A DNA stretch of 64,000 nucleotides. Origin: Candidatus Sumerlaeia bacterium. Its GTDB lineage: Bacteria; Sumerlaeota; Sumerlaeia; JADFCW01. Position 1 is the first letter of the stretch. Every line of letters begins with the position of its first letter. Made by a program: the position numbers and the translations under genes. The DNA lies in NCBI GenBank assembly GCA_026415575.1, contig JAOAGV010000008.1, positions 1-64,000 on the forward strand, written 5' to 3'. The notes beneath the pieces were generated by a model that was not told the DNA's origin, searched no databases, and was given only the letters and a program-made list of their open reading frames with translations. Below are positions 1-64,000 of the stretch, in pieces.

Positions 1-180
1 GTGCTGGGTTCATGCGCATCGAACGGCGAATATCCGGCGTGTCTGGACATGATTGCGCGCGGACAGGTGAACGTGGACGCTCTGCTCAGCGCGGTGGTTT
101 CGCTCGAAGAAGCGCCGGCGTGGTTCGATCGGCTCTATCGCAAAGAACCGGGCCTGATGAAAGTGGTGGTGAAACCCTGA
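1..180 (+). CDS. C-terminal fragment of a zinc-dependent (MDR) alcohol/polyol dehydrogenase-like protein, truncated by window start
   Basis: Frame 1 open from base 1: VLGSCASNGEYPACLDMIARGQVNVDALLSAVVSLEEAPAWFDRLYRKEPGLMKVVVKP*, typical MDR C-terminus. Confidence 0.7.
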   Translation: MLGSCASNGEYPACLDMIARGQVNVDALLSAVVSLEEAPAWFDRLYRKEPGLMKVVVKP

Positions 181-327
181 ATGAAGGCCCGACGGAGAAC
201 GCGCGCAATTCTTCATAATGCCGGAGGCGTCGCCACAAAATAAGTTGAGAAAAGGCGGCTCCGTCCGGTTCTTCGATCCAAAATCCAGAATTGCCCCAGT
301 GAAATGCTTCAACCGGCAAGACAAGAA

Positions 328-1911
328 CTACCGGCGATTCATAAAGCCCGCGACTGAATGCCGATGCAGACCGAAAGGCAATAACATCGCAGGCGGCAAA
401 GCGTGTTCGCCCAACGAGGACCGCGTGAAGCGATAGACGAGATCGTCTTGGGCCGGGGCGGTTGTGAACGACGGGGGGCGCGCAGTGCCGACGGTCCATT
501 CCTTCATGGCCCATGGGTCAATGGCATCCACTTTATAGGGTCGGGTGCCCGCCAGCTCGATGGTTTGCGTTTTGCCGGCGGGACAATAGAGAAGGTAGTA
601 TTCGCCCGGCTTGGCCAGAAGGAAACGCCCCTTGTCGTCGCCCAGAGGCTGAAGCATATGAAAGGGCGGAGCACCGGCCATGAAGTCCTTCAGCCACTGA
701 ATGCGTTTGGGGCTTTCGCCGTGAAGCACGCCGCCTTTTGACCACCAGAGGATGTCCTCTGGATGTTTGTAGGTTTCGCCGTGGCCGATGTAACAGCCGC
801 TGAGCGTGCCGAGCCAGAAGCGCCACGTCATTTCACGTGCAGTGAGATTGCCCCAGCCCTGCGGAATATTGCCTTCGTATTTGCACTCATCATAGATGAC
901 GGGCTTGCGATACTGGGTGCGGAACCGCACGCCACCGTTCATGTCGGAGGTCTGAAGGCTGGCGTGGGTGACCCAGGGTTTGGTATGGTCATACCATTTG
1001 CGGCCGTTGTGAATGCCGCGCAGCCGTTGATGGGGATCTTCTTTCTGCAAAATGGCGAAGAACCGGTCCCAGTCTTCCCACTGTTTGTTGCCACGATGGC
1101 CTTCGCGCTGCTCGGTCATAAAATCGTATTCATTGGCCAGCGACCACCAGACATTGCGAAAGGCGCTCAGCCGGGCGATGCAATAGCGCAGATAGCGGTC
1201 ATCCTCGTCGTCGCTCATTTCCGCAAAACCCCAGCGGTCATAGGGATGCCACAGGATGATGTCGGCCTGAATGCCCAATGTCTGTAAATCGAGAATGCGC
1301 TGTTCAAAATGATGCCAGAAGGCCGGGTCGGGCTGGTTGAAGTCGAACTTGCCGTCGGCCCGCTTTTTGAAGGCAAACAACTCCGGCTCGTTCTTGTTGT
1401 AGGCATAGCTCTTGGGGAAAACGCAAAACCGGATTTTGTTGAAGGGCGATGCGGCCAGTGTCTTGAGCGTTTGCTCTTGCAGGTCGCGCGGCTGGTGCAC
1501 CCACGCGTAACAGGTTGTGCCGAATTGGTGATAAACCGTGCCATCGGCATAGCGCAGATAGAAGGTGTCGAAAATCTCCACCGGCCCGTGGTTGTTGCCG
1601 GTGGGTGCGGTGGCGGTGAACACGCCGTTTTTGCCGTTCAGTTCCGGAATGCTGCTTTGGGTTTCATACCGCCACTGGCCGGTCGTCGGCGGGCTGAAGC
1701 GGACTTTGTACGTGCCGCTGCCGTCCCAAAACCCGGGCACTGTAATGCGGCAGTCAGCTTGGGAAAAAGTGGCGAACCATTGCACGTCGAGATAGGGATG
1801 GCCGGCGGAAGGCCCCGCGAGGGTCAGTTCGAATACCCCCCAGCGTTCCACCGCTGGTGCAGGTGGCATGAGAAGCAGCAATAGCACGAACGAAATCATG
1901 GCGGATTTCAT
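328..1911 (-). CDS. Secreted DUF5060/DUF4038-type (apiosidase-like) glycoside hydrolase
   Basis: Signal peptide MKSAMISFVLLLLLMPPAPA; N-terminal beta domain (VERWGVFELTLAG...TGQWRYET) and TIM-barrel-like region (FYLRYADGTVYHQFGTTCYAWVHQ; WWSLANEYDFM). AAGGAG upstream of ATG at 1911, so the 1989 start is probably too long. Confidence 0.8.
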   Translation of the reverse strand: MKSAMISFVLLLLLMPPAPAVERWGVFELTLAGPSAGHPYLDVQWFATFSQADCRITVPGFWDGSGTYKVRFSPPTTGQWRYETQSSIPELNGKNGVFTATAPTGNNHGPVEIFDTFYLRYADGTVYHQFGTTCYAWVHQPRDLQEQTLKTLAASPFNKIRFCVFPKSYAYNKNEPELFAFKKRADGKFDFNQPDPAFWHHFEQRILDLQTLGIQADIILWHPYDRWGFAEMSDDEDDRYLRYCIARLSAFRNVWWSLANEYDFMTEQREGHRGNKQWEDWDRFFAILQKEDPHQRLRGIHNGRKWYDHTKPWVTHASLQTSDMNGGVRFRTQYRKPVIYDECKYEGNIPQGWGNLTAREMTWRFWLGTLSGCYIGHGETYKHPEDILWWSKGGVLHGESPKRIQWLKDFMAGAPPFHMLQPLGDDKGRFLLAKPGEYYLLYCPAGKTQTIELAGTRPYKVDAIDPWAMKEWTVGTARPPSFTTAPAQDDLVYRFTRSSLGEHALPPAMLLPFGLHRHSVAGFMNRR

Positions 1912-2013
1912 GTGTCCGATTCTCCTTGCGGGATAACGGTCCCAATAAACCACGCGGCTTTCATCGTTCGGAAATAGTCGGTGCGTCAAGTCGAATTGTC
2001 GAATTGGGACGCC

Positions 2014-2079
2014 GTGGAGGATCGGGTTCCACCCCGACCGGATTTGGATATCGTGGAGGGTCGGGTTTCACCCCGACCG
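2014..2079 (+). repeat. Two tandem copies of short hairpin repeat
   Basis: gtggaggatcgggttccaccccgaccg (2014-2040) and gtggagggtcgggtttcaccccgaccg (2053-2079). Confidence 0.85.
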
Positions 2080-2248
2080 ACGAAGTAGAGTTTTGCGCAC
2101 TCAAGCACATGGCGTCGTTCATATACTCAGATTTTTCTTTACCAACCATGCGCGGCGAAATACGAACTCTCTTGGCCTTTGCAGTTTCCTTGCTTCATGC
2201 GCTCAGGTTGTGAGCGACAAAACCAGATCAAGGGACTCGGATGTTTTC

Positions 2249-3781
<1,533 letters not shown>

Positions 3782-4103
3782 CCATCATCCGGTTGCCTAA
3801 AAATTTGTTGATTCGCACAATGTTGTTTCCACATCGTAGCGATTGACCGGTGTCCGCCAAAGACATTTGGAGTTCTTTCGCCCGAAAAAACCAAAAAGTG
3901 CAATACATCTCGATTCAAAAACTATAACTCAACGTGACCTGTGGCCACAACCAAAGAGGTCAGAAGCAAGAGGTTAGAAGCCCGAAAAATCTTCGCAAAT
4001 TGGCTGCATGTTTAGACCGAAGAGTCTAAGAGGCGCTGCGATTGCGGGGTCAATTCATCGCGCTGAATCTTGTTGTTTTTGTTTCCACGATTATCGCCGG
4101 TCT

Positions 4104-4211
4104 TCAGCGCGGGGGAAGCCTGCTTTCGGAGACTCCGTGTTGCGCTTGCGCAGAGAAAGTAAAACTGGCAAGAACGGCTGAGAGGCTGACGAGTGCGATG
4201 ACCAGTTTCAC
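4104..4211 (-). CDS. Putative 35-aa secreted peptide or frameshifted small secreted protein
   Basis: AAGGAG upstream of GTG; MKLVIALVSLSAVLASFTFSAQAQHGVSESRLPPR*, a clear signal-peptide pattern. Below the ORF-track cutoff. Confidence 0.4.
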   Translation of the reverse strand: MKLVIALVSLSAVLASFTFSAQAQHGVSESRLPPR

Positions 4212-4612
4212 GGTTTCTCCTTCCAAGTGTCTTTGCAGTTCCTAGTGGTCTGTCGGCCCAAAGCGTCACCGCCGTTGTGAAAAGGTTTTGCGGCTTGGAC
4301 ATACACTAAAAATCACCCGGTACGACAGTGACGGGGTTTGCGAGGTTTTCCCAGTTGTGAGCGCCACGTAAGGTTTTCACGGGCCAGCGTATGGCGCGAT
4401 ATGTGTGAGGCGATATGTCCCCACGGGCTGGCTTTCTCCAGCCCAAGGGCCACGAGGCTATGAGATGCGCCTGTGGCCTCGCGGGGGCGGTCCCAAAACG
4501 ACACAATCGCCGGGCGATGCCCACTGGCCGCGCCAGCGCCAGTAATGGTAAAACAACGAAGGGTAAAACGAATAACACATTGATAAACATGCGCGTTCCT
4601 TTCACACGGCTA

Positions 4613-4962
4613 CTTCTCCTGAAATCGGGAGAAGGTTCCGTGAGCGCAAGCAAGACTGCCGCCTGATGCCAGAAAAATCCCGCCTACACATCGCCAAAAT
4701 CTTTGGAGTGCCGGCAGCCATGCTGCCGCTTTGCCGAAATTGTCCCCCGTCAGGCAAAGCGTTGGCGTCGTAGCAAAAACCCACGCTGGGGAGGGTTGGG
4801 TTGGGCACAAAAAGAAAGCGGGAGCATGGCTCCCGCAGTCCAAAGTGTCCGCTGATTTGTGGATAATCACAAAAGCTCAGCCTCAGGTCTTTTCCCGTTC
4901 GCTCTTTCAGCCCCATAAGGCCACAGCATGATCAAGCGGCCCTCTCCCGATTTCGGGAGAAG
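4613..4962. repeat. ~350-bp intergenic element, copy A, with palindromic terminal inverted repeats
   Basis: Left end CTTCTCCTGAAATCGGGAGAAG, right end CTCTCCCGATTTCGGGAGAAG (inverted). Internal blocks shared in order with 21367-21717. Confidence 0.8.
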
Positions 4963-5046
4963 CTCACTTTTCACACCTATGCGCTTCTGTTTCTTTGGAA
5001 AGAGAAGTGCTAACTGATAGGTCGATCAGGGTTGGGGACTCGGACG

Positions 5047-5073
5047 CGGTCGGGGTGGAACCCGACCCTCCAT
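5047..5073 (-). repeat. Short hairpin repeat (GTGGAGGGTCGGGTTCCACCCCGACCG family), single inverted copy
   Basis: cggtcggggtggaacccgaccctccat is the reverse complement of the unit at 2053. Confidence 0.8.
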
Positions 5074-5150
5074 TTACGTAATTGTTTGTCCAATTCCTGA
5101 AAAAGCCAAAACATGCAATGGAGTGCATTGGCATGTGAGGCGTAAGCGGG

Positions 5151-5180
5151 TTGACAAGCAGTGGGCCGGTGACAATACAT
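5151..5180 (+). promoter_or_regulatory. Possible sigma70-like promoter upstream of 5263 CDS
   Basis: TTGACA at 5151 with a weak AATACA/ATACAT -10 at about 17-18 nt spacing. Confidence 0.3.
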
Positions 5181-5262
5181 ACGGCAGTGATGGTAGGCAA
5201 GTGCGGCCGGCTGAAACAAGGCATATAAGTATTTAAACAACATAAAACTGTGGAGGGGGTCC

Positions 5263-5820
5263 ATGGAACATCCTAATGTGCTCGATGCATTCGAGATGCT
5301 GCTCGGCGAGATTAGCGAAGCTTTGAGGGAAACCCACGAGGAGGTGGCAACAGCCTCGCGGGAGGGCCGCTATGCGGAAGCAACGGCCCTGCTGGCCGAG
5401 GCGCAACAGATCGCGGTGTTTCTTGAGGAACTTCGCGGCAAGCAGAAAGAGTGGCTTTCGTTTGGACGGCGGCGGTCTGCAGGGCACCGCCGAAATGTTG
5501 TTGCCCCGCGGTTGCCCTGTGGAGAATGCACGCCGCAGGATGCATATTGCCTGCCGATTCTACGGGCGCTTGTGGCCTTGGGCGGCGAGGCGAGGGGGAG
5601 CCAAGTTTTGGATCTCGTTTTTGCGGAAATGAAGTCCCGCTTGAAACGTATAGATCTTCTACCCGTCCAGTCCGACCCTAATACTCCCCGTTGGCTTAAG
5701 TCAGCCAACTGGCAACGATATACCATGGTGCAGGAAGGCTTGCTGCGCAACGATTCGCCGCGGGGTGTGTGGGCGGTGACGGAAAAAGGGCGCAGATATC
5801 TGGCGGAGCACTCGGCTTGA
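5263..5820 (+). CDS. Stand-alone Mrr N-terminal-like winged-helix protein with coiled N-terminal region
   Basis: LPILRALVALGGEARGSQVLDLVFAEMKSRL...PRWLKSANWQRYTMVQEGLLRNDSPRGVWAVTEKGRRYLAEHSA resembles Mrr_N; no nuclease domain. Confidence 0.65.
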   Translation: MEHPNVLDAFEMLLGEISEALRETHEEVATASREGRYAEATALLAEAQQIAVFLEELRGKQKEWLSFGRRRSAGHRRNVVAPRLPCGECTPQDAYCLPILRALVALGGEARGSQVLDLVFAEMKSRLKRIDLLPVQSDPNTPRWLKSANWQRYTMVQEGLLRNDSPRGVWAVTEKGRRYLAEHSA

Positions 5821-5908
5821 CAGCAAAAAGGTTGCAGGCGGTGGATGGGGCAAGGGCAGCGGAGTTGGGTGCGGAATGGGAAAAGGAGAGTGTAAATGCG
5901 CGGAAGGT

Positions 5909-7618
5909 TTACGGTATTGGGCAGGTCGGACGAGTTGGATAAGTCGGACGAGTCAGACTAATCTGGCTTATTATTTTATCCCCATTTGCCTTCGGTTGCA
6001 TCTGCGGCAGGCTTTCTCTATCCGAATGGGAATGTGTTGTGAACTCAAACATGCGGGCCAGGTGCTTCTCCTCCAGCGGCGGGGTGACCTCGACCAGCAC
6101 CTCGCGCGGCCTGTCCTGCACGGTCTGCACCTTGGCAATGATTCCGGCTGAGTTTCGTTCGAGCAGCTTCAGCCACGGCTTGGGATACAGGCCGATTGCA
6201 AAGGCCATCGCGACAACCGGCAGCAGGGTCAGTACTTCGCGGAACGACAGATCGGACAGAACGCGGTTTTCCGGCTTGTCCAGCGGGCCGAAAAAGACGC
6301 GCTGCACCATGACCAGCAGATAGACGGCACCAAGGATGACGCCGGTTCCCGCAAGGGCAGCCCAATACCAATGGCGCTGGAAGGCGCCGACAATCACAAG
6401 GAACTCGCCGACAAATCCGTTCAGCCCGGGCAGTCCGAGCGACGATAGCGCCACAATGACAGTCAGAGCGGCGTAGCGGCGCATGTTGACGGCCAAGCCG
6501 CCGAAATCGGCCAGACGGCGCGTGTGGCGGCGTTCGTAGATCAGGCCAACGCACAGGAACAAGCCGCCGGTGCTGATGCCGTGGTTGAGCATTTGCAGCA
6601 GGCCGCCGCGCACCGCCTGTTCCTGAAACGCGAAAAGTCCCAGAATGACAAAACCCATGTGGCTGACGGAGCTGTAGGCGACCAGCCGTTTCATGTCGGT
6701 TTGCGCCAGCGCCGTGAATGCGCCGTAGATGATGCCGACAATGCCCAGCGCGGCAAGGAGCGGAGCCGTGGTCGCAGATACTTCGGGGAAAAAGGGAATG
6801 CAGAAGCGGACGATGCCATAGACGCCGGTTTTGAGAAGGATGCCGGCCAGAAGGACCGAGCCGGCGGTCGGTGCCTCGGTGTGGGCGTCGGGCAGCCAAG
6901 TATGAAAGGGAACGACGGGCACCTTGATGGCAAAAGCCAGCAGGAAGGCAAGGAACGTCCACAGCGCGGTGGAGGAGTCGAGGCGGAGGTCGGCACGGGC
7001 CAGCGCCAGATAGTCGAACGTCCCCACTCCGGCGTTGGCCGCCTTGCCGTGAAAATAGACGACCAGAATGCCCACCAGCATCAGGAGCGAGCCGACCAGC
7101 GTATAGACGAGGAACTTCATGGTTGCATAGACGCGGTTTTCGGATCCCCAGATGCCGATGAGAAAGTAAAGCGGGATCAGCATTAGTTCCCAGAAGAGAT
7201 AGAACAGGAGAAGGTCGAGGGCGAGGAAGGTTCCCAGCACGCCGCTCTGCAGGAGAAGCAGCAGAATGTAGTATTCTTTTTCGCGTTGCCGAATGGCGGA
7301 AAACGACGACAGGATCGAAAGGACGGCGAGGAAGTTGGTCAGAAGCACCAGCGAGAGACTCAGTCCGTCGAGGCCCACGTGGTAGGATGCCCCCCATTCG
7401 GGAATCCAAGAAACTTTGGCAACGAACTGGAATTCGGGCGCCGCCGGCGACAGGTCGAATTGCAGCGCAGCACCGACCGAAAGGAGCAGGTCGGCCAGAG
7501 CAAGGCCGAGTGCGCCTGCACGCAAAGCTCCCCCGCCAGCCGTGCGCGGTATTGCAAGGAGTAAAAGGGCGCCTGCGAGCGGCAGAAAGATGATCAGTGT
7601 GAGAAGCCAGTTGGTCAC
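5909..7618 (-). CDS. nuoM: NADH-quinone oxidoreductase subunit M
   Basis: Antiporter-like membrane subunit: YHVGLDGLSLSLVLLTNFL, FYLFWELMLIPLYFLIGIWG. Confidence 0.95.
   Translation of the reverse strand: MTNWLLTLIIFLPLAGALLLLAIPRTAGGGALRAGALGLALADLLLSVGAALQFDLSPAAPEFQFVAKVSWIPEWGASYHVGLDGLSLSLVLLTNFLAVLSILSSFSAIRQREKEYYILLLLLQSGVLGTFLALDLLLFYLFWELMLIPLYFLIGIWGSENRVYATMKFLVYTLVGSLLMLVGILVVYFHGKAANAGVGTFDYLALARADLRLDSSTALWTFLAFLLAFAIKVPVVPFHTWLPDAHTEAPTAGSVLLAGILLKTGVYGIVRFCIPFFPEVSATTAPLLAALGIVGIIYGAFTALAQTDMKRLVAYSSVSHMGFVILGLFAFQEQAVRGGLLQMLNHGISTGGLFLCVGLIYERRHTRRLADFGGLAVNMRRYAALTVIVALSSLGLPGLNGFVGEFLVIVGAFQRHWYWAALAGTGVILGAVYLLVMVQRVFFGPLDKPENRVLSDLSFREVLTLLPVVAMAFAIGLYPKPWLKLLERNSAGIIAKVQTVQDRPREVLVEVTPPLEEKHLARMFEFTTHSHSDRESLPQMQPKANGDKIISQISLTRPTYPTRPTCPIP
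5919..5968. repeat. ~10-bp tandem repeat (GTCGGACNAGT-like) encoding the nuoM C-terminus
   Basis: gcaggtcggacgagttggataagtcggacgagtcagactaatctggct. Confidence 0.7.
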
Positions 7619-7661
7619 AGTTCGTTACTCACAGTGATGTTGGGCGTTTCCAATGGACCCC

Positions 7662-7762
7662 GTGGAGGGTTGGGTTCCACCCCAACCGGAATACGTTTTG
7701 GAGGGTCGGGTTCCACCGCAACCGGAAAACCTCGTGGAGGGTTGGGTTCCCCCCCCGACCGG
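7662..7762. repeat. Three tandem copies of short hairpin repeat in the nuoL-nuoM spacer
   Basis: gtggagggttgggttccaccccaaccgg / tttggagggtcgggttccaccgcaaccgg / gtggagggttgggttccccccccgaccgg, 36-bp period. Confidence 0.85.
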
Positions 7763-7825
7763 CATAGGCCGTTGTGGCCGTCCCCTCACCTCAATAGGCC
7801 CTGTGCCATTCCTCGACGCAACTCC

Positions 7826-9802
<1,977 letters not shown>

Positions 9803-9818
9803 GAGCGAACTCCGCCGT

Positions 9819-11312
9819 TCAAAGAATCTTTAGCAGGAACAGGAGCGTTTGCGGAAACACGCCGAAGAGAACCGTGGCGGCGGTGCTGAGAATCAGGCCG
9901 ATCTTGTGGCCGAGTTCCAGAGGGGCCGCGTCGGTATCGGCACCGACGGTTTCCGTCGAGCTTTCGCGCATGTACATATAAACCACGATTCGCAGATAAT
10001 AGTAAGCAGAAACTGCGCTGCCGAGCACGGCCAGCACGACAAGGGCGATGTGGCCGGCTTCCACCGCGCGCGCAAACAACGTCAGCTTGCCGACAAAGCC
10101 GGCCGTCGCCGGAATGCCCGTCAGCGACAACAGGGCGACGGTCATCGCGAGGGCCAGAGCGGGCGACCGTCGCGCCAGTCCCGCGTAGTGTTCGATCTCG
10201 CCTTCGCCGGCAGGGCCCAGTGCGGCGGCGACGCCAAATGCGCCCACGTTCATCAGCACATAGGCAATCAGATACACCAGAATGGCAGTTTCGACCTCGG
10301 CCATGCGAACGGTATTGTCCAGAAAAACCAGTACGCCGATCAGCAAATAGCCGCTATGGGCAATGGTCGAATAGGCCAGCATCCGCTTGATGCGCCGCTG
10401 CACCAGCGCCACGGCATTTCCGACCACGATGCTGAGCGCGGCGAAAATCCAGAGCAGGCCGGTGAAGTCCTGCGTCAGGGCACTTTGCATGGTCTCGTTG
10501 GACACAATGCGCAGGGGCGACAGGAGATGGATCAGGGCGATCAGGCCGGCGGCCTTGGATAGCGCGGCTAAAACCGCGGCGACGGGCGTGGGCGCGCCAT
10601 CGAACACGTCGGCGGCATACAGATGGAAGGGCACAAGGGTCAGTTTGAAGGCAAAGCCGGTCAGGGCCAGCGCAAAGCCTGCAAGGACGCACCCAACCGT
10701 AAACGGGGTGGACGGCCGGTGGACGGCCAGCGCGATACGTCCGAGCAGCGTGCTGCCTTCCGCGCCACCATAAAGGAAAGCAAAACCCAGCACCAGAAAA
10801 CCGGCGGAGAAAGCGGCCAGCACGAAATACTTCATGGCCGCCTCGGACCCGCGCGTATCGCCCCGCCGCAGGCCCGCAAGGATATAGACGCCCACGGAAA
10901 CCATCTCGACCGACAGGAAGATCGCCATCAATTCAAAACTGATCGAGAGGGTCGCCAGACCCAACACGACCAGAAGCAGAAGCGCAAAATACTCCGCCGC
11001 AGGCAATTCATCGCGCCGCACGGGCCTATGGGAAATCAGCACGATGAGGCAGCCGCCTGCGAGAATCACCAGCACTCCAAGGCGACCCAAACCGTCATAC
11101 CGGACTGCCTGATTGAACGCGCTGACGCCATCGGGGATTTTCAGTACAACCGCTGTTCCTGCGGCCAGCAAGCCCAAAAGACCCAGTTGCATCCAGAGGG
11201 CCGGCCGCGGAGCGCGCATAAAAAGATCGGCCATGACAATCCCAACCGCCGTCAGCGCCAGCAGCACCAGCGGTGCCCATGTCCATTCGATTGTCGGCCA
11301 GCTGACAGTCAT
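9819..11312 (-). CDS. nuoN: NADH-quinone oxidoreductase subunit N
   Basis: EYFALLLLVVLGLATLSISFELMAIFLSVEMVSVGVYILAGLRRGDTRGSEAAMKYFVLAAFSAGFLVLG is NuoN-type. Confidence 0.94.
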   Translation of the reverse strand: MTVSWPTIEWTWAPLVLLALTAVGIVMADLFMRAPRPALWMQLGLLGLLAAGTAVVLKIPDGVSAFNQAVRYDGLGRLGVLVILAGGCLIVLISHRPVRRDELPAAEYFALLLLVVLGLATLSISFELMAIFLSVEMVSVGVYILAGLRRGDTRGSEAAMKYFVLAAFSAGFLVLGFAFLYGGAEGSTLLGRIALAVHRPSTPFTVGCVLAGFALALTGFAFKLTLVPFHLYAADVFDGAPTPVAAVLAALSKAAGLIALIHLLSPLRIVSNETMQSALTQDFTGLLWIFAALSIVVGNAVALVQRRIKRMLAYSTIAHSGYLLIGVLVFLDNTVRMAEVETAILVYLIAYVLMNVGAFGVAAALGPAGEGEIEHYAGLARRSPALALAMTVALLSLTGIPATAGFVGKLTLFARAVEAGHIALVVLAVLGSAVSAYYYLRIVVYMYMRESSTETVGADTDAAPLELGHKIGLILSTAATVLFGVFPQTLLFLLKIL

Positions 11313-11317
11313 CCCAT

Positions 11318-11626
11318 TTATCCCTGCAATTCATCCGCTTTGTCGAGTTCGACCGTGCTGCGCTGCCGGTAAAGGCGGATAAAGATCGCCAGTCCGACGC
11401 CAGCCTCGGCGGCAGCCACCGTCATAACAAACAGAACGAGGCCCGCTCCGGCGCTGTCGCCGAACCGCTGCGCGAAACTGATCAGCGCCAGATTGCCGGC
11501 ATTGAGCATCAACTCGATGGACATAAACACCGACAGGGCGTTGCGGTGCCACAAAACGCCCATGACGCCGAGGCTGAAAATCGCCAGACTCAGGAGCAAA
11601 TTGGCCGGAAAGAATACGGGGTCCAT
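11318..11626 (-). CDS. nuoK: NADH-quinone oxidoreductase subunit K
   Basis: VLWHRNALSVFMSIELMLNAGNLALISF; EAGVGLAIFIRLYR. Confidence 0.95.
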   Translation of the reverse strand: MDPVFFPANLLLSLAIFSLGVMGVLWHRNALSVFMSIELMLNAGNLALISFAQRFGDSAGAGLVLFVMTVAAAEAGVGLAIFIRLYRQRSTVELDKADELQG

Positions 11627-11638
11627 CGGGAGTCCGCC

Positions 11639-12151
11639 TCAGTTTCGCTTGGCAATCAGCACGGCGCCGATAATCGCCATGAGAAGCAGAATCGAAGTCA
11701 ATTCAAAAGGCAGCAAGTAGTCGCTCAGCAAGCGCGACGCCACCTCGATCAGGGAGAACTCTTTGAACTGAAACTCATCGGCGCCATAGACCGTGATAAG
11801 CCACTTGGCCGTGAGAAAGAAAAAACTCGCTGTCAATACGCCGGCGACGACCAGCATCGGTCCGCGATGTTCCACCATACTCCGAATCGTTACGTCGGTC
11901 TGCCGCGGATTCAGGAGCATGATTACATAGAGGAACAGAACGAGGATGGCGCCGGCGTAGACAAACACCTGAATGAGCGCGGCAAACGGCGACTGGATGA
12001 GCAAAAAAATGCCCGCCAGCGACAGCATCGTGACCACGAGGGCCAGCACCGCATAGACCGTTTTTCGCGAAAAAGCCACGTAGGCCGCCGACAGGATGGC
12101 CATCGTGGCCAGAAAGGCGTAGAAGGCGTATTGGAGCGAAATCAGTTTCAT
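11639..12151 (-). CDS. nuoJ: NADH-quinone oxidoreductase subunit J
   Basis: VFVYAGAILVLFLYVIMLLN. Confidence 0.94.
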   Translation of the reverse strand: MKLISLQYAFYAFLATMAILSAAYVAFSRKTVYAVLALVVTMLSLAGIFLLIQSPFAALIQVFVYAGAILVLFLYVIMLLNPRQTDVTIRSMVEHRGPMLVVAGVLTASFFFLTAKWLITVYGADEFQFKEFSLIEVASRLLSDYLLPFELTSILLLMAIIGAVLIAKRN

Positions 12152-12166
12152 GGGGCCTCCCAGAGG

Positions 12167-12670
12167 TCAGCCGATTCGCGGCACAGGAAACGTCTCATAG
12201 TCTCCAAACCCTTCTTCCGGCGGTGTCAGCATGTCTTTCTTGCCGATGACGCATTTGGCGCGCGCATCGGCAGCCAGTTCATACTCCGGCCCCATCACAA
12301 TGGCGTCCTCGGGGCACGCTTCCTCGCAAAATCCGCAATAAATGCAGCGCAACAAATGAATTTGATACACCCTCGCGTAGCGTTCACCGGGCGACACCGG
12401 ATTGGCCGGATCGTTTTCCGCCGCTTCGAGATAAATGGCTTCAGACGGACAGACCGACGCGCACAGCGCGCACCCGACGCAGCGTTCCAGACCGTCGGCG
12501 TATCGCTGGAGGCGGTGGCGCCCGCGGAATATCGGCGGGTCGCGCCGCCGTTGTTCGGGATACTGAACGGTAACCCGGCGGCGAAAGATATGCCGCAGCG
12601 TGACGGAAAATCCCTTGATCAGCTCAACCAGCAGCACGCCGCCGCCTCCAGAGGATTTGGCTGACCACAA
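12167..12670 (-). CDS. nuoI: NADH-quinone oxidoreductase subunit I
   Basis: Two 4Fe-4S motifs: ERCVGCALCASVCPSEAI and LRCIYCGFCEEACPEDAI. Confidence 0.95.
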   Translation of the reverse strand: MWSAKSSGGGGVLLVELIKGFSVTLRHIFRRRVTVQYPEQRRRDPPIFRGRHRLQRYADGLERCVGCALCASVCPSEAIYLEAAENDPANPVSPGERYARVYQIHLLRCIYCGFCEEACPEDAIVMGPEYELAADARAKCVIGKKDMLTPPEEGFGDYETFPVPRIG

Positions 12671-13754
12671 GATCGGTCACGATCAGAGCTGCCACGCCTG
12701 TCAGCCCCAGAACCCAGCCGGGCCAGTTCAACGCCACGAGAATGGCCGTTACGATCAAATTGAGAAACGCCAGAGGCAGAAGGATTTTCCAGCCGAGCAT
12801 CATCAGTTCATCATAGCGCAGCCGGGGCAGTGTGCCGCGCAGCCAGATAAAGAAGAACACCAGCGCGCCGATTTTCGCCAACAGCCAGAACAAGCCGATG
12901 GCGCCGTCAAACCACGACGTCCCGAACGTATAGGGAAAAGGCGGGTTGTAGCCGCCCAAAAACAGCGTCGCAATCACCGACGACATGACAAACACGCTCG
13001 AATACTCGCTCATGTAAAACATCACAAATCGCATCCCGCTGTATTCCGTGTGAAACCCGCCGGTCAGTTCGCTTTCGGCTTCGGGCAGGTCGAACGGCGT
13101 GCGGTTGACCTCGGCGATGGCCGCCAGCAGAAACAGAACGAAGCCGAGCGGCTGGAGGAACATGTTCCAGTGCCAGAATCCGCCCGCCTGCTGCGCCGCG
13201 ATTGCGGTCAGGCGAAATGTCCCCGAGGTCAAAAGTATTCCGACAATCGAAAGCGACAGAGTAATTTCATAGCTGAACATCTGTGCCGACGACCGCAGCC
13301 CGCCCATCAGCGACCACTTGTTGTTGGACGACCAGCCCGCCAGCACGATGCCATAAACCGACAGCGTGGCCACGGCGAAAAAGAAAAGCAGCGACAGGTC
13401 GAAATCCGCTATCGCAAGCGTGATCTCGCGCCCGGCTATCGTTACAGGCGGCCCGAACGGAATCACCGACGCTGAAATCAAGACGGGTGTGATGACCAGT
13501 ATGGGGGCCAAACGATAGGTCAGCGGTTCCACGCCGTCGGGAATGATATTCTCCTTGAAGAAGACTTTGGCGGCGTCCACCAGCGTTTGCAGCAGCCCCC
13601 ACGGACCGACACGATTGGGGCCGGGCCGCACTTGCATCCAGCCGAGCAGCTTGCGCTCGGCCAGCACCACCACCGGCACGCTCCCGATGACCAAGCCGAA
13701 AACGACCCCGATCTTGGCGATGGTGATGAGTGAATATATGAGGAATTCGTTCAT
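12624..13754 (-). CDS. nuoH: NADH-quinone oxidoreductase subunit H
   Basis: ERKLLGWMQVRPGPNRVGPWGLLQTLVDAAKVFFKE; NRTPFDLPEAESELTGGFHTEYSG. Confidence 0.96.
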   Translation of the reverse strand: MNEFLIYSLITIAKIGVVFGLVIGSVPVVVLAERKLLGWMQVRPGPNRVGPWGLLQTLVDAAKVFFKENIIPDGVEPLTYRLAPILVITPVLISASVIPFGPPVTIAGREITLAIADFDLSLLFFFAVATLSVYGIVLAGWSSNNKWSLMGGLRSSAQMFSYEITLSLSIVGILLTSGTFRLTAIAAQQAGGFWHWNMFLQPLGFVLFLLAAIAEVNRTPFDLPEAESELTGGFHTEYSGMRFVMFYMSEYSSVFVMSSVIATLFLGGYNPPFPYTFGTSWFDGAIGLFWLLAKIGALVFFFIWLRGTLPRLRYDELMMLGWKILLPLAFLNLIVTAILVALNWPGWVLGLTGVAALIVTDLVVSQILWRRRRAAG

Positions 13755-13766
13755 CGCGAAAGCCTT

Positions 13767-16400
13767 CTATGCTTTCCGAATAGTGACCAACGGCACGGCG
13801 TGGGGCGGCCGGTCAAAATGCAAGACCGCCCAGTTCTGCGGCGCGAACACGGTTCCGCGCGCCACGCGTGGATGGAGATGAAGCCGGCCGGTGGCCGATA
13901 CACCCTCTCCCTCGACTGCCACAACATCGTTCTCGGTCAATCCGAGCCTGTGGGCGTCAAACGGATGCATTTCAACCCATGCCGGACCGCGCAGCGGGGC
14001 CATGGTCGCCGAGTGGTCGCCGAGCGAGTCGGCGCCGAAGAGAATCGGCGACCAGAGCAGTGCCAACTTCGTTGAGTCGGCCTTGTCAGCCGCCGCTTCC
14101 GGCGTTGCTTCCGCCGCCGGCAATATCGGGCGCGGTTTTCCGCCCATGGCCCAACGGCAGGCGGGCATATACGTCGGCGAAATGGTGTAAAACTTCCCCC
14201 ACTGCATTTGCGCGCGCGCTTTCACGACGCTCCGGCACCGCATCGGCCACTCCTCGCCCGGCCCCGGATCGCAGTATTCGCCCGGCCGATGGGGACAGGC
14301 GGGATTGAGAAGCCGGACCATTTCCATAAAAACAGCGTCACCGTCGCGATAGCCAAAGTTGCGGCCCATCTTTTGGGCAAGGACATCCAGCACCGCGGCG
14401 TCATCCTGAATGCCGGCGGGCCGTTCGCCGCCGCGGCTGAGCCGCGCGGGCATGCCGCAGAGGTCGGCCAGCGTTCCTTCCTTTTCCGAAAACAACGCGC
14501 CCGGCAAAACCAAATGGGCGCGCTGGGCAAGCGGCGACTCGAAGGTGTCGTGGACGATAAGCAATTCGAGATTCTCCAGCGCCGCCAGCGCCGAATCGAG
14601 CCAAGGCAGCGCATGAAAATCGCCCGCGCCCAAAACATACAGCGCCTTGAGACGGCCCGCGCGTGCTGCTTCGATCATTTCCGGCGCGGTCAGGCCGGCG
14701 CTCTCCGGCAAACGGTCGGTTTTCCAAAACTGCATGACGCGCGCCCGCGTTTCCGCATCGTCGCTCCAGCCGCCGGGCAGGCGATCGGGCTGGCATCCGG
14801 CGAGGAAAGCACCCGCGGTGTTGCGCTGGGGAAGTACGGGCAGCAGATGCCAGTTCGGGCCAAGGTTGTTTTGGAGTTGGGCCGCGGCGCGAACCATGCG
14901 TTCGGCGAACAACCCGCTGCACAGGTCCAACCCATACACGATCAATCCGCTGTGCACACGGCCCAAAAGATCGCCCAGTTCGTCGAGGGCGCCGAGGCCA
15001 CGCAGCAAATGCGGCCGCACACCGGCAACATTGCGTGTGGCCAGTCCTTCGAGCACGTCGGGCGTCTCGCCCGGCAAGCATTGGATGATTCCTTTTGCAT
15101 GGCGGGCGATCCAGGGGTCGGGCCGATAATCCAATAGATAAACGGGGACGATGTGCAGGCGGGCGGCTTCCTTGATTTTCAGCGCAACCACCGGAACCTG
15201 CCCCGCAAGGTCGGCGTTGACAACCAGAATGAGGTCGTAGGATTCGAGATGATCCAGTTGGCCGGTGGAGCCGCCCAGAGCGTGCGACCAAGCCTGTGCC
15301 GCGCGCGCATGGGCCGCCCCGATGCGCCAGTCCACATTCTGGGTGCCGACAACGTCGCGGGCCAGTCGCTGAAGCAGATACATCTCCTCGCATGTGGCGC
15401 GGCTGGAGGCGAGAAAACCGATGGCATCGGGGCCGTCGGCGTCGCGCACCGCTCTGAGACGCCGGGCGGCTTCATCGAGTACTTCATCCCAATTGCCGTT
15501 GGCTCGCGGGGATATGCGGCTGCGCGGTTCTGCAATGCGGTCGGTGCGGTTCACAAAATCGCAGCCGAACCGACCCTGATTGCAAATGATCTCGCGGCCG
15601 TCATAAGAAATCTGGAAATTCGCCTTCCACTCCGGACTGCTCGGCGGTGTGACGCGGTAAATCCTGCCCGCCCGCATCCACAGCGTCACATGGCAGCCCG
15701 ACGCGCAGTAGGGGCAGGTGCTCTGGACTTGCTGCAGTTCCCAGACGCGGGCCTGAAAACGAAACGGCTTGCTGGTCCATGCGCCCACCGGACACAGGTC
15801 CACAATCATGCCCGAAAACGGTGTGCGGACGGGCCGATCCTCGAAGGTGCCGATATGTTCGACTTCGCCGCGTTTGAAAACCCCGATGACCCGCTCGCCG
15901 GCGATCTCCTCGGCGAACCGCACGCACCGCGTGCACATGACGCACCGGTTGCGCTCCAGATCGAGCAGCGGGTCGAGTTGCGGTTTGCGGAACCGCAGCC
16001 TCGGCTCGACGGTGCGTGTATGCGCGGGGCCGTAGTCCATCGTGTAGCGATGCAACATACACTCGCCGCCGCGGTCGCACACGGGGCAGTCGAGCGGATG
16101 ATTGAGCAGGAGGAATTCGAGCATGCCGCGCCGGGCATCGGCCACTTGGGCGGTGTGGGTGCGGACCACCATACCGTTGCGCACGAGGGTGTCGCAGGCC
16201 AGAACCATCTTGCGGCTGTCTTCGATTTCGACCAGACACATGCGGCAGCTGCCGGCCACGCCGAGCAGCGGGTGATAGCAGTAGTGGGGAATGTCAATGC
16301 CCACGCTGCGCGCGGCGTCCAGAATGCGCGTGCCTTCGGGGACGGTGACCGGCCGGTCGTCAATGGTCAGTGTGACCGTTGGGGGTATATTTTTTGTCAT
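13767..16400 (-). CDS. nuoG: NADH-quinone oxidoreductase subunit G
   Basis: 2Fe-2S ferredoxin domain, DCPVCDRGGECMLH, CVMCTRCVRF and CPYCASGC...C (extra N7-type cluster motif). Confidence 0.95.
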   Translation of the reverse strand: MTKNIPPTVTLTIDDRPVTVPEGTRILDAARSVGIDIPHYCYHPLLGVAGSCRMCLVEIEDSRKMVLACDTLVRNGMVVRTHTAQVADARRGMLEFLLLNHPLDCPVCDRGGECMLHRYTMDYGPAHTRTVEPRLRFRKPQLDPLLDLERNRCVMCTRCVRFAEEIAGERVIGVFKRGEVEHIGTFEDRPVRTPFSGMIVDLCPVGAWTSKPFRFQARVWELQQVQSTCPYCASGCHVTLWMRAGRIYRVTPPSSPEWKANFQISYDGREIICNQGRFGCDFVNRTDRIAEPRSRISPRANGNWDEVLDEAARRLRAVRDADGPDAIGFLASSRATCEEMYLLQRLARDVVGTQNVDWRIGAAHARAAQAWSHALGGSTGQLDHLESYDLILVVNADLAGQVPVVALKIKEAARLHIVPVYLLDYRPDPWIARHAKGIIQCLPGETPDVLEGLATRNVAGVRPHLLRGLGALDELGDLLGRVHSGLIVYGLDLCSGLFAERMVRAAAQLQNNLGPNWHLLPVLPQRNTAGAFLAGCQPDRLPGGWSDDAETRARVMQFWKTDRLPESAGLTAPEMIEAARAGRLKALYVLGAGDFHALPWLDSALAALENLELLIVHDTFESPLAQRAHLVLPGALFSEKEGTLADLCGMPARLSRGGERPAGIQDDAAVLDVLAQKMGRNFGYRDGDAVFMEMVRLLNPACPHRPGEYCDPGPGEEWPMRCRSVVKARAQMQWGKFYTISPTYMPACRWAMGGKPRPILPAAEATPEAAADKADSTKLALLWSPILFGADSLGDHSATMAPLRGPAWVEMHPFDAHRLGLTENDVVAVEGEGVSATGRLHLHPRVARGTVFAPQNWAVLHFDRPPHAVPLVTIRKA

Positions 16401-16408
16401 GCCGCGCG

Positions 16409-17743
16409 TCAGACAAACTGGGTGTAAGGTTTTTCAAACGGGCAACGGCCCCGTTCAATGTGCTGTTCAAATTCGCGGCGGAAGTAGTGCAAGCCGCTTT
16501 TGACAGCGGCGCACGCCGCATCGCCGAGTGCACACACACAGCGCCCTTCGATCTTGGTCGGAATGTTCTGCAACAGATCGAGGTCTTCGAGCCGGCCCCG
16601 GCCGCTTTCGATGCGGTCGAGAATTTTATACAGCCACGCGGTTCCCTGCCGGCAGGGAGTGCACTGGCCGCACGACTCATGGCGGTAGAACTGCGCCATG
16701 TTGCGCGCGGCCCAGACCATGCAAACGGTGTCGTCAAAAACAATGGTGGCGGCCGAGCCCAGAAGTGAGCCGGCTTCCTCGACGCCCTCGAAGCTCATCT
16801 GCGTGTCGAGGTGGTCGGCGGTCAAAATGGGAACCGACGAGCCACCGGGGATGACGGCTTTGAGCGGCCGATCGTCGCGAATGCCTCCGGCGAGGTCATA
16901 GATCAGCTGGCGCAGCGTGATCCGCATGGGCGCTTCGTAGTTGCCGGGCCGCTTGACATGGCCGCTGACGGAGTAAATCCGAAAGCCGCCCGATCGTTCC
17001 GTGCCCAGCGAGTGGAACCATTCCGGGCCGCGTTCGAGAATCGGGACCACCTTGGCCAGGGTCTCGACATTGTTGATGATGGTCGGGCAGCCATACAGCC
17101 CCTTTTGCGCCGGGAAGGGGGGTCGCAATCGGGGCCAGCCGACGCGCCCCTCGATCGAGTTGAGCATGGCCGACTCTTCGCCGCAGATATACGCGCCGGC
17201 GCCTGAATGCACCACAATGTCAAGCGAGAAGTCGGTGCCCAGAACATGAAGGCCCAGAACGCCGCGCGCGCGGGCTTCCTCGATGGCGCGGTTCATCACC
17301 TCGATCGCGTGGAAATACTCGCCGCGGATATACAGAAACGCCGTATGGCTGCCGATGGCATAGGCGCTGATGGCAATGCCTTCGAGCAGAAGATGCGGGC
17401 GCTGCTCAAGAATGGGGCGGTCCTTGCAGGTGCCCGGTTCGCTCTCGTCGCCGTTGCAGACCAGATAGACGGGAAGTTTGCTGTCTTTGGGCAGGAATCC
17501 CCACTTGACGCCGGTGGGAAAGCCCGCGCCGCCGCGTCCGCGAAGTCCCGACGCCTTGACACATTCGACCACTTCGGCCGGCGTCATCGTATGCAGGACT
17601 TTTTCAAGCGTGCGGTAGCCGCCGCGCCGGCGATAGGCATCAAACCACTCGGCGTCGGGCGTCGGATTGTCCGCGAGGTCCACGACGCCGTCCAGAAGCA
17701 CCGGCTTGTATTGCAGGTCAAGCATTCTCTCTGCACCAGGCAA
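16409..17743 (-). CDS. nuoF: NADH-quinone oxidoreductase subunit F
   Basis: GLRGRGGAGFPTGVKW; NGDESEPGTCKDR; ESCGQCTPCRQG. Confidence 0.96.
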   Translation of the reverse strand: MPGAERMLDLQYKPVLLDGVVDLADNPTPDAEWFDAYRRRGGYRTLEKVLHTMTPAEVVECVKASGLRGRGGAGFPTGVKWGFLPKDSKLPVYLVCNGDESEPGTCKDRPILEQRPHLLLEGIAISAYAIGSHTAFLYIRGEYFHAIEVMNRAIEEARARGVLGLHVLGTDFSLDIVVHSGAGAYICGEESAMLNSIEGRVGWPRLRPPFPAQKGLYGCPTIINNVETLAKVVPILERGPEWFHSLGTERSGGFRIYSVSGHVKRPGNYEAPMRITLRQLIYDLAGGIRDDRPLKAVIPGGSSVPILTADHLDTQMSFEGVEEAGSLLGSAATIVFDDTVCMVWAARNMAQFYRHESCGQCTPCRQGTAWLYKILDRIESGRGRLEDLDLLQNIPTKIEGRCVCALGDAACAAVKSGLHYFRREFEQHIERGRCPFEKPYTQFV

Positions 17744-18212
17744 GGATTTCGTCCACGCGCGTGCGCGTCAGGCGGACATGGATCCGCTGGTTGACCAGCA
17801 TGGCCGGCGCCCATGCGCAGGCGCCAAGGCACATCATCACCTCGAGCGAGAACAAGCCGTCGGGGGTGGTCTCACCCGGCTTAATGCCGAGCTTCTCTTG
17901 AAGATAGTCGAGCAGGCCCTCGGCGCCGCACAGCGCGCAGGACAATGTGCCGCACACTCCGATCAGGTAGCGACCCACAGGCGCCTCGCGAAACATCGAA
18001 TAGAACGTCACAATTTCGCGCACCGCGGCGGGGGTGATGCCCACCACCTCGGCAATCTCTTCGATCGCCGGCGCGGGAATGAACCCCCAGTCGTATTGAA
18101 CGGCCCAAACCGCCGGCAGGGCAATCGAGCGGCGCTGCGGATAGCGCCGCGCCAGCGACGTCAGCCATTTCCGCCGCTGAAGACTGAGATAGTAAGGTTC
18201 GTGCATGGTCAT
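17718..18212 (-). CDS. nuoE: NADH-quinone oxidoreductase subunit E
   Basis: VTFYSMF, GVCGTLSCALCGAEGL, VMMCLGACAWAP; start reassigned to 18212 (MTMHEPYYLSLQRR). Confidence 0.94.
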   Translation of the reverse strand: MTMHEPYYLSLQRRKWLTSLARRYPQRRSIALPAVWAVQYDWGFIPAPAIEEIAEVVGITPAAVREIVTFYSMFREAPVGRYLIGVCGTLSCALCGAEGLLDYLQEKLGIKPGETTPDGLFSLEVMMCLGACAWAPAMLVNQRIHVRLTRTRVDEILAWCRENA

Positions 18213-18312
18213 TTGCGTGCTTCGCGATGCCGATTTATGGAAAGGGCACAGAGTCCAAGATACCGTTTGCCGCAGAGTTCCCCCTTGCGCGGGCGCTTTT
18301 CGCTGACGGCTG

Positions 18313-19647
18313 CTAGCGGTCCACATCCCCCATCACAATATCGAGACTGCCAATGATGGCCACGACATCGGCCAAAAGCGCGCCGCGGCACATGCGGTCG
18401 AGCGACTGCAAATTGCAGAACGACGGCGCGCGGATTTTCAGCCGATAGGCCTTTGGCGTCCCGTCGCTGACCAGATAAAAGCCGAGTTCGCCTTTCGGCG
18501 CCTCGATGGCATGATAGACCTCACCGGCCGGCGGCCAGAATCCTTCGCTGACCAGCAAAAAGTGGTGAATCAGCGCCTCCATGCTGTGCCGGAGTTCCTC
18601 GCGACGCGGCAGCATCACCTTCGGATTGTCAATGTTGACGGGCCCTTTGGGCACACGGTCGAGACATTGCCGGATGATGCGGAGACTCTCGCGCATTTCG
18701 CGCATCCGGACCAGATAGCGCGCATAGCAGTCGCCGGCGTCCTCGACGGCCATGTTCCACTCAATCTGGTCATACCACAGGTAGGGATGGCTCTTGCGAA
18801 TATCCCAAGCAACGCCGGAGGCGCGAAGCGACGGGCCGGACAGTCCGAGTGCGATCGCCTCGTCGCCGGAAATCCGGCCGATGTTCCATGTGCGCTGAAG
18901 AAAAATCTCGTTCTGCGTGAGCAGGGCCTCGTATTCGTCGAGCGCGCGGGGGAAATAATCGCAGAACTTCCGGACGCCGGCCAGCCAGTCGTCGGTGGCA
19001 TCGCGCCGCACGCCGCCGATGCGCATGTAGCTGACGGTGAAGCGGGCACCGGCGATCTCCTCGAACAGGTCGTAGAGCAACTCGCGGTCGCGAAAGCCGT
19101 ACATGAACGGCGACGTGGCGCCGAGCTCGAGCGCATGCGTGGCGTAGAAGACGATGTGCGAGGAAATGCGCGCCATTTCGCACAGAATCGTCCGCAGCCA
19201 CGCGCAGCGCTCCGTGACCTCGATTCCCAACAGCTTCTCGACCGTCATCACATAGCCGGTGTTGTAGGCCATCGGAGCCAGATAGTCTATGCGATCCGTG
19301 TAAGGAATGAACTGATGGTAGGTCTTGGTTTCCGCAATCTTTTCCTTGCCGCTGTGCAGGTAGCCGATGACCGGGCGAAGCCGGACCACCCGCTCGCCGT
19401 CGAGGTCCAGAACGACACGGAGCACGCCGTGGGTGCTGGGATGCTGCGGCCCCATATTGACGCGCAGTATCTCGAGGTTGTCGTAGGTGCGCTCGACGGT
19501 TGTAATCAGCGCGGCCGCGTCGCCGTCAGCAAGGTCAAGGATGTCGGAAGCCGGCTCAGCCATGGCAGATTCCACAACGCGGAGTGGTTTTCCCTCTCCG
19601 ACTAATTTGTCCAATCTGTCCGATCCGACCGCTTGTTTCTCAGACAT
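18313..19647 (-). CDS. nuoD: NADH-quinone oxidoreductase subunit D
   Basis: VNMGPQHPSTHGVLRVVLDLDGE; YLHSGKEKIAE; MGDVDR C-terminus. Confidence 0.96.
   Translation of the reverse strand: MSEKQAVGSDRLDKLVGEGKPLRVVESAMAEPASDILDLADGDAAALITTVERTYDNLEILRVNMGPQHPSTHGVLRVVLDLDGERVVRLRPVIGYLHSGKEKIAETKTYHQFIPYTDRIDYLAPMAYNTGYVMTVEKLLGIEVTERCAWLRTILCEMARISSHIVFYATHALELGATSPFMYGFRDRELLYDLFEEIAGARFTVSYMRIGGVRRDATDDWLAGVRKFCDYFPRALDEYEALLTQNEIFLQRTWNIGRISGDEAIALGLSGPSLRASGVAWDIRKSHPYLWYDQIEWNMAVEDAGDCYARYLVRMREMRESLRIIRQCLDRVPKGPVNIDNPKVMLPRREELRHSMEALIHHFLLVSEGFWPPAGEVYHAIEAPKGELGFYLVSDGTPKAYRLKIRAPSFCNLQSLDRMCRGALLADVVAIIGSLDIVMGDVDR
19595..19630. repeat. ~10-bp repeat patch at the 5' end of nuoD
   Basis: ctctccgactaatttgtccaatctgtccgatccgacc, encodes GSDRLDKLVGEG. 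Confidence 0.55.
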
Positions 19648-20236
19648 CCGAATCGTTCAGGCGAATGCGCGGCACCAGGCCGGCCGGTTCGCCGGCCCAA
19701 GGCTGCGAGTCGCGTTTAAAGTAGAAGCTGCGCGCACCGCCAATCGGGAAATCCTTGCGCAGCGGATGCCCCTCCCAATCGTCGGGCATCAGGATTCGCT
19801 CCAGCGCCGGATGGCCGTCGAACACAATGCCGAACATGTCAAAGACCTCGCGCTCGTGGGCATCGGCGGCGGGCCAGACCGCTACCACCGACGGTGTGCG
19901 GCCGGGCAATTCTGGCACAGCCACTTTTACGCGCAACCGGTGGTAGTATTCCAGCGAGAGCAGATGATAGACGACGTCGAAGCGAACCGCGCGGCCCAAA
20001 TGCAAATAGTCCACGGCCGTAAGGTCGGAAAGATAATTGAACCGCAGGGCCGGGTGGTCGCGCAAAAACCGCGCCACCTCGACGATGGCGTCGGGCGAGA
20101 CGCGCACGGTCAACTCGCCGCGAAAGCAAGCGGTTTCCTCGACCCCTGCGCCAAAGCGCTCGCGAACGAGTCGCTCAATTGTGTCCAGCGTTGCCATTCC
20201 ATGCCCTACGGGACTGCGGACCGGCGGCCGGCCCAA
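19640..20236 (-). CDS. nuoC: NADH-quinone oxidoreductase subunit C
   Basis: DLTAVDYLHLGRAVRFDVVYHLLS; EREVFDMFGIVFDGHPALERILMPDDWEGHPLRKDFPIGG. Confidence 0.95.
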   Translation of the reverse strand: MGRPPVRSPVGHGMATLDTIERLVRERFGAGVEETACFRGELTVRVSPDAIVEVARFLRDHPALRFNYLSDLTAVDYLHLGRAVRFDVVYHLLSLEYYHRLRVKVAVPELPGRTPSVVAVWPAADAHEREVFDMFGIVFDGHPALERILMPDDWEGHPLRKDFPIGGARSFYFKRDSQPWAGEPAGLVPRIRLNDSDV

Positions 20237-20244
20237 CTTCGCTG

Positions 20245-20778
20245 CTACAGCTTGTGCGACGCCTGAATCTTTTTCTGCAGCTCCATAATTCCGTAGATCA
20301 GCGCCTCAGGGCGCGGCGGACAGCCCGGCACATACATGTCCACCGGCACCACCTCGTCAATGCCCTGCAGAACCGAATAAATGTTGTGCATCCCGCCGCA
20401 CGAGGCGCACGAGCCCATGGCAATCACCCACTTCGGCTCGGCCATCTGGTCATAGATGCGGCGGACGACCGGGGCCATTTTCTTTGTGCACCAGCCCGAC
20501 ACAATCATCAGGTCGGCCTGCCGCGGCGACGGTCGGAACACTTCCATGCCGAACCGCGCGAGATCATAGCGCGACGACGCTGCCGTCATCATCTCGATCG
20601 CGCAACATGCCAGCCCCATCATCACCGGCCATAGCGAGTTCTTGCGGCACCAGTTGATGACGTCCACAAGGGTATGGGGAAGACGCAGCTCACGGCGCGT
20701 TTCCTCGTCGAGGATGCAGACCGGCGATTCGTGGCGGGAGGTCTCCCAATTGGGCATTCGCCGATGGTCTAGTTCCAT
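20245..20778 (-). CDS. nuoB: NADH-quinone oxidoreductase subunit B
   Basis: [48 protein letters not shown]. Confidence 0.97.
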
Positions 20779-21155
20779 TCAAACGCTCCTTTTCGCCACG
20801 CGTAAAGATAGCCTACAGCAAGGAAGGCAATAAAGACCAGCATCTCGCCGATGAGAAAGAACCGGGCGCCGGCCAGTTCCGGCTCGCGCAGCGTGATGGC
20901 CCAGGCCAAGATAAACATCGTCTCCATGTCGAACAGCAAAAACAGGAGAGCCACCAAATAGTACTTCACCGAAATCTGGATGCGGGCCGGCGCCAGCGGC
21001 GGGATGCCGCATTCATAGGGCTCCTGCTTGACTGCATTGGGGCGCCGCGGCGCAATCAACAACCACGCCGCAAGCGTGCCGACGGCAAAGGCCAGCGCCG
21101 CCGCAGCAGCCAGCACGACCGGCCAGTACGCTGTATAAACGGCAGGGATGTCCAC
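20769..21155 (-). CDS. nuoA: NADH-quinone oxidoreductase subunit A
   Basis: [39 protein letters not shown]. Confidence 0.96.
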
Positions 21156-21366
21156 CCCTCACCTCCGCACATCTCCATGCAAACCGGCCGAAAAAGCCTT
21201 GCACGCAGTTCTGTCAGACAGTTGCGAATACGGATCAAAAATTCTGAGATTAGGGGCTTTCCCTCCCAAGGGAATCCCTTTGCGTTTCTGCCCGCGCCGC
21301 GCAAAAGCCTGCTTGGAACGACCGGCAAGGTGCAAGCCAAAAGTTGCAACCCCCGCCAACTGGGCG

Positions 21367-21717
21367 CTTCTCCCGAAATCGGGAGATGCTTCCCGCGAGC
21401 GCAAGCAAGACGGCCTCCAGATGCCGAAAAAATCCCCCAAGGGCTTTGGGGTGCAGGCAGCCATGCTGCCGCTTTGTTGAAAGCATCGCTTGTCAGACAA
21501 AGCGTTGTCGCTGTGGGGGAAACCCACGCTTGGCGGGTTTGAGTGTGGTAAAAGAAAAAGCGGCAGCGTGGCTGCCGCAGTCCAAAGCGTCCGCCCAAAG
21601 CGGACGCCGATTTGTGTGTAATGATAAGGGCGCTTTCTCAGGCCATTTCGTTTTCGCCCTTCCAGCCCCAAACAGGCCAAAGCCTGATCGAACGACCTTC
21701 TCCGGATTTCGGGAGAA
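21367..21717. repeat. ~350-bp intergenic element, copy B, with palindromic terminal inverted repeats
   Basis: Left CTTCTCCCGAAATCGGGAGA, right CTTCTCCGGATTTCGGGAGAAT; internal hairpins AAACCCACGCTTGGCGGGTTT, TTGTCAGACAA, GCGGCAGCGTGGCTGCCGC. Confidence 0.85.
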
Positions 21718-21862
21718 TCTCCCGCACAAAACGGCGCGATAGATTTTGCTTGATCTTGGCCGCCCGGCACGTTTCCCTCATTTACCGCCGTGCAGCACCT
21801 CAGGCGCAACCGCGGCGGTCGCAGACTCGGCAAACAAATCTTGTCCTCGCGGGGGTAACTCC

Positions 21863-23749
21863 ATGATTTCATGCCGGCCCGTTCTTATCGGGCTCATCGG
21901 CTGGGGGCTGATTGCCGCCGCAAGCTGGGCGGCCCCGGCCAAGCCGCAGCGTCCGCCCTTCCTGCCTGTTTCGGAAATCCGGCCCGGCATGAAAGGCTAT
22001 GGCCTGACTGTGTTCAACGGCACAACGCCCGAGCGGTTTGAAGCCGAAGTGCTCGGTGTCATGCACAACGGCGTGGGCGCCGGCATAGACATGATCCTCG
22101 TGCGGCTTGAGCATCCACGCCTGCGCGACATCGGCGTGATTGCCGGCATGAGCGGCAGTCCCGTGTATATCCACGACCGGCTGGTCGGCGCCGTCGCCTA
22201 CGGTTTTACGTTTTCCAAAGTGGCGATTGCGGGGCTTACGCCGATCGAGTCCATGCTCGATGTCTATGAGAAAACCCCGCTCGAAGCGCCGCCGCGCGAC
22301 ATAGCGTTGGGGCCAATGGAGTTTGTCCGCCCGGGCGAGCCGGTTTCGATCGAGCCGGCGCTGTCTTTGGAATCCCGCGAGCCGGTTCGCTTCCGCGTCG
22401 GCGATTTGCCGGAGGCCGCGCGCAGTCTCTTCGCGTCGGATGGGGAAGACATTATTTTCCGGCCGCTTTCCGTCCCGGTGATGATTTCGGCCTGCTCACG
22501 ACAGACTGCCTCGGTGTTTGAGAAAACATTCCGCCCTCTGGGCATGGAACCGCTATTTGTGCCGATGGGAGCGACGGCACAGGCCGCCGATACGGTTTCG
22601 ACAGTGCCGCTGAGTCAAGGCAGCGCGATTGGCATTCCCTATATGCTCGGCGGCCTTAGCGCCGGCAGTATCGGCACGGTGACGTATTTGGACGGCCGGC
22701 GGCTGGTGGCCTTCGGGCATCCGGCGACGGCGCGCGGGCCGGTGGCCTATCCGATGGGCGCGGCGCAAATCCACACGACGCTGCCGAGTGTGATGCGGCC
22801 GTTCAAGATGGGCGAAATTGTGGGTCTTTCGGGCAGCATCCATCAAGACCGCCTCACCGCGGTCGGCGGAGTGATCGGAACAATACCGTTTATGGTGCCG
22901 GTGACGGTTCGGGTGATCCACGAAGCGAGCCAGACCGACCGGACGTATCGGTTCAAGGTCATAGACCACCGGTTGTTTGCGCCGCGCATGATCATGGCGG
23001 CGCTGGTCGAAGCGTGCACGGCCGGCGACCGCAGCGAAGGCGACCAGACGGCCGCGGTTCACTATCGGATAGAAACCGACACGGGGCAGATCATCGAAAA
23101 GAACCTGATGGCGGCCAGCGCGTCGGCGATCATGAATCCTTCGATGACGCTGCTTTCGGACCTTGCGCCAATCTACAGCAACGACTTTGCGGTGCGGTCG
23201 GTGCGCAGCGTGGCCGCCGAGGTGCGGTTGAGTGAAGGACTGAAGATTGCCGAATTGCGAAGTGCCTTTGTGGACCGCACAATTGTGAAACCGGGAGAGA
23301 CGGTTCAGGTTTCGCTGTATGTGCGCCCACTGCGCAAGGAAACCGAGCGCGTGACCGCCGCGCTGCAAATTCCCGCGCATTTGCCCAACGGCCGATACAA
23401 CGTGGCGGTGTGCGATGCGCGGCAGCGTGAGGGGGCTGAGATCGTTCGCGCACCGGGATTGTATCGCCCGCGCGCATTCGATGATGTGGTGCGGCTGTTG
23501 CGTCTCTATTTCCGGCAGGACCGCCTCTATATCCTCCTGACCAGTCCCGACGATGGCGTGACCATAGACGGTGCGGAATTCGACCGGCTGCCGCCGACCA
23601 TTCAGATGACGCTCAGCCAGTTGCGCGACCGCGAGAAAATCAGTCCCACCATCGGTCAGGTGCTGGCCGAAGCAACCCTCGATTTCCCGTATATTATCAG
23701 CGGCAATCAGATTATGCAGATTGAAGTAGATCGGCGCGGAGGCCGATAG
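21863..23749 (+). CDS. Exported SpoIVB/S55-family-like peptidase
   Basis: Signal peptide; VSEIRPGMKGYGLTVFNGTTPERFEAEVLGVM; IAGMSGSPVYIHDRLVGAVAYGF; start corrected to 21863. Confidence 0.8.
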   Translation: MISCRPVLIGLIGWGLIAAASWAAPAKPQRPPFLPVSEIRPGMKGYGLTVFNGTTPERFEAEVLGVMHNGVGAGIDMILVRLEHPRLRDIGVIAGMSGSPVYIHDRLVGAVAYGFTFSKVAIAGLTPIESMLDVYEKTPLEAPPRDIALGPMEFVRPGEPVSIEPALSLESREPVRFRVGDLPEAARSLFASDGEDIIFRPLSVPVMISACSRQTASVFEKTFRPLGMEPLFVPMGATAQAADTVSTVPLSQGSAIGIPYMLGGLSAGSIGTVTYLDGRRLVAFGHPATARGPVAYPMGAAQIHTTLPSVMRPFKMGEIVGLSGSIHQDRLTAVGGVIGTIPFMVPVTVRVIHEASQTDRTYRFKVIDHRLFAPRMIMAALVEACTAGDRSEGDQTAAVHYRIETDTGQIIEKNLMAASASAIMNPSMTLLSDLAPIYSNDFAVRSVRSVAAEVRLSEGLKIAELRSAFVDRTIVKPGETVQVSLYVRPLRKETERVTAALQIPAHLPNGRYNVAVCDARQREGAEIVRAPGLYRPRAFDDVVRLLRLYFRQDRLYILLTSPDDGVTIDGAEFDRLPPTIQMTLSQLRDREKISPTIGQVLAEATLDFPYIISGNQIMQIEVDRRGGR

Positions 23750-23763
23750 AAAAGGAGACCCCT

Positions 23764-26055
23764 GTGCGGCCCTTACATGGTTTCAATTGCGCGGCTTCAA
23801 GCCGTATGTCCCGTGCGGTGCGAATTCGACTCCTCGCGGCGGCAGCACTATGGATGCTCCTGCCGTTGGGCTTACCCGCCGTGCAAACGCAGTTGGCGCG
23901 CACAGATACCTATGACGAGCTGGCGCCGGGCGAACTGCACGGCGTGTCGCTGAGCCACTTGGGTCGCCTGATGCCGGCGCCCGAAATCCGGCAGATTTAC
24001 CGGGCTGACGCGGAAATCTTCTGGAGTATTGCCGTCGCCCCCGACGGCCGCGTGTTCTACGGCTCAGGCCATAGCGGCAAAATTTTTATGACCGACCGCA
24101 AGAGCAGCGGCTCGTTGTTTCTCGATCTCAAGGCGCCCGAAGCGACGGCGCTCCATTTTCACAAAAACGGGCAATTGTATGTGGGCACGTCGCCCGACGG
24201 CAAACTGCTCGTGTGCGACAAGCCCGGCACGGCAACGCTGGTCTTTGAAACCGGCGAAAAATACATCTGGGACCTCGCGGCCGACGCCGCCGGCAATCTG
24301 ATTGTGGCCACGGGGCCCAAGGGCAAGATTTTCAAGGTCAACCCGGACAAGCGCAAAGGCGAACTCCTTTTCGACGCCCCTGATGATAATGTTCTTTCGC
24401 TGGCGTTCGATCCCAAGGGGCGTCTGCATGCCGCCACGCAAGGCAAGGGACGCGTCTATCGCTGGGATGAAGACCGCACGACCACGCCGGTGGTGATTTT
24501 CGAGGCCGCCGACGATGAAGTCCGCCGAATCGCCATAGACCCCAAGGGGAATGTGTTTGCGGCGGTCAACAGCGAGGTGATGGCGCGCCGTGCTGCCTCG
24601 GCAATGGCATCTCTGGGAGGTGCGTCGGCGTCGGCCAGTGCCCGCCCGCCCGAAGGACCGTCGGGCAGCGGGCCCGAACCGTCGCGCCCGCCGACACCGC
24701 CCCCTGCAGCCGGCCGCAGCGAAATCTTTCTCATAGACACCGAGGGCTTTGTCCGCTCGCTGTGGCGGGTTTCCGAGGCGCCGACGCACAGTATGATTTA
24801 CGACGAGGGGCGGGACAGTGTGCTCATCGGTGCCGGCAACAAAGGCAAGCTGTTCCGTCTGGACACCAAGGGGAACTACTCGATTGTCCTGAGCGTGCGC
24901 GAGGAACAAATCCACGTGCTGCGCGCCGCCGGAAAGCAGGTCTTCCTGGCCACCGGCGGGCCGACCCTCATCCACTGCCTCGGCGAGGGCCTCTCGCGCC
25001 GCGGCGAATATCTCTCGCCGGCTATCAACGCCAACGCTTCGGTGCGCTGGGGCACACTTCGCCGCGACGGCTCCGGTGTGGACGCCATCGAAATCGAAAC
25101 CCGCAGCGGCAATACCAAGGAACCCGACACGACCTGGTATGATTGGGCGCCTGTGCGATGGAGCGACGGCCCGAAGGATGGCAAAATCCAAAGTCCCGTT
25201 GCCCGCTATCTGCAGTGGCGTGCGAAATGGAATATGGGCCGCGCTGCCACCGACCGTCCCCCCGAACTGGACCTGGTCGAGGTGTTTTATGCACCCGACA
25301 ATGTCGCCCCCCAGATTCGCCGCATCGAGATCAAAAAAGCGGGCAGCACCGGCTCGCCCCCCTCGCGTCCGCCTGATATGCCGCCTGCTTCCCCAACCTC
25401 GCTGGCAGCCATGATGGCCGGCGGCGGCCCCGGCGCGCCACCTTCGGGTTCCGCTCCGTCCACCGGGCGCGATTTTCAAGTCGCCGAAAACTCCAATCCA
25501 AAGCGGTTCGACATCACCTGGCAGGTCAGCGACCCCAACAATGATCCGCTGGAGTCGGCGCTGTATTTCAAAGCCGAAGATGAAAAGACGTGGAAGCTGA
25601 TCGAGGAAAAGCTGGCGCAGGCCCGATTCACCTTCGACACCAGTTCGCTGCCCGACGGCGTCTATCGCATCAAGGTCGTGGTCACCGACCGTTTGGCCAA
25701 TTTTGCCCCCAACATTCGCAGCGACGAGATGGTCAGCGACCTGTGGATCGTGGACAACACGCCGCCGCAAATCGAAAAAACCCGCGCCTATCTCGTCCGC
25801 GACGGCGACAAGACCAAATGGCGCGTGACCGCCCGCGCCACCGATGCCGTCTCCATTATTGCCGGCGCCAAATACAACGTGGACGGCGGCAAATGGCAGG
25901 TCCTTGTTCCCACGGACGGCTTGTTCGACGACCGAAGCGAGGCGTTTGAGTTCGACGTGACAGAACTCAAAGACGGCGGCGAGCACGTCGTGGGCTTGAT
26001 TGTCACCGACCGCGAGGGGAACTCCACCGTGGACAAAGTTTTGTTGCGGCCTTAG
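23764..26055 (+). CDS. Exported WD40/beta-propeller-like protein with C-terminal Ig-like region
   Basis: Repeated blades (FWSIAVAPDGRVFYGSGHSGKIF; LHFHKNGQLYVGTSPDGKLLV; LAFDPKGRLHAATQGKGRVYRW); Pro/Ser-rich linkers. Confidence 0.75.
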   Translation: MRPLHGFNCAASSRMSRAVRIRLLAAAALWMLLPLGLPAVQTQLARTDTYDELAPGELHGVSLSHLGRLMPAPEIRQIYRADAEIFWSIAVAPDGRVFYGSGHSGKIFMTDRKSSGSLFLDLKAPEATALHFHKNGQLYVGTSPDGKLLVCDKPGTATLVFETGEKYIWDLAADAAGNLIVATGPKGKIFKVNPDKRKGELLFDAPDDNVLSLAFDPKGRLHAATQGKGRVYRWDEDRTTTPVVIFEAADDEVRRIAIDPKGNVFAAVNSEVMARRAASAMASLGGASASASARPPEGPSGSGPEPSRPPTPPPAAGRSEIFLIDTEGFVRSLWRVSEAPTHSMIYDEGRDSVLIGAGNKGKLFRLDTKGNYSIVLSVREEQIHVLRAAGKQVFLATGGPTLIHCLGEGLSRRGEYLSPAINANASVRWGTLRRDGSGVDAIEIETRSGNTKEPDTTWYDWAPVRWSDGPKDGKIQSPVARYLQWRAKWNMGRAATDRPPELDLVEVFYAPDNVAPQIRRIEIKKAGSTGSPPSRPPDMPPASPTSLAAMMAGGGPGAPPSGSAPSTGRDFQVAENSNPKRFDITWQVSDPNNDPLESALYFKAEDEKTWKLIEEKLAQARFTFDTSSLPDGVYRIKVVVTDRLANFAPNIRSDEMVSDLWIVDNTPPQIEKTRAYLVRDGDKTKWRVTARATDAVSIIAGAKYNVDGGKWQVLVPTDGLFDDRSEAFEFDVTELKDGGEHVVGLIVTDREGNSTVDKVLLRP

Positions 26056-26156
26056 GCAGGCGGACCCGGCGTCGGATTGTACACTCCGTCCATCCTGTCC
26101 ATTTCCCCCAATAAGAGGCCGTGCGCCAAATTATTCAACCTAAAGGAGCCAGCAGC

Positions 26157-27722
26157 ATGCAGGTATCTGAATTTACCATCGAGCCGTTGACGGATTTTTC
26201 CAAGCCGGAGAACCGGCAGGCAATGGAGCAGGCTCTCGCCAAGGTCGAGTCCATGCTCGGGCGCGAGTGGTCGCTGGTGCTCGGCGGCGAGCGCGTCAAC
26301 GCCAAGGATCAGTTCCTCTCTCACAATCCATCGGACCCCGACCAGGTTATCGGTGTGTTTCAAAAGGCCACGCAAACCGAGGCGCAGCGGGCCATCGAGA
26401 TCGCCGACCGGACGTTCGAGACGTGGAAACGAACACCGGCCGAGGAGCGTGCGCAGATTTGTTTTCGCGTCGCCGATCTGATGCGCAAACGCAAATTCGA
26501 ACTGTCCGCCTGGATGGTCCTCGAAGTCGGAAAGAACTGGGCCGAGGCGGATGCCGACACCGCCGAGGCCATTGATCTGGTCGAGTTCTACGGCCGCGAG
26601 GTGCTCCGCTACGCCGAAGAGCAACCGCTGGTGCGTATTCCCACCGAGCGCAATCAACTGCGCTATATCCCGCTCGGCGTGGTCGTGGTCATCCCGCCGT
26701 GGAACTTCCCGCTGGCCATTTTGGCCGGCATGACCACGATGGCGTGGGCCGCCGGCAATACCGTGGTGTTGAAGCCGTCGAGCGACGCACCGGCCATTGC
26801 CAAGCAATATGTCCAGATTGTTGAGGAGGCGGGCCTGCCGCCGGGCGTAGTGAATTTGCTCACGGGGCCGGGAGGCTCGATCGGCGATTTTCTGGTGGGC
26901 CATCCCCGCACCCGGATGATTTCGTTCACCGGCTCGAAGGAAGTGGGGGTGCGCATCAATGAACTGGCCGCTCGAATCGCCCCCGGGCAGCGCTGGATCA
27001 AGCGCGTCATTGCGGAAATGGGCGGCAAGGACCCGATCATCGTGGACAGCGAGGCAGACCTTGACGCAGCGGCCCAGGGCGTAATGGCCTCGGCCTTCGG
27101 GTATTCCGGGCAGAAGTGTTCGGCCTGCTCGCGCGCCATTGTGGATACCAGTGTATATGACGAATTGCTGGAGCGTCTGGTGGAGAAAACCAAGCGGCTG
27201 AAAATCGGCCCCGCCAAGGATCCCGAAACCTACATCGGCCCGGTCATCAACATGGCCGCCATGGCGCGCATTCTCGACTACATTGATATGGGCAAGCGCG
27301 AGGGGCGTCTGATCCTCGGCGGCAACCGTATCGGCGATCACGGCTATTTTGTCGAACCCACCATTATCGCGGACGTGGACCGCAAGGCGACCATTGCGCA
27401 GGAGGAAATCTTCGGCCCGGTTCTGGCCGTTATCCGCGCACAGGATTTCCGCGACGCCATCAACATCGCCAACGACAGCGAGTATGGCCTGACCGGGTCG
27501 GTCTATACGCGCAATCCGGCCAAGATCCGCTGGGCGGCCGACGAAGTGCATGTGGGGAACCTCTATTTTAACCGCAAGTGCACGGGAGCCGTCGTCGGTG
27601 TGCATCCCTTCGGCGGGTTCAACATGTCGGGCACCGACTCGAAGGCGGGCGGGCGCGACTACTATCTCCTGCACACGCAGGCCAAGTGCATTTCCGAGGT
27701 AATCCCCAAATCCACTTCGTAG
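26157..27722 (+). CDS. pruA: L-glutamate gamma-semialdehyde (1-pyrroline-5-carboxylate) dehydrogenase
   Basis: Full ALDH fold: PPWNFPLAILAGMTTMAWAAGNTVVLKPS, FTGSKEVGVRI, FGYSGQKCSACSR, NLYFNRKCTGAVVGVHPFGGFNMSGTDSKAGG. Confidence 0.93.
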   Translation: MQVSEFTIEPLTDFSKPENRQAMEQALAKVESMLGREWSLVLGGERVNAKDQFLSHNPSDPDQVIGVFQKATQTEAQRAIEIADRTFETWKRTPAEERAQICFRVADLMRKRKFELSAWMVLEVGKNWAEADADTAEAIDLVEFYGREVLRYAEEQPLVRIPTERNQLRYIPLGVVVVIPPWNFPLAILAGMTTMAWAAGNTVVLKPSSDAPAIAKQYVQIVEEAGLPPGVVNLLTGPGGSIGDFLVGHPRTRMISFTGSKEVGVRINELAARIAPGQRWIKRVIAEMGGKDPIIVDSEADLDAAAQGVMASAFGYSGQKCSACSRAIVDTSVYDELLERLVEKTKRLKIGPAKDPETYIGPVINMAAMARILDYIDMGKREGRLILGGNRIGDHGYFVEPTIIADVDRKATIAQEEIFGPVLAVIRAQDFRDAINIANDSEYGLTGSVYTRNPAKIRWAADEVHVGNLYFNRKCTGAVVGVHPFGGFNMSGTDSKAGGRDYYLLHTQAKCISEVIPKSTS

Positions 27723-27763
27723 CCAAAGCGGGGTGGGCTCAGCCGGCCCGTAGCGGAATGTGG

Positions 27764-28414
27764 CTATGGTGCGCCGGTGCCCAATGCGGCCAGCAAATCG
27801 GCGGCGGCCTGCTGCGGGTCGGCCGCAGCCATAATGGCGCGGATGACTGCGAGGCCGGCGGCACCGGCCGCGACCACCGACGGTGCCGTCATTCTATCTA
27901 TGCCGCCCAGAGCGATTACCGGCACGTTGGCTTTGCGGCAGATGGCTGCCAAGCCTTCCAAGCCGAGCGTCGGCACCAACCCCGTTTTCGACGGTGTCTC
28001 AAACACCGGGCTTGCGAACAGATAGTCCACACAACCGGACTCAAGCGCCTCGCGGGTTTCGTCGAGGTTATGGACCGATTTTCCGATGAGCGCTTTGGGG
28101 CCCATCAAGCGGCGCGCGATCTGCGGCGGCAGCGACTGCCAGCCCAAATGCACGCCATCGGCACCCACCGCGCGCGCGATGTCGGATCGGTCGTTGAGAA
28201 TCAACAGCGCGCCGTAGCGCCGTGTCAGGACGCGTGTTCGCGCGGCCAGTTCGTAAAGCTCGCGCGTGGCGATTTGCTTTTCGCGAAGGTGCACGGCGCG
28301 AACACCGGCGCGCAGGGCGGCTTCGAGCGTCGTGTCAAAATCGCCTGCGCACTGTCCGCGGTCGGCAATCAACGTGCAGCGCATTTTATTCACCCAGCGA
28401 AGAGTCTGCGCCAT
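27764..28414 (-). CDS. thiE: Thiamine phosphate synthase
   Basis: GVRAVHLREKQIATRELYELA; LLILNDRSDIARAVGADGVHLGWQSLP; GKSVHNLDE; VIALGGI. Confidence 0.92.
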   Translation of the reverse strand: MAQTLRWVNKMRCTLIADRGQCAGDFDTTLEAALRAGVRAVHLREKQIATRELYELAARTRVLTRRYGALLILNDRSDIARAVGADGVHLGWQSLPPQIARRLMGPKALIGKSVHNLDETREALESGCVDYLFASPVFETPSKTGLVPTLGLEGLAAICRKANVPVIALGGIDRMTAPSVVAAGAAGLAVIRAIMAAADPQQAAADLLAALGTGAP

Positions 28415-28492
28415 GGTCTGTTGATCCTTGTGTTGGAATTGCCGTGCGGATTTATCCCCGGCGCTAGGTTGTTTTCCCCGGCCGAAAAAGGC

Positions 28493-28523
28493 TTGACACG
28501 TCGCCAGCCAACCGGCGTATTGT
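28493..28523 (+). promoter_or_regulatory. Putative sigma70-like promoter for tRNA-Cys
   Basis: TTGACA at 28493; TATTGT at 28518 (19-nt spacer) or CGTATT at 28516 (17-nt spacer). Confidence 0.45.
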
Positions 28524-28593
28524 CATATTTGAGTGTTGCGGGGGCCGGACATTGGACGGTCACGACCGACCCCAATGGCCGGTCCCTGCATGG

Positions 28594-28669
28594 GGTGACG
28601 TAGCCAAGTGGCTAAGGCGGAGGTCTGCAAAACCTCTATTCGGCGGTTCGAATCCGCCCGTCACCTCCA
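28594..28669 (+). tRNA. tRNA-Cys (GCA), CCA encoded
   Basis: GGTGACG/CGTCACC acceptor stem, GAGGT-CTGCAAA-ACCTC anticodon arm (GCA), GGCGGTTCGAATCCGCC T-arm, discriminator T, CCA. Confidence 0.97.
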
Positions 28670-28727
28670 TTTTTTTGCCTGCCCACGCACACATCCCTCG
28701 TTCATTCGACGGATTGCTCGGTTAGGG

Positions 28728-29495
28728 TCAATCTGACTGCTTTTCCAGTTCAATTTTTTCCAGAAAATCCAATCCTGCGCGGCTGCCAAATTCGAGGCAC
28801 ACGGGAAACCTTTTGCCGCCCGCATGATTTTGCGCGGGGCCGACCCTGACGCGCTGCGCCGACAGGTGAAGCACATCGCGGCGCTTGGGATCGAGAAAGG
28901 CGGACGGGTCGGACGAGTCAGACGGGCCGGACGTTTTCTCTGGGCTGAGCGACCCCAAACAGCACGCCATCGCTTCCTTCTCCGTATGAACAAGTCCGGT
29001 CAGCATGAAAACAGGCCTCGCGGCGGTTTGCGCGGCCGTGGTCAGGCGGCATGTAATACAAACGCCGTAGGCTTCGCGCAGCCGTGTATCGAGGGCGGGA
29101 TTGCCCTCGTTGGGATGGATGCGGATTTCAAATTGTGTATCCCACGACGGCCCGTCGGGGAACGACGACCGGATAATCATCCGCAGGGCATCGCGCCGGA
29201 TTTTCACATTGACGCATCGGGTGTCGGATGAGGAATACGTGCGGTCGCCGAGGGTCAGGGCCGTGGCCATTTTGGACAGCGAAATCGAGTTGAACAGGCG
29301 CGAGACCTTGAACGTTCCGTGGCGCAGGCTGTAACTCACGCGCACGCGCGCCTGCGTGAACGATACAGGCAATTCGGGCCGGCCTACAAGCGCCCGCTCG
29401 CCCAGTCGAATAAGCGTGCAGGAAACGGTGAACCATCCAGCTCCGGCAAGGGCAACCGCTGCGATGACAATCCTACGCTGTCCCTTCTTCTTCAT
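28728..29495 (-). CDS. Hypothetical exported/lipoprotein-like protein, last gene of RND operon
   Basis: N-terminal hydrophobic segment ending in a C (GWFTVSC); overlaps the RND gene end by 23 bp; same strand. Confidence 0.6.
   Translation of the reverse strand: MKKKGQRRIVIAAVALAGAGWFTVSCTLIRLGERALVGRPELPVSFTQARVRVSYSLRHGTFKVSRLFNSISLSKMATALTLGDRTYSSSDTRCVNVKIRRDALRMIIRSSFPDGPSWDTQFEIRIHPNEGNPALDTRLREAYGVCITCRLTTAAQTAARPVFMLTGLVHTEKEAMACCLGSLSPEKTSGPSDSSDPSAFLDPKRRDVLHLSAQRVRVGPAQNHAGGKRFPVCLEFGSRAGLDFLEKIELEKQSD
28900..28933. repeat. ~10-bp tandem repeat within 28728-29495 CDS
   Basis: cggacgggtcggacgagtcagacgggccggacg, encodes TSGPSDSSDPSAF. Confidence 0.6.
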
Positions 29496-32400
29496 TGTCC
29501 GGTTTCAACCCATGCCCCGGGCGGTTTGCATAGACCATCCAATAGACCACCGGAATCACCAGCAATGTAAAGGCCGTCGAGACGGTCAGGCCGAAAATCA
29601 ACGCCCACGCCAGACCGGAAAAGATGGGGTCGAGCGTAATGGGCCATGCGCCGAGCATCGCGGCGCCGGCCGTCAGCACGATCGGTCGGAATCGCACCGC
29701 GCCCGAATGCAATAGCGCGTCGAACAGGCTGCTCCCCCGCTTCAGCGCCTCGTGCACAAACTCGATGAGCAGAATAGCGTTGCGCACCGCAAGGCCGGAC
29801 AGCGCGATCATGCCGATCATGGCCGTGGCTGTGAAGAAAACGGGATTGTCGAAGCCGCCGACCGGCCGGTTGCTGATGAGATTCAGAAGCCAGAACCCCG
29901 GCATGATGCCGATCATCGTTAGCGGAATCGAGATCATCAGAATGAGTGGCATGAAGTAGGAGCCGGTTTGATAGACGAGCAGAATGTAGATGCCCAGACA
30001 GGCGGCGGCAAAGGCGATGCCGAGGTCGCGGAAGACATCCACAGTGATTTTCCACTCGCCCTCGCCGGCCCAAGCGACGCGGAAGTCGTCGCTGAGGACC
30101 CAAGGAATGCCCGCGCCCATGCGAAAGTAGCTGCGCTCCCCGACGGGTCGGATTTGTCCGACTTGTCCGATGCGTCCGACCTGTCTGGCTTGCCCGATCT
30201 CCCGATCCGCCACGATGTCCAAAATGGCTTCCGCCGGCGCGCGGCCGGCCATTTCGGCAAAGACGTACACCACGCGCTCAAGGTTCTTGTGATAGATTGT
30301 CTTGTCTTCGATGGTCTCGTCGAAATAGCCGATCTCGGCCAGAGGGACCAGCGCACCGGTCATGCCCTTGACATAGAGGCGCTTGAGTTCCTCGATGCCC
30401 GAGCGGTTTTCGCGCGGCAGGCGCACCTCGATCATCAGCGGATTGACCTCGTTGGGCACGCGCAGCGCTCCGACGCCCATGCCGTCGAGCGCAAGCCGGA
30501 CGGTTTGGGCGACCATTTCCGTCGAGACACCGTTCAGCGCCGCCTTCTCCTTGTCGGTCACGAAGACCAGCTTGACCTGATCGTCCTCGACCGTATCGTC
30601 CACGTCCACCACACCGGCTTCCTGCTCCAGCCGCTTGCGAACGACTTTGGCGGCGCTGATCAGGTCGCTGTAGGGGCGGTCGGGTCGGCCATAGACCTCG
30701 GCGGTAATGGTGGCGATGACCGGCGGTCCGGGCGGCACCTCGACCAGTTTGATGTTGGCGCCGTGTTCGCGGGCAATCCGGGTCAGGTCGTTGCGCAGCC
30801 GCAGCACCAGTGCGTGGCTTTGCTGGGCGCGTTCTTTTTTCTCAGCGAGGTTGACGCGGATGTCGGCGACATTGGAACCGCGCCGCATGTAGTAGTGTCG
30901 AACCAGTCCATTGAAGTCCATCGGCGAGGCTGTGCCGCTGTAGGTCTGGAAGTCCGTGACCTCGGGCACGGTGCGGAGATAGTCGGCAAGGGCGCGCGCG
31001 GCGGTATCCGTCTCTTCCAGTGTTGTTCCTTCGGGCATATCCACGACGATTTGGAATTCGTTTTTGTTGTCAAACGGCAGCATTTTGAGCGGGACCAATC
31101 GAACGGCGGCCAGCCATCCGGCCCAGCCGAGCAGAAGAAGCAACACAACCAGCAGACCCCATGCCATGAGGCGCGAGTGGAGGAACGGCGGCAGAACGAA
31201 GTTATAGATTTTGTAAATTGTGCTTTTCTCCAACGCCCACGGCTCTTCCTCGGCCTTGCCATACTCGCCCTTCAGCACGTGGTAGGCCATCCACGGTGTG
31301 ATCGTAAAGGCGACCACGAGCGACATGAACATGGCCACGGGCACGTTGAGCGCCATCGGCCCCATATACGGCCCCATCATGCCGGTGATGAAAAACATCG
31401 GCACAAAGGAGATGATTACGGCGAGCGTGGCAAGAATGACGGGCGGGCGAACCTCGTTGACCGCCGTGAGGACGGCCCGCAGCGGCGGCTCCTTGCGCAT
31501 CTTGAAATGGCGATAGATGTTCTCGACATCCACGATCGGGTCGTCCACCACCAGCCCGAGGGAGAGAATCAGCGCAAACAGCGTCACACGGTTGATCGAA
31601 TAGCCGCAGAAGTAGTTGAGAAGCAGCGTCAGGGCAAACGTGATCGGCACGGCCACGGCCACGGTGATCGCCTCGCGCCAGCCCATCGCCATGTAGATCA
31701 AGCCGATGACAATAATGAGCGCGAGCATCAGCTCGTGCACCAGCTCGTTGACCTTTTCGTTGGCCGACTCGCCGTAGTTGCGCGTCGTGCGCACATAGAC
31801 ATGGTCGGGAATGAGAGAGGCTTTCAGGCTTTCGAGTTTTTCCTCGATGGCACGGGCCACCCAGACGGCGTTGGTGCCGCGCTTCTTGGCCACGGCGATG
31901 TGAACGGCCGGCAGGAATCCGCCCGCGCCGGCCGCCGCCTGCTTCAGCGATTCGGGCACATCGTGCACCGCCGGTCCGAAGCCGATCCACGTGTAGGTCT
32001 CCGGTTCGGCCGGCGCGTCGAGCACTTGGGCGACTTCGTGGAGATACACCGGCCGGCCGCCGTGCACGCCGACCACGAGGTTGCGCACGCCTTCGACGCC
32101 GTCAAAGAATGTGCCGGCATCCACCAGATATTCGAGATTGGTTTGCTCGAACCTGCCTGCGGGCAGCGTGACGTTGGACGCCTGCAGCGCGCGCACAATT
32201 TCGAGGGGCGAAAGATTGCGCGCGGTCAGCTGTGCCGGATCAAGTTCGACCCGCACGCGCCGCGGCCGGCCTCCGATGACCTGCGTCTTGTTGGTGTTTT
32301 TTACCGACTGAAGCTTGATTTCGATCTCCTCGGCAATGCGCCGCAAGACCGTGTCGTCATAGCGGTCGCTGAAGAGCGTAAGATTGACAATCGGCACGTC

Positions 32401-32829
32401 GTCAATTTCGACGGGCTTGACAACCCAGCCGGCGACCGACGGCGGCACCTGATCAATGTTTGATTGGACTTTGTTGTAGATTTTAACCAGCGAGTCCTCG
32501 CGGTCCTCGCCGACATAAAAGCGCACGGTGACAACAGCCATGCCGGGCCGTGACATCGAATAGACATACTCGACACCGTCTATCTGGTAGAGCAACTTCT
32601 CGAGGCGTGTGGCAACCTGCCGCTCGACCTCCTCGGCCGATGCACCCGGAACGTGCACATAGACATCGGCCAGCGGAACGACTATTTGCGGCTCTTCCTC
32701 GCGCGGCGTTACCAGCAGCGCCACCGCGCCGGCCAGCAGCGAAATCAGAATCAACATGACCGATAGATTGCCGCGCAGGAACAACTCGACGATGCGCTGA
32801 GTGAGGGACTCTTCGCCGGGGCGTTTCAT
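29473..32829 (-). CDS. RND-family efflux transporter permease (AcrB/CusA superfamily)
   Basis: MLILISLLAGAVALLVTPREEEPQIVVPLADVYVHVPGASAEEVERQVATRLE; TM blocks FALILSLGLVVDDPIVDVENIYR; 1118 aa. Confidence 0.92.
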   Translation of the reverse strand: MKRPGEESLTQRIVELFLRGNLSVMLILISLLAGAVALLVTPREEEPQIVVPLADVYVHVPGASAEEVERQVATRLEKLLYQIDGVEYVYSMSRPGMAVVTVRFYVGEDREDSLVKIYNKVQSNIDQVPPSVAGWVVKPVEIDDVPIVNLTLFSDRYDDTVLRRIAEEIEIKLQSVKNTNKTQVIGGRPRRVRVELDPAQLTARNLSPLEIVRALQASNVTLPAGRFEQTNLEYLVDAGTFFDGVEGVRNLVVGVHGGRPVYLHEVAQVLDAPAEPETYTWIGFGPAVHDVPESLKQAAAGAGGFLPAVHIAVAKKRGTNAVWVARAIEEKLESLKASLIPDHVYVRTTRNYGESANEKVNELVHELMLALIIVIGLIYMAMGWREAITVAVAVPITFALTLLLNYFCGYSINRVTLFALILSLGLVVDDPIVDVENIYRHFKMRKEPPLRAVLTAVNEVRPPVILATLAVIISFVPMFFITGMMGPYMGPMALNVPVAMFMSLVVAFTITPWMAYHVLKGEYGKAEEEPWALEKSTIYKIYNFVLPPFLHSRLMAWGLLVVLLLLLGWAGWLAAVRLVPLKMLPFDNKNEFQIVVDMPEGTTLEETDTAARALADYLRTVPEVTDFQTYSGTASPMDFNGLVRHYYMRRGSNVADIRVNLAEKKERAQQSHALVLRLRNDLTRIAREHGANIKLVEVPPGPPVIATITAEVYGRPDRPYSDLISAAKVVRKRLEQEAGVVDVDDTVEDDQVKLVFVTDKEKAALNGVSTEMVAQTVRLALDGMGVGALRVPNEVNPLMIEVRLPRENRSGIEELKRLYVKGMTGALVPLAEIGYFDETIEDKTIYHKNLERVVYVFAEMAGRAPAEAILDIVADREIGQARQVGRIGQVGQIRPVGERSYFRMGAGIPWVLSDDFRVAWAGEGEWKITVDVFRDLGIAFAAACLGIYILLVYQTGSYFMPLILMISIPLTMIGIMPGFWLLNLISNRPVGGFDNPVFFTATAMIGMIALSGLAVRNAILLIEFVHEALKRGSSLFDALLHSGAVRFRPIVLTAGAAMLGAWPITLDPIFSGLAWALIFGLTVSTAFTLLVIPVVYWMVYANRPGHGLKPDNEEEGTA
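30141..30205. repeat. ~10-bp tandem repeat in-frame within RND permease CDS
   Basis: cgacgggtcggatttgtccgacttgtccgatgcgtccgacctgtctggcttgcccgat; encodes IGQARQVGRIGQVGQIRPVG. Confidence 0.8.
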
Positions 32830-33953
32830 GGCTTCGGCTCCTCCTCAACATATCGTCCGCCCGGCAGTTTTTCGGGAAAAGCCTCGGGCGGCGGGCCGTA
32901 AAGCGCCACCACGTCGCCGGCCTTGAGTCCCGAAATCACTTCGATCCGCCCGAACTCGCTGTGCTCGCCCAATTTGATCGGCCGGCGTTCAAGCACCCCG
33001 CCGGTCGTTACGGCATCGCAGAAGGTTAGCTGTCCCACGCGGACTACCGCCGAAAGCGGCATGCACAGCCGCCGCCGCTGGCCCGTTGGAATGCTCAGGC
33101 GGCCGAACTGTCCCTCGACCATGCGCGGGTGTTTCGGCACGGCCACCTTGACGAGCACCGAACGGCTGGCCGCCTCGGCCTGCGGGACAATTTCATCCAC
33201 ACGACCCTCGACCTCCAGATCGAGCGCCTCGATTTTGACACGCAGCGAATCGCCAACGTGAAGGGTGGTGGCAAGCGTTTCGCGCACGGGCGCTTCCAGA
33301 CGCAGCTGGCTGGGATCGTAGAGAGTCAGGAGGGGCTGGCCGGGCGCGGCGGTATCGCCTTTGTCGGCGTTTTTGTCCACGACCACCCCGTCGGTCGGCG
33401 CCTCGATGACCGTGTAGGAGAGGGCGACCTCGGCTTCGCGGACGGCTTGCTGGGCGCGCTCGACGTTGGCCTGCGCCACTTTGTAGGCGGCTTCCTGCTG
33501 GTCGTATTGCTGCTTGGTCATGGCACCGGCTTTCAGCACTTCGGCATAGCGTTTAAGGTCATCGCCAAGTTGCTTGGCCTGTGCTTGGGCCGCTTCGAGG
33601 GCTTTTTTGGCCTGCTCAACGCGCGCCTGCATGTCGCGGTCGTCCAGCCGCACAAGCACCTGTCCCTTTTTCACTTTTTCGCCCGCCTTGACCGGAATGT
33701 CGGCTATTGTCGCCATGATCTTGGCGGAGATATCGGTGCGGCGTTGGGCGCGGAGCGTGCCGACGACTTCAGCGGTTTCCATCTCGACAATGGCATGAAT
33801 TTTATCGGTCGGCAGGTCGCCGACGCGGCGCGGTTCCGCTTCGACTTTTCCCGGCTCGATCTTGTGTTTAAATCCGCCGGACATCCAAAACATCACGACG
33901 GCAAGCGCGCAAACCGCCGCAAGGATTGTTACCGTTTTGCGAATGGTTTTCAT
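32826..33953 (-). CDS. RND efflux periplasmic adaptor subunit (membrane fusion protein)
   Basis: DISAKIMATIADIPVKAGEKVKKGQVLVRLDDRDMQARVEQAKKALEAA; barrel-sandwich/coiled-coil pattern; ATGA overlap with permease. Confidence 0.9.
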   Translation of the reverse strand: MKTIRKTVTILAAVCALAVVMFWMSGGFKHKIEPGKVEAEPRRVGDLPTDKIHAIVEMETAEVVGTLRAQRRTDISAKIMATIADIPVKAGEKVKKGQVLVRLDDRDMQARVEQAKKALEAAQAQAKQLGDDLKRYAEVLKAGAMTKQQYDQQEAAYKVAQANVERAQQAVREAEVALSYTVIEAPTDGVVVDKNADKGDTAAPGQPLLTLYDPSQLRLEAPVRETLATTLHVGDSLRVKIEALDLEVEGRVDEIVPQAEAASRSVLVKVAVPKHPRMVEGQFGRLSIPTGQRRRLCMPLSAVVRVGQLTFCDAVTTGGVLERRPIKLGEHSEFGRIEVISGLKAGDVVALYGPPPEAFPEKLPGGRYVEEEPKP

Positions 33954-35314
33954 GGTTTGTTTGTCTTCTCCTTTTTCGATCGCGCGGGCGTTTCATCCCG
34001 CAAACCGTCAAGATTTGCAAGCATTTCCACGCGCACGTTGGGATGGCGCTCGACCTGAAAGGGGCCGTTAACTAAATTGCCGATCAGCGTTGCACCCTTG
34101 ACTTGCTCGCCGATGAAAATGTGGGGAAAGGCCTTCTGGAAACGGCAGCCGATGACACTTACGGCGCCACCCTCGATGCGCAGGGCCGGCTGCGTTTGAT
34201 CCCATTGCACGAAATTGCATTGATTGAAACTTACGGTTCCCGGCCCTTGTAGCCGCGCGACGCGGAACGCTGGTCCCCAGAACGCGCAGTTGTTCAGTTG
34301 CAGCACACCGCGAAAATCCGGGCCGGTCACAATCTCCGTAGGCTCGGGTCCGCGCATGGCCACAAACTCGCCATTGGTCACCAGAAGGCCGTAGGGATTG
34401 GCCGCCTCGGCCAGCAGGCCGATGTTGCCGCCGTCGGCCCCAATGCCGACAAAGTTGCCGTTGGTGCCAATACGGCTGCGGCCCGGAATGAACTTGTAGC
34501 CGACACGATAGCCGTAGCAAAAGGTGTTGAGGACGTATTCCCAGTCGCTGCGGCCGAAAATGAAAGCTTCACCGTTGGCAACGAGGTAGTTCATCAGCGT
34601 ATTCCATTCGGGCCCGCGGCCGCGGCCAGTCCACGGCGACCGCGCCCAGTAGTGCGGATTGAAGTGAACGTTTTCGATGCGGCCGATGTCCGTGCAGTTG
34701 TCCACCCAGACACCGCGCCGCAGCGCCAGACCGAACACGTTGCGCACGACATGCAACTCATTGTGATAGGTGCCAAAATCAATCGCCTGATAAGCGTTAA
34801 CCAGTGTGACGTTCTCGATTGTGCAGTGCATGCCGCGCCCTTGAATGGTCCACGGATAGGCGGTAACTTCGCGCGCGGTTTGCTCGGGATAATAAATGGT
34901 GAGGCCGCGCAGCGCGGCGTTGGCATTGAGCAGAAACAGCGGCGGGCCGTCTTCGCGACCGCGGCCGCCGACCGCCAAAATCACCGTGCCGGTGGTTGGA
35001 CCGACGGTTTGTGCATGGTGCGGGTTTTTCCATGACCCCGAAAGCGAAACGCCGTGGGGAATTTCGAGCGCGCCCTCGATGCGGTAGAGTCCGGGCGGCG
35101 CGGTTACTTCGGGTATACCGCGTTCGGCTGCGGCTTTCAAGGCGTTGGCAAACGCCGCCGTGTCGTCCGTCCGTCCATCGCCGCGTGCGCCAAACTCGGC
35201 CACGCCAAGAGCCGTCGGCATAGCGGCCGCCGAGGCCAAGGAACAATATGCGCCGGCAGCAAACATCTGCACTGCAATCATGGCTGCAATGAACCGCTTT
35301 TGTGCACCCGTCAT
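33950..35314 (-). CDS. Exported right-handed beta-helix / pectate-lyase-superfamily protein
   Basis: Signal peptide; VAEFGARGDGRTDDTAAFANALKAAAERGIPEVTAPPGLYRIEGAL; ATGA overlap with adaptor gene. Confidence 0.8.
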   Translation of the reverse strand: MTGAQKRFIAAMIAVQMFAAGAYCSLASAAAMPTALGVAEFGARGDGRTDDTAAFANALKAAAERGIPEVTAPPGLYRIEGALEIPHGVSLSGSWKNPHHAQTVGPTTGTVILAVGGRGREDGPPLFLLNANAALRGLTIYYPEQTAREVTAYPWTIQGRGMHCTIENVTLVNAYQAIDFGTYHNELHVVRNVFGLALRRGVWVDNCTDIGRIENVHFNPHYWARSPWTGRGRGPEWNTLMNYLVANGEAFIFGRSDWEYVLNTFCYGYRVGYKFIPGRSRIGTNGNFVGIGADGGNIGLLAEAANPYGLLVTNGEFVAMRGPEPTEIVTGPDFRGVLQLNNCAFWGPAFRVARLQGPGTVSFNQCNFVQWDQTQPALRIEGGAVSVIGCRFQKAFPHIFIGEQVKGATLIGNLVNGPFQVERHPNVRVEMLANLDGLRDETPARSKKEKTNKP

Positions 35315-35492
35315 GGAACCCTCCTTTGGCGGTCTGCAAATTCACTTCAAAAAAGACTTTTCATGCCCGACATGCGGATACTGCCGGAGAAAACAGCCGC
35401 GGTTTGGACGCGCGGGCTGTTGCGTTTGCGCGCAGGGCGCAGCACAAGGAAAATCTCCGGCGGTCCGATCTACGCACCGTATGCAACGGCGC

Positions 35493-37046
35493 TCAGTCCA
35501 CCCGGTAATGACAGCCCACGCTGTCGCGGTTTTCCCAAGCGGCAAAGAGAACCGCCAAAGCGGTCTGAACGCCATTGCGCAGGCCGACCATGTCGTCGGT
35601 CAGGGCGGCGCGGGCGTAGAACTCCTCGATTTCGATTTGCAGTTCGCGCAAGATGCGGCGGGCGCGGTTGAGACGGCGCCTCGACCTCACCAGCCCGACG
35701 TAATTCCACATCGTATAGCGAATGGTCATCCAGTCTTGATGGATAAGCGCCGGGTCTGCCGTTTCCTTTTCATGCTTCCACTCATCCACCACGGGAAAAT
35801 CGTAACGGGTCTCCGCGAGACGAGCGGCAATGGCATGGGCCGCCTCGTGTCCCCAGACCAACCCTTCGAGGAGCGAGGTGGACGCCAAACGGTTGGCGCC
35901 GTGCAGGCCCGTACAGGCCACTTCGCCGACGGCCCAGAGCCGTTCCATCGAGGTGCGGCCCTGCAGGTCGGTGGCCACACCGCCGCAGCTGTAGTGGGCA
36001 GCCGGTACCACCGGAATCAAGTCGCGGGTCATGTCAATGCCGGCTTCCATGCACCGGCGGTAGATGTTGGGGAACCGCTCGCGAATCCAATCGGGGTCCT
36101 TGTGGCGGATGTCCAGATAGACGCAGGGGGAATGCTGGGCGAGAAGTTCTTCATGAATGGCCCGCGAGACCACGTCGCGGGGGGCCAGCGAGCCGCGCGG
36201 ATGATATTTTTCCATGAAGGGCCGGCCGGCCGCGTCCACCAGAATGCCGCCTTCGCCGCGCACGCTTTCGGAGATCAAGAAATTGCTGGCATCGCCGGCA
36301 TGGAGCGTAGTCGGGTGAAATTGCACATATTCAAGATTGATGATGCGGGCGCCGGCGCGATAGGCCATGGCGATGCCGTCACCGCGCGCACCGGGCGGAT
36401 TGGATGTATGCAGGTAGATTTGCCCGAGCCCACCGGTGGCGAGGACGGTTTCGCGGGCAAAGCAAATATCCACACGGTTGGCTTCCTGATTGAGCAGATA
36501 CGCGCCGACGCAGGTGGGCGGGCGATACACATCGGTTTTGCGTTTTGAGTGGTGCGACAGCGTCAGAAGGTCCACTGCCGTCGTTCGATTGAGCAGCCGG
36601 ATTTGCGGGTGGCGGCGGACGGCCACCAGAAGCCGCTCCTCAATGGCACGCCCCGTCAGATCGTCGGCGTGGAGGATACGGGGCACGCTGTGCGCACCTT
36701 CCTCGGTCATGTCGAAGGTCCCTTGGGGATCGCGCGAAAACGGCACGCCCAAATTCTTGATCAGGATTTGTTCGACCAGTTGGGGGCCTTTCTCGGCCAG
36801 TTGGCGGGCCGCCGCTTCGTTGCAGACGCCGGCGGAGGCTTCGATAATATCCTTGACCAGCAGGTCGGGGCTGTCGTTCTCACCGCGATAGATAATTCCC
36901 CCTTGAGCATGAGCGGTGGCGCAGTCGAACAAATCTTCGGCGCGCGAGGTGAGCAGAACGCTGTGGCCTTGGTCGGCGAGGGTCAGCGCGGTTGTGCAGC
37001 CGGCAATGCCGGCTCCAATAATAAGAACGTCTGTTTCTATGATCAT
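35493..37046 (-). CDS. nadB: L-aspartate oxidase / FAD-dependent fumarate-reductase family flavoprotein
   Basis: VLIIGAGIAGCTTALTLADQG; DCATAHAQGGIIY; GRTSMERLWAVGEVACTGLHGANRLASTSLLEGLVWG. Confidence 0.88.
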   Translation of the reverse strand: MIIETDVLIIGAGIAGCTTALTLADQGHSVLLTSRAEDLFDCATAHAQGGIIYRGENDSPDLLVKDIIEASAGVCNEAAARQLAEKGPQLVEQILIKNLGVPFSRDPQGTFDMTEEGAHSVPRILHADDLTGRAIEERLLVAVRRHPQIRLLNRTTAVDLLTLSHHSKRKTDVYRPPTCVGAYLLNQEANRVDICFARETVLATGGLGQIYLHTSNPPGARGDGIAMAYRAGARIINLEYVQFHPTTLHAGDASNFLISESVRGEGGILVDAAGRPFMEKYHPRGSLAPRDVVSRAIHEELLAQHSPCVYLDIRHKDPDWIRERFPNIYRRCMEAGIDMTRDLIPVVPAAHYSCGGVATDLQGRTSMERLWAVGEVACTGLHGANRLASTSLLEGLVWGHEAAHAIAARLAETRYDFPVVDEWKHEKETADPALIHQDWMTIRYTMWNYVGLVRSRRRLNRARRILRELQIEIEEFYARAALTDDMVGLRNGVQTALAVLFAAWENRDSVGCHYRVD

Positions 37047-37179
37047 TGAATACCTCGTTGGATGCGGCGGGTTTTGTTTTGTCTAAGTATCAACAATGCA
37101 ACAAGGAACTTTGCCGCCCAAGTGGGAAATGTCAATGGCTTTGTCCCGAAGGACAGCAGCATGGACGGTATCAAGCGGC

Positions 37180-37914
37180 TTAAAGCAGTTGCGGCAGGAT
37201 GTCGCCGGCTTTGGCGGCGAAACATACAGTAGCAATGCCTTCCGGCAACGATGGGGTGGGATTAATTTCGACGACCATTCCCCCCTGATGCCTTGGGATG
37301 GCCGCCCAGCGCACTATATAGGGAAAGACGGCCGACGTGCCGATGACAAACGCGATGTCCACAGGGCCGGAAGCCAGAAAGGCATCCACACGGGCATAGG
37401 CTTCGGCGGGCAGTGCCTCGCCGAACCAGACCACATCGGGCCGCAGGAGTGCGCCGTCGGCAGCGCGGACGGGCAGCTGGTTTTCCTCGTAGATCGTTCG
37501 GTCCTCAAACGAAGCGCCGCCGGCTGCCGGTCTGGTGCGCCAGATCGAACCGTGGATCTCGACAACCCGGCGGCTGCCGGCGCGCTGATGCAGGCCGTCC
37601 ACGTTCTGCGTGCAAAGGAGAAATTGTTTGGCGCGGCGCTCAATCTCTGCAACGGCGCGATGAGCGGCGTTTGGCTCACAGCCGGCAATCACGCGCCGCC
37701 GGTGGTTATACCATTCCCACACCAGTTTCGGGTCGCGGGCAAAGCCTTCGGGCGAAGCCAGTTGCTGCGGCGAATGGTTCTTCCAATAGCCCTCAGGCCC
37801 GCGAAAGGTCGGGATGCCGCTTTCAGCCGAGATGCCTGCGCCGGTCAAGACAAAAACCTTATGGGCCTGTTTTAGTCGTGCGCGGACGCTTTTAATCTGG
37901 TCGTTTGAGTTCAC
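37180..37914 (-). CDS. cobB: Sir2-family NAD-dependent deacylase (class III-like, zinc cysteines absent)
   Basis: VLTGAGISAESGIPTFRG; TQNVDGLHQRAG; HGSIW; RPDVVWFGE; IGTSAVFPY; YNHRR. Confidence 0.9.
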   Translation of the reverse strand: MNSNDQIKSVRARLKQAHKVFVLTGAGISAESGIPTFRGPEGYWKNHSPQQLASPEGFARDPKLVWEWYNHRRRVIAGCEPNAAHRAVAEIERRAKQFLLCTQNVDGLHQRAGSRRVVEIHGSIWRTRPAAGGASFEDRTIYEENQLPVRAADGALLRPDVVWFGEALPAEAYARVDAFLASGPVDIAFVIGTSAVFPYIVRWAAIPRHQGGMVVEINPTPSLPEGIATVCFAAKAGDILPQLL

Positions 37915-38021
37915 TGTGCAGGAGGTTGTTTTATTTTGCGGCGGAATACTCGCTCAATGTTTCTCTTTGAAGTCGAAGGGCATCATGTATTTTAGCACGC
38001 ATTTGTTCCACTTTCACAACC

Positions 38022-38333
38022 CTATTGTTCTTTGCGATATTCCTCCTGCCTTGACGCCGCGTCAAGCCAGGCAACGCGGGCCTTTCGAGAAAGTCGGTGT
38101 AAATCCTCGTACATATTCCTGCGGAATCATTCAACGGCAGCGATATGCTCGACGGCCGGCCTCGAAAGCCGCTCCGCTGCATCGCGTCCAAACCGCGCGA
38201 AATCTTCCAGTTATTCTTCGACGCTCACTCCTTGCATCATCTTTCGGGCCTCAAGTCTCTTCCACATCGCAATTCGATAGGCAATCGCCTGCGGCCATGC
38301 CGGTGTCAAGCGCTGTCGCGCCGTTCGGGCCAT
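38022..38333 (-). pseudogene. Possible decayed ORF (two in-frame stops)
   Basis: One frame reads MARTARQRLTPAWPQAIAYRIAMWKRLEARKMMQGVSVEE*LEDFARFGRDAAERLSRPAVEHIAAVE*FRRNMYEDLHRLSRKARVAWLDAASRQEEYRKEQ*. Confidence 0.35.
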
Positions 38334-38341
38334 AATGGGTG

Positions 38342-38358
38342 CTTCTCCCGATTCGGGA
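38342..38358. repeat. Solo terminal-repeat-like palindrome of the ~350-bp element
   Basis: CTTCTCCCGATTCGGGA closely matches element ends. Confidence 0.45.
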
Positions 38359-38718
38359 AAAAATCCCGACCATAATCAGCATTCCTTCCTGTTGAGCGAT
38401 TTCCGGAATCCAAGGGCGGTATTTGGTTTGCAAATCAAGCACGCCGAGGGAAATTGACTTGAGCGGATATCGGCCTTGCGAGGGCATAACCGGTATTGTT
38501 CACGGTTTCCGTTCTGCTTTAGCGGCTGGATCTTTTTGCGCCCGCGCAAACTCCTTCCGCGGAGAGGGAATGAAGACGCATCTTCTCCAGCCTATCGCAC
38601 AATTGATTTGCATTGGCGCGCCATGCAACCTATGTTCTCCATGAAACGTGAGACCATAAGCGGTCTCAGGTGCAGCGGCGGGTTTGCGCAAAGCAGGGTG
38701 GAGATGGAGGATGAAGGG

Positions 38719-40506
38719 ATGAGCATGTATGGCCGAAATGGTATTTCCGCCTTGCTGGCGCTCCTGCTCCTTTCCGGCTCCGGCTGGAGTCAGGTAAAAA
38801 GCGGCGCCAAACGAAACAAGAGCGACAAGGGCGTGCCTGCATTGGTGCGGCGCGCGCAGGCGGCCGCAGCTGCCAAGAACACGCCATCTCAACCCGGTGC
38901 AGGAAAAGGCGCAGTTGCCGGCGCCCGACGCAGCGGCCTGTTCCGCAGCATCCCGCCGCCTCAATCGGCCGCTTCCGATGCAGCGCCCGCGGCCCTCCTC
39001 CGGAACGCCGCCATTTACGATGCCCCCAACAGCGGCCCTTTTACGCCGTTCAACGCCATTGACACGGCGGTCTTGGCCAAACTCAATGAGCGCGGCATTA
39101 CGCCCGCAAATCTCTGCTCCGACGAGGTCTTCATCCGCCGCGTGTATCTCGACCTTATCGGCACCCTGCCGGAACCGGAAACCGTCCTTCAGTTTCTGAA
39201 CAATCGCAATGCAGACAAACGGGCGGCTCTGGTCGAGACCCTGTTTCAGCGAAAGGAATTTGCCGACTACTGGGCACTGAAGTGGTGCGACATCTTGCGG
39301 GTCAAGGCGGAATTCCCCATCAACCTGTGGCCCAACGCCGTGCAAGCTTACCATCGGTGGATCCACGACGCCGTAGCGTCCAACATGCCCTACGACCAAT
39401 TCGCCCGTGCGTTGTTGACCTCGAGTGGAAGCAATTTTCGCGTTCCGCCGGTCAATTTCTATCGTGCCGTGCAAAGCCGCGAGCCGACCGGCATTGCCTC
39501 CGCCGTCGCCCTGACCTTCATGGGCACGCGTTTGGACAGCTGGCCACAGGACCGCCGCGCCGGCATGGCCGCCTTTTTCTCCCGCATCGAATACCGCCTG
39601 ACGGGTGAATGGAAGGAAGAAATTGTCTCGCTCAATCCGGCTTCGAGCACGCCGTTGGAAGCCGTCTTTCCCGACGGCCGCAAGGTCACCATTCCCGCGA
39701 ACACCGACCCGCGCAGGGTGTTTGCCGACTGGCTGATCTCGTCCGACAATCCCTGGTTTGCCCGCAGCATCGCCAACCGCGTGTGGTATTGGCTGATGGG
39801 TCGCGGCATTATTCATGAGCCCGACGACATCCGGCCCGACAATCCGCCGGCCAACCCCGAGCTGCTCGCCCTTCTGGAGAAGGAGCTGGTCAAGGCCAAC
39901 TATGACCTGCGCCATCTTTTCCGGCTGATTGTTAATTCGCGCACCTATCAACAATCGCCCGTGCCGCGGACAACCATTCCCGAAGCCGAGGCGCTGTTTG
40001 CCTACTATCCCGTGCGGCGGTTGGACGCCGAGGTGCTGATTGACGCCCTGAATTGGATCGGCGGGTCGGGCGAAAGCTACGAAAGCGCCATCCCCGAGCC
40101 GTTCACGTTCATCCCCAGCGAGAAACGCACCATCGAACTGGCCGACGGCAGCATCAGCAGCTCGTTTCTCGAGATGTTCGGCCGCCCCGCGCGTGACACC
40201 GGTCTCGAATCCGAGCGAAACAATCAGCCAACCGACACCCAGCGCCTGCACTTGTTGAACTCCAGCGATGTTCAGCGGAAAATCGAACAGAGCCCCCGAC
40301 TGCGTAATCTGGCCACTGCGGCAAGGGGAAACCGCGCCCAGATTATCAGCGGCACCTACCTGATCATCCTGTCGCGCTATCCGACCCAAGCCGAATTGGC
40401 GGCCGCCGAGCAATACTTCCAAACCCCCGGCATCAATTCAACCCAGGCCGCAAACGATCTTGCATGGGCGCTGATCAACAGCAAGGAGTTCCTGTACAGG
40501 CATTGA
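38719..40506 (+). CDS. DUF1549/DUF1553 domain protein (planctomycete-type)
   Basis: LCSDEVFIRRVYLDLIGTLPEPETVLQFL; DNPWFARSIANRVWYWLMGRGIIHEPDDIRPDNPPANPELL; ILSRYPTQAELAAAEQYF; start reassigned to 38719. Confidence 0.85.
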   Translation: MSMYGRNGISALLALLLLSGSGWSQVKSGAKRNKSDKGVPALVRRAQAAAAAKNTPSQPGAGKGAVAGARRSGLFRSIPPPQSAASDAAPAALLRNAAIYDAPNSGPFTPFNAIDTAVLAKLNERGITPANLCSDEVFIRRVYLDLIGTLPEPETVLQFLNNRNADKRAALVETLFQRKEFADYWALKWCDILRVKAEFPINLWPNAVQAYHRWIHDAVASNMPYDQFARALLTSSGSNFRVPPVNFYRAVQSREPTGIASAVALTFMGTRLDSWPQDRRAGMAAFFSRIEYRLTGEWKEEIVSLNPASSTPLEAVFPDGRKVTIPANTDPRRVFADWLISSDNPWFARSIANRVWYWLMGRGIIHEPDDIRPDNPPANPELLALLEKELVKANYDLRHLFRLIVNSRTYQQSPVPRTTIPEAEALFAYYPVRRLDAEVLIDALNWIGGSGESYESAIPEPFTFIPSEKRTIELADGSISSSFLEMFGRPARDTGLESERNNQPTDTQRLHLLNSSDVQRKIEQSPRLRNLATAARGNRAQIISGTYLIILSRYPTQAELAAAEQYFQTPGINSTQAANDLAWALINSKEFLYRH

Positions 40507-40738
40507 CAGTATTGCAGGCAGACAGTCCTTTGAGTTCCCAAGCGCGGAGTTCTTACTTCAATTGGCCGTCTTTTCTCCCGTTGGGAAGGGTTATCTTTTC
40601 ACGTCAGCCGCAGTCAAAAAGCTCCACCGAAGCGAAGATTGATCCAACAAACCGAAGTTTGAACTGCATGCCGCGTGCATCAGATTTGACTTGCCGCACT
40701 TTCAACCTTGCGCTGGGACCACAAAAAGGAGGTTTCCC

Positions 40739-42217
40739 ATGAACGACCGTTCGCGCCGCGCCTTTCTGACCCGGATCAGTCTCGGAGCTGCGGCATTGGC
40801 ATTGCCCACCGCAAGAGGCACTGCCGCTGCGCCTGCGGCCACGCCGGCCGGCGGCAACAAACCCAACATCATTTTCATCCTCGCCGACGATCTGGGCTAT
40901 GGCGACCTCGGCTGCTATGGACAGAAGATCATCCAAACGCCATGTATAGACCGGCTGGCTGCTGAGGGGATGCGCTTCACGCAGTTTTACGCGGGCTCAA
41001 CGGTCTGCGCGCCCTCACGCAGCGTGTTGATGACCGGCCAGCACGTCGGCCGCACGCGCGTTCGCGGCAACGCCGCACCGGAAAATGCCGGCCCGCAGAT
41101 GCTCCGCGACGAGGATTTCACGGTCGCCGAGCTCCTGAAACAGGCCGGCTATACGACCGGTCTGATCGGCAAGTGGGGGCTGGGAATGCCGGGCGATCAG
41201 GGCGTGCCAAACAAGCAGGGCTTTGACTACTTTTTCGGCTATCTCAGCCAGCATCACGCGCACAACTCCTATCCCGACTATTTGTGGCGGAACGACCAGA
41301 AGGTGCCCTTGTCCAACGAAGTGCGTCCTGTGGGCAATGACGGCGGGGGAATAGCAACCAAGCGGGTGAAATACGCCGGCGATCTGTTTGCCGAAGAGGC
41401 TTTGGCATTTGTCGAGCGCAACATAGACCGCCCCTTTTTTCTCTATCTGTCGGTCACGGTGCCGCACGCCAACAACGAGGCGTTCCGCGAACTCAAAGAC
41501 GGCACCGAGGTACCCGACTATGGCCCCTATGCCGACAAGGACTGGACGCCGCAGAACAAAGGGCAGGCGGCCATGATTACGCGCATGGACGGCCAGATTG
41601 GGCAACTGATGAAACGGCTGAAAGAACTGCGACTGGATGAGAAAACCATCGTGTTCTTCAGCTCGGACAATGGCCCCCACCGCGAGGCCGGACACGACCC
41701 CGAGTTCTTCGATGCCAACGGCCCCCTGCGCGGCTACAAGCGCGATCTGACCGACGGCGGCATTCGCGTACCGTTCCTTGTGCGGTGGCCGGGAAAAATT
41801 CCGGCAGGCAGCGTCTCCGGCCACGTTGGATATTTCGGCGACTTTATGGCTACATGCGCCGAACTAGCCGGCATCGAGCCTCCTAAAAACACCGACAGCA
41901 TCAGCATTGTTCCCGCTTTGACGGGCAACGAAGCCAAACAGGCCAAACACGAGTACCTCTATTGGGAATTCCATGAGAGCGGGTTCAGCCAGGCAGTCTT
42001 GCTCGAAGGCCGATGGAAGGGCATCCGGCTGAAACAACGCACCGCACCGATTGAACTCTACGATGTCCAGAATGACATCGGAGAGGAGAAAAACGTGGCC
42101 GAGGCCAATCCGGCAATCGTCGCGCGCATCGCCAAGATCATGGAGACCGCACGCACCGAATCGCCCGACTGGCCAATCAAAGACGGTCCCTCCTCCGCTC
42201 CCAAACAAAAACAATAA
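40739..42217 (+). CDS. Tat-exported sulfatase (arylsulfatase family)
   Basis: Tat signal [38 protein letters not shown]; formylglycine motif [14 protein letters not shown]. Confidence 0.93.
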
Positions 42218-42252
42218 CCGACCGTTCAGCGCCTCACAAGGAGAGCTCCAAC

Positions 42253-42525
42253 ATGACGCCCAAAAAACAGCAAGTCGAAGGCGAACGCAGTGTGGTTCGC
42301 AAAGGCGAGCAGCTGATCGCGGTATTGCTTGACGAAAACGACCGGAAAGACTTCGAGCAACGCCTGCGCGCCAAATGCGAGGAGGCCCGGATGAAACCGC
42401 CCCCGCTGGTTCCCTACGGCCGCGGCGAGCGGGTGGCCATTGCTTGTAAGAGCCGCGATCAGGCGATCTTCGTGCTGGATTTCGCCGAAGAAGCCATCGC
42501 CGAAATGAACGCCGGGAAGAAATAG
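42253..42525 (+). CDS. Small hypothetical protein (90 aa)
   Basis: MTPKKQQVEGERSVVRKGEQLIAVLLDENDRKDFEQRLRAKCEEAR...; ribosome-binding-like GGAGAG upstream. Confidence 0.55.
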   Translation: MTPKKQQVEGERSVVRKGEQLIAVLLDENDRKDFEQRLRAKCEEARMKPPPLVPYGRGERVAIACKSRDQAIFVLDFAEEAIAEMNAGKK

Positions 42526-42618
42526 TCTTCCACAACAAACAGAATGCAGTCAGGATGTATTTGGCGTCCTGCCAAAAGCCTGTCCAAGAGACCGTGAAGG
42601 CAAAACTCCGGGCGCGTC

Positions 42619-44265
42619 TCAGGACGCCACCATGCGTTCGGGGGCCGGTTCGGTTTCGCAGGACGCTGCGCGGGCGGGGGCCGCAGATTTCTTGCGATCC
42701 AGCAAGCCCCAGCGCTCGGCGGTCTTGCGTAGAATGTCGTTCTTGAAAATGAAATACGAGCAGAAGGGGATCAACGTGATCTCGCCCGTGTCGGGATGTT
42801 CGCAGGCAAACGAGACCGGACAGTCCACCAGCCGCGCGCTTTCCAGATAACCGGGTTCTTCGTACGGCAGGATAATTACTTCGAGCATGCTCCGCTGGCC
42901 CATGTGCTGGCGGAACAGTTCGCCCCACGTCTTGGCGCTGGTCAACCGGCCCCACATCACGCGAAGCAGCCGGCGGAAAAACTGCGGCCCCATGGCCTTG
43001 CGGATCCGCAGCCGCGGCACGGCCCACCGGAACAGAGCCACGCCGAGGTGAGCCTTTTGACCGGCGCGGCCGAACAGCCGGCCAAGGAGGCCGCGCTCCA
43101 GTTTCGGCCCCATTGCCTTGTCCCATGCAATTAGTTCGCGGACAAACTGTTTGAACGGGACCTTCAGATAGTCGCCAACAGGCCGGTATTCGCCGGCTTC
43201 GGGGTCGGCCACCATGAGGGCCAGACACTCGCAGTTGGGGTGCGAACCGCCGGCGGTAACGTTCAGGCCATACAACCGCATGATGTTTTTGAGAAGCCGC
43301 AACGCGCCGGCCGGCACAAACTCCGTGCCCGGAAAAGTCCGTTCCATCAGGTGCTCTACGTCCTCGATGGTGTTGCTTTCCATGTCCACCTGTTCAGGGC
43401 CGGCGGTGGCCTGCAGGGGAATCAGCATGATGCGCGTGATCAGGTGGTGTTTTTGATACATGAACTTGAAGAGATCAGGGAGCAGGTGTTCGCTCGTGCC
43501 GACGGCGGTCGTGCACATGATGGTGATTTTCGATTTGGTGTATTTTTCGATGTTCTCGATGGCCTTGAGTTTTTTCTGAAGCGAGCCCGGGTTCTTGCGC
43601 AGCTTTTTCTGGATTTCAGGGTTCAAGCCGTCGAGGCCGAATAGCAGCTGCGGCCCGGTCTCCAGCATCCGCCGGCAATAGTCCTCGTCGGCCAGCCGGA
43701 TGCCGTTGGTCACGACGCGGGCGCGCAGGCCGCGCTTGCGGGCCAGCTTGAGAATGTCCATCAGGTCGTCGCGGCAGGTTGGCTCGCCGCCGAACAGCTG
43801 GATGCGGGGGCGGGGTTTCATCGTGACGAGCTTTTGAAAAATCTTGTCGAAGTACTCGATTGGCGGATGGAAATCAAACCCCATGGCCGGGATGTTGCTC
43901 AGACAGATCGGGCAGTTCATGTTACAGCGATTGGTCACGTCAATGACGACAAAGGCGGGCGGTGTGGCGTGAGTGCATTCGACGCACTGCATCGAACAGG
44001 TTTCGACGGCGTCGCCTTCGTAGCCCATCAGTTCGCGTTTTTCATAATAGGCTTTGGCGTCCGTCGAAATCAGGGTTTCGCCATGGCCGCACTGGGGGCA
44101 CTCGCGAACAAGATACAGCCGTTGGCCGCGTTGCTCACGCGCCACAGGCACAGGCTGATGGCACATCTCGCAGTAGCCAAAATTGACTTTTCCCCCCGTG
44201 CAACCTGAAACCATAGGGCTTGCCTCCGTGATCCTCCGGTGCAAATTCGTAAGCAAAAGACTCAA
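42619..44265 (-). CDS. Radical SAM protein resembling the Tes/MJ0619 (lipid cross-linking) family
   Basis: N-terminal YCEMCHQPVPV...RECPQCGHGETLISTDAKAYYEKRELM; radical SAM VTNRCNMNCPICLSNIP; C-terminal CPVSFACEHPDTGEITLIPFCSYF. Confidence 0.8.
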   Translation of the reverse strand: MSLLLTNLHRRITEASPMVSGCTGGKVNFGYCEMCHQPVPVAREQRGQRLYLVRECPQCGHGETLISTDAKAYYEKRELMGYEGDAVETCSMQCVECTHATPPAFVVIDVTNRCNMNCPICLSNIPAMGFDFHPPIEYFDKIFQKLVTMKPRPRIQLFGGEPTCRDDLMDILKLARKRGLRARVVTNGIRLADEDYCRRMLETGPQLLFGLDGLNPEIQKKLRKNPGSLQKKLKAIENIEKYTKSKITIMCTTAVGTSEHLLPDLFKFMYQKHHLITRIMLIPLQATAGPEQVDMESNTIEDVEHLMERTFPGTEFVPAGALRLLKNIMRLYGLNVTAGGSHPNCECLALMVADPEAGEYRPVGDYLKVPFKQFVRELIAWDKAMGPKLERGLLGRLFGRAGQKAHLGVALFRWAVPRLRIRKAMGPQFFRRLLRVMWGRLTSAKTWGELFRQHMGQRSMLEVIILPYEEPGYLESARLVDCPVSFACEHPDTGEITLIPFCSYFIFKNDILRKTAERWGLLDRKKSAAPARAASCETEPAPERMVAS

Positions 44266-44449
44266 ATTTCCCGACTTCTTTCCTGCAAATACACAGGAAA
44301 AGATTGTTTATCGGTTTTGCGGCTCTTCCGCAAGATGTTTTTGCCGTCCCGTCCTTACCGTGTTTTGGTTCGTGTCGTTTTCTCTGGAAATTCGCGCCGG
44401 CGCTTTCTTGAATGGCCGCTGCAATACAATCTGAACGGAGGGAAGGAAA

Positions 44450-45706
44450 ATGCCACAATGCCACATTACGGAGTGCAGATCGCCGATTGCAGATTGGCGC
44501 AAGGGGATAAAAGGGCGGGCTGCATTTGCCGCTTTGTTTGTGGCGGCAATTGCCGTCGTCGCTCCACAGGCGGGCGGTGCCGAGGTGCAATTCAAGAAAC
44601 ATGTCATTGATCGCGGCACATGCGAGGTCTGCTGCGTCGCCGACGTGAACAACGATGGTGTGCTTGACATCGTTAGCGGCGACAACTGGTATGTCGGCCC
44701 CAACTGGTGGCGGCGGCCGTGTCAGGAACTGGTCTGGGAAGGCGAATACCTCAACGACTGCGGCGACTGGCCGTTCGACGTCAACGGCGACGGTTTCGTG
44801 GACATCGTCACGGCGGGTTTTTTCCGCAAGGGAATCGGGTGGGCGGAAAATCCGGGCATTGATTTCAACGACCCGAAGAAAAAACTCAATCAATACAAAC
44901 GCTGGACGTTTCATTCGGTCTCGCCCCCGCATTTTGTCGAAATGATTCTCATGGTGGACGTGGACGGCGACGGCAAACGCGACATCCTGTCCGACGACAA
45001 CGAGCCGGTGCGCTGGATCGAAATCACCCGCGACGCCACCGGCCAGCCCGCCTTCGTCACGCATCTCATCGGCAAACAGGGCACCGGCCATGGCATTGGC
45101 TATGGCGACATCAACGGCGACAAGCGGCTCGACATCATCACGCCCGACGGGTGGTATGAAGGCCCTGCCGACCCGCGCAAGGGCCCATGGCCGTGGCATC
45201 CGGAATTCAAACTCGACAATCTCAACGATCCGGGCCTCACGCTTGACGTCAACGGCGACGGCCTCAACGACATTGTCTGGGGCAAAGGCCACAACTACGG
45301 CCTGTTCTGGACGGAGCAGGGCAAGCCCGGCCCTAACGGCAAGCGGACATGGACCGAGCACGTCATAGACAAGGAATGGTCGCAAGTGCATGCGCTGACG
45401 CTGGCCGACCTGAGCGGCGACGGTGTGCCGGACTTGGTAACCGGCAAGCGGTTTCGTGCCCACAACGACGGCGACCCGGGCGGCGGCGACCCTGCACCGT
45501 CCGGCAAGGGCGATCCGCGCGGCCTCTATTGGTATGAGACCGATCGGAAGCGCGGCGGGTTCATCAAGCACGTGATCGAGTTCGGCGGCACCGCCGGTGG
45601 TGGTCTCAACATCGAGGTCGTGGACATTGACAAGGACGGCGATCTGGACTTGGTGACGCCCGGAAAGAGCGGGCTGTATTTGTGGGAAAATGTCGGACGG
45701 AAATAG
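44450..45706 (+). CDS. FG-GAP/VCBS repeat protein
   Basis: Repeated DVNNDGVLDIVSGDNW, DVNGDGFVDIVTAGFF, DVDGDGKRDILSDDN, DINGDKRLDIITPDG, DIDKDGDLDLVTPG. Confidence 0.85.
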   Translation: MPQCHITECRSPIADWRKGIKGRAAFAALFVAAIAVVAPQAGGAEVQFKKHVIDRGTCEVCCVADVNNDGVLDIVSGDNWYVGPNWWRRPCQELVWEGEYLNDCGDWPFDVNGDGFVDIVTAGFFRKGIGWAENPGIDFNDPKKKLNQYKRWTFHSVSPPHFVEMILMVDVDGDGKRDILSDDNEPVRWIEITRDATGQPAFVTHLIGKQGTGHGIGYGDINGDKRLDIITPDGWYEGPADPRKGPWPWHPEFKLDNLNDPGLTLDVNGDGLNDIVWGKGHNYGLFWTEQGKPGPNGKRTWTEHVIDKEWSQVHALTLADLSGDGVPDLVTGKRFRAHNDGDPGGGDPAPSGKGDPRGLYWYETDRKRGGFIKHVIEFGGTAGGGLNIEVVDIDKDGDLDLVTPGKSGLYLWENVGRK

Positions 45707-45884
45707 CGGGCAACATTTGGCAAGAGTGCAGGGTCAAAACCAAGCCGCAGCATGGCCGCGCGCAGGGCAAAAGTGAAACAGGCCTGCGAAGCCTTGGCCC
45801 GACTACGGCAGATAAACCATCCGAGAATCCGGCGACGGACAGCAAGGGTTTGCTCCATCCCCAACCCAATCGTGCCCGTGTGAG

Positions 45885-46505
45885 CTATGGCTGCGAGGCA
45901 CTTTTTCCGCGCGCGGCATAGAACCGGCGCAGCGCTTCCAACTCGTCGTCGCTGATCATTCCCGCCCGATACATGTCGAGAACATCCAGCGGCAGTTCGA
46001 CTGCATCGGTTGGTTCATCCTGCGCCGGAGATGAAGAGGGTTGGGGCGCGGAAGCGGCCGCCGGTGCTGCCGCAGGGACGGCAGGCGGACGCAAACGCTT
46101 CGACTCGGACGGGCCCGACGAAAGACCGGCGGCCGATGTCTGTTCGGCAAGCGCTTCGGCCTCGGCGGCTAGCAGTGCCTCGGCACTCAGCGGGGATGGG
46201 CGTTTTCCGGCGGGCGGAGTTTTTGGGCGGCTGTGGAGTCGCTCGAAATGCCGCGCCAGCACCGATTTGACGCGTTTGGCTTCGGATTCCGTCAGCAGCC
46301 CCTTGTCAATCATATCGGCCACGGCATCGAAGTCCATGCCGAATTCCTCGACTTGCCGGATGCGGTGGGAGAAAACACCGCGAATGAGATGGGCGAAGAA
46401 AAACAACAGGATTAGCGCGATGGTCGCAGCAAAGATCCAGTAGAGAAACGTAATATCGTTTCGACCGGAGAGGAACTGAATCAGCTTGGCAGTTTCGTCG
46501 CCCAT
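45885..46505 (-). CDS. Small membrane protein with two SHOCT-like helical motifs
   Basis: One TM (ITFLYWIFAATIALILLFFFAHLI); DMIDKGLLTESEAKRVKSVLARHF and DMYRAGMISDDELEALRRFYAA, separated by an Ala/Pro/Ser linker. Confidence 0.65.
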   Translation of the reverse strand: MGDETAKLIQFLSGRNDITFLYWIFAATIALILLFFFAHLIRGVFSHRIRQVEEFGMDFDAVADMIDKGLLTESEAKRVKSVLARHFERLHSRPKTPPAGKRPSPLSAEALLAAEAEALAEQTSAAGLSSGPSESKRLRPPAVPAAAPAAASAPQPSSSPAQDEPTDAVELPLDVLDMYRAGMISDDELEALRRFYAARGKSASQP

Positions 46506-46598
46506 GGAACGGCCCGATCTGGCGGCAAGGATTTGACGGCGCGGCACCGCAAAGCGGCCGCGATTCGCACGCAAATGCGGCATGGCCGCCGGCTGGGG

Positions 46599-49500
46599 TC
46601 AATCGGCGCGGTCCACCGTACCATACATGCCAACAACTTCGCGGACAAGGGCTTCGGTGATCTCGGCGCCGCTCAGTTCGCTTTTGACAAGGATCTGATT
46701 GAGCGCTCCCTTGAGCTCGCGGACATTGCTGGTGATTTTCTCGGCAATCAGCGTAATGAGGCGGTTGTCCATCTGCACATTGCCGCGGCGTTCGAGTTCT
46801 TTTTTGAGAATGGCGGCGCGCGTTTCGAGGTCCGGGGGCTGAATGTCCACAATGACGCCCGCGCCGAAGCGCGAGACAAGGCGTTTTTCGAGATGGGCGA
46901 TCTCGCGCGGCGGCCGGTCGGACGTGATCACCATCTGGCGCTTGGCTTGAAACAACGCATTGAAGATGTGGAAGAACTCGTCTTGGGCGCGTTCCTTGCC
47001 CGCCAAAAACTGGATGTCATCCACGAGCAGCACGTCGGCGGCTTTGAAACGGTTGTGAAAAAGTGTGATGGTGTTGTTCTGAATGGCCTCGACCAGTTGG
47101 TTGGTGAATTCCTCGGCGCTGGTGTAAATAATCCGCAGATGGCCTTGATGCTCGGCAATATAGTTGGCGATAGCGCTGACCAGATGAGTTTTGCCCATTC
47201 CGACATCGCTGTATAAGAAGAGCGGGTTATAGTGAATGGCCGGCGCCTTGGCAACGGCCAAGGCCGTGGCATGGGCAAAGCGGTTGTTCTCGCCGACAAC
47301 AAAGTTGTCGAAGGTAAAGTCGGGAACTATCCGGAGGGTTTCGCCGGCGACCAAAGAACTGGCAGGGCGGGGAGCCGGCTTGTCCTTTTCCGCCGGCGGG
47401 GGCGTGACGGGAGCGGGGCCTAATTTCATAAACTCTTCGAGCGCGCGGGTCTTGTCACCGATGCGGGCAAATAATTCCGCGCGCAGGCGCCGGGCGGAGT
47501 AGTGCGCAGGGTCGCGCTGGAGGATGAGGTCGAGGATTTCGCGGGCGGAGTCAAACCGACCGTGCTCGATACGGATTTGAGCAATCTCGGCCATTTCATC
47601 GAGGGAGGCAGACATCTGACCGAGAGAATCGAGCATTTCGACCAGCCGGCGGCGCTGGGTTGTCCCGTCGGGATGCACGCGGACGGCCTCGCGCTGCGCG
47701 GCTACGGCCGCCTCGTGTTGGCCGTTTTTCCAATGGTTTTCCGCCCGTGCAGCTATCAGTTCGACCGACCGGCGCTGCTGTTGGTCCTCGCGGCTGATTT
47801 CGTTGATCCATTGTTGGATTTCGCGATTGTTCGGGTCGAGCGCCAACACACGCCGGAGAACCTCGATGGCGCGTTCGTTGCGGCCGGCGGCAACGAACGC
47901 ATCGCTCAGTTCGCGCGCACACTGGATGGCCGGCTCGATGCGGTTGGCCTCCAGAAGCAGGCCCAGAAGCATGTCGAGCGCGCGGGTGTTGCCGGGCGAG
48001 TGCTTGAGCAGCTCGGTGAGCGTGGTTTCGGCGTCCTCGTAGCTGCCGTGGCGCAGATAGCGCTCGGCCAGTTGAAAGTATTGCTCGATGGCCTCGTCGC
48101 GCCGGCGCAAGCGCATCAAGGCATCAATCAGGTGGGTGCGGAACGTAACGTTGTCGGGTTCGCGTTCGAGCAACTGCCGGTAGAGTTCAACTACCTCGGC
48201 AAATTCATTGCGGCGATAATGATGGTTGATCAGTTGCGTGCACTGCATGACATACTCGCGCTCGCGGCCGGCGTCCCGATAGAGGTTCATTAGCATGCGC
48301 CGCAGACCGGCATTGTCGGGCATCCCTTCGATCACCGTTTCAATAAGGGAAACCGCCTCGTCGTAGCGTTGCTGGCTGGCGAGGCTTTCGATGGCAATTT
48401 GGGCCTGCTGGGAAGCAGCCTCAAAGCGATGCAGGCCGGCGAGGAACCGCACGTAGCCGATGCGGGCATCGAGGAGTTCGGGATTGCCGGCCAAGGCGCG
48501 TTCATAGTATTCTTGGACGCGGTCCACGTTGCCTTGTTTTTCATATATACGGGCCAGACGCAGGCACAGATCCGGGATCATGCGCTTGCGATCCGTCTTC
48601 TCGCAGACCTTGATCATCTGTTCAAGGACGGCAAGATTGTCGGGGTCGCGGTCCAGAACCGCGGCGCAATACTCCAAGGCCTTGGGCCAAGCCTCGGCGG
48701 CCATATACAGGGCAATCAGGCGGCGATAAGTGTCGAGGAGCGGGCCGGTTTCGCCAAGGCGGATTTGCACGGTGGACAGTTCGACCAGAACCAGCGGGTC
48801 GTCGGGACTGATTTCGTGAAGTTTGGTCAGTATGGCCTTGGCTGCTTGAAAGTCCTTTTGGGCCAGAGACCGGGTGGCAAGGCGGTGCAGCATGTCGCGT
48901 GCGACAGTCGGGTTGCCTTGGGCGAGGGCAATATCGGCCATGAGCAGGGCGGCTTCCACATGGTCGGGCTCGGACGCAAGAATGCGCTGGACGACCGAGC
49001 GGGCAGGGTCCCATTGCTGGGCGGCGACATGTTTGCGGGCGAGTTGAAGCAGGCGGCTGCGGGCTTCGTCGCGGCGTCCGAGGACAGCCAAGACTTGGGC
49101 CTCCAGTTCAATCATTTGCGTGTCATCCGGGGCGATTTCCAGTCCCAGAGCCGTCAGGCGCGCCGCCTCATCGAATTGCTTTTCCGCCAGTGCCCTCTGG
49201 GCCAGTGCGAGGCATCGGTCGAGGGCACGGTCGGACCGACCCAGCCGCCGCAGCAAGTCAATCTGGCGGCGGCGATAGGCGGCTTCGTCGGGTTTCAAGC
49301 CGATGGCCGATTCGCAGGCTTCGACGGCCTCGGCAATCCGGTTTTCGCGCGTGAGGATTTCCGCCAGTGTGGCAAAGACCTCGGCGGCCTGGCTGTTCAA
49401 CCCGACGCGCTGCTGGGCGGCGGCCAGCCGCTGCAGAGCCTCGACGTTGAGATTGCCCGGAGAGCCAAACCGCCGCAATTGCGTTTCCGCCTCGTCCAAT

Positions 49501-50699
49501 CGCCCCTGGTCCAGAAGACGGCAGATCAATTCGATCTGCAATTCGGTGGCGGCCGTTTCCCCTCCGCTCTGGCGGAGCAATTCCGCATATTTGTTGAGAA
49601 CGGCAATATTGTCGGGAGCGGCCGAGCGGAGCTGCTCGATGGCGTGCAGGGCGCGGGGGATGGCTTGGGCACGCAGCAAATCCTCGACCAGCGTAAGGCA
49701 TTCCTCAATGCGGGCGTCGGTGAGTCCGGCGAGGATGGCGGTTTCGATGAGCTTTTCACGGATGTCCGCTCGGCTCTCGTCTATTTCCAACACGGTGCGG
49801 TAGCAACTGAGCGCCCGGTCGTATTCGCCGCGCGACTCGAACTGGGCGGCCTTGCCCAACGTCTCCTCGACCGCGTCGCGTGTGCGCGCCGAAGCCACCA
49901 TCAATTGGACGATGTGGGGATATACGTCCACAATGTCGAGGTTTAGTTTTTCAATGTTGCGATACATTTCGAGCGCACGGTCGAATTCTTTGCGCGTCTC
50001 GAAGGTATCGGCGAGGCGCATATACTCATCAAGGGCCTCGTTGAGTTTTTTCTCAGCCACCAGTGCTTCTGCATACTGGAGACGGGCGGAAATGTCGGTC
50101 GGGCATAATTGAAGGATTTCACGCAAGAAAGCCGTGGCCTCGGCCGTTTTGCCCTGCCGGCGGGCGAGCTCGGTCAGCCGCTTGAGAATATCCAGACGAC
50201 GGTCCTCGTCGTTGCGGGCGCGGTAAATCTCCAGCAGTCCAACAAGGGCCTGCCAGTGGTCGGGTTGAGCGGTCAGGACGCGCTGGAATTGCGCCAATGC
50301 TACATCATAGGTTCCTTGCAAGAGAGCGCTTTCGGCGGCCTCAAGGGTTTGTTCGACCGAATCCCCCGTCAACGGCAATTCGATAGAGATGTTCATCTTC
50401 TGGATGAGCCGGCGGACCGCTTCGTCATAGTCAATTTTTTCGGCCAGACTATACAGTGTAATCAAATCGCCGCCTTTGCTGCCCGGACACAGGCTGTAGG
50501 AGCAGCGAAACCGGCGTTTCTGCGGATCCACAGCCAGCGTGCGAAAGACCATCTCCCGGTGAATCGGGCAGAAGATTTTGATCGCAGTGGGCGTTTGCTG
50601 AACCGTGTCGAGGCGATAGTTGATTAGCTTGAGAACGGCGAGAGGGTCCAGTCGCGTTCGGATTTTTTCCAGTGTATCTTCAGGATAAATCGAGACCAT
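46599..50699 (-). CDS. CHC2 (DnaG-type zinc-binding) - TPR array - DnaA-type AAA+ fusion protein, 1366 aa
   Basis: N-term [64 protein letters not shown]; central TPRs; C-term [45 protein letters not shown]...[27 protein letters not shown]...[15 protein letters not shown]. Start at ATG 50699; upstream part of the 1866-aa ORF is opposite a gene. Confidence 0.9.
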   Translation of the reverse strand: [1366 protein letters not shown]

Positions 50700-50993
50700 C
50701 GAAGCCAGCCCATCGGAGTGAAATTGCAGGTTCCCGTTTATGCCGGTGGATGGTGCGCATTCACATTTCTCGATGCATCTTGGCCCGCGCCCGACCGCTG
50801 TCAAGGTTTTCTGCAAACGAACAGACGGACGCTCCTTTGCAAAAAAGGGGAGCATTTTGCAATTAAACCGCCCTTGACGATTGCCCGCTGCGTTAGTAGG
50901 AAAGGGTCCATCGCATCGCCGCCGGTTCACATTGTCGGCGAGAGCGGGGAGTTCGTTGCATCTCTCGATTTCTCTGAAAAGGAGACCGTCGTC

Positions 50994-52457
50994 ATGCCGT
51001 GCAAACTCGAACGCCGGAGTTTCATTCAAGCCGCCATGGCTGCAGGCGCCGCCTCGCTGGCGGGTCCGCGTGCGCAAGGATTCTCGCTGCCCGGACTGTT
51101 TGCGTCCGGCGGCTACCGGTCGCCGCGCATTCCCATCGTCAGCCCGGGTTGCCGCAGCTCCAAAGTCAAGGTCGCGAAGATTTATCTCGGCGTGGCCAAA
51201 GCCTTGTGGCCCACACCGCTGTTGGACCTCGACGCCGAGGTGAAGAAATACGAAGCCGAGTTCGGCCGCATGAAAAAAGAATTCGCCGACGTCGAGTTCG
51301 TTTGCAACGAACTGGTCTCCACCCCCGAGCAAGCCAAGGCCCTCAAGGACAAGATCACTTCGGCCGACGGCGTTCTGGTCATCCATCTGGCCATGGGCGT
51401 CATGGCTGCGCTCAACGAGATTCTGGCCAACAAGAAGCCGACCATGGTCTTTGCCGCGCCCTATTCCGGCCATGAGTGGGCCAGTCTCGGCCGGTTGCGC
51501 AACACTCCCGAAGGCGCGCTCATGGACTGCATCCTCACGGCCGACTTGAGCCAGCTGGCCGTGGCCGTGCGCCCCTTCCGCGCGATTCATCATCTGTGCG
51601 AGGCGAAGATTCTCAACGTCACGGCGCGCAAGCCCGACGCCTACCACGACACGGTAAAGAACAAGTATGGAACCGAAATCATTGTCATGGGCCGCGACCC
51701 TGTCTTGCAGGCTTACGAAAGCATCAGCGAAGCCGATGCCCGCGCCGAAACACGCCTGTGGATCCGGAATGCCACCGCAGTGGTCGAGCCTTCCGAAGAG
51801 GAAATCTACAAATCCTGCCGCCTCGCTCTGGCCTTCCACAAACTCGTCGAGGAATCCGGCGCCACAATGATCCTCGTAGACTGCTACGGCACGATGTATC
51901 GGCAGCTGCCCGCCTTCCCGTGCATCGGGTTCACGCGGCTCGACGATATGGGGCTGGGCGGCACGTGCGAGTCCGACCGCGCAAGCGCCATGACCGGCAT
52001 TCTGCTTCAGGCCTTGACCGGAAAGCCCGGGTTTGTCAGCGACCCGACGGTGGACGAATCGAAAAACAGCATCATCCTCGCCCATTGCCGCTGCGCCACG
52101 AAATTGGACGGCCCCGACGGCAAGGCGTCGCCCTACAAAATCCGCACAATTCACGAGCGTCAGGAAGGCGCCGTCACACACGTCAAAATGCCCAACCACC
52201 GCACGGTCACACAGGCGATTCTGACCGGCCCGGGCGCCGACCTTCTCCTTTATTTCACCGGCAAGGTGATCGGCGTTCCCGACGTGGACCGCGGCTGCCG
52301 CTCAAAAATTGACGTCCTCGTGGACGGCAGCGTCACCAAACTTTGGCAGAACTGGGGTCACGGCCTCCATCGCCAGACGGTCTATGGCGATTGCGTCAAG
52401 GACCTCGAACGGTTTTGCCGCTTCAAGGGCGTCAAGATGGTCAACGAGGCGGTATGA
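50994..52457 (+). CDS. Tat-exported fucose/arabinose-isomerase-like protein
   Basis: CKLERRSFIQAAMAAGAASLAG; DGVLVIHLAMGVMAALNEILANKKPTMVFAAPYSGHEW; CESDRASAMTGILLQALTGKPGFVSDPTVDESKNSIILAHC. Confidence 0.7.
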   Translation: MPCKLERRSFIQAAMAAGAASLAGPRAQGFSLPGLFASGGYRSPRIPIVSPGCRSSKVKVAKIYLGVAKALWPTPLLDLDAEVKKYEAEFGRMKKEFADVEFVCNELVSTPEQAKALKDKITSADGVLVIHLAMGVMAALNEILANKKPTMVFAAPYSGHEWASLGRLRNTPEGALMDCILTADLSQLAVAVRPFRAIHHLCEAKILNVTARKPDAYHDTVKNKYGTEIIVMGRDPVLQAYESISEADARAETRLWIRNATAVVEPSEEEIYKSCRLALAFHKLVEESGATMILVDCYGTMYRQLPAFPCIGFTRLDDMGLGGTCESDRASAMTGILLQALTGKPGFVSDPTVDESKNSIILAHCRCATKLDGPDGKASPYKIRTIHERQEGAVTHVKMPNHRTVTQAILTGPGADLLLYFTGKVIGVPDVDRGCRSKIDVLVDGSVTKLWQNWGHGLHRQTVYGDCVKDLERFCRFKGVKMVNEAV

Positions 52458-52533
52458 CGGGCCGCAGGCAAGCGGGATGGATAAATCCGTCAACGCCGTC
52501 TATTCCGCCCACCGCAGAATAAAGGGGAACACG

Positions 52534-53982
52534 ATGCACCGCTGCGGGGTTATTCTCTTGTTGGCCACCGCCCCTTTTGCTTTTGGTGCGGGCCAGACTC
52601 CACAGGTCAAGCAGACCAAACAGCCGCCGCAGCCGTTCACCGGCGTTGTCGGCAAAGCCGAAGGCTATCGCGGCATCTGGTATTTCAATCAGCCGCAGGA
52701 CGACGAATACGTCTATAAATACAGCGGCGGTCTGGGCACCTATTGTGCCGACCATATTCCGATGGCCGTGTATTCCAAGGAAGCGAACAAAACGTTTTTC
52801 GTCTTCGGCGGCGGGGGCAAGGACAATCGCAGCCTGCAGGAAATGGTCTCCTACTACGACCATGCGACGGGTCTGGTGCCGCGCCCGACCAATATCCTCG
52901 ACAAGCAAACCGACGACGCGCACGACAACCCCGTGCTGGCGCTCGATGCCCGGGGCCATGTATGGGTCTTTGCGTCGGCGCATGGGACGGCACGGCCCGC
53001 CTATGTCTTCCGCAGCCGCGCGCCGTATTCCGTCGAGCAGTTCGACCTGATTCAGACCACCAACTTTTCCTATCCGCAACCGTGGTATTTCAAAGGGCGC
53101 GGCTTCCTGTTTCTACACACCCGCTATGACCCGGCGCACTCGCTCTACTGGATGACCAGCCGCGACGGCGTTCACTGGGATACACCCCGATTGCTCGCCA
53201 GCATCGAGCAGGGCCACTATCAGGTCAGCTGGCCGTGGCGCGACAAAGTGGGCACGGCGTTCAATTACCATCCGAAGGTCGGTGGACTGAATGCGCGTAC
53301 AAACCTCTATTATCTGGAGACGCGCGACTTCGGCCGCACATGGCAGAACGCCCGCGGCGAGACGGTCGCCGTGCCGCTGCGCGAGATTGACAACGCTGCT
53401 CTGGTCCACGACTACGCCGCCGAAAAACTGCTCGTCTATATTTGCGACATCCAATACGACAACGCCGGCCGGCCGATCATCCTTTACATCACCAGCCGCG
53501 GCTATGCCTCAGGGCCGGCCAGTGGCCCGCGCACTTGGACCACCGCCCGCTGGACCGGCAAACGCTGGGAAATCGCCGGCTCCATCCCCGCCGACAGCAA
53601 CTACGACATGGGCAGTCTCTATATCGGCACGCAGTGGCTGTGGCTTTGGCCGGCTCCGGGCCGCCCGCCATGGCGCCTGATTGCCCCGACCGAGCCGGCG
53701 CCGCAGGCCTACAATCCGGGCGGCGAGGTGGCCATGTGGGTCAGCCGCAACCGCGGCCGGACATGGAAGAAGGAAAAGCAGATAACGCACGACAGCCCTT
53801 ACAATCACACGTATGTGCGGCGGCCCCTCAACGCCCACCCGGACTTCTGGGCTTATTGGGCCGACGGCCACGCGCGCCGGCCGTCTGAGTCGCGCCTCTA
53901 TTTCGCCGACAAAGCCGGCCGCGTCTTCCGCCTACCGTTCACAATGACCCAAGAGTTCGCAAAGCCCGAAAGGGTCCGGTAG
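52534..53982 (+). CDS. Exported BNR-repeat protein (BNR_4-like)
   Basis: YRGIWYFNQPQDDEYVYKYSGGLGTYCADHIPMAVYSKEANKTFFVFGG; DDAHDNPVLALDARGHVWVFASAHG. Confidence 0.8.
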   Translation: MHRCGVILLLATAPFAFGAGQTPQVKQTKQPPQPFTGVVGKAEGYRGIWYFNQPQDDEYVYKYSGGLGTYCADHIPMAVYSKEANKTFFVFGGGGKDNRSLQEMVSYYDHATGLVPRPTNILDKQTDDAHDNPVLALDARGHVWVFASAHGTARPAYVFRSRAPYSVEQFDLIQTTNFSYPQPWYFKGRGFLFLHTRYDPAHSLYWMTSRDGVHWDTPRLLASIEQGHYQVSWPWRDKVGTAFNYHPKVGGLNARTNLYYLETRDFGRTWQNARGETVAVPLREIDNAALVHDYAAEKLLVYICDIQYDNAGRPIILYITSRGYASGPASGPRTWTTARWTGKRWEIAGSIPADSNYDMGSLYIGTQWLWLWPAPGRPPWRLIAPTEPAPQAYNPGGEVAMWVSRNRGRTWKKEKQITHDSPYNHTYVRRPLNAHPDFWAYWADGHARRPSESRLYFADKAGRVFRLPFTMTQEFAKPERVR

Positions 53983-54004
53983 CACGGCAGGATACTGTCG
54001 TGCT
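53981..54004. terminator. Hairpin after the BNR gene (possible terminator)
   Basis: AGCACGGCAG-gata-CTGTCGTGCT; no clear T-tract, so rho-independent function uncertain. Confidence 0.4.
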
Positions 54005-54158
54005 CCAATTCTGCACACAGGGCATGGGGATGCCATAGTCCTGCAGGACATTAAACGCGCACAAAATGCTGGACATTCGCCATGGGCGGGGGAAAATCAA
54101 TTGGCATCAGGTCGCAGGGGAAACAAAATAGTTTTGGCCCCGCGATGAAAGTTCCGTC

Positions 54159-56339
54159 ATGGAATCTGTTGCCATAGATCACCCCTCCGCCACCCTTCCT
54201 TCGGTGGCCGATATTCTCAGCAGCGCACCGGACCGCTATACCCCGTCCGACCGCATTTTGCTGGACAAGGCGTATCGGTTTGGTTTGACCGCGCACGCCG
54301 GCCAGATGCGCCAAAGCGGCGACCCTTACTTTTTGCACTGTATCGAGGTCGCGCGACTCCTGGCCGAGTTGCGCTTGGACTCGACCACGCTGGCCGCAGG
54401 TCTGCTGCACGACGTGCTGGAAGACACGGGAGTAACCGCCGAGCAGCTGGCTGCGGAGTTCCCTGCGCCCATTCCCGTGCTGGTTCAGGGTGTAACGAAA
54501 ATCTCGTCTCTGGATTTCCGCTCGTCCCGCGCGCAATATGTGGAGAACCTGCGCAAAATGATTCTTGCCACTGCACAGGACCTGCGCGTTGTTCTCATCA
54601 AAATCTGCGACCGTCTTCACAACATGCGGACGCTGTCGTTCCTGCCGCCCGATCGCCAGCACTATATTGCAACCGATACCATGAAGGTCTATGCCCCGCT
54701 GGCCAACCGCCTCGGCATGATGCGCATCAAATCGGAGCTCGAAGACCTCGCCATGCGCTATTTGTATCCGCAGGAATACCGGCGGATTGCGGAGCTGGTG
54801 GCGGAAAAACGGGCCAGTCGCGAGGCCAAGGTCGAGCGCAGCATCTCGGTGTTGCGCGAGCATCTGGCCCAACAGGGGCTTCACCCGGAGATCGTCGGCC
54901 GCCCCAAGCATTTTTACAGTATTTTCGAGAAAATGCGCGAGCAAAAGTTGGAACTCGATCAGATTTACGATCTCATCGGCTTGCGGGTGATTACGGAGCA
55001 CAAACAAAAATGCTATGACATCGTCGGCCATATTCATGCGCTCTGGAAACCCATTCCCGGCCGGCTCAAGGACTACATCGCGCTGCCCAAGGACAATGGC
55101 TACCAGTCTCTTCACACGGCGGTGATGGGGCCGGACGGCCAAGTGATCGAGATCCAAATCCGCACACGCGAGATGCACCGGATGGCCGAGGAGGGGATCG
55201 CGGCGCATTGGAGGTATAAGGAAGGGGGGTCGGCGGAAGTCGGACTGGATGAGAAACTGGCTTGGTTCCGGCGCATGACCGACTGGCTGCAGGAGGTCAA
55301 GGACCCCGACGAGTTCATGCGGGCGTTGACGCACGACGTGTTTGCCGACCGCGTGTTTGTGTTTTCGCCGCGCGGCGATGCCTTCGACCTGCCGCGCGAC
55401 TCGACCCCGCTGGATTATGCCTATACCGTCCACTCGGAAATCGGCAACCGGTGCGTGGGCGCAAAGGTCAACAATCGAATTGTGCCGCTGCGCACACCCC
55501 TGCAACAGGGCGACGTGGTCGAGATTCTCACGTCCAAGACGGCGCATCCGCGCGCCCACTGGCTGGAGATCGTGCGGACGGCGCGCGCGCGCAGCAAAAT
55601 CCGCCACTGGCTTCGCTCGCAACAGCACAGCGAGTTTGTGATCTCCGGACGCGAGCGCATTCTCAAAGCCGTTCGCGCCCATGGCATAGATATTACGGCC
55701 GACCGCCTCGATGAAATGCTCCGCCCGCTGGTCGGCGAGTTTCACGCCGACAGCCTCGAAGACCTGCTGGCCGACGTGGGCTTCGGCCGCATCGCACTGC
55801 GGCGGGTTGTGGACCGCATCGCGCCCGCTCCGGCCAAGCCGCGTCGCACCCACGCGCGGCCGTCCCGCCCTGCGTCCGAGGTTCTTGTGGACGGCATGAC
55901 GCGAACCGCCATGCGGTTTGCGCAATGTTGCCGCCCCCTGCCGGGCGAACCCATTGTCGCATTCGTCACGGTCGGCCGCGGCTTGGCCATTCACCGGCAG
56001 GACTGCGAAAGCCTGGAAAAGACCATGGCGGCCAAGGGGCTGGACCCCTCGCGGCGAATTCCCGCGCGATGGAACAGCGAAAGTGTGCGGCCGCACAAAG
56101 TCACCATCAAGGTCGTGGCGCGCGACCGTGTCGGCCTCCAGCGCGATATTTGCGATGCCATCTCCAAGGAAAACATCTCGATTTCCGACAGCGATACCCA
56201 TAGCCGGGCCCGCGGCCGAACCGCCATTCTCCGCTTCACGGTTCCCGTGACCAGCAAAGACCAAATGACACGCGTGATGGCCCGGATCCGTAGTGTGCCC
56301 GGCGTGACATCATTGACGCCCACCATACACGTCAAGTAG
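54159..56339 (+). CDS. relA/spoT: Bifunctional (p)ppGpp synthetase/hydrolase RelA/SpoT
   Basis: HD hydrolase GLLHDVLEDTGVT; synthetase YDLIGLRVIT...GYQSLHTAVMGPDGQVIEIQIRT; TGS; ACT; 726 aa. Confidence 0.95.
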   Translation: MESVAIDHPSATLPSVADILSSAPDRYTPSDRILLDKAYRFGLTAHAGQMRQSGDPYFLHCIEVARLLAELRLDSTTLAAGLLHDVLEDTGVTAEQLAAEFPAPIPVLVQGVTKISSLDFRSSRAQYVENLRKMILATAQDLRVVLIKICDRLHNMRTLSFLPPDRQHYIATDTMKVYAPLANRLGMMRIKSELEDLAMRYLYPQEYRRIAELVAEKRASREAKVERSISVLREHLAQQGLHPEIVGRPKHFYSIFEKMREQKLELDQIYDLIGLRVITEHKQKCYDIVGHIHALWKPIPGRLKDYIALPKDNGYQSLHTAVMGPDGQVIEIQIRTREMHRMAEEGIAAHWRYKEGGSAEVGLDEKLAWFRRMTDWLQEVKDPDEFMRALTHDVFADRVFVFSPRGDAFDLPRDSTPLDYAYTVHSEIGNRCVGAKVNNRIVPLRTPLQQGDVVEILTSKTAHPRAHWLEIVRTARARSKIRHWLRSQQHSEFVISGRERILKAVRAHGIDITADRLDEMLRPLVGEFHADSLEDLLADVGFGRIALRRVVDRIAPAPAKPRRTHARPSRPASEVLVDGMTRTAMRFAQCCRPLPGEPIVAFVTVGRGLAIHRQDCESLEKTMAAKGLDPSRRIPARWNSESVRPHKVTIKVVARDRVGLQRDICDAISKENISISDSDTHSRARGRTAILRFTVPVTSKDQMTRVMARIRSVPGVTSLTPTIHVK

Positions 56340-56351
56340 GCGAGCTTTGCG

Positions 56352-56636
56352 ATGACACGCCTGTGGCCTGACACGTCTCCCGATGTAGAAGATCTTCTGA
56401 TTCAGAAACTGCGCGAACTGCCGGCGTGGCGCAAACCCGACATGGTCGGCCAAATGAATGATGCCGTGCGAACGCTCATAACGATGGGGCTTCGCCATCG
56501 TCATCCGCCCGCAGCACCCGAGCAGTTGCGGCGTGCCATGGCCGACCTTCTCCTCGGCCCGGAACTGGCGGCGAAAGTCTATGAACCTTGGGAACCCACG
56601 GAGATGGACCCATGCTCGCCGAATCCCTCGAAGTAA
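56352..56636 (+). CDS. Small hypothetical protein upstream of and overlapping nucleotidyltransferase-like gene
   Basis: 94 aa; overlaps the MLAESLEV start at 56612; bicistron layout. Confidence 0.5.
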   Translation: MTRLWPDTSPDVEDLLIQKLRELPAWRKPDMVGQMNDAVRTLITMGLRHRHPPAAPEQLRRAMADLLLGPELAAKVYEPWEPTEMDPCSPNPSK

Positions 56637-57132
56637 CACTTCGCGCGACGGAGACATTGGAATCTTTCGGCATCCCGTATGTCATCGGAGGCTCTCTGGC
56701 CTGCGCCGTTCATGGTCTTGCGCGGGCAACTCTGGATGCGCACATTGAGGCGATTCAAGCCGCAAGCCGGCAGCGCGACTGTTTCAATATCGTCCATCGG
56801 GCCAGTATGTTCAAAGTGGACATTTTCGTCCCGCCAAATCGTCCGTTCGACCAAGTTCGATTGTCGCGCCGTGTCCGGTATGTTCTGCCGACCGAGCCGG
56901 AAAAAGGTTTTTTTGTCTCGACGCCGGAGAATACTCTCTTGGCCAAGCTGGGGTGGTTCCGGTTGGGCAATGAAGTGTCCGAGTGTCAATGGCGCGATAT
57001 GCGTGGCATTCTTCGATTGCACGCGGGGCAGTTGAACGCGATTATCTGAGTCGGTGGGTGGCGGAACTGGGCATGAGCGATTTGCTCCATCGCGCGTTTC
57101 AGGAAGTAGCTGCGGGTCATGTTGGACTGTAA
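56612..57132 (+). pseudogene. Nucleotidyltransferase-fold (MNT/AbiEii-like) gene with C-terminal frameshift
   Basis: MLAESLEVTLRATETLESFGIPYVIGGSLACAVHGLARATLDA...FKVDIFVPPNRPFDQ...TPENTLLAKLGWFR stops at 57049, but a -1 shift at ~57040 reads DYLSRWVAELGMSDLLHRAFQEVAAGHVGL*. Confidence 0.6.
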
Positions 57133-57232
57133 CATCGCGACAAGCGGTTCATAACTGTTTATTCGCGGATGGAAGGATTTTCGCAGATCAGCATATAGAG
57201 GCTTGGAATCTCATTGCAGGAAGGAGAGTAGC

Positions 57233-58057
57233 ATGGATCCGATCGTTCGCAAAGTTGCCATCAGCCTGATTGGTTTCCTGATCGGGAGTGTCGCGCAGGC
57301 CGCTGAAAAGGAAAGTCGGGAAAAAGCGGACAAGCTGCCGGCCATTGCAGCGCTGCCCGCCGGCAAGACGCTCAAACTCATCTGGAGCGATGAGTTCGAC
57401 GGCACAAAGATTGACGAGTCGAAATGGGAAATTTTTGGGACCAATGGCGACGTGCGCCGCAGAGACGGGTTCTGGGTCAAGGACGACGCGTATCTCGACG
57501 GCAAGGGTCATCTGGTGCTTCGCACCAAGAAAGACGGCGACCGATACACGTGCGGAGCCGTACGCACGCGCGGCAAATTTGAACACGCCTTCGGTTACTA
57601 CGTTGCCCGTTGCCAGTTCCCCACGCAACCGGGCCACTGGCCGGCCTTCTGGCTCCATACCCCGCGTGTGAACCGCATCGGCGACGAAGGGCGCGACGGC
57701 ACGGAAATTGACATCATGGAAAAACCGTGGCTCGAAGACCGCATTACGATCAACCTCCACTGGGACGGTTACGGCAAGGCCCACCGAACCGCTGGAACGA
57801 AGGTCGAGATTCCGGGCATCAGCAAGGGATTTCACACGTTCGGCCTGCTTTGGCTGCCCGATGAATATGTGTTCGACGTGGACGGGAAAGAGGTGTGGCG
57901 GAGCAAGGCCGGCGGTGTTTCGCAGGTGCCGCAGTATGTAAAGCTGACCGAGGAAATTGGCACATGGGCGGGAAATATCGCCGACGCCAAGCTGCCGGAT
58001 TATTTCCTGGTTGACTACGTGCGGGTGTATGACGTCGTTGACATGGAACAAAAGTAA
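57233..58057 (+). CDS. Exported GH16-family glycoside hydrolase
   Basis: LIWSDEFDGTKIDESKWE; catalytic EIDIME; FHTFGLLWLPDEYVFDVDGKEVW; VDYVRVYD. Confidence 0.88.
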   Translation: MDPIVRKVAISLIGFLIGSVAQAAEKESREKADKLPAIAALPAGKTLKLIWSDEFDGTKIDESKWEIFGTNGDVRRRDGFWVKDDAYLDGKGHLVLRTKKDGDRYTCGAVRTRGKFEHAFGYYVARCQFPTQPGHWPAFWLHTPRVNRIGDEGRDGTEIDIMEKPWLEDRITINLHWDGYGKAHRTAGTKVEIPGISKGFHTFGLLWLPDEYVFDVDGKEVWRSKAGGVSQVPQYVKLTEEIGTWAGNIADAKLPDYFLVDYVRVYDVVDMEQK

Positions 58058-58142
58058 AAGTTGAGTAAAAGCCGGCCCGCACATTACGCCGAGTGCGCGG
58101 GTTTGATTCTTGCCGTGTGTATCTATAGTTTGGGAGGCGACC

Positions 58143-60869
58143 ATGCGATTTCCCTGCGCGATTGTTTTGATTGTGGGGTTGTCCCAATTTGTGTCGGCGC
58201 CGGTTGCGAGTGAGGCGCCGAACCTTGTCTTCAATGGCGATTTTTCGCAGAGCCGGGACGGCAAGCCGGTGGGCTGGGCCACAGCCGGCAGTGGCGAGGT
58301 CGTCCAGCGCATCGAGATTGTCACGGAAAACGGAAATCCGTTCTTGCGCCACGTGTGCACCAAGGCCGAACGGACATCGGGCGCCAGCCATGCCATGGTG
58401 GCTCAGGTCGGTCGTGTCGTTCTCGAACGTGGCAAGCAGTATGAGTTCAGTTGCCGGGCGCGGGCAAGCGGTCTGCGCGGGCGCACGGTGAGCGTTTCGC
58501 TTCCTGACACCGCGGAGTGGCAGGACAGCGGCTTGTCGCTTGATCTGCAGTTGGGCGCCTCGTGGCGGACGTTTCGGCGCGTGTTCACGGCCGCGCGCTC
58601 GGTGAACAAAACGGGCCGCCTGCAATTCTACTACTGGGAGCCGGGGGTGTTTGATCTCGACGATGTGAAAATCATCGAGATCGCACCGCAGACGATCGAG
58701 TTCACCGATGTAGTTCCGGCGGCGGGCGGGAAAAACCTCGTTCCCAACGGTTCGTTCGAGATCGGCGGCATCGGTTGGTCGTCGCTGGGCAGGGGCGCGG
58801 GCTGGGGAAATCTGTCGCGTCTGCACGGACGCATCGAAAGCTCCGGCGGGACGCACGGGGTGTCGTTTCTGCGCATTCCGCTGGGCGGCGATTACACACC
58901 GGTGCTGTATTTTGACTATTTGCGGCCTGTCGTGCGGCGCGAGATTCAGGTTTTGGCAGCCTCGCTCGGCTGGATTGCCGTAACGCCGAACCAAACCTAC
59001 ACCGTTTCATGCGATATGCGTTCGAGTGTCGAAGGTGCGAGCGTACTGCTGGGCGTGATTGCGCAGGACCCGGCAACGGGTCGCCGCGCAAATCAACAGC
59101 GCCGCATTCAGCTCGGCACCGCCTGGCAGCGGCATTCCTATACATTTCGTCCCGCACACCGTTATGTGTTCGTCACCGTCGGTCCCGACCTCGAAAACGA
59201 AATGCGCGTGGACGTGGACATAGACGCCGTGCAGTTGGAGATAGGCGGGCAGGCAACGACATTCGAGCCGCGCGCGCAGGTCGAAATTGGCGTGGAGCCC
59301 TCTGAGCCGGGCGGCATTTGCACCGCCGGAGAAAAGGGCGGCCTCCTTGTCCGCGCATTTAACAATGGCGCTTCGACCGTGCGGGCAAACGTGGAACTTC
59401 ACGCCCGCGATTTCTTCGACACCACAACCCCGCTGCCTTTCACTCCGCTCGAAATCGGCGCAGGCCGGTCCGCAACCCAACACATTCGGCTACACGACTC
59501 GCTGAAAGGCTACTTCCACGTCCGCGCCCAAAGCGATGGCCAGCCCGTCCTGCCCTTCGCCGGACTTCGTCTGGCCGTCGTTCCCAAGCGTGCCGCCGAC
59601 GATTCGGTGCTTGGACTCAATCATGCGTTCGCTTCATCGTATCTCATTCAACAGGGAAAGAAAATTGGCATCACATGGTATCGTGACTGGTCGCTGAAAT
59701 GGCAGGACCTCGAGCCATCGCCCGGCCAGTGGCGCTGGGAAGTCGGCGACACGCAGATTGACCGCGTGCTGCGTGAGGGCGTCCATCTCATGGCACTTCT
59801 GCCGTTCGGTTCGGCCCAATGGAACTCCGAGGCGCCCGATGGCATTCCTACCACCGGCTATCCGGGAGTGCGCCTCAAGGAAGCATGGGCGCCAAAGGAC
59901 TGGAAGACACTGGGCGATTTTACCGCAGCGGTTGTCGGCCGTTATAAAGACCGCCTCAACGTTTGGGAGTTTCTCAACGAACCGCTCTATACCGACTATG
60001 CGCTTCCGGGCGAGCGCCACTCGAAAAAATATCCGGGCAAGCACTATACGCCCGCCGACTATGTGAAGTTGCTCAAAATTGCCGCCGACGGCATGCGCCG
60101 CAGCGATCCGAAATGCCGGGTTATGGGCGGCATTGCCGGTCCGCCGGGGCTGCTCACGCGCGAAGTGATCGAGGCGGGCATCCTCGACGTTGTGGACCTT
60201 TTCAATCTGCACATGTATCCCGGCAGCCGCCTGCCCGAATCCTATCTGCCGGAGATGGATACGCTTCTTTCCCAGATGGACAAGCACGGCGGGCGAAAAC
60301 CGGTCTGGATCACGGAGATGTCCTATTATGGAGCCGATGATCTGCCGCGCAGCCCGTTCACACCCTCGCGCAACAATTGGGCCGAGGAGCGGCTGCTTTC
60401 GGGCGAACGCGAGTGTGCGGAATTGACCGTCCGCTACTTCGTCGTCATGCTGTCGCGCGGCGTCGAAAAAATCTTCATCCACTCCGGCGCGAGCGGCTCG
60501 GTCAATCAACCCAACTTTGAGTGCTGCCTGTTTGCCTACGGAGGCGCGCCGAGGAAAAGCGCCGCCGCCATGGCCGTCCTTACCGATCTGCTGGGGCCAA
60601 ATCCCAAGCCCGCGGCAGAGAAAATGATCGGCGATACTGTCCATTGCTTCGCATTCGAGACAGGCCAGCGTGCAGTGCTGGTCCTCTGGACGACTGACGA
60701 GGACAAGCAGTCGAAGGTCTCAGTTGCGGCACAGAATGTGGAGTGCCTCGACCTCATGGGCAACCCTATAGCGGTGCGACCGCTGACGCTCTCGCCCACG
60801 CCAGTTTATCTTGTGGGGCCGGCGGGCCGCGGAAAAGACATCCTTTCATCGCTTGCTTTCGGACCCTAA
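58143..60869 (+). CDS. Exported clan GH-A glycoside hydrolase with carbohydrate-binding-like N-terminal domains
   Basis: CBM-like NLVFNGDFSQSRDGKPVGW and NLVPNGSFEIGG; acid/base region NVWEFLNEPLYTDY; nucleophile region VWITEMSYYG. Confidence 0.8.
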   Translation: MRFPCAIVLIVGLSQFVSAPVASEAPNLVFNGDFSQSRDGKPVGWATAGSGEVVQRIEIVTENGNPFLRHVCTKAERTSGASHAMVAQVGRVVLERGKQYEFSCRARASGLRGRTVSVSLPDTAEWQDSGLSLDLQLGASWRTFRRVFTAARSVNKTGRLQFYYWEPGVFDLDDVKIIEIAPQTIEFTDVVPAAGGKNLVPNGSFEIGGIGWSSLGRGAGWGNLSRLHGRIESSGGTHGVSFLRIPLGGDYTPVLYFDYLRPVVRREIQVLAASLGWIAVTPNQTYTVSCDMRSSVEGASVLLGVIAQDPATGRRANQQRRIQLGTAWQRHSYTFRPAHRYVFVTVGPDLENEMRVDVDIDAVQLEIGGQATTFEPRAQVEIGVEPSEPGGICTAGEKGGLLVRAFNNGASTVRANVELHARDFFDTTTPLPFTPLEIGAGRSATQHIRLHDSLKGYFHVRAQSDGQPVLPFAGLRLAVVPKRAADDSVLGLNHAFASSYLIQQGKKIGITWYRDWSLKWQDLEPSPGQWRWEVGDTQIDRVLREGVHLMALLPFGSAQWNSEAPDGIPTTGYPGVRLKEAWAPKDWKTLGDFTAAVVGRYKDRLNVWEFLNEPLYTDYALPGERHSKKYPGKHYTPADYVKLLKIAADGMRRSDPKCRVMGGIAGPPGLLTREVIEAGILDVVDLFNLHMYPGSRLPESYLPEMDTLLSQMDKHGGRKPVWITEMSYYGADDLPRSPFTPSRNNWAEERLLSGERECAELTVRYFVVMLSRGVEKIFIHSGASGSVNQPNFECCLFAYGGAPRKSAAAMAVLTDLLGPNPKPAAEKMIGDTVHCFAFETGQRAVLVLWTTDEDKQSKVSVAAQNVECLDLMGNPIAVRPLTLSPTPVYLVGPAGRGKDILSSLAFGP

Positions 60870-60897
60870 TAGCCTGTCCATCCTGCCTCCGTGCACG

Positions 60898-61053
60898 TCC
60901 AAGCGGCTGAAATCGTCCCTTGTCAGACAAAGCGTCGGCGTTATGGAAAGGACCCACGTTTGGCGGGTTTGATCTTGTCACAAAAGAAAACGGCAGCATG
61001 GCTGCCGCAGTCCATAGGTTTGGCTAAACCCATACTCCCCATTTCAGGAGAAG
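60898..61053. repeat. Truncated copy C of the ~350-bp intergenic element
   Basis: CCTTGTCAGACAAAGCGTCG...ACCCACGTTTGGCGGGTTTGA...ACGGCAGCATGGCTGCCGCAGTCC...CTCCCCATTTCAGGAGAAG (right end retained). Confidence 0.8.
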
Positions 61054-61085
61054 ATCCCACGTCCAAGCCGCGGGCAGAAAAAGGA

Positions 61086-61115
61086 TTGACTCAGGCAGCA
61101 AGGTCTTGGCATAAT
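61086..61115 (+). promoter_or_regulatory. Putative sigma70-like promoter for pgk
   Basis: TTGACT - 18 nt - CATAAT, immediately after repeat copy C. Confidence 0.5.
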
Positions 61116-61224
61116 TCAAAACCGAATGAAGTTGGTTTTGGTCGGTAATCCCAACATAAAAACAGGATTCCGAACACCGGATGGGGAGCCGAATCATCAT
61201 TCTGATTTTCAGGAGGAACTGGCA

Positions 61225-62412
61225 ATGGCCAAGCTGACAGTGGACAAACTTCAGGTGGCAGGAAAACGTGTATTCGTGCGCGTGGACTTTAATGTCCCGC
61301 TCAACGAAAAATGCGAGATTACGGACGACACCCGAATTCGGGAATCGCTTCCGACCATTCGCTATCTCATCTCCCACGGCGCGCGGGTCATTCTGGCCTC
61401 GCATCTGGGACGGCCGAAAAAAGGCCCGGAAGACAAATACCGCTTGACGCCGTGCGCCAAGCGGCTCGGCGAACTGCTCGGTAAACCCGTCACCATGGCG
61501 CCCGATTGCGTCGGGCCGGAGGTGGAAAAAATGGTCGCCGCCATGAAGGACGGCGATGTGCTCCTGCTTGAAAACGTGCGATTTCACCCGGGCGAGGAGA
61601 AAAACGATCCCGAACTGTCGAAACAAATGGCCCGGCTGGCCGATATGTATGTCATGGATGCCTTCGGCTCCGCCCATCGCGCGCACTGCTCGACCGCCGG
61701 CATCACCGAGTATCTGCGGCCGGCCGCTGCCGGCTTCCTCGTTCAGAAAGAACTAAAATATCTGGGCGAGGCGTTGGAAAAACCCGAGCGGCCGCTTCTG
61801 GCCATTCTCGGCGGCGCCAAAGTCTCCACCAAGATTGACGTCATCCGCAGTCTGATGAACAAGGTGGATACGCTCCTGATTTGCGGTGGGATGACTTACA
61901 CGCTTATGAAGGCCAAGGGTGTCGAAATTGGCAAGTCTCTTTGCGAAGAGCAAGCGTTGGAGACGGCCAAACAGATACTGGCCGAAGTCAACAGCGCCCG
62001 CGCCAAGGTTATTCTACCCGTGGATGCTCTGGTGGCCGACAAGTTTGAGGCCGGCGCACAGACTAAAGTGGTCACGTCGGAAGCCATCCCTCCCGACTGG
62101 ATGGCCGTGGACATTGGACCGGCAACCATCGCTATGTACCACCGGGAAATCGAAAAGGCCAAAACCATTGTCTGGAACGGGCCGCCCGGCGTGTTTGAAA
62201 TTGATGCGTTTTCCAAAGGAACGCGCGAAGTGGCCGAGGCGCTGGCCAAGTCTCCGGCCATCACGATCATCGGCGGCGGCGACAGCGTGGCGGCCTTGGC
62301 CAAGTTCGGCCTGACCGATAAAATGACGCATGTATCCACCGGCGGCGGCGCCGCGTTGGAATTCCTCGAAGGCAAAGTCCTTCCGGGCATCGCCGCTCTC
62401 AACGACGCCTGA
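61225..62412 (+). CDS. pgk: Phosphoglycerate kinase
   Basis: [86 protein letters not shown]. Confidence 0.97.
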
Positions 62413-62413
62413 G

Positions 62414-63340
62414 ATGGGCCCGCTCGTCAACGTTCTCTCCTGGTCGCTGTCGCGCCAGCAGGCGTTCAACGAATGCCGCCGTCAGTATTATTGGCAATAC
62501 TACGGCTCATGGGGCGGCTGGGACGACAGTGCGCCGCCCGAAGCGCGTCAAGCCTATCGTCTCAAGCAAATCGTCAACCTCGACATGTGGGCGGGCGACA
62601 TTCTCCACACCGTTGTCGAGGGAGAAGTCAAGCGCTTGCGCAGCGGCTACCGGCCCAAACCGGTTCCGCTGCGCGAGCGGACGCGTGCACTTCTCAACGA
62701 GCAGTGGAAACAGTCGGTCGAGCAGCGCTGGCGCGACAACGCCAAGCACAACCGCAACCTGTTCGAGCACTACTACGGTCTGCCGGTCAGCGATGCGCGG
62801 CGGATGGAAATCCGCGACAAACTCTTCGCCTGTCTCGAGCACTTCTGCTCGCTCCCTTTACTCGATCATCTGATGACGACCGACCCGGCGGCATGGCTTG
62901 CCATTGAGCATCTCGACACCTTTCTGGCCGACGGCGTCCCTGTGTACGTGAAGATGGATTGCGCCGTGCGCCTGAACGGGAAGGTAACGATCATTGACTG
63001 GAAATCCGGCAAGGAATCCGAGCGCGACCGCGATCAGGTCGCCTGCTACGGTCTCTATGCGATGCAGAAGTGGCGCTCAGGACTGGAGAGCGTTGGGGCT
63101 GTCCTTGTATATTTGCACACCCCTGAGGTGGTCGAGACGACGATTGCTCCCGAAACGGCTCTGGCCATGCAGGAAAAGATCGTTACAGGCATCCATGCCA
63201 TGCGCCAATGTCTCGTGAACCCGGCGGCCAACGAGGCCCGGCGCGATGATTTTCCGATGACCGATCAGAAAAATCGGTGCCGACGCTGCAACTTTCACGA
63301 AATGTGCTACGGCCCCGGACCGATTGTCGAGCACGAGTGA
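62414..63340 (+). CDS. Stand-alone PD-(D/E)XK (RecB/AddB/Cas4-like) nuclease with probable Fe-S cysteines
   Basis: SLSRQQAFNECRRQYYWQYYG; VKMDCAVRLNGKVTIIDWKSGK; C-terminal CRRCNFHEMC; 1 bp after the pgk stop. Confidence 0.8.
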   Translation: MGPLVNVLSWSLSRQQAFNECRRQYYWQYYGSWGGWDDSAPPEARQAYRLKQIVNLDMWAGDILHTVVEGEVKRLRSGYRPKPVPLRERTRALLNEQWKQSVEQRWRDNAKHNRNLFEHYYGLPVSDARRMEIRDKLFACLEHFCSLPLLDHLMTTDPAAWLAIEHLDTFLADGVPVYVKMDCAVRLNGKVTIIDWKSGKESERDRDQVACYGLYAMQKWRSGLESVGAVLVYLHTPEVVETTIAPETALAMQEKIVTGIHAMRQCLVNPAANEARRDDFPMTDQKNRCRRCNFHEMCYGPGPIVEHE

Positions 63341-63367
63341 ATTCCACACTTGCAGGGAGGCGATGCC

Positions 63368-64000
63368 ATGACGCGAAAGACCACCCGTCGCGGGTTCTTG
63401 AACGCCGCCCTTGGCGCCGGAGCAGCGGCATCTGCAATGTCAGCTTGCCAAACAAGTCCTCGCCCGCGCGCCCGCGCGGGGACATATCCGCCGGGGCCGC
63501 CCCGTATGGTCGAGACCTCGCTGCAATTTGAGCCGATTCGCCTGCGCGTCCCTTTGCGCTTCGGAACGGGACTGGTCGAAACGATCACGCTGGCCACCGT
63601 GCGGGTTCGGCTGGAGTCGTCGTCGGGCCGACAAGCCGAAGGCCTCGGCCAGATTCTGCTCAGCGAGCTCTGGGCATTTCCCAGCGCCAAAGTTGAGCGG
63701 GCCGACCGCCAGAAGGCCATGCAACAAGTGGCCGAAACGGCGGCGGCATGGTTGAACGCTGAAAAGCCCGCCGCCCATCCGCTCGAAATCGGCTGGGCCC
63801 TCAAAAAGAAGGCCGCAGCATGGTGTGCCGAAGCAACAAAGAGCCTCTCGCTGGCCGAACCGCTCCCCCTGCTTGCCGGTCTCAACGCCATTTCGCCGTT
63901 TGACGCCGCCGTCCACGACGCCTTCGGGAAAATGCACCGCCGCTCGGCCTATGATTGCTGCGGCCGGGACCTCGCACCCGACCTCAGCGTCTTTCTCGGG
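63368..64000 (+). CDS. Tat-exported enolase/mandelate-racemase-superfamily-like protein, truncated by window end
   Basis: MTRKTTRRGFLNAALGAGAAASAMSACQTS; IRLRVPLRFGTGLVETITLATVRVRLESSSGRQAEGLGQILLSELWAFPS; ISPFDAAVHDAFGKMH; open to the window end. Confidence 0.7.
   Translation, partial: MTRKTTRRGFLNAALGAGAAASAMSACQTSPRPRARAGTYPPGPPRMVETSLQFEPIRLRVPLRFGTGLVETITLATVRVRLESSSGRQAEGLGQILLSELWAFPSAKVERADRQKAMQQVAETAAAWLNAEKPAAHPLEIGWALKKKAAAWCAEATKSLSLAEPLPLLAGLNAISPFDAAVHDAFGKMHRRSAYDCCGRDLAPDLSVFLG

Follow-up and report, generated by a model that had tools for sequence, protein, structure and literature searches.

A probable ISKra4-type MITE family with a RAYT-type REPIN between its arms in a Candidatus Sumerlaeia genome

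Copies of the element in the window

The stretch analysed here, called the window throughout, comprises positions 1 to 64,000 of contig JAOAGV010000008.1 from a Candidatus Sumerlaeia bacterium and contains two whole copies (A and B) and one truncated copy (C) of a short repeat (Table 1). Copy A lies between a Mg-chelatase-like gene and an Mrr_N gene, and copy B between nuoA and a Peptidase_S55-like gene. Pfam supports the flanking genes on both sides and no coding evidence was found inside either copy, so that both are strictly intergenic and free of a convincing ORF, as an earlier note made from the sequence alone had stated. The palindromic inverted ends of about 20 bp that it described for A and B are present at the positions it gave; the limits it set for the elements (4613–4962 and 21367–21717) are correctly placed but slightly too narrow, by TIR and target duplication.

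Copy C consists of spacer s1, REP2, and the right end; the left arm and REP1 are missing, as is the greater part of the right arm. Although its left end is missing, identical direct repeats (CGTCCAAGC) flank it exactly, so its truncation may be older than its insertion.

Table 1. Coordinates of the three copies and their parts in the window
Feature	Position	Strand	Remarks
Left target-site duplication of copy A	4599..4607	.	CTTTCACAC; 8/9 versus right flank TTTTCACAC
Copy A, whole ISKra4-type MITE	4608..4967	+	360 bp; profile match 339 bits, TIRs, target duplication
Left TIR of copy A	4608..4632	+	includes palindrome TCTCCTGAAATCGGGAGA; consensus GGGTGCATCTCCCGAAATCGGGAGA
Left arm of copy A	4633..4704	+	
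REP1 of copy A	4705..4729	+	tag GGAGTGC and stem-loop
REPIN spacer s1 of copy A	4730..4817	+	
REP2 of copy A	4818..4841	-	inverted, tag outward; two-sided stem change versus consensus (GCGGGAGC/GCTCCCGC)
Right arm of copy A	4842..4942	+	
Right TIR of copy A	4943..4967	-	
Right target-site duplication of copy A	4968..4976	.	TTTTCACAC
Copy B, whole MITE	about 21362..21723	+	362 bp
REP1 of copy B	21448..21472	+	
REP2 of copy B	21560..21583	-	followed by short local duplication
Left direct repeat of copy C	60896..60904	.	CGTCCAAGC, read from sequence
Copy C, truncated MITE	about 60905..61059	+	spacer match E 7e-23
Right direct repeat of copy C	61060..61068	.	CGTCCAAGC

A second tagged palindrome, GGAGGGTCGGGTTCCACCCCGACCG, occurs five times in a 6-kb part of the window (2016–2040, 2055–2079, 5047–5071 on the minus strand, 7664–7688, and 7700–7724), once only 80 bp from copy A. 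Its hairpin is also found inside 134-bp elements of a congener that have the same TIR as the repeat described here.

The source genome (G000) is a 4.67-Mb draft in 255 contigs and belongs to the same genus as Candidatus Sumerlaeota DG2.163 (the congener, G001); both assemblies are 93–94% complete, and the comparison set includes Candidatus Sumerlaeota (BRC1) genomes. The genome-wide search for further copies that the earlier note had suggested recovered about 75 right and 66 left arms in the source genome, using sequence-only models of the two arms; these counts are lower bounds, with several copies at contig ends. The same models found no arms in the congener, only short partial matches. A BLAST-type search with copies A and B returned at least 40 copies per query at 71–84% identity. 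The copy counts rest on model and pattern searches, and neither the TIR palindrome (88 matches in the source genome) nor the REP core (238 matches) is a product of chance, as the reversed controls gave 0 matches in each case. In being short (about 360 bp), non-coding, and dispersed as 66–75 arms in one genome, the repeat agrees with a MITE.

Ends, target duplications, and a candidate partner transposase

Aligning the copies extended the terminal palindrome outward to a TIR of 25 bp (consensus GGGTGCATCTCCCGAAATCGGGAGA), which is itself a perfect palindrome. Target duplications of 9 bp, another feature that the earlier note had proposed to look for, are present in decayed form: the summed match in 27 full copies is 158, versus a maximum of 133 in flank-pairing permutations, of which 0 of 20,000 scored as well. 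A clear signal extends to nine or ten bases and weakens further out; in several copies, including B (4/9), a duplication is not recognisable. Three solo 32-bp palindromes (L223, L228, and L264) resemble two fused TIRs with the interior lost; their flanks lack a convincing 9-bp duplication.

Ends in GGG together with 9-bp duplications point to the ISKra4 (Mutator-like DDE) family, and this family was therefore tested. One locus of the source genome (L245, contig C136) contains a 331-residue ORF whose best model is NF033572 (ISKra4) at 104.6 bits; this is below the curated cut-off of 205 bits, and the ORF is cut by the contig end. Upstream of this ORF, at 77–101, lies the MITE TIR (24/25), followed by non-MITE sequence. 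Only the left TIR is assembled, not the right end or the complete gene; by our estimate, a stray MITE end would fall within 1.3 kb by chance at a few percent of places. The source genome also holds a small ISKra4 fragment at another site, and no complete autonomous IS is assembled in it. Reading TIR-only sites for an enclosed transposase gave none at the four loci with ORFs listed (L314, L315, L320, and L321).

ISKra4 loci of other Sumerlaeota end in GGG[CT]GCATCT (one of them, L352, with only one intact end), and one in a relative (L354) has a 9/9 duplication, GGAAGGCGG; elements of the ISKra4 group make repeats of 8–9 bp (PMC3942029). Both the ends and the duplication length of the MITE thus agree with ISKra4 elements. 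Like ISKra4-family (p-MULT 4, Mutator-like DDE) insertion sequences and DDE-derived MITEs, it has 9-bp target duplications, no genes, and a high copy number, and its TIR starts with the same GGG[CT]GCATCT as the phylum's ISKra4 elements. It differs from them in that its TIR is a perfect palindrome and its cargo a REPIN. On the basis of a non-exhaustive literature search, we know of no other ISKra4 MITE with a palindromic TIR and REPIN cargo.

The earlier note's suggestion of a non-autonomous mobile element is supported by the many copies, the defined TIRs, the 9-bp duplications, and, in the same genome, an ORF for an ISKra4-type transposase with a matching TIR; the element was most likely mobilised in trans by an ISKra4 transposase. 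The palindromic TIRs could also suggest that the 350-bp unit as a whole belongs to the RAYT/TIRYT type, its ends being the repeats that a Y1 tyrosine transposase recognises, without any DDE enzyme; families of self-complementary TIR repeats around TIRYT genes have been reported (PMC3733652). We consider this very unlikely: HUH single-strand transposition would not be expected to leave 9-bp target duplications, so that the duplication statistics count strongly against it, the TIR ends match those of ISKra4 elements, and the Y1/RAYT-like genes examined in the source genome and its congener have other repeats at their sides or are without the MITE TIR. None of the loci of this kind examined in the source genome has the REP of the MITE close by.

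Two such genes were rejected as partners. The IS200-like gene of the source genome (PF01797 search) is flanked by other repeats, and the RAYT-like gene of the congener adjoins GTAG-type repeats, which belong to a different REP system. At L196 (contig C392 of the congener), GTAG-type hairpins (GTAGTTCAAACTTCAGTTTGC and variants) flank this RAYT-like gene at 1200–1400 and 2070–2149. At L092 (contig C178 of the source genome), an IS200-like transposase gene lies amid many copies of a short repeat (CCTGAAAGGGGC / CCCAGGGCAACGCCCTGGG).

The REPIN between the arms

The interior of the copies, whose nature the earlier note had overlooked, is a RAYT-type REPIN of about 133–138 bp: a GGANTGC-tagged hairpin (stem of about 8–9 bp after the tag), a spacer of about 85 bp, and a second, inverted hairpin. 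This unit occurs at high copy number and is also found outside the MITE. The REP core has 278 matches in the congener and few in other families, with single exact matches in one Hydrogenedentota and one Verrucomicrobia genome among the matches listed.

Related REPs are linked to RAYT genes in relatives of the source genome. In HGW-BRC1-1 (G014), a RAYT-like gene has the identical REP core on both sides, and in four further genomes (G010, G032, G003, and G026) RAYT genes carry GGA[CG]TGC-tagged hairpins on one or both sides, in which the tag is kept and the stems differ by compensating changes. One RAYT-like protein (P0001) scores 77.3 bits with the NCBIfam model REP_Tyr_transpos, just under the cut-off of 80, and matches PDB 4er8 (TnpA_REP). 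A cognate RAYT was not found in the source genome or the congener, where only distant RAYT-like proteins without this REP at their sides occur (the closest in the source genome is 31% identical over 118 residues, 25 bits); for this reason we only infer that the REPIN has moved in the source genome.

As in the REPINs or REP doublets of Bertels and Rainey (2011, PMC3116915) and the RAYT-REP systems of Nunvar (2010, PMC2817692), two inverted hairpins with outward tags enclose a spacer and are better conserved than it, and related REPs with compensating stem changes flank RAYT genes. Unlike in these systems, the tag is GGANTGC rather than GTAG/GTGG, the unit is about 133–138 bp long, many copies lie inside a DDE-type MITE, and the cognate RAYT is absent from the assembly. 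The GTAG-15 and CGTC-1 REP dimers (Di Nocera 2013, PMC3733652) likewise occur regularly within a larger repeated palindrome, although the passage on them does not present these surroundings as a transposon with target duplications, whereas here the surrounding unit is one.

Mean pairwise column identity is 0.93 for each REP, 0.80–0.84 for the TIR palindromes, and about 0.75–0.77 for the arms and spacer, and the two best-conserved 30-column windows of the MITE are the two REPs. This contrast, and the intergenic position of the copies in the window, would suit a domesticated regulatory or RNA family (a terminator, attenuator, or sRNA) that is kept for its function and is not mobile, in line with the structured regulatory repeat that the earlier note had offered as its other option. 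Rfam, however, gave nothing relevant at gathering or relaxed thresholds, the arms are decayed, truncation and rearrangement are frequent among the copies, target duplications are present, and stem covariation among the copies within the source genome is not significant. We thus hold a regulatory family to be highly improbable; our statements on structure rest on the comparison between genomes, since the covariation within the source genome is not significant.

Most MITE copies contain the REPIN in one orientation. In three copies it is inverted (L255, L262, and L329, at 85–87% to the reversed spacer), and in L254 it is both inverted and exchanged for that of a second repeat family of the source genome. 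This second family has other conserved flanks, and its REPIN agrees with that of the MITE in its termini and approximately in length and has a spacer that is partly related. The REPIN is absent from three copies (L269, L325, and L331), where the junctions lie at most a few bases from its boundaries and differ slightly from one another; these empty copies may be deletions. L258 has a single REP, and several other copies have extra REPs. At L282–L301 of the source genome, a second composite repeat family has the same REP pair and another spacer, and its conserved flanks bear GTGGCCAAAGGCCACGTTAG palindromes.

Within the MITE reading, all of these variants might have arisen by ordinary recombination or slippage between REPs, with no RAYT action after capture. 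The missing cognate RAYT in both genomes, the tandem REP duplications, and the fact that inverted REPs permit flipping by recombination make this a distinct possibility, though not one that we favour. It accounts less readily for the precise placement of this REP pair, its spacer partly related, in a second, unrelated repeat family, for loss junctions at most a few bases away from the edges of the REPIN, and for the conservation of the REPs alone.

Same-TIR elements in other lineages and significance

The same TIR encloses other hairpins in two further genomes. In the congener, the same-TIR elements are 134 bp long and contain hairpins of the form GGAGGGTCGGGTTC.ACCCCGAC, and in G009 two same-TIR MITEs of 373 and 401 bp contain REP-like hairpins of the GGCTTCAGCC type and have target duplications of 9/9 and 8/9, respectively. 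Because one TIR thus encloses different REP-like pairs in three Sumerlaeota lineages, we tentatively raise the idea, which we hold to be rather doubtful, that ISKra4-type MITEs sharing a conserved palindromic TIR are repeated carriers of RAYT-type REP hairpins, an HUH-dependent element hitch-hiking on a DDE-dependent one and being exchanged within it as a cassette.

The repeat is a new family of ISKra4-type MITE with a RAYT-type REPIN, in which the parts are known and the nesting is unusual. The best explanation, to which we assign a probability of about 0.82, is an ISKra4-mobilised MITE that carries a captured RAYT-type REPIN as cargo. According to this two-part model, a gene-less transposon with 25-bp inverted ends would owe its cut-and-paste movement to a transposase of the ISKra4 family (Mutator-like DDE), which would act in trans and make 9-bp target duplications. 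The cargo of this transposon, two inverted RAYT-type REP hairpins and a spacer of about 85 bp, would already have been carried by the ancestor of the family, so that MITE and REPIN would have spread jointly by ISKra4 transposition. Later, single copies would have lost their REPIN or had it flipped, replaced, or multiplied on the spot; either the REPIN's own RAYT chemistry on single strands or recombination among the REPs would have been responsible.

DDE MITEs and RAYT-dependent REPINs, two classes of miniature bacterial repeats that are usually dealt with separately, come together in this family. The RAYT-REP set, with its conserved tag and covarying stems, extends REPtrons into Sumerlaeota. 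If the REPIN is true second-level mobile cargo, REPINs would have a route to spread and persist in a lineage that has lost their own transposase, and the empty, inverted, exchanged, and expanded copies would be natural replicates for the study of REPIN loss and turnover.
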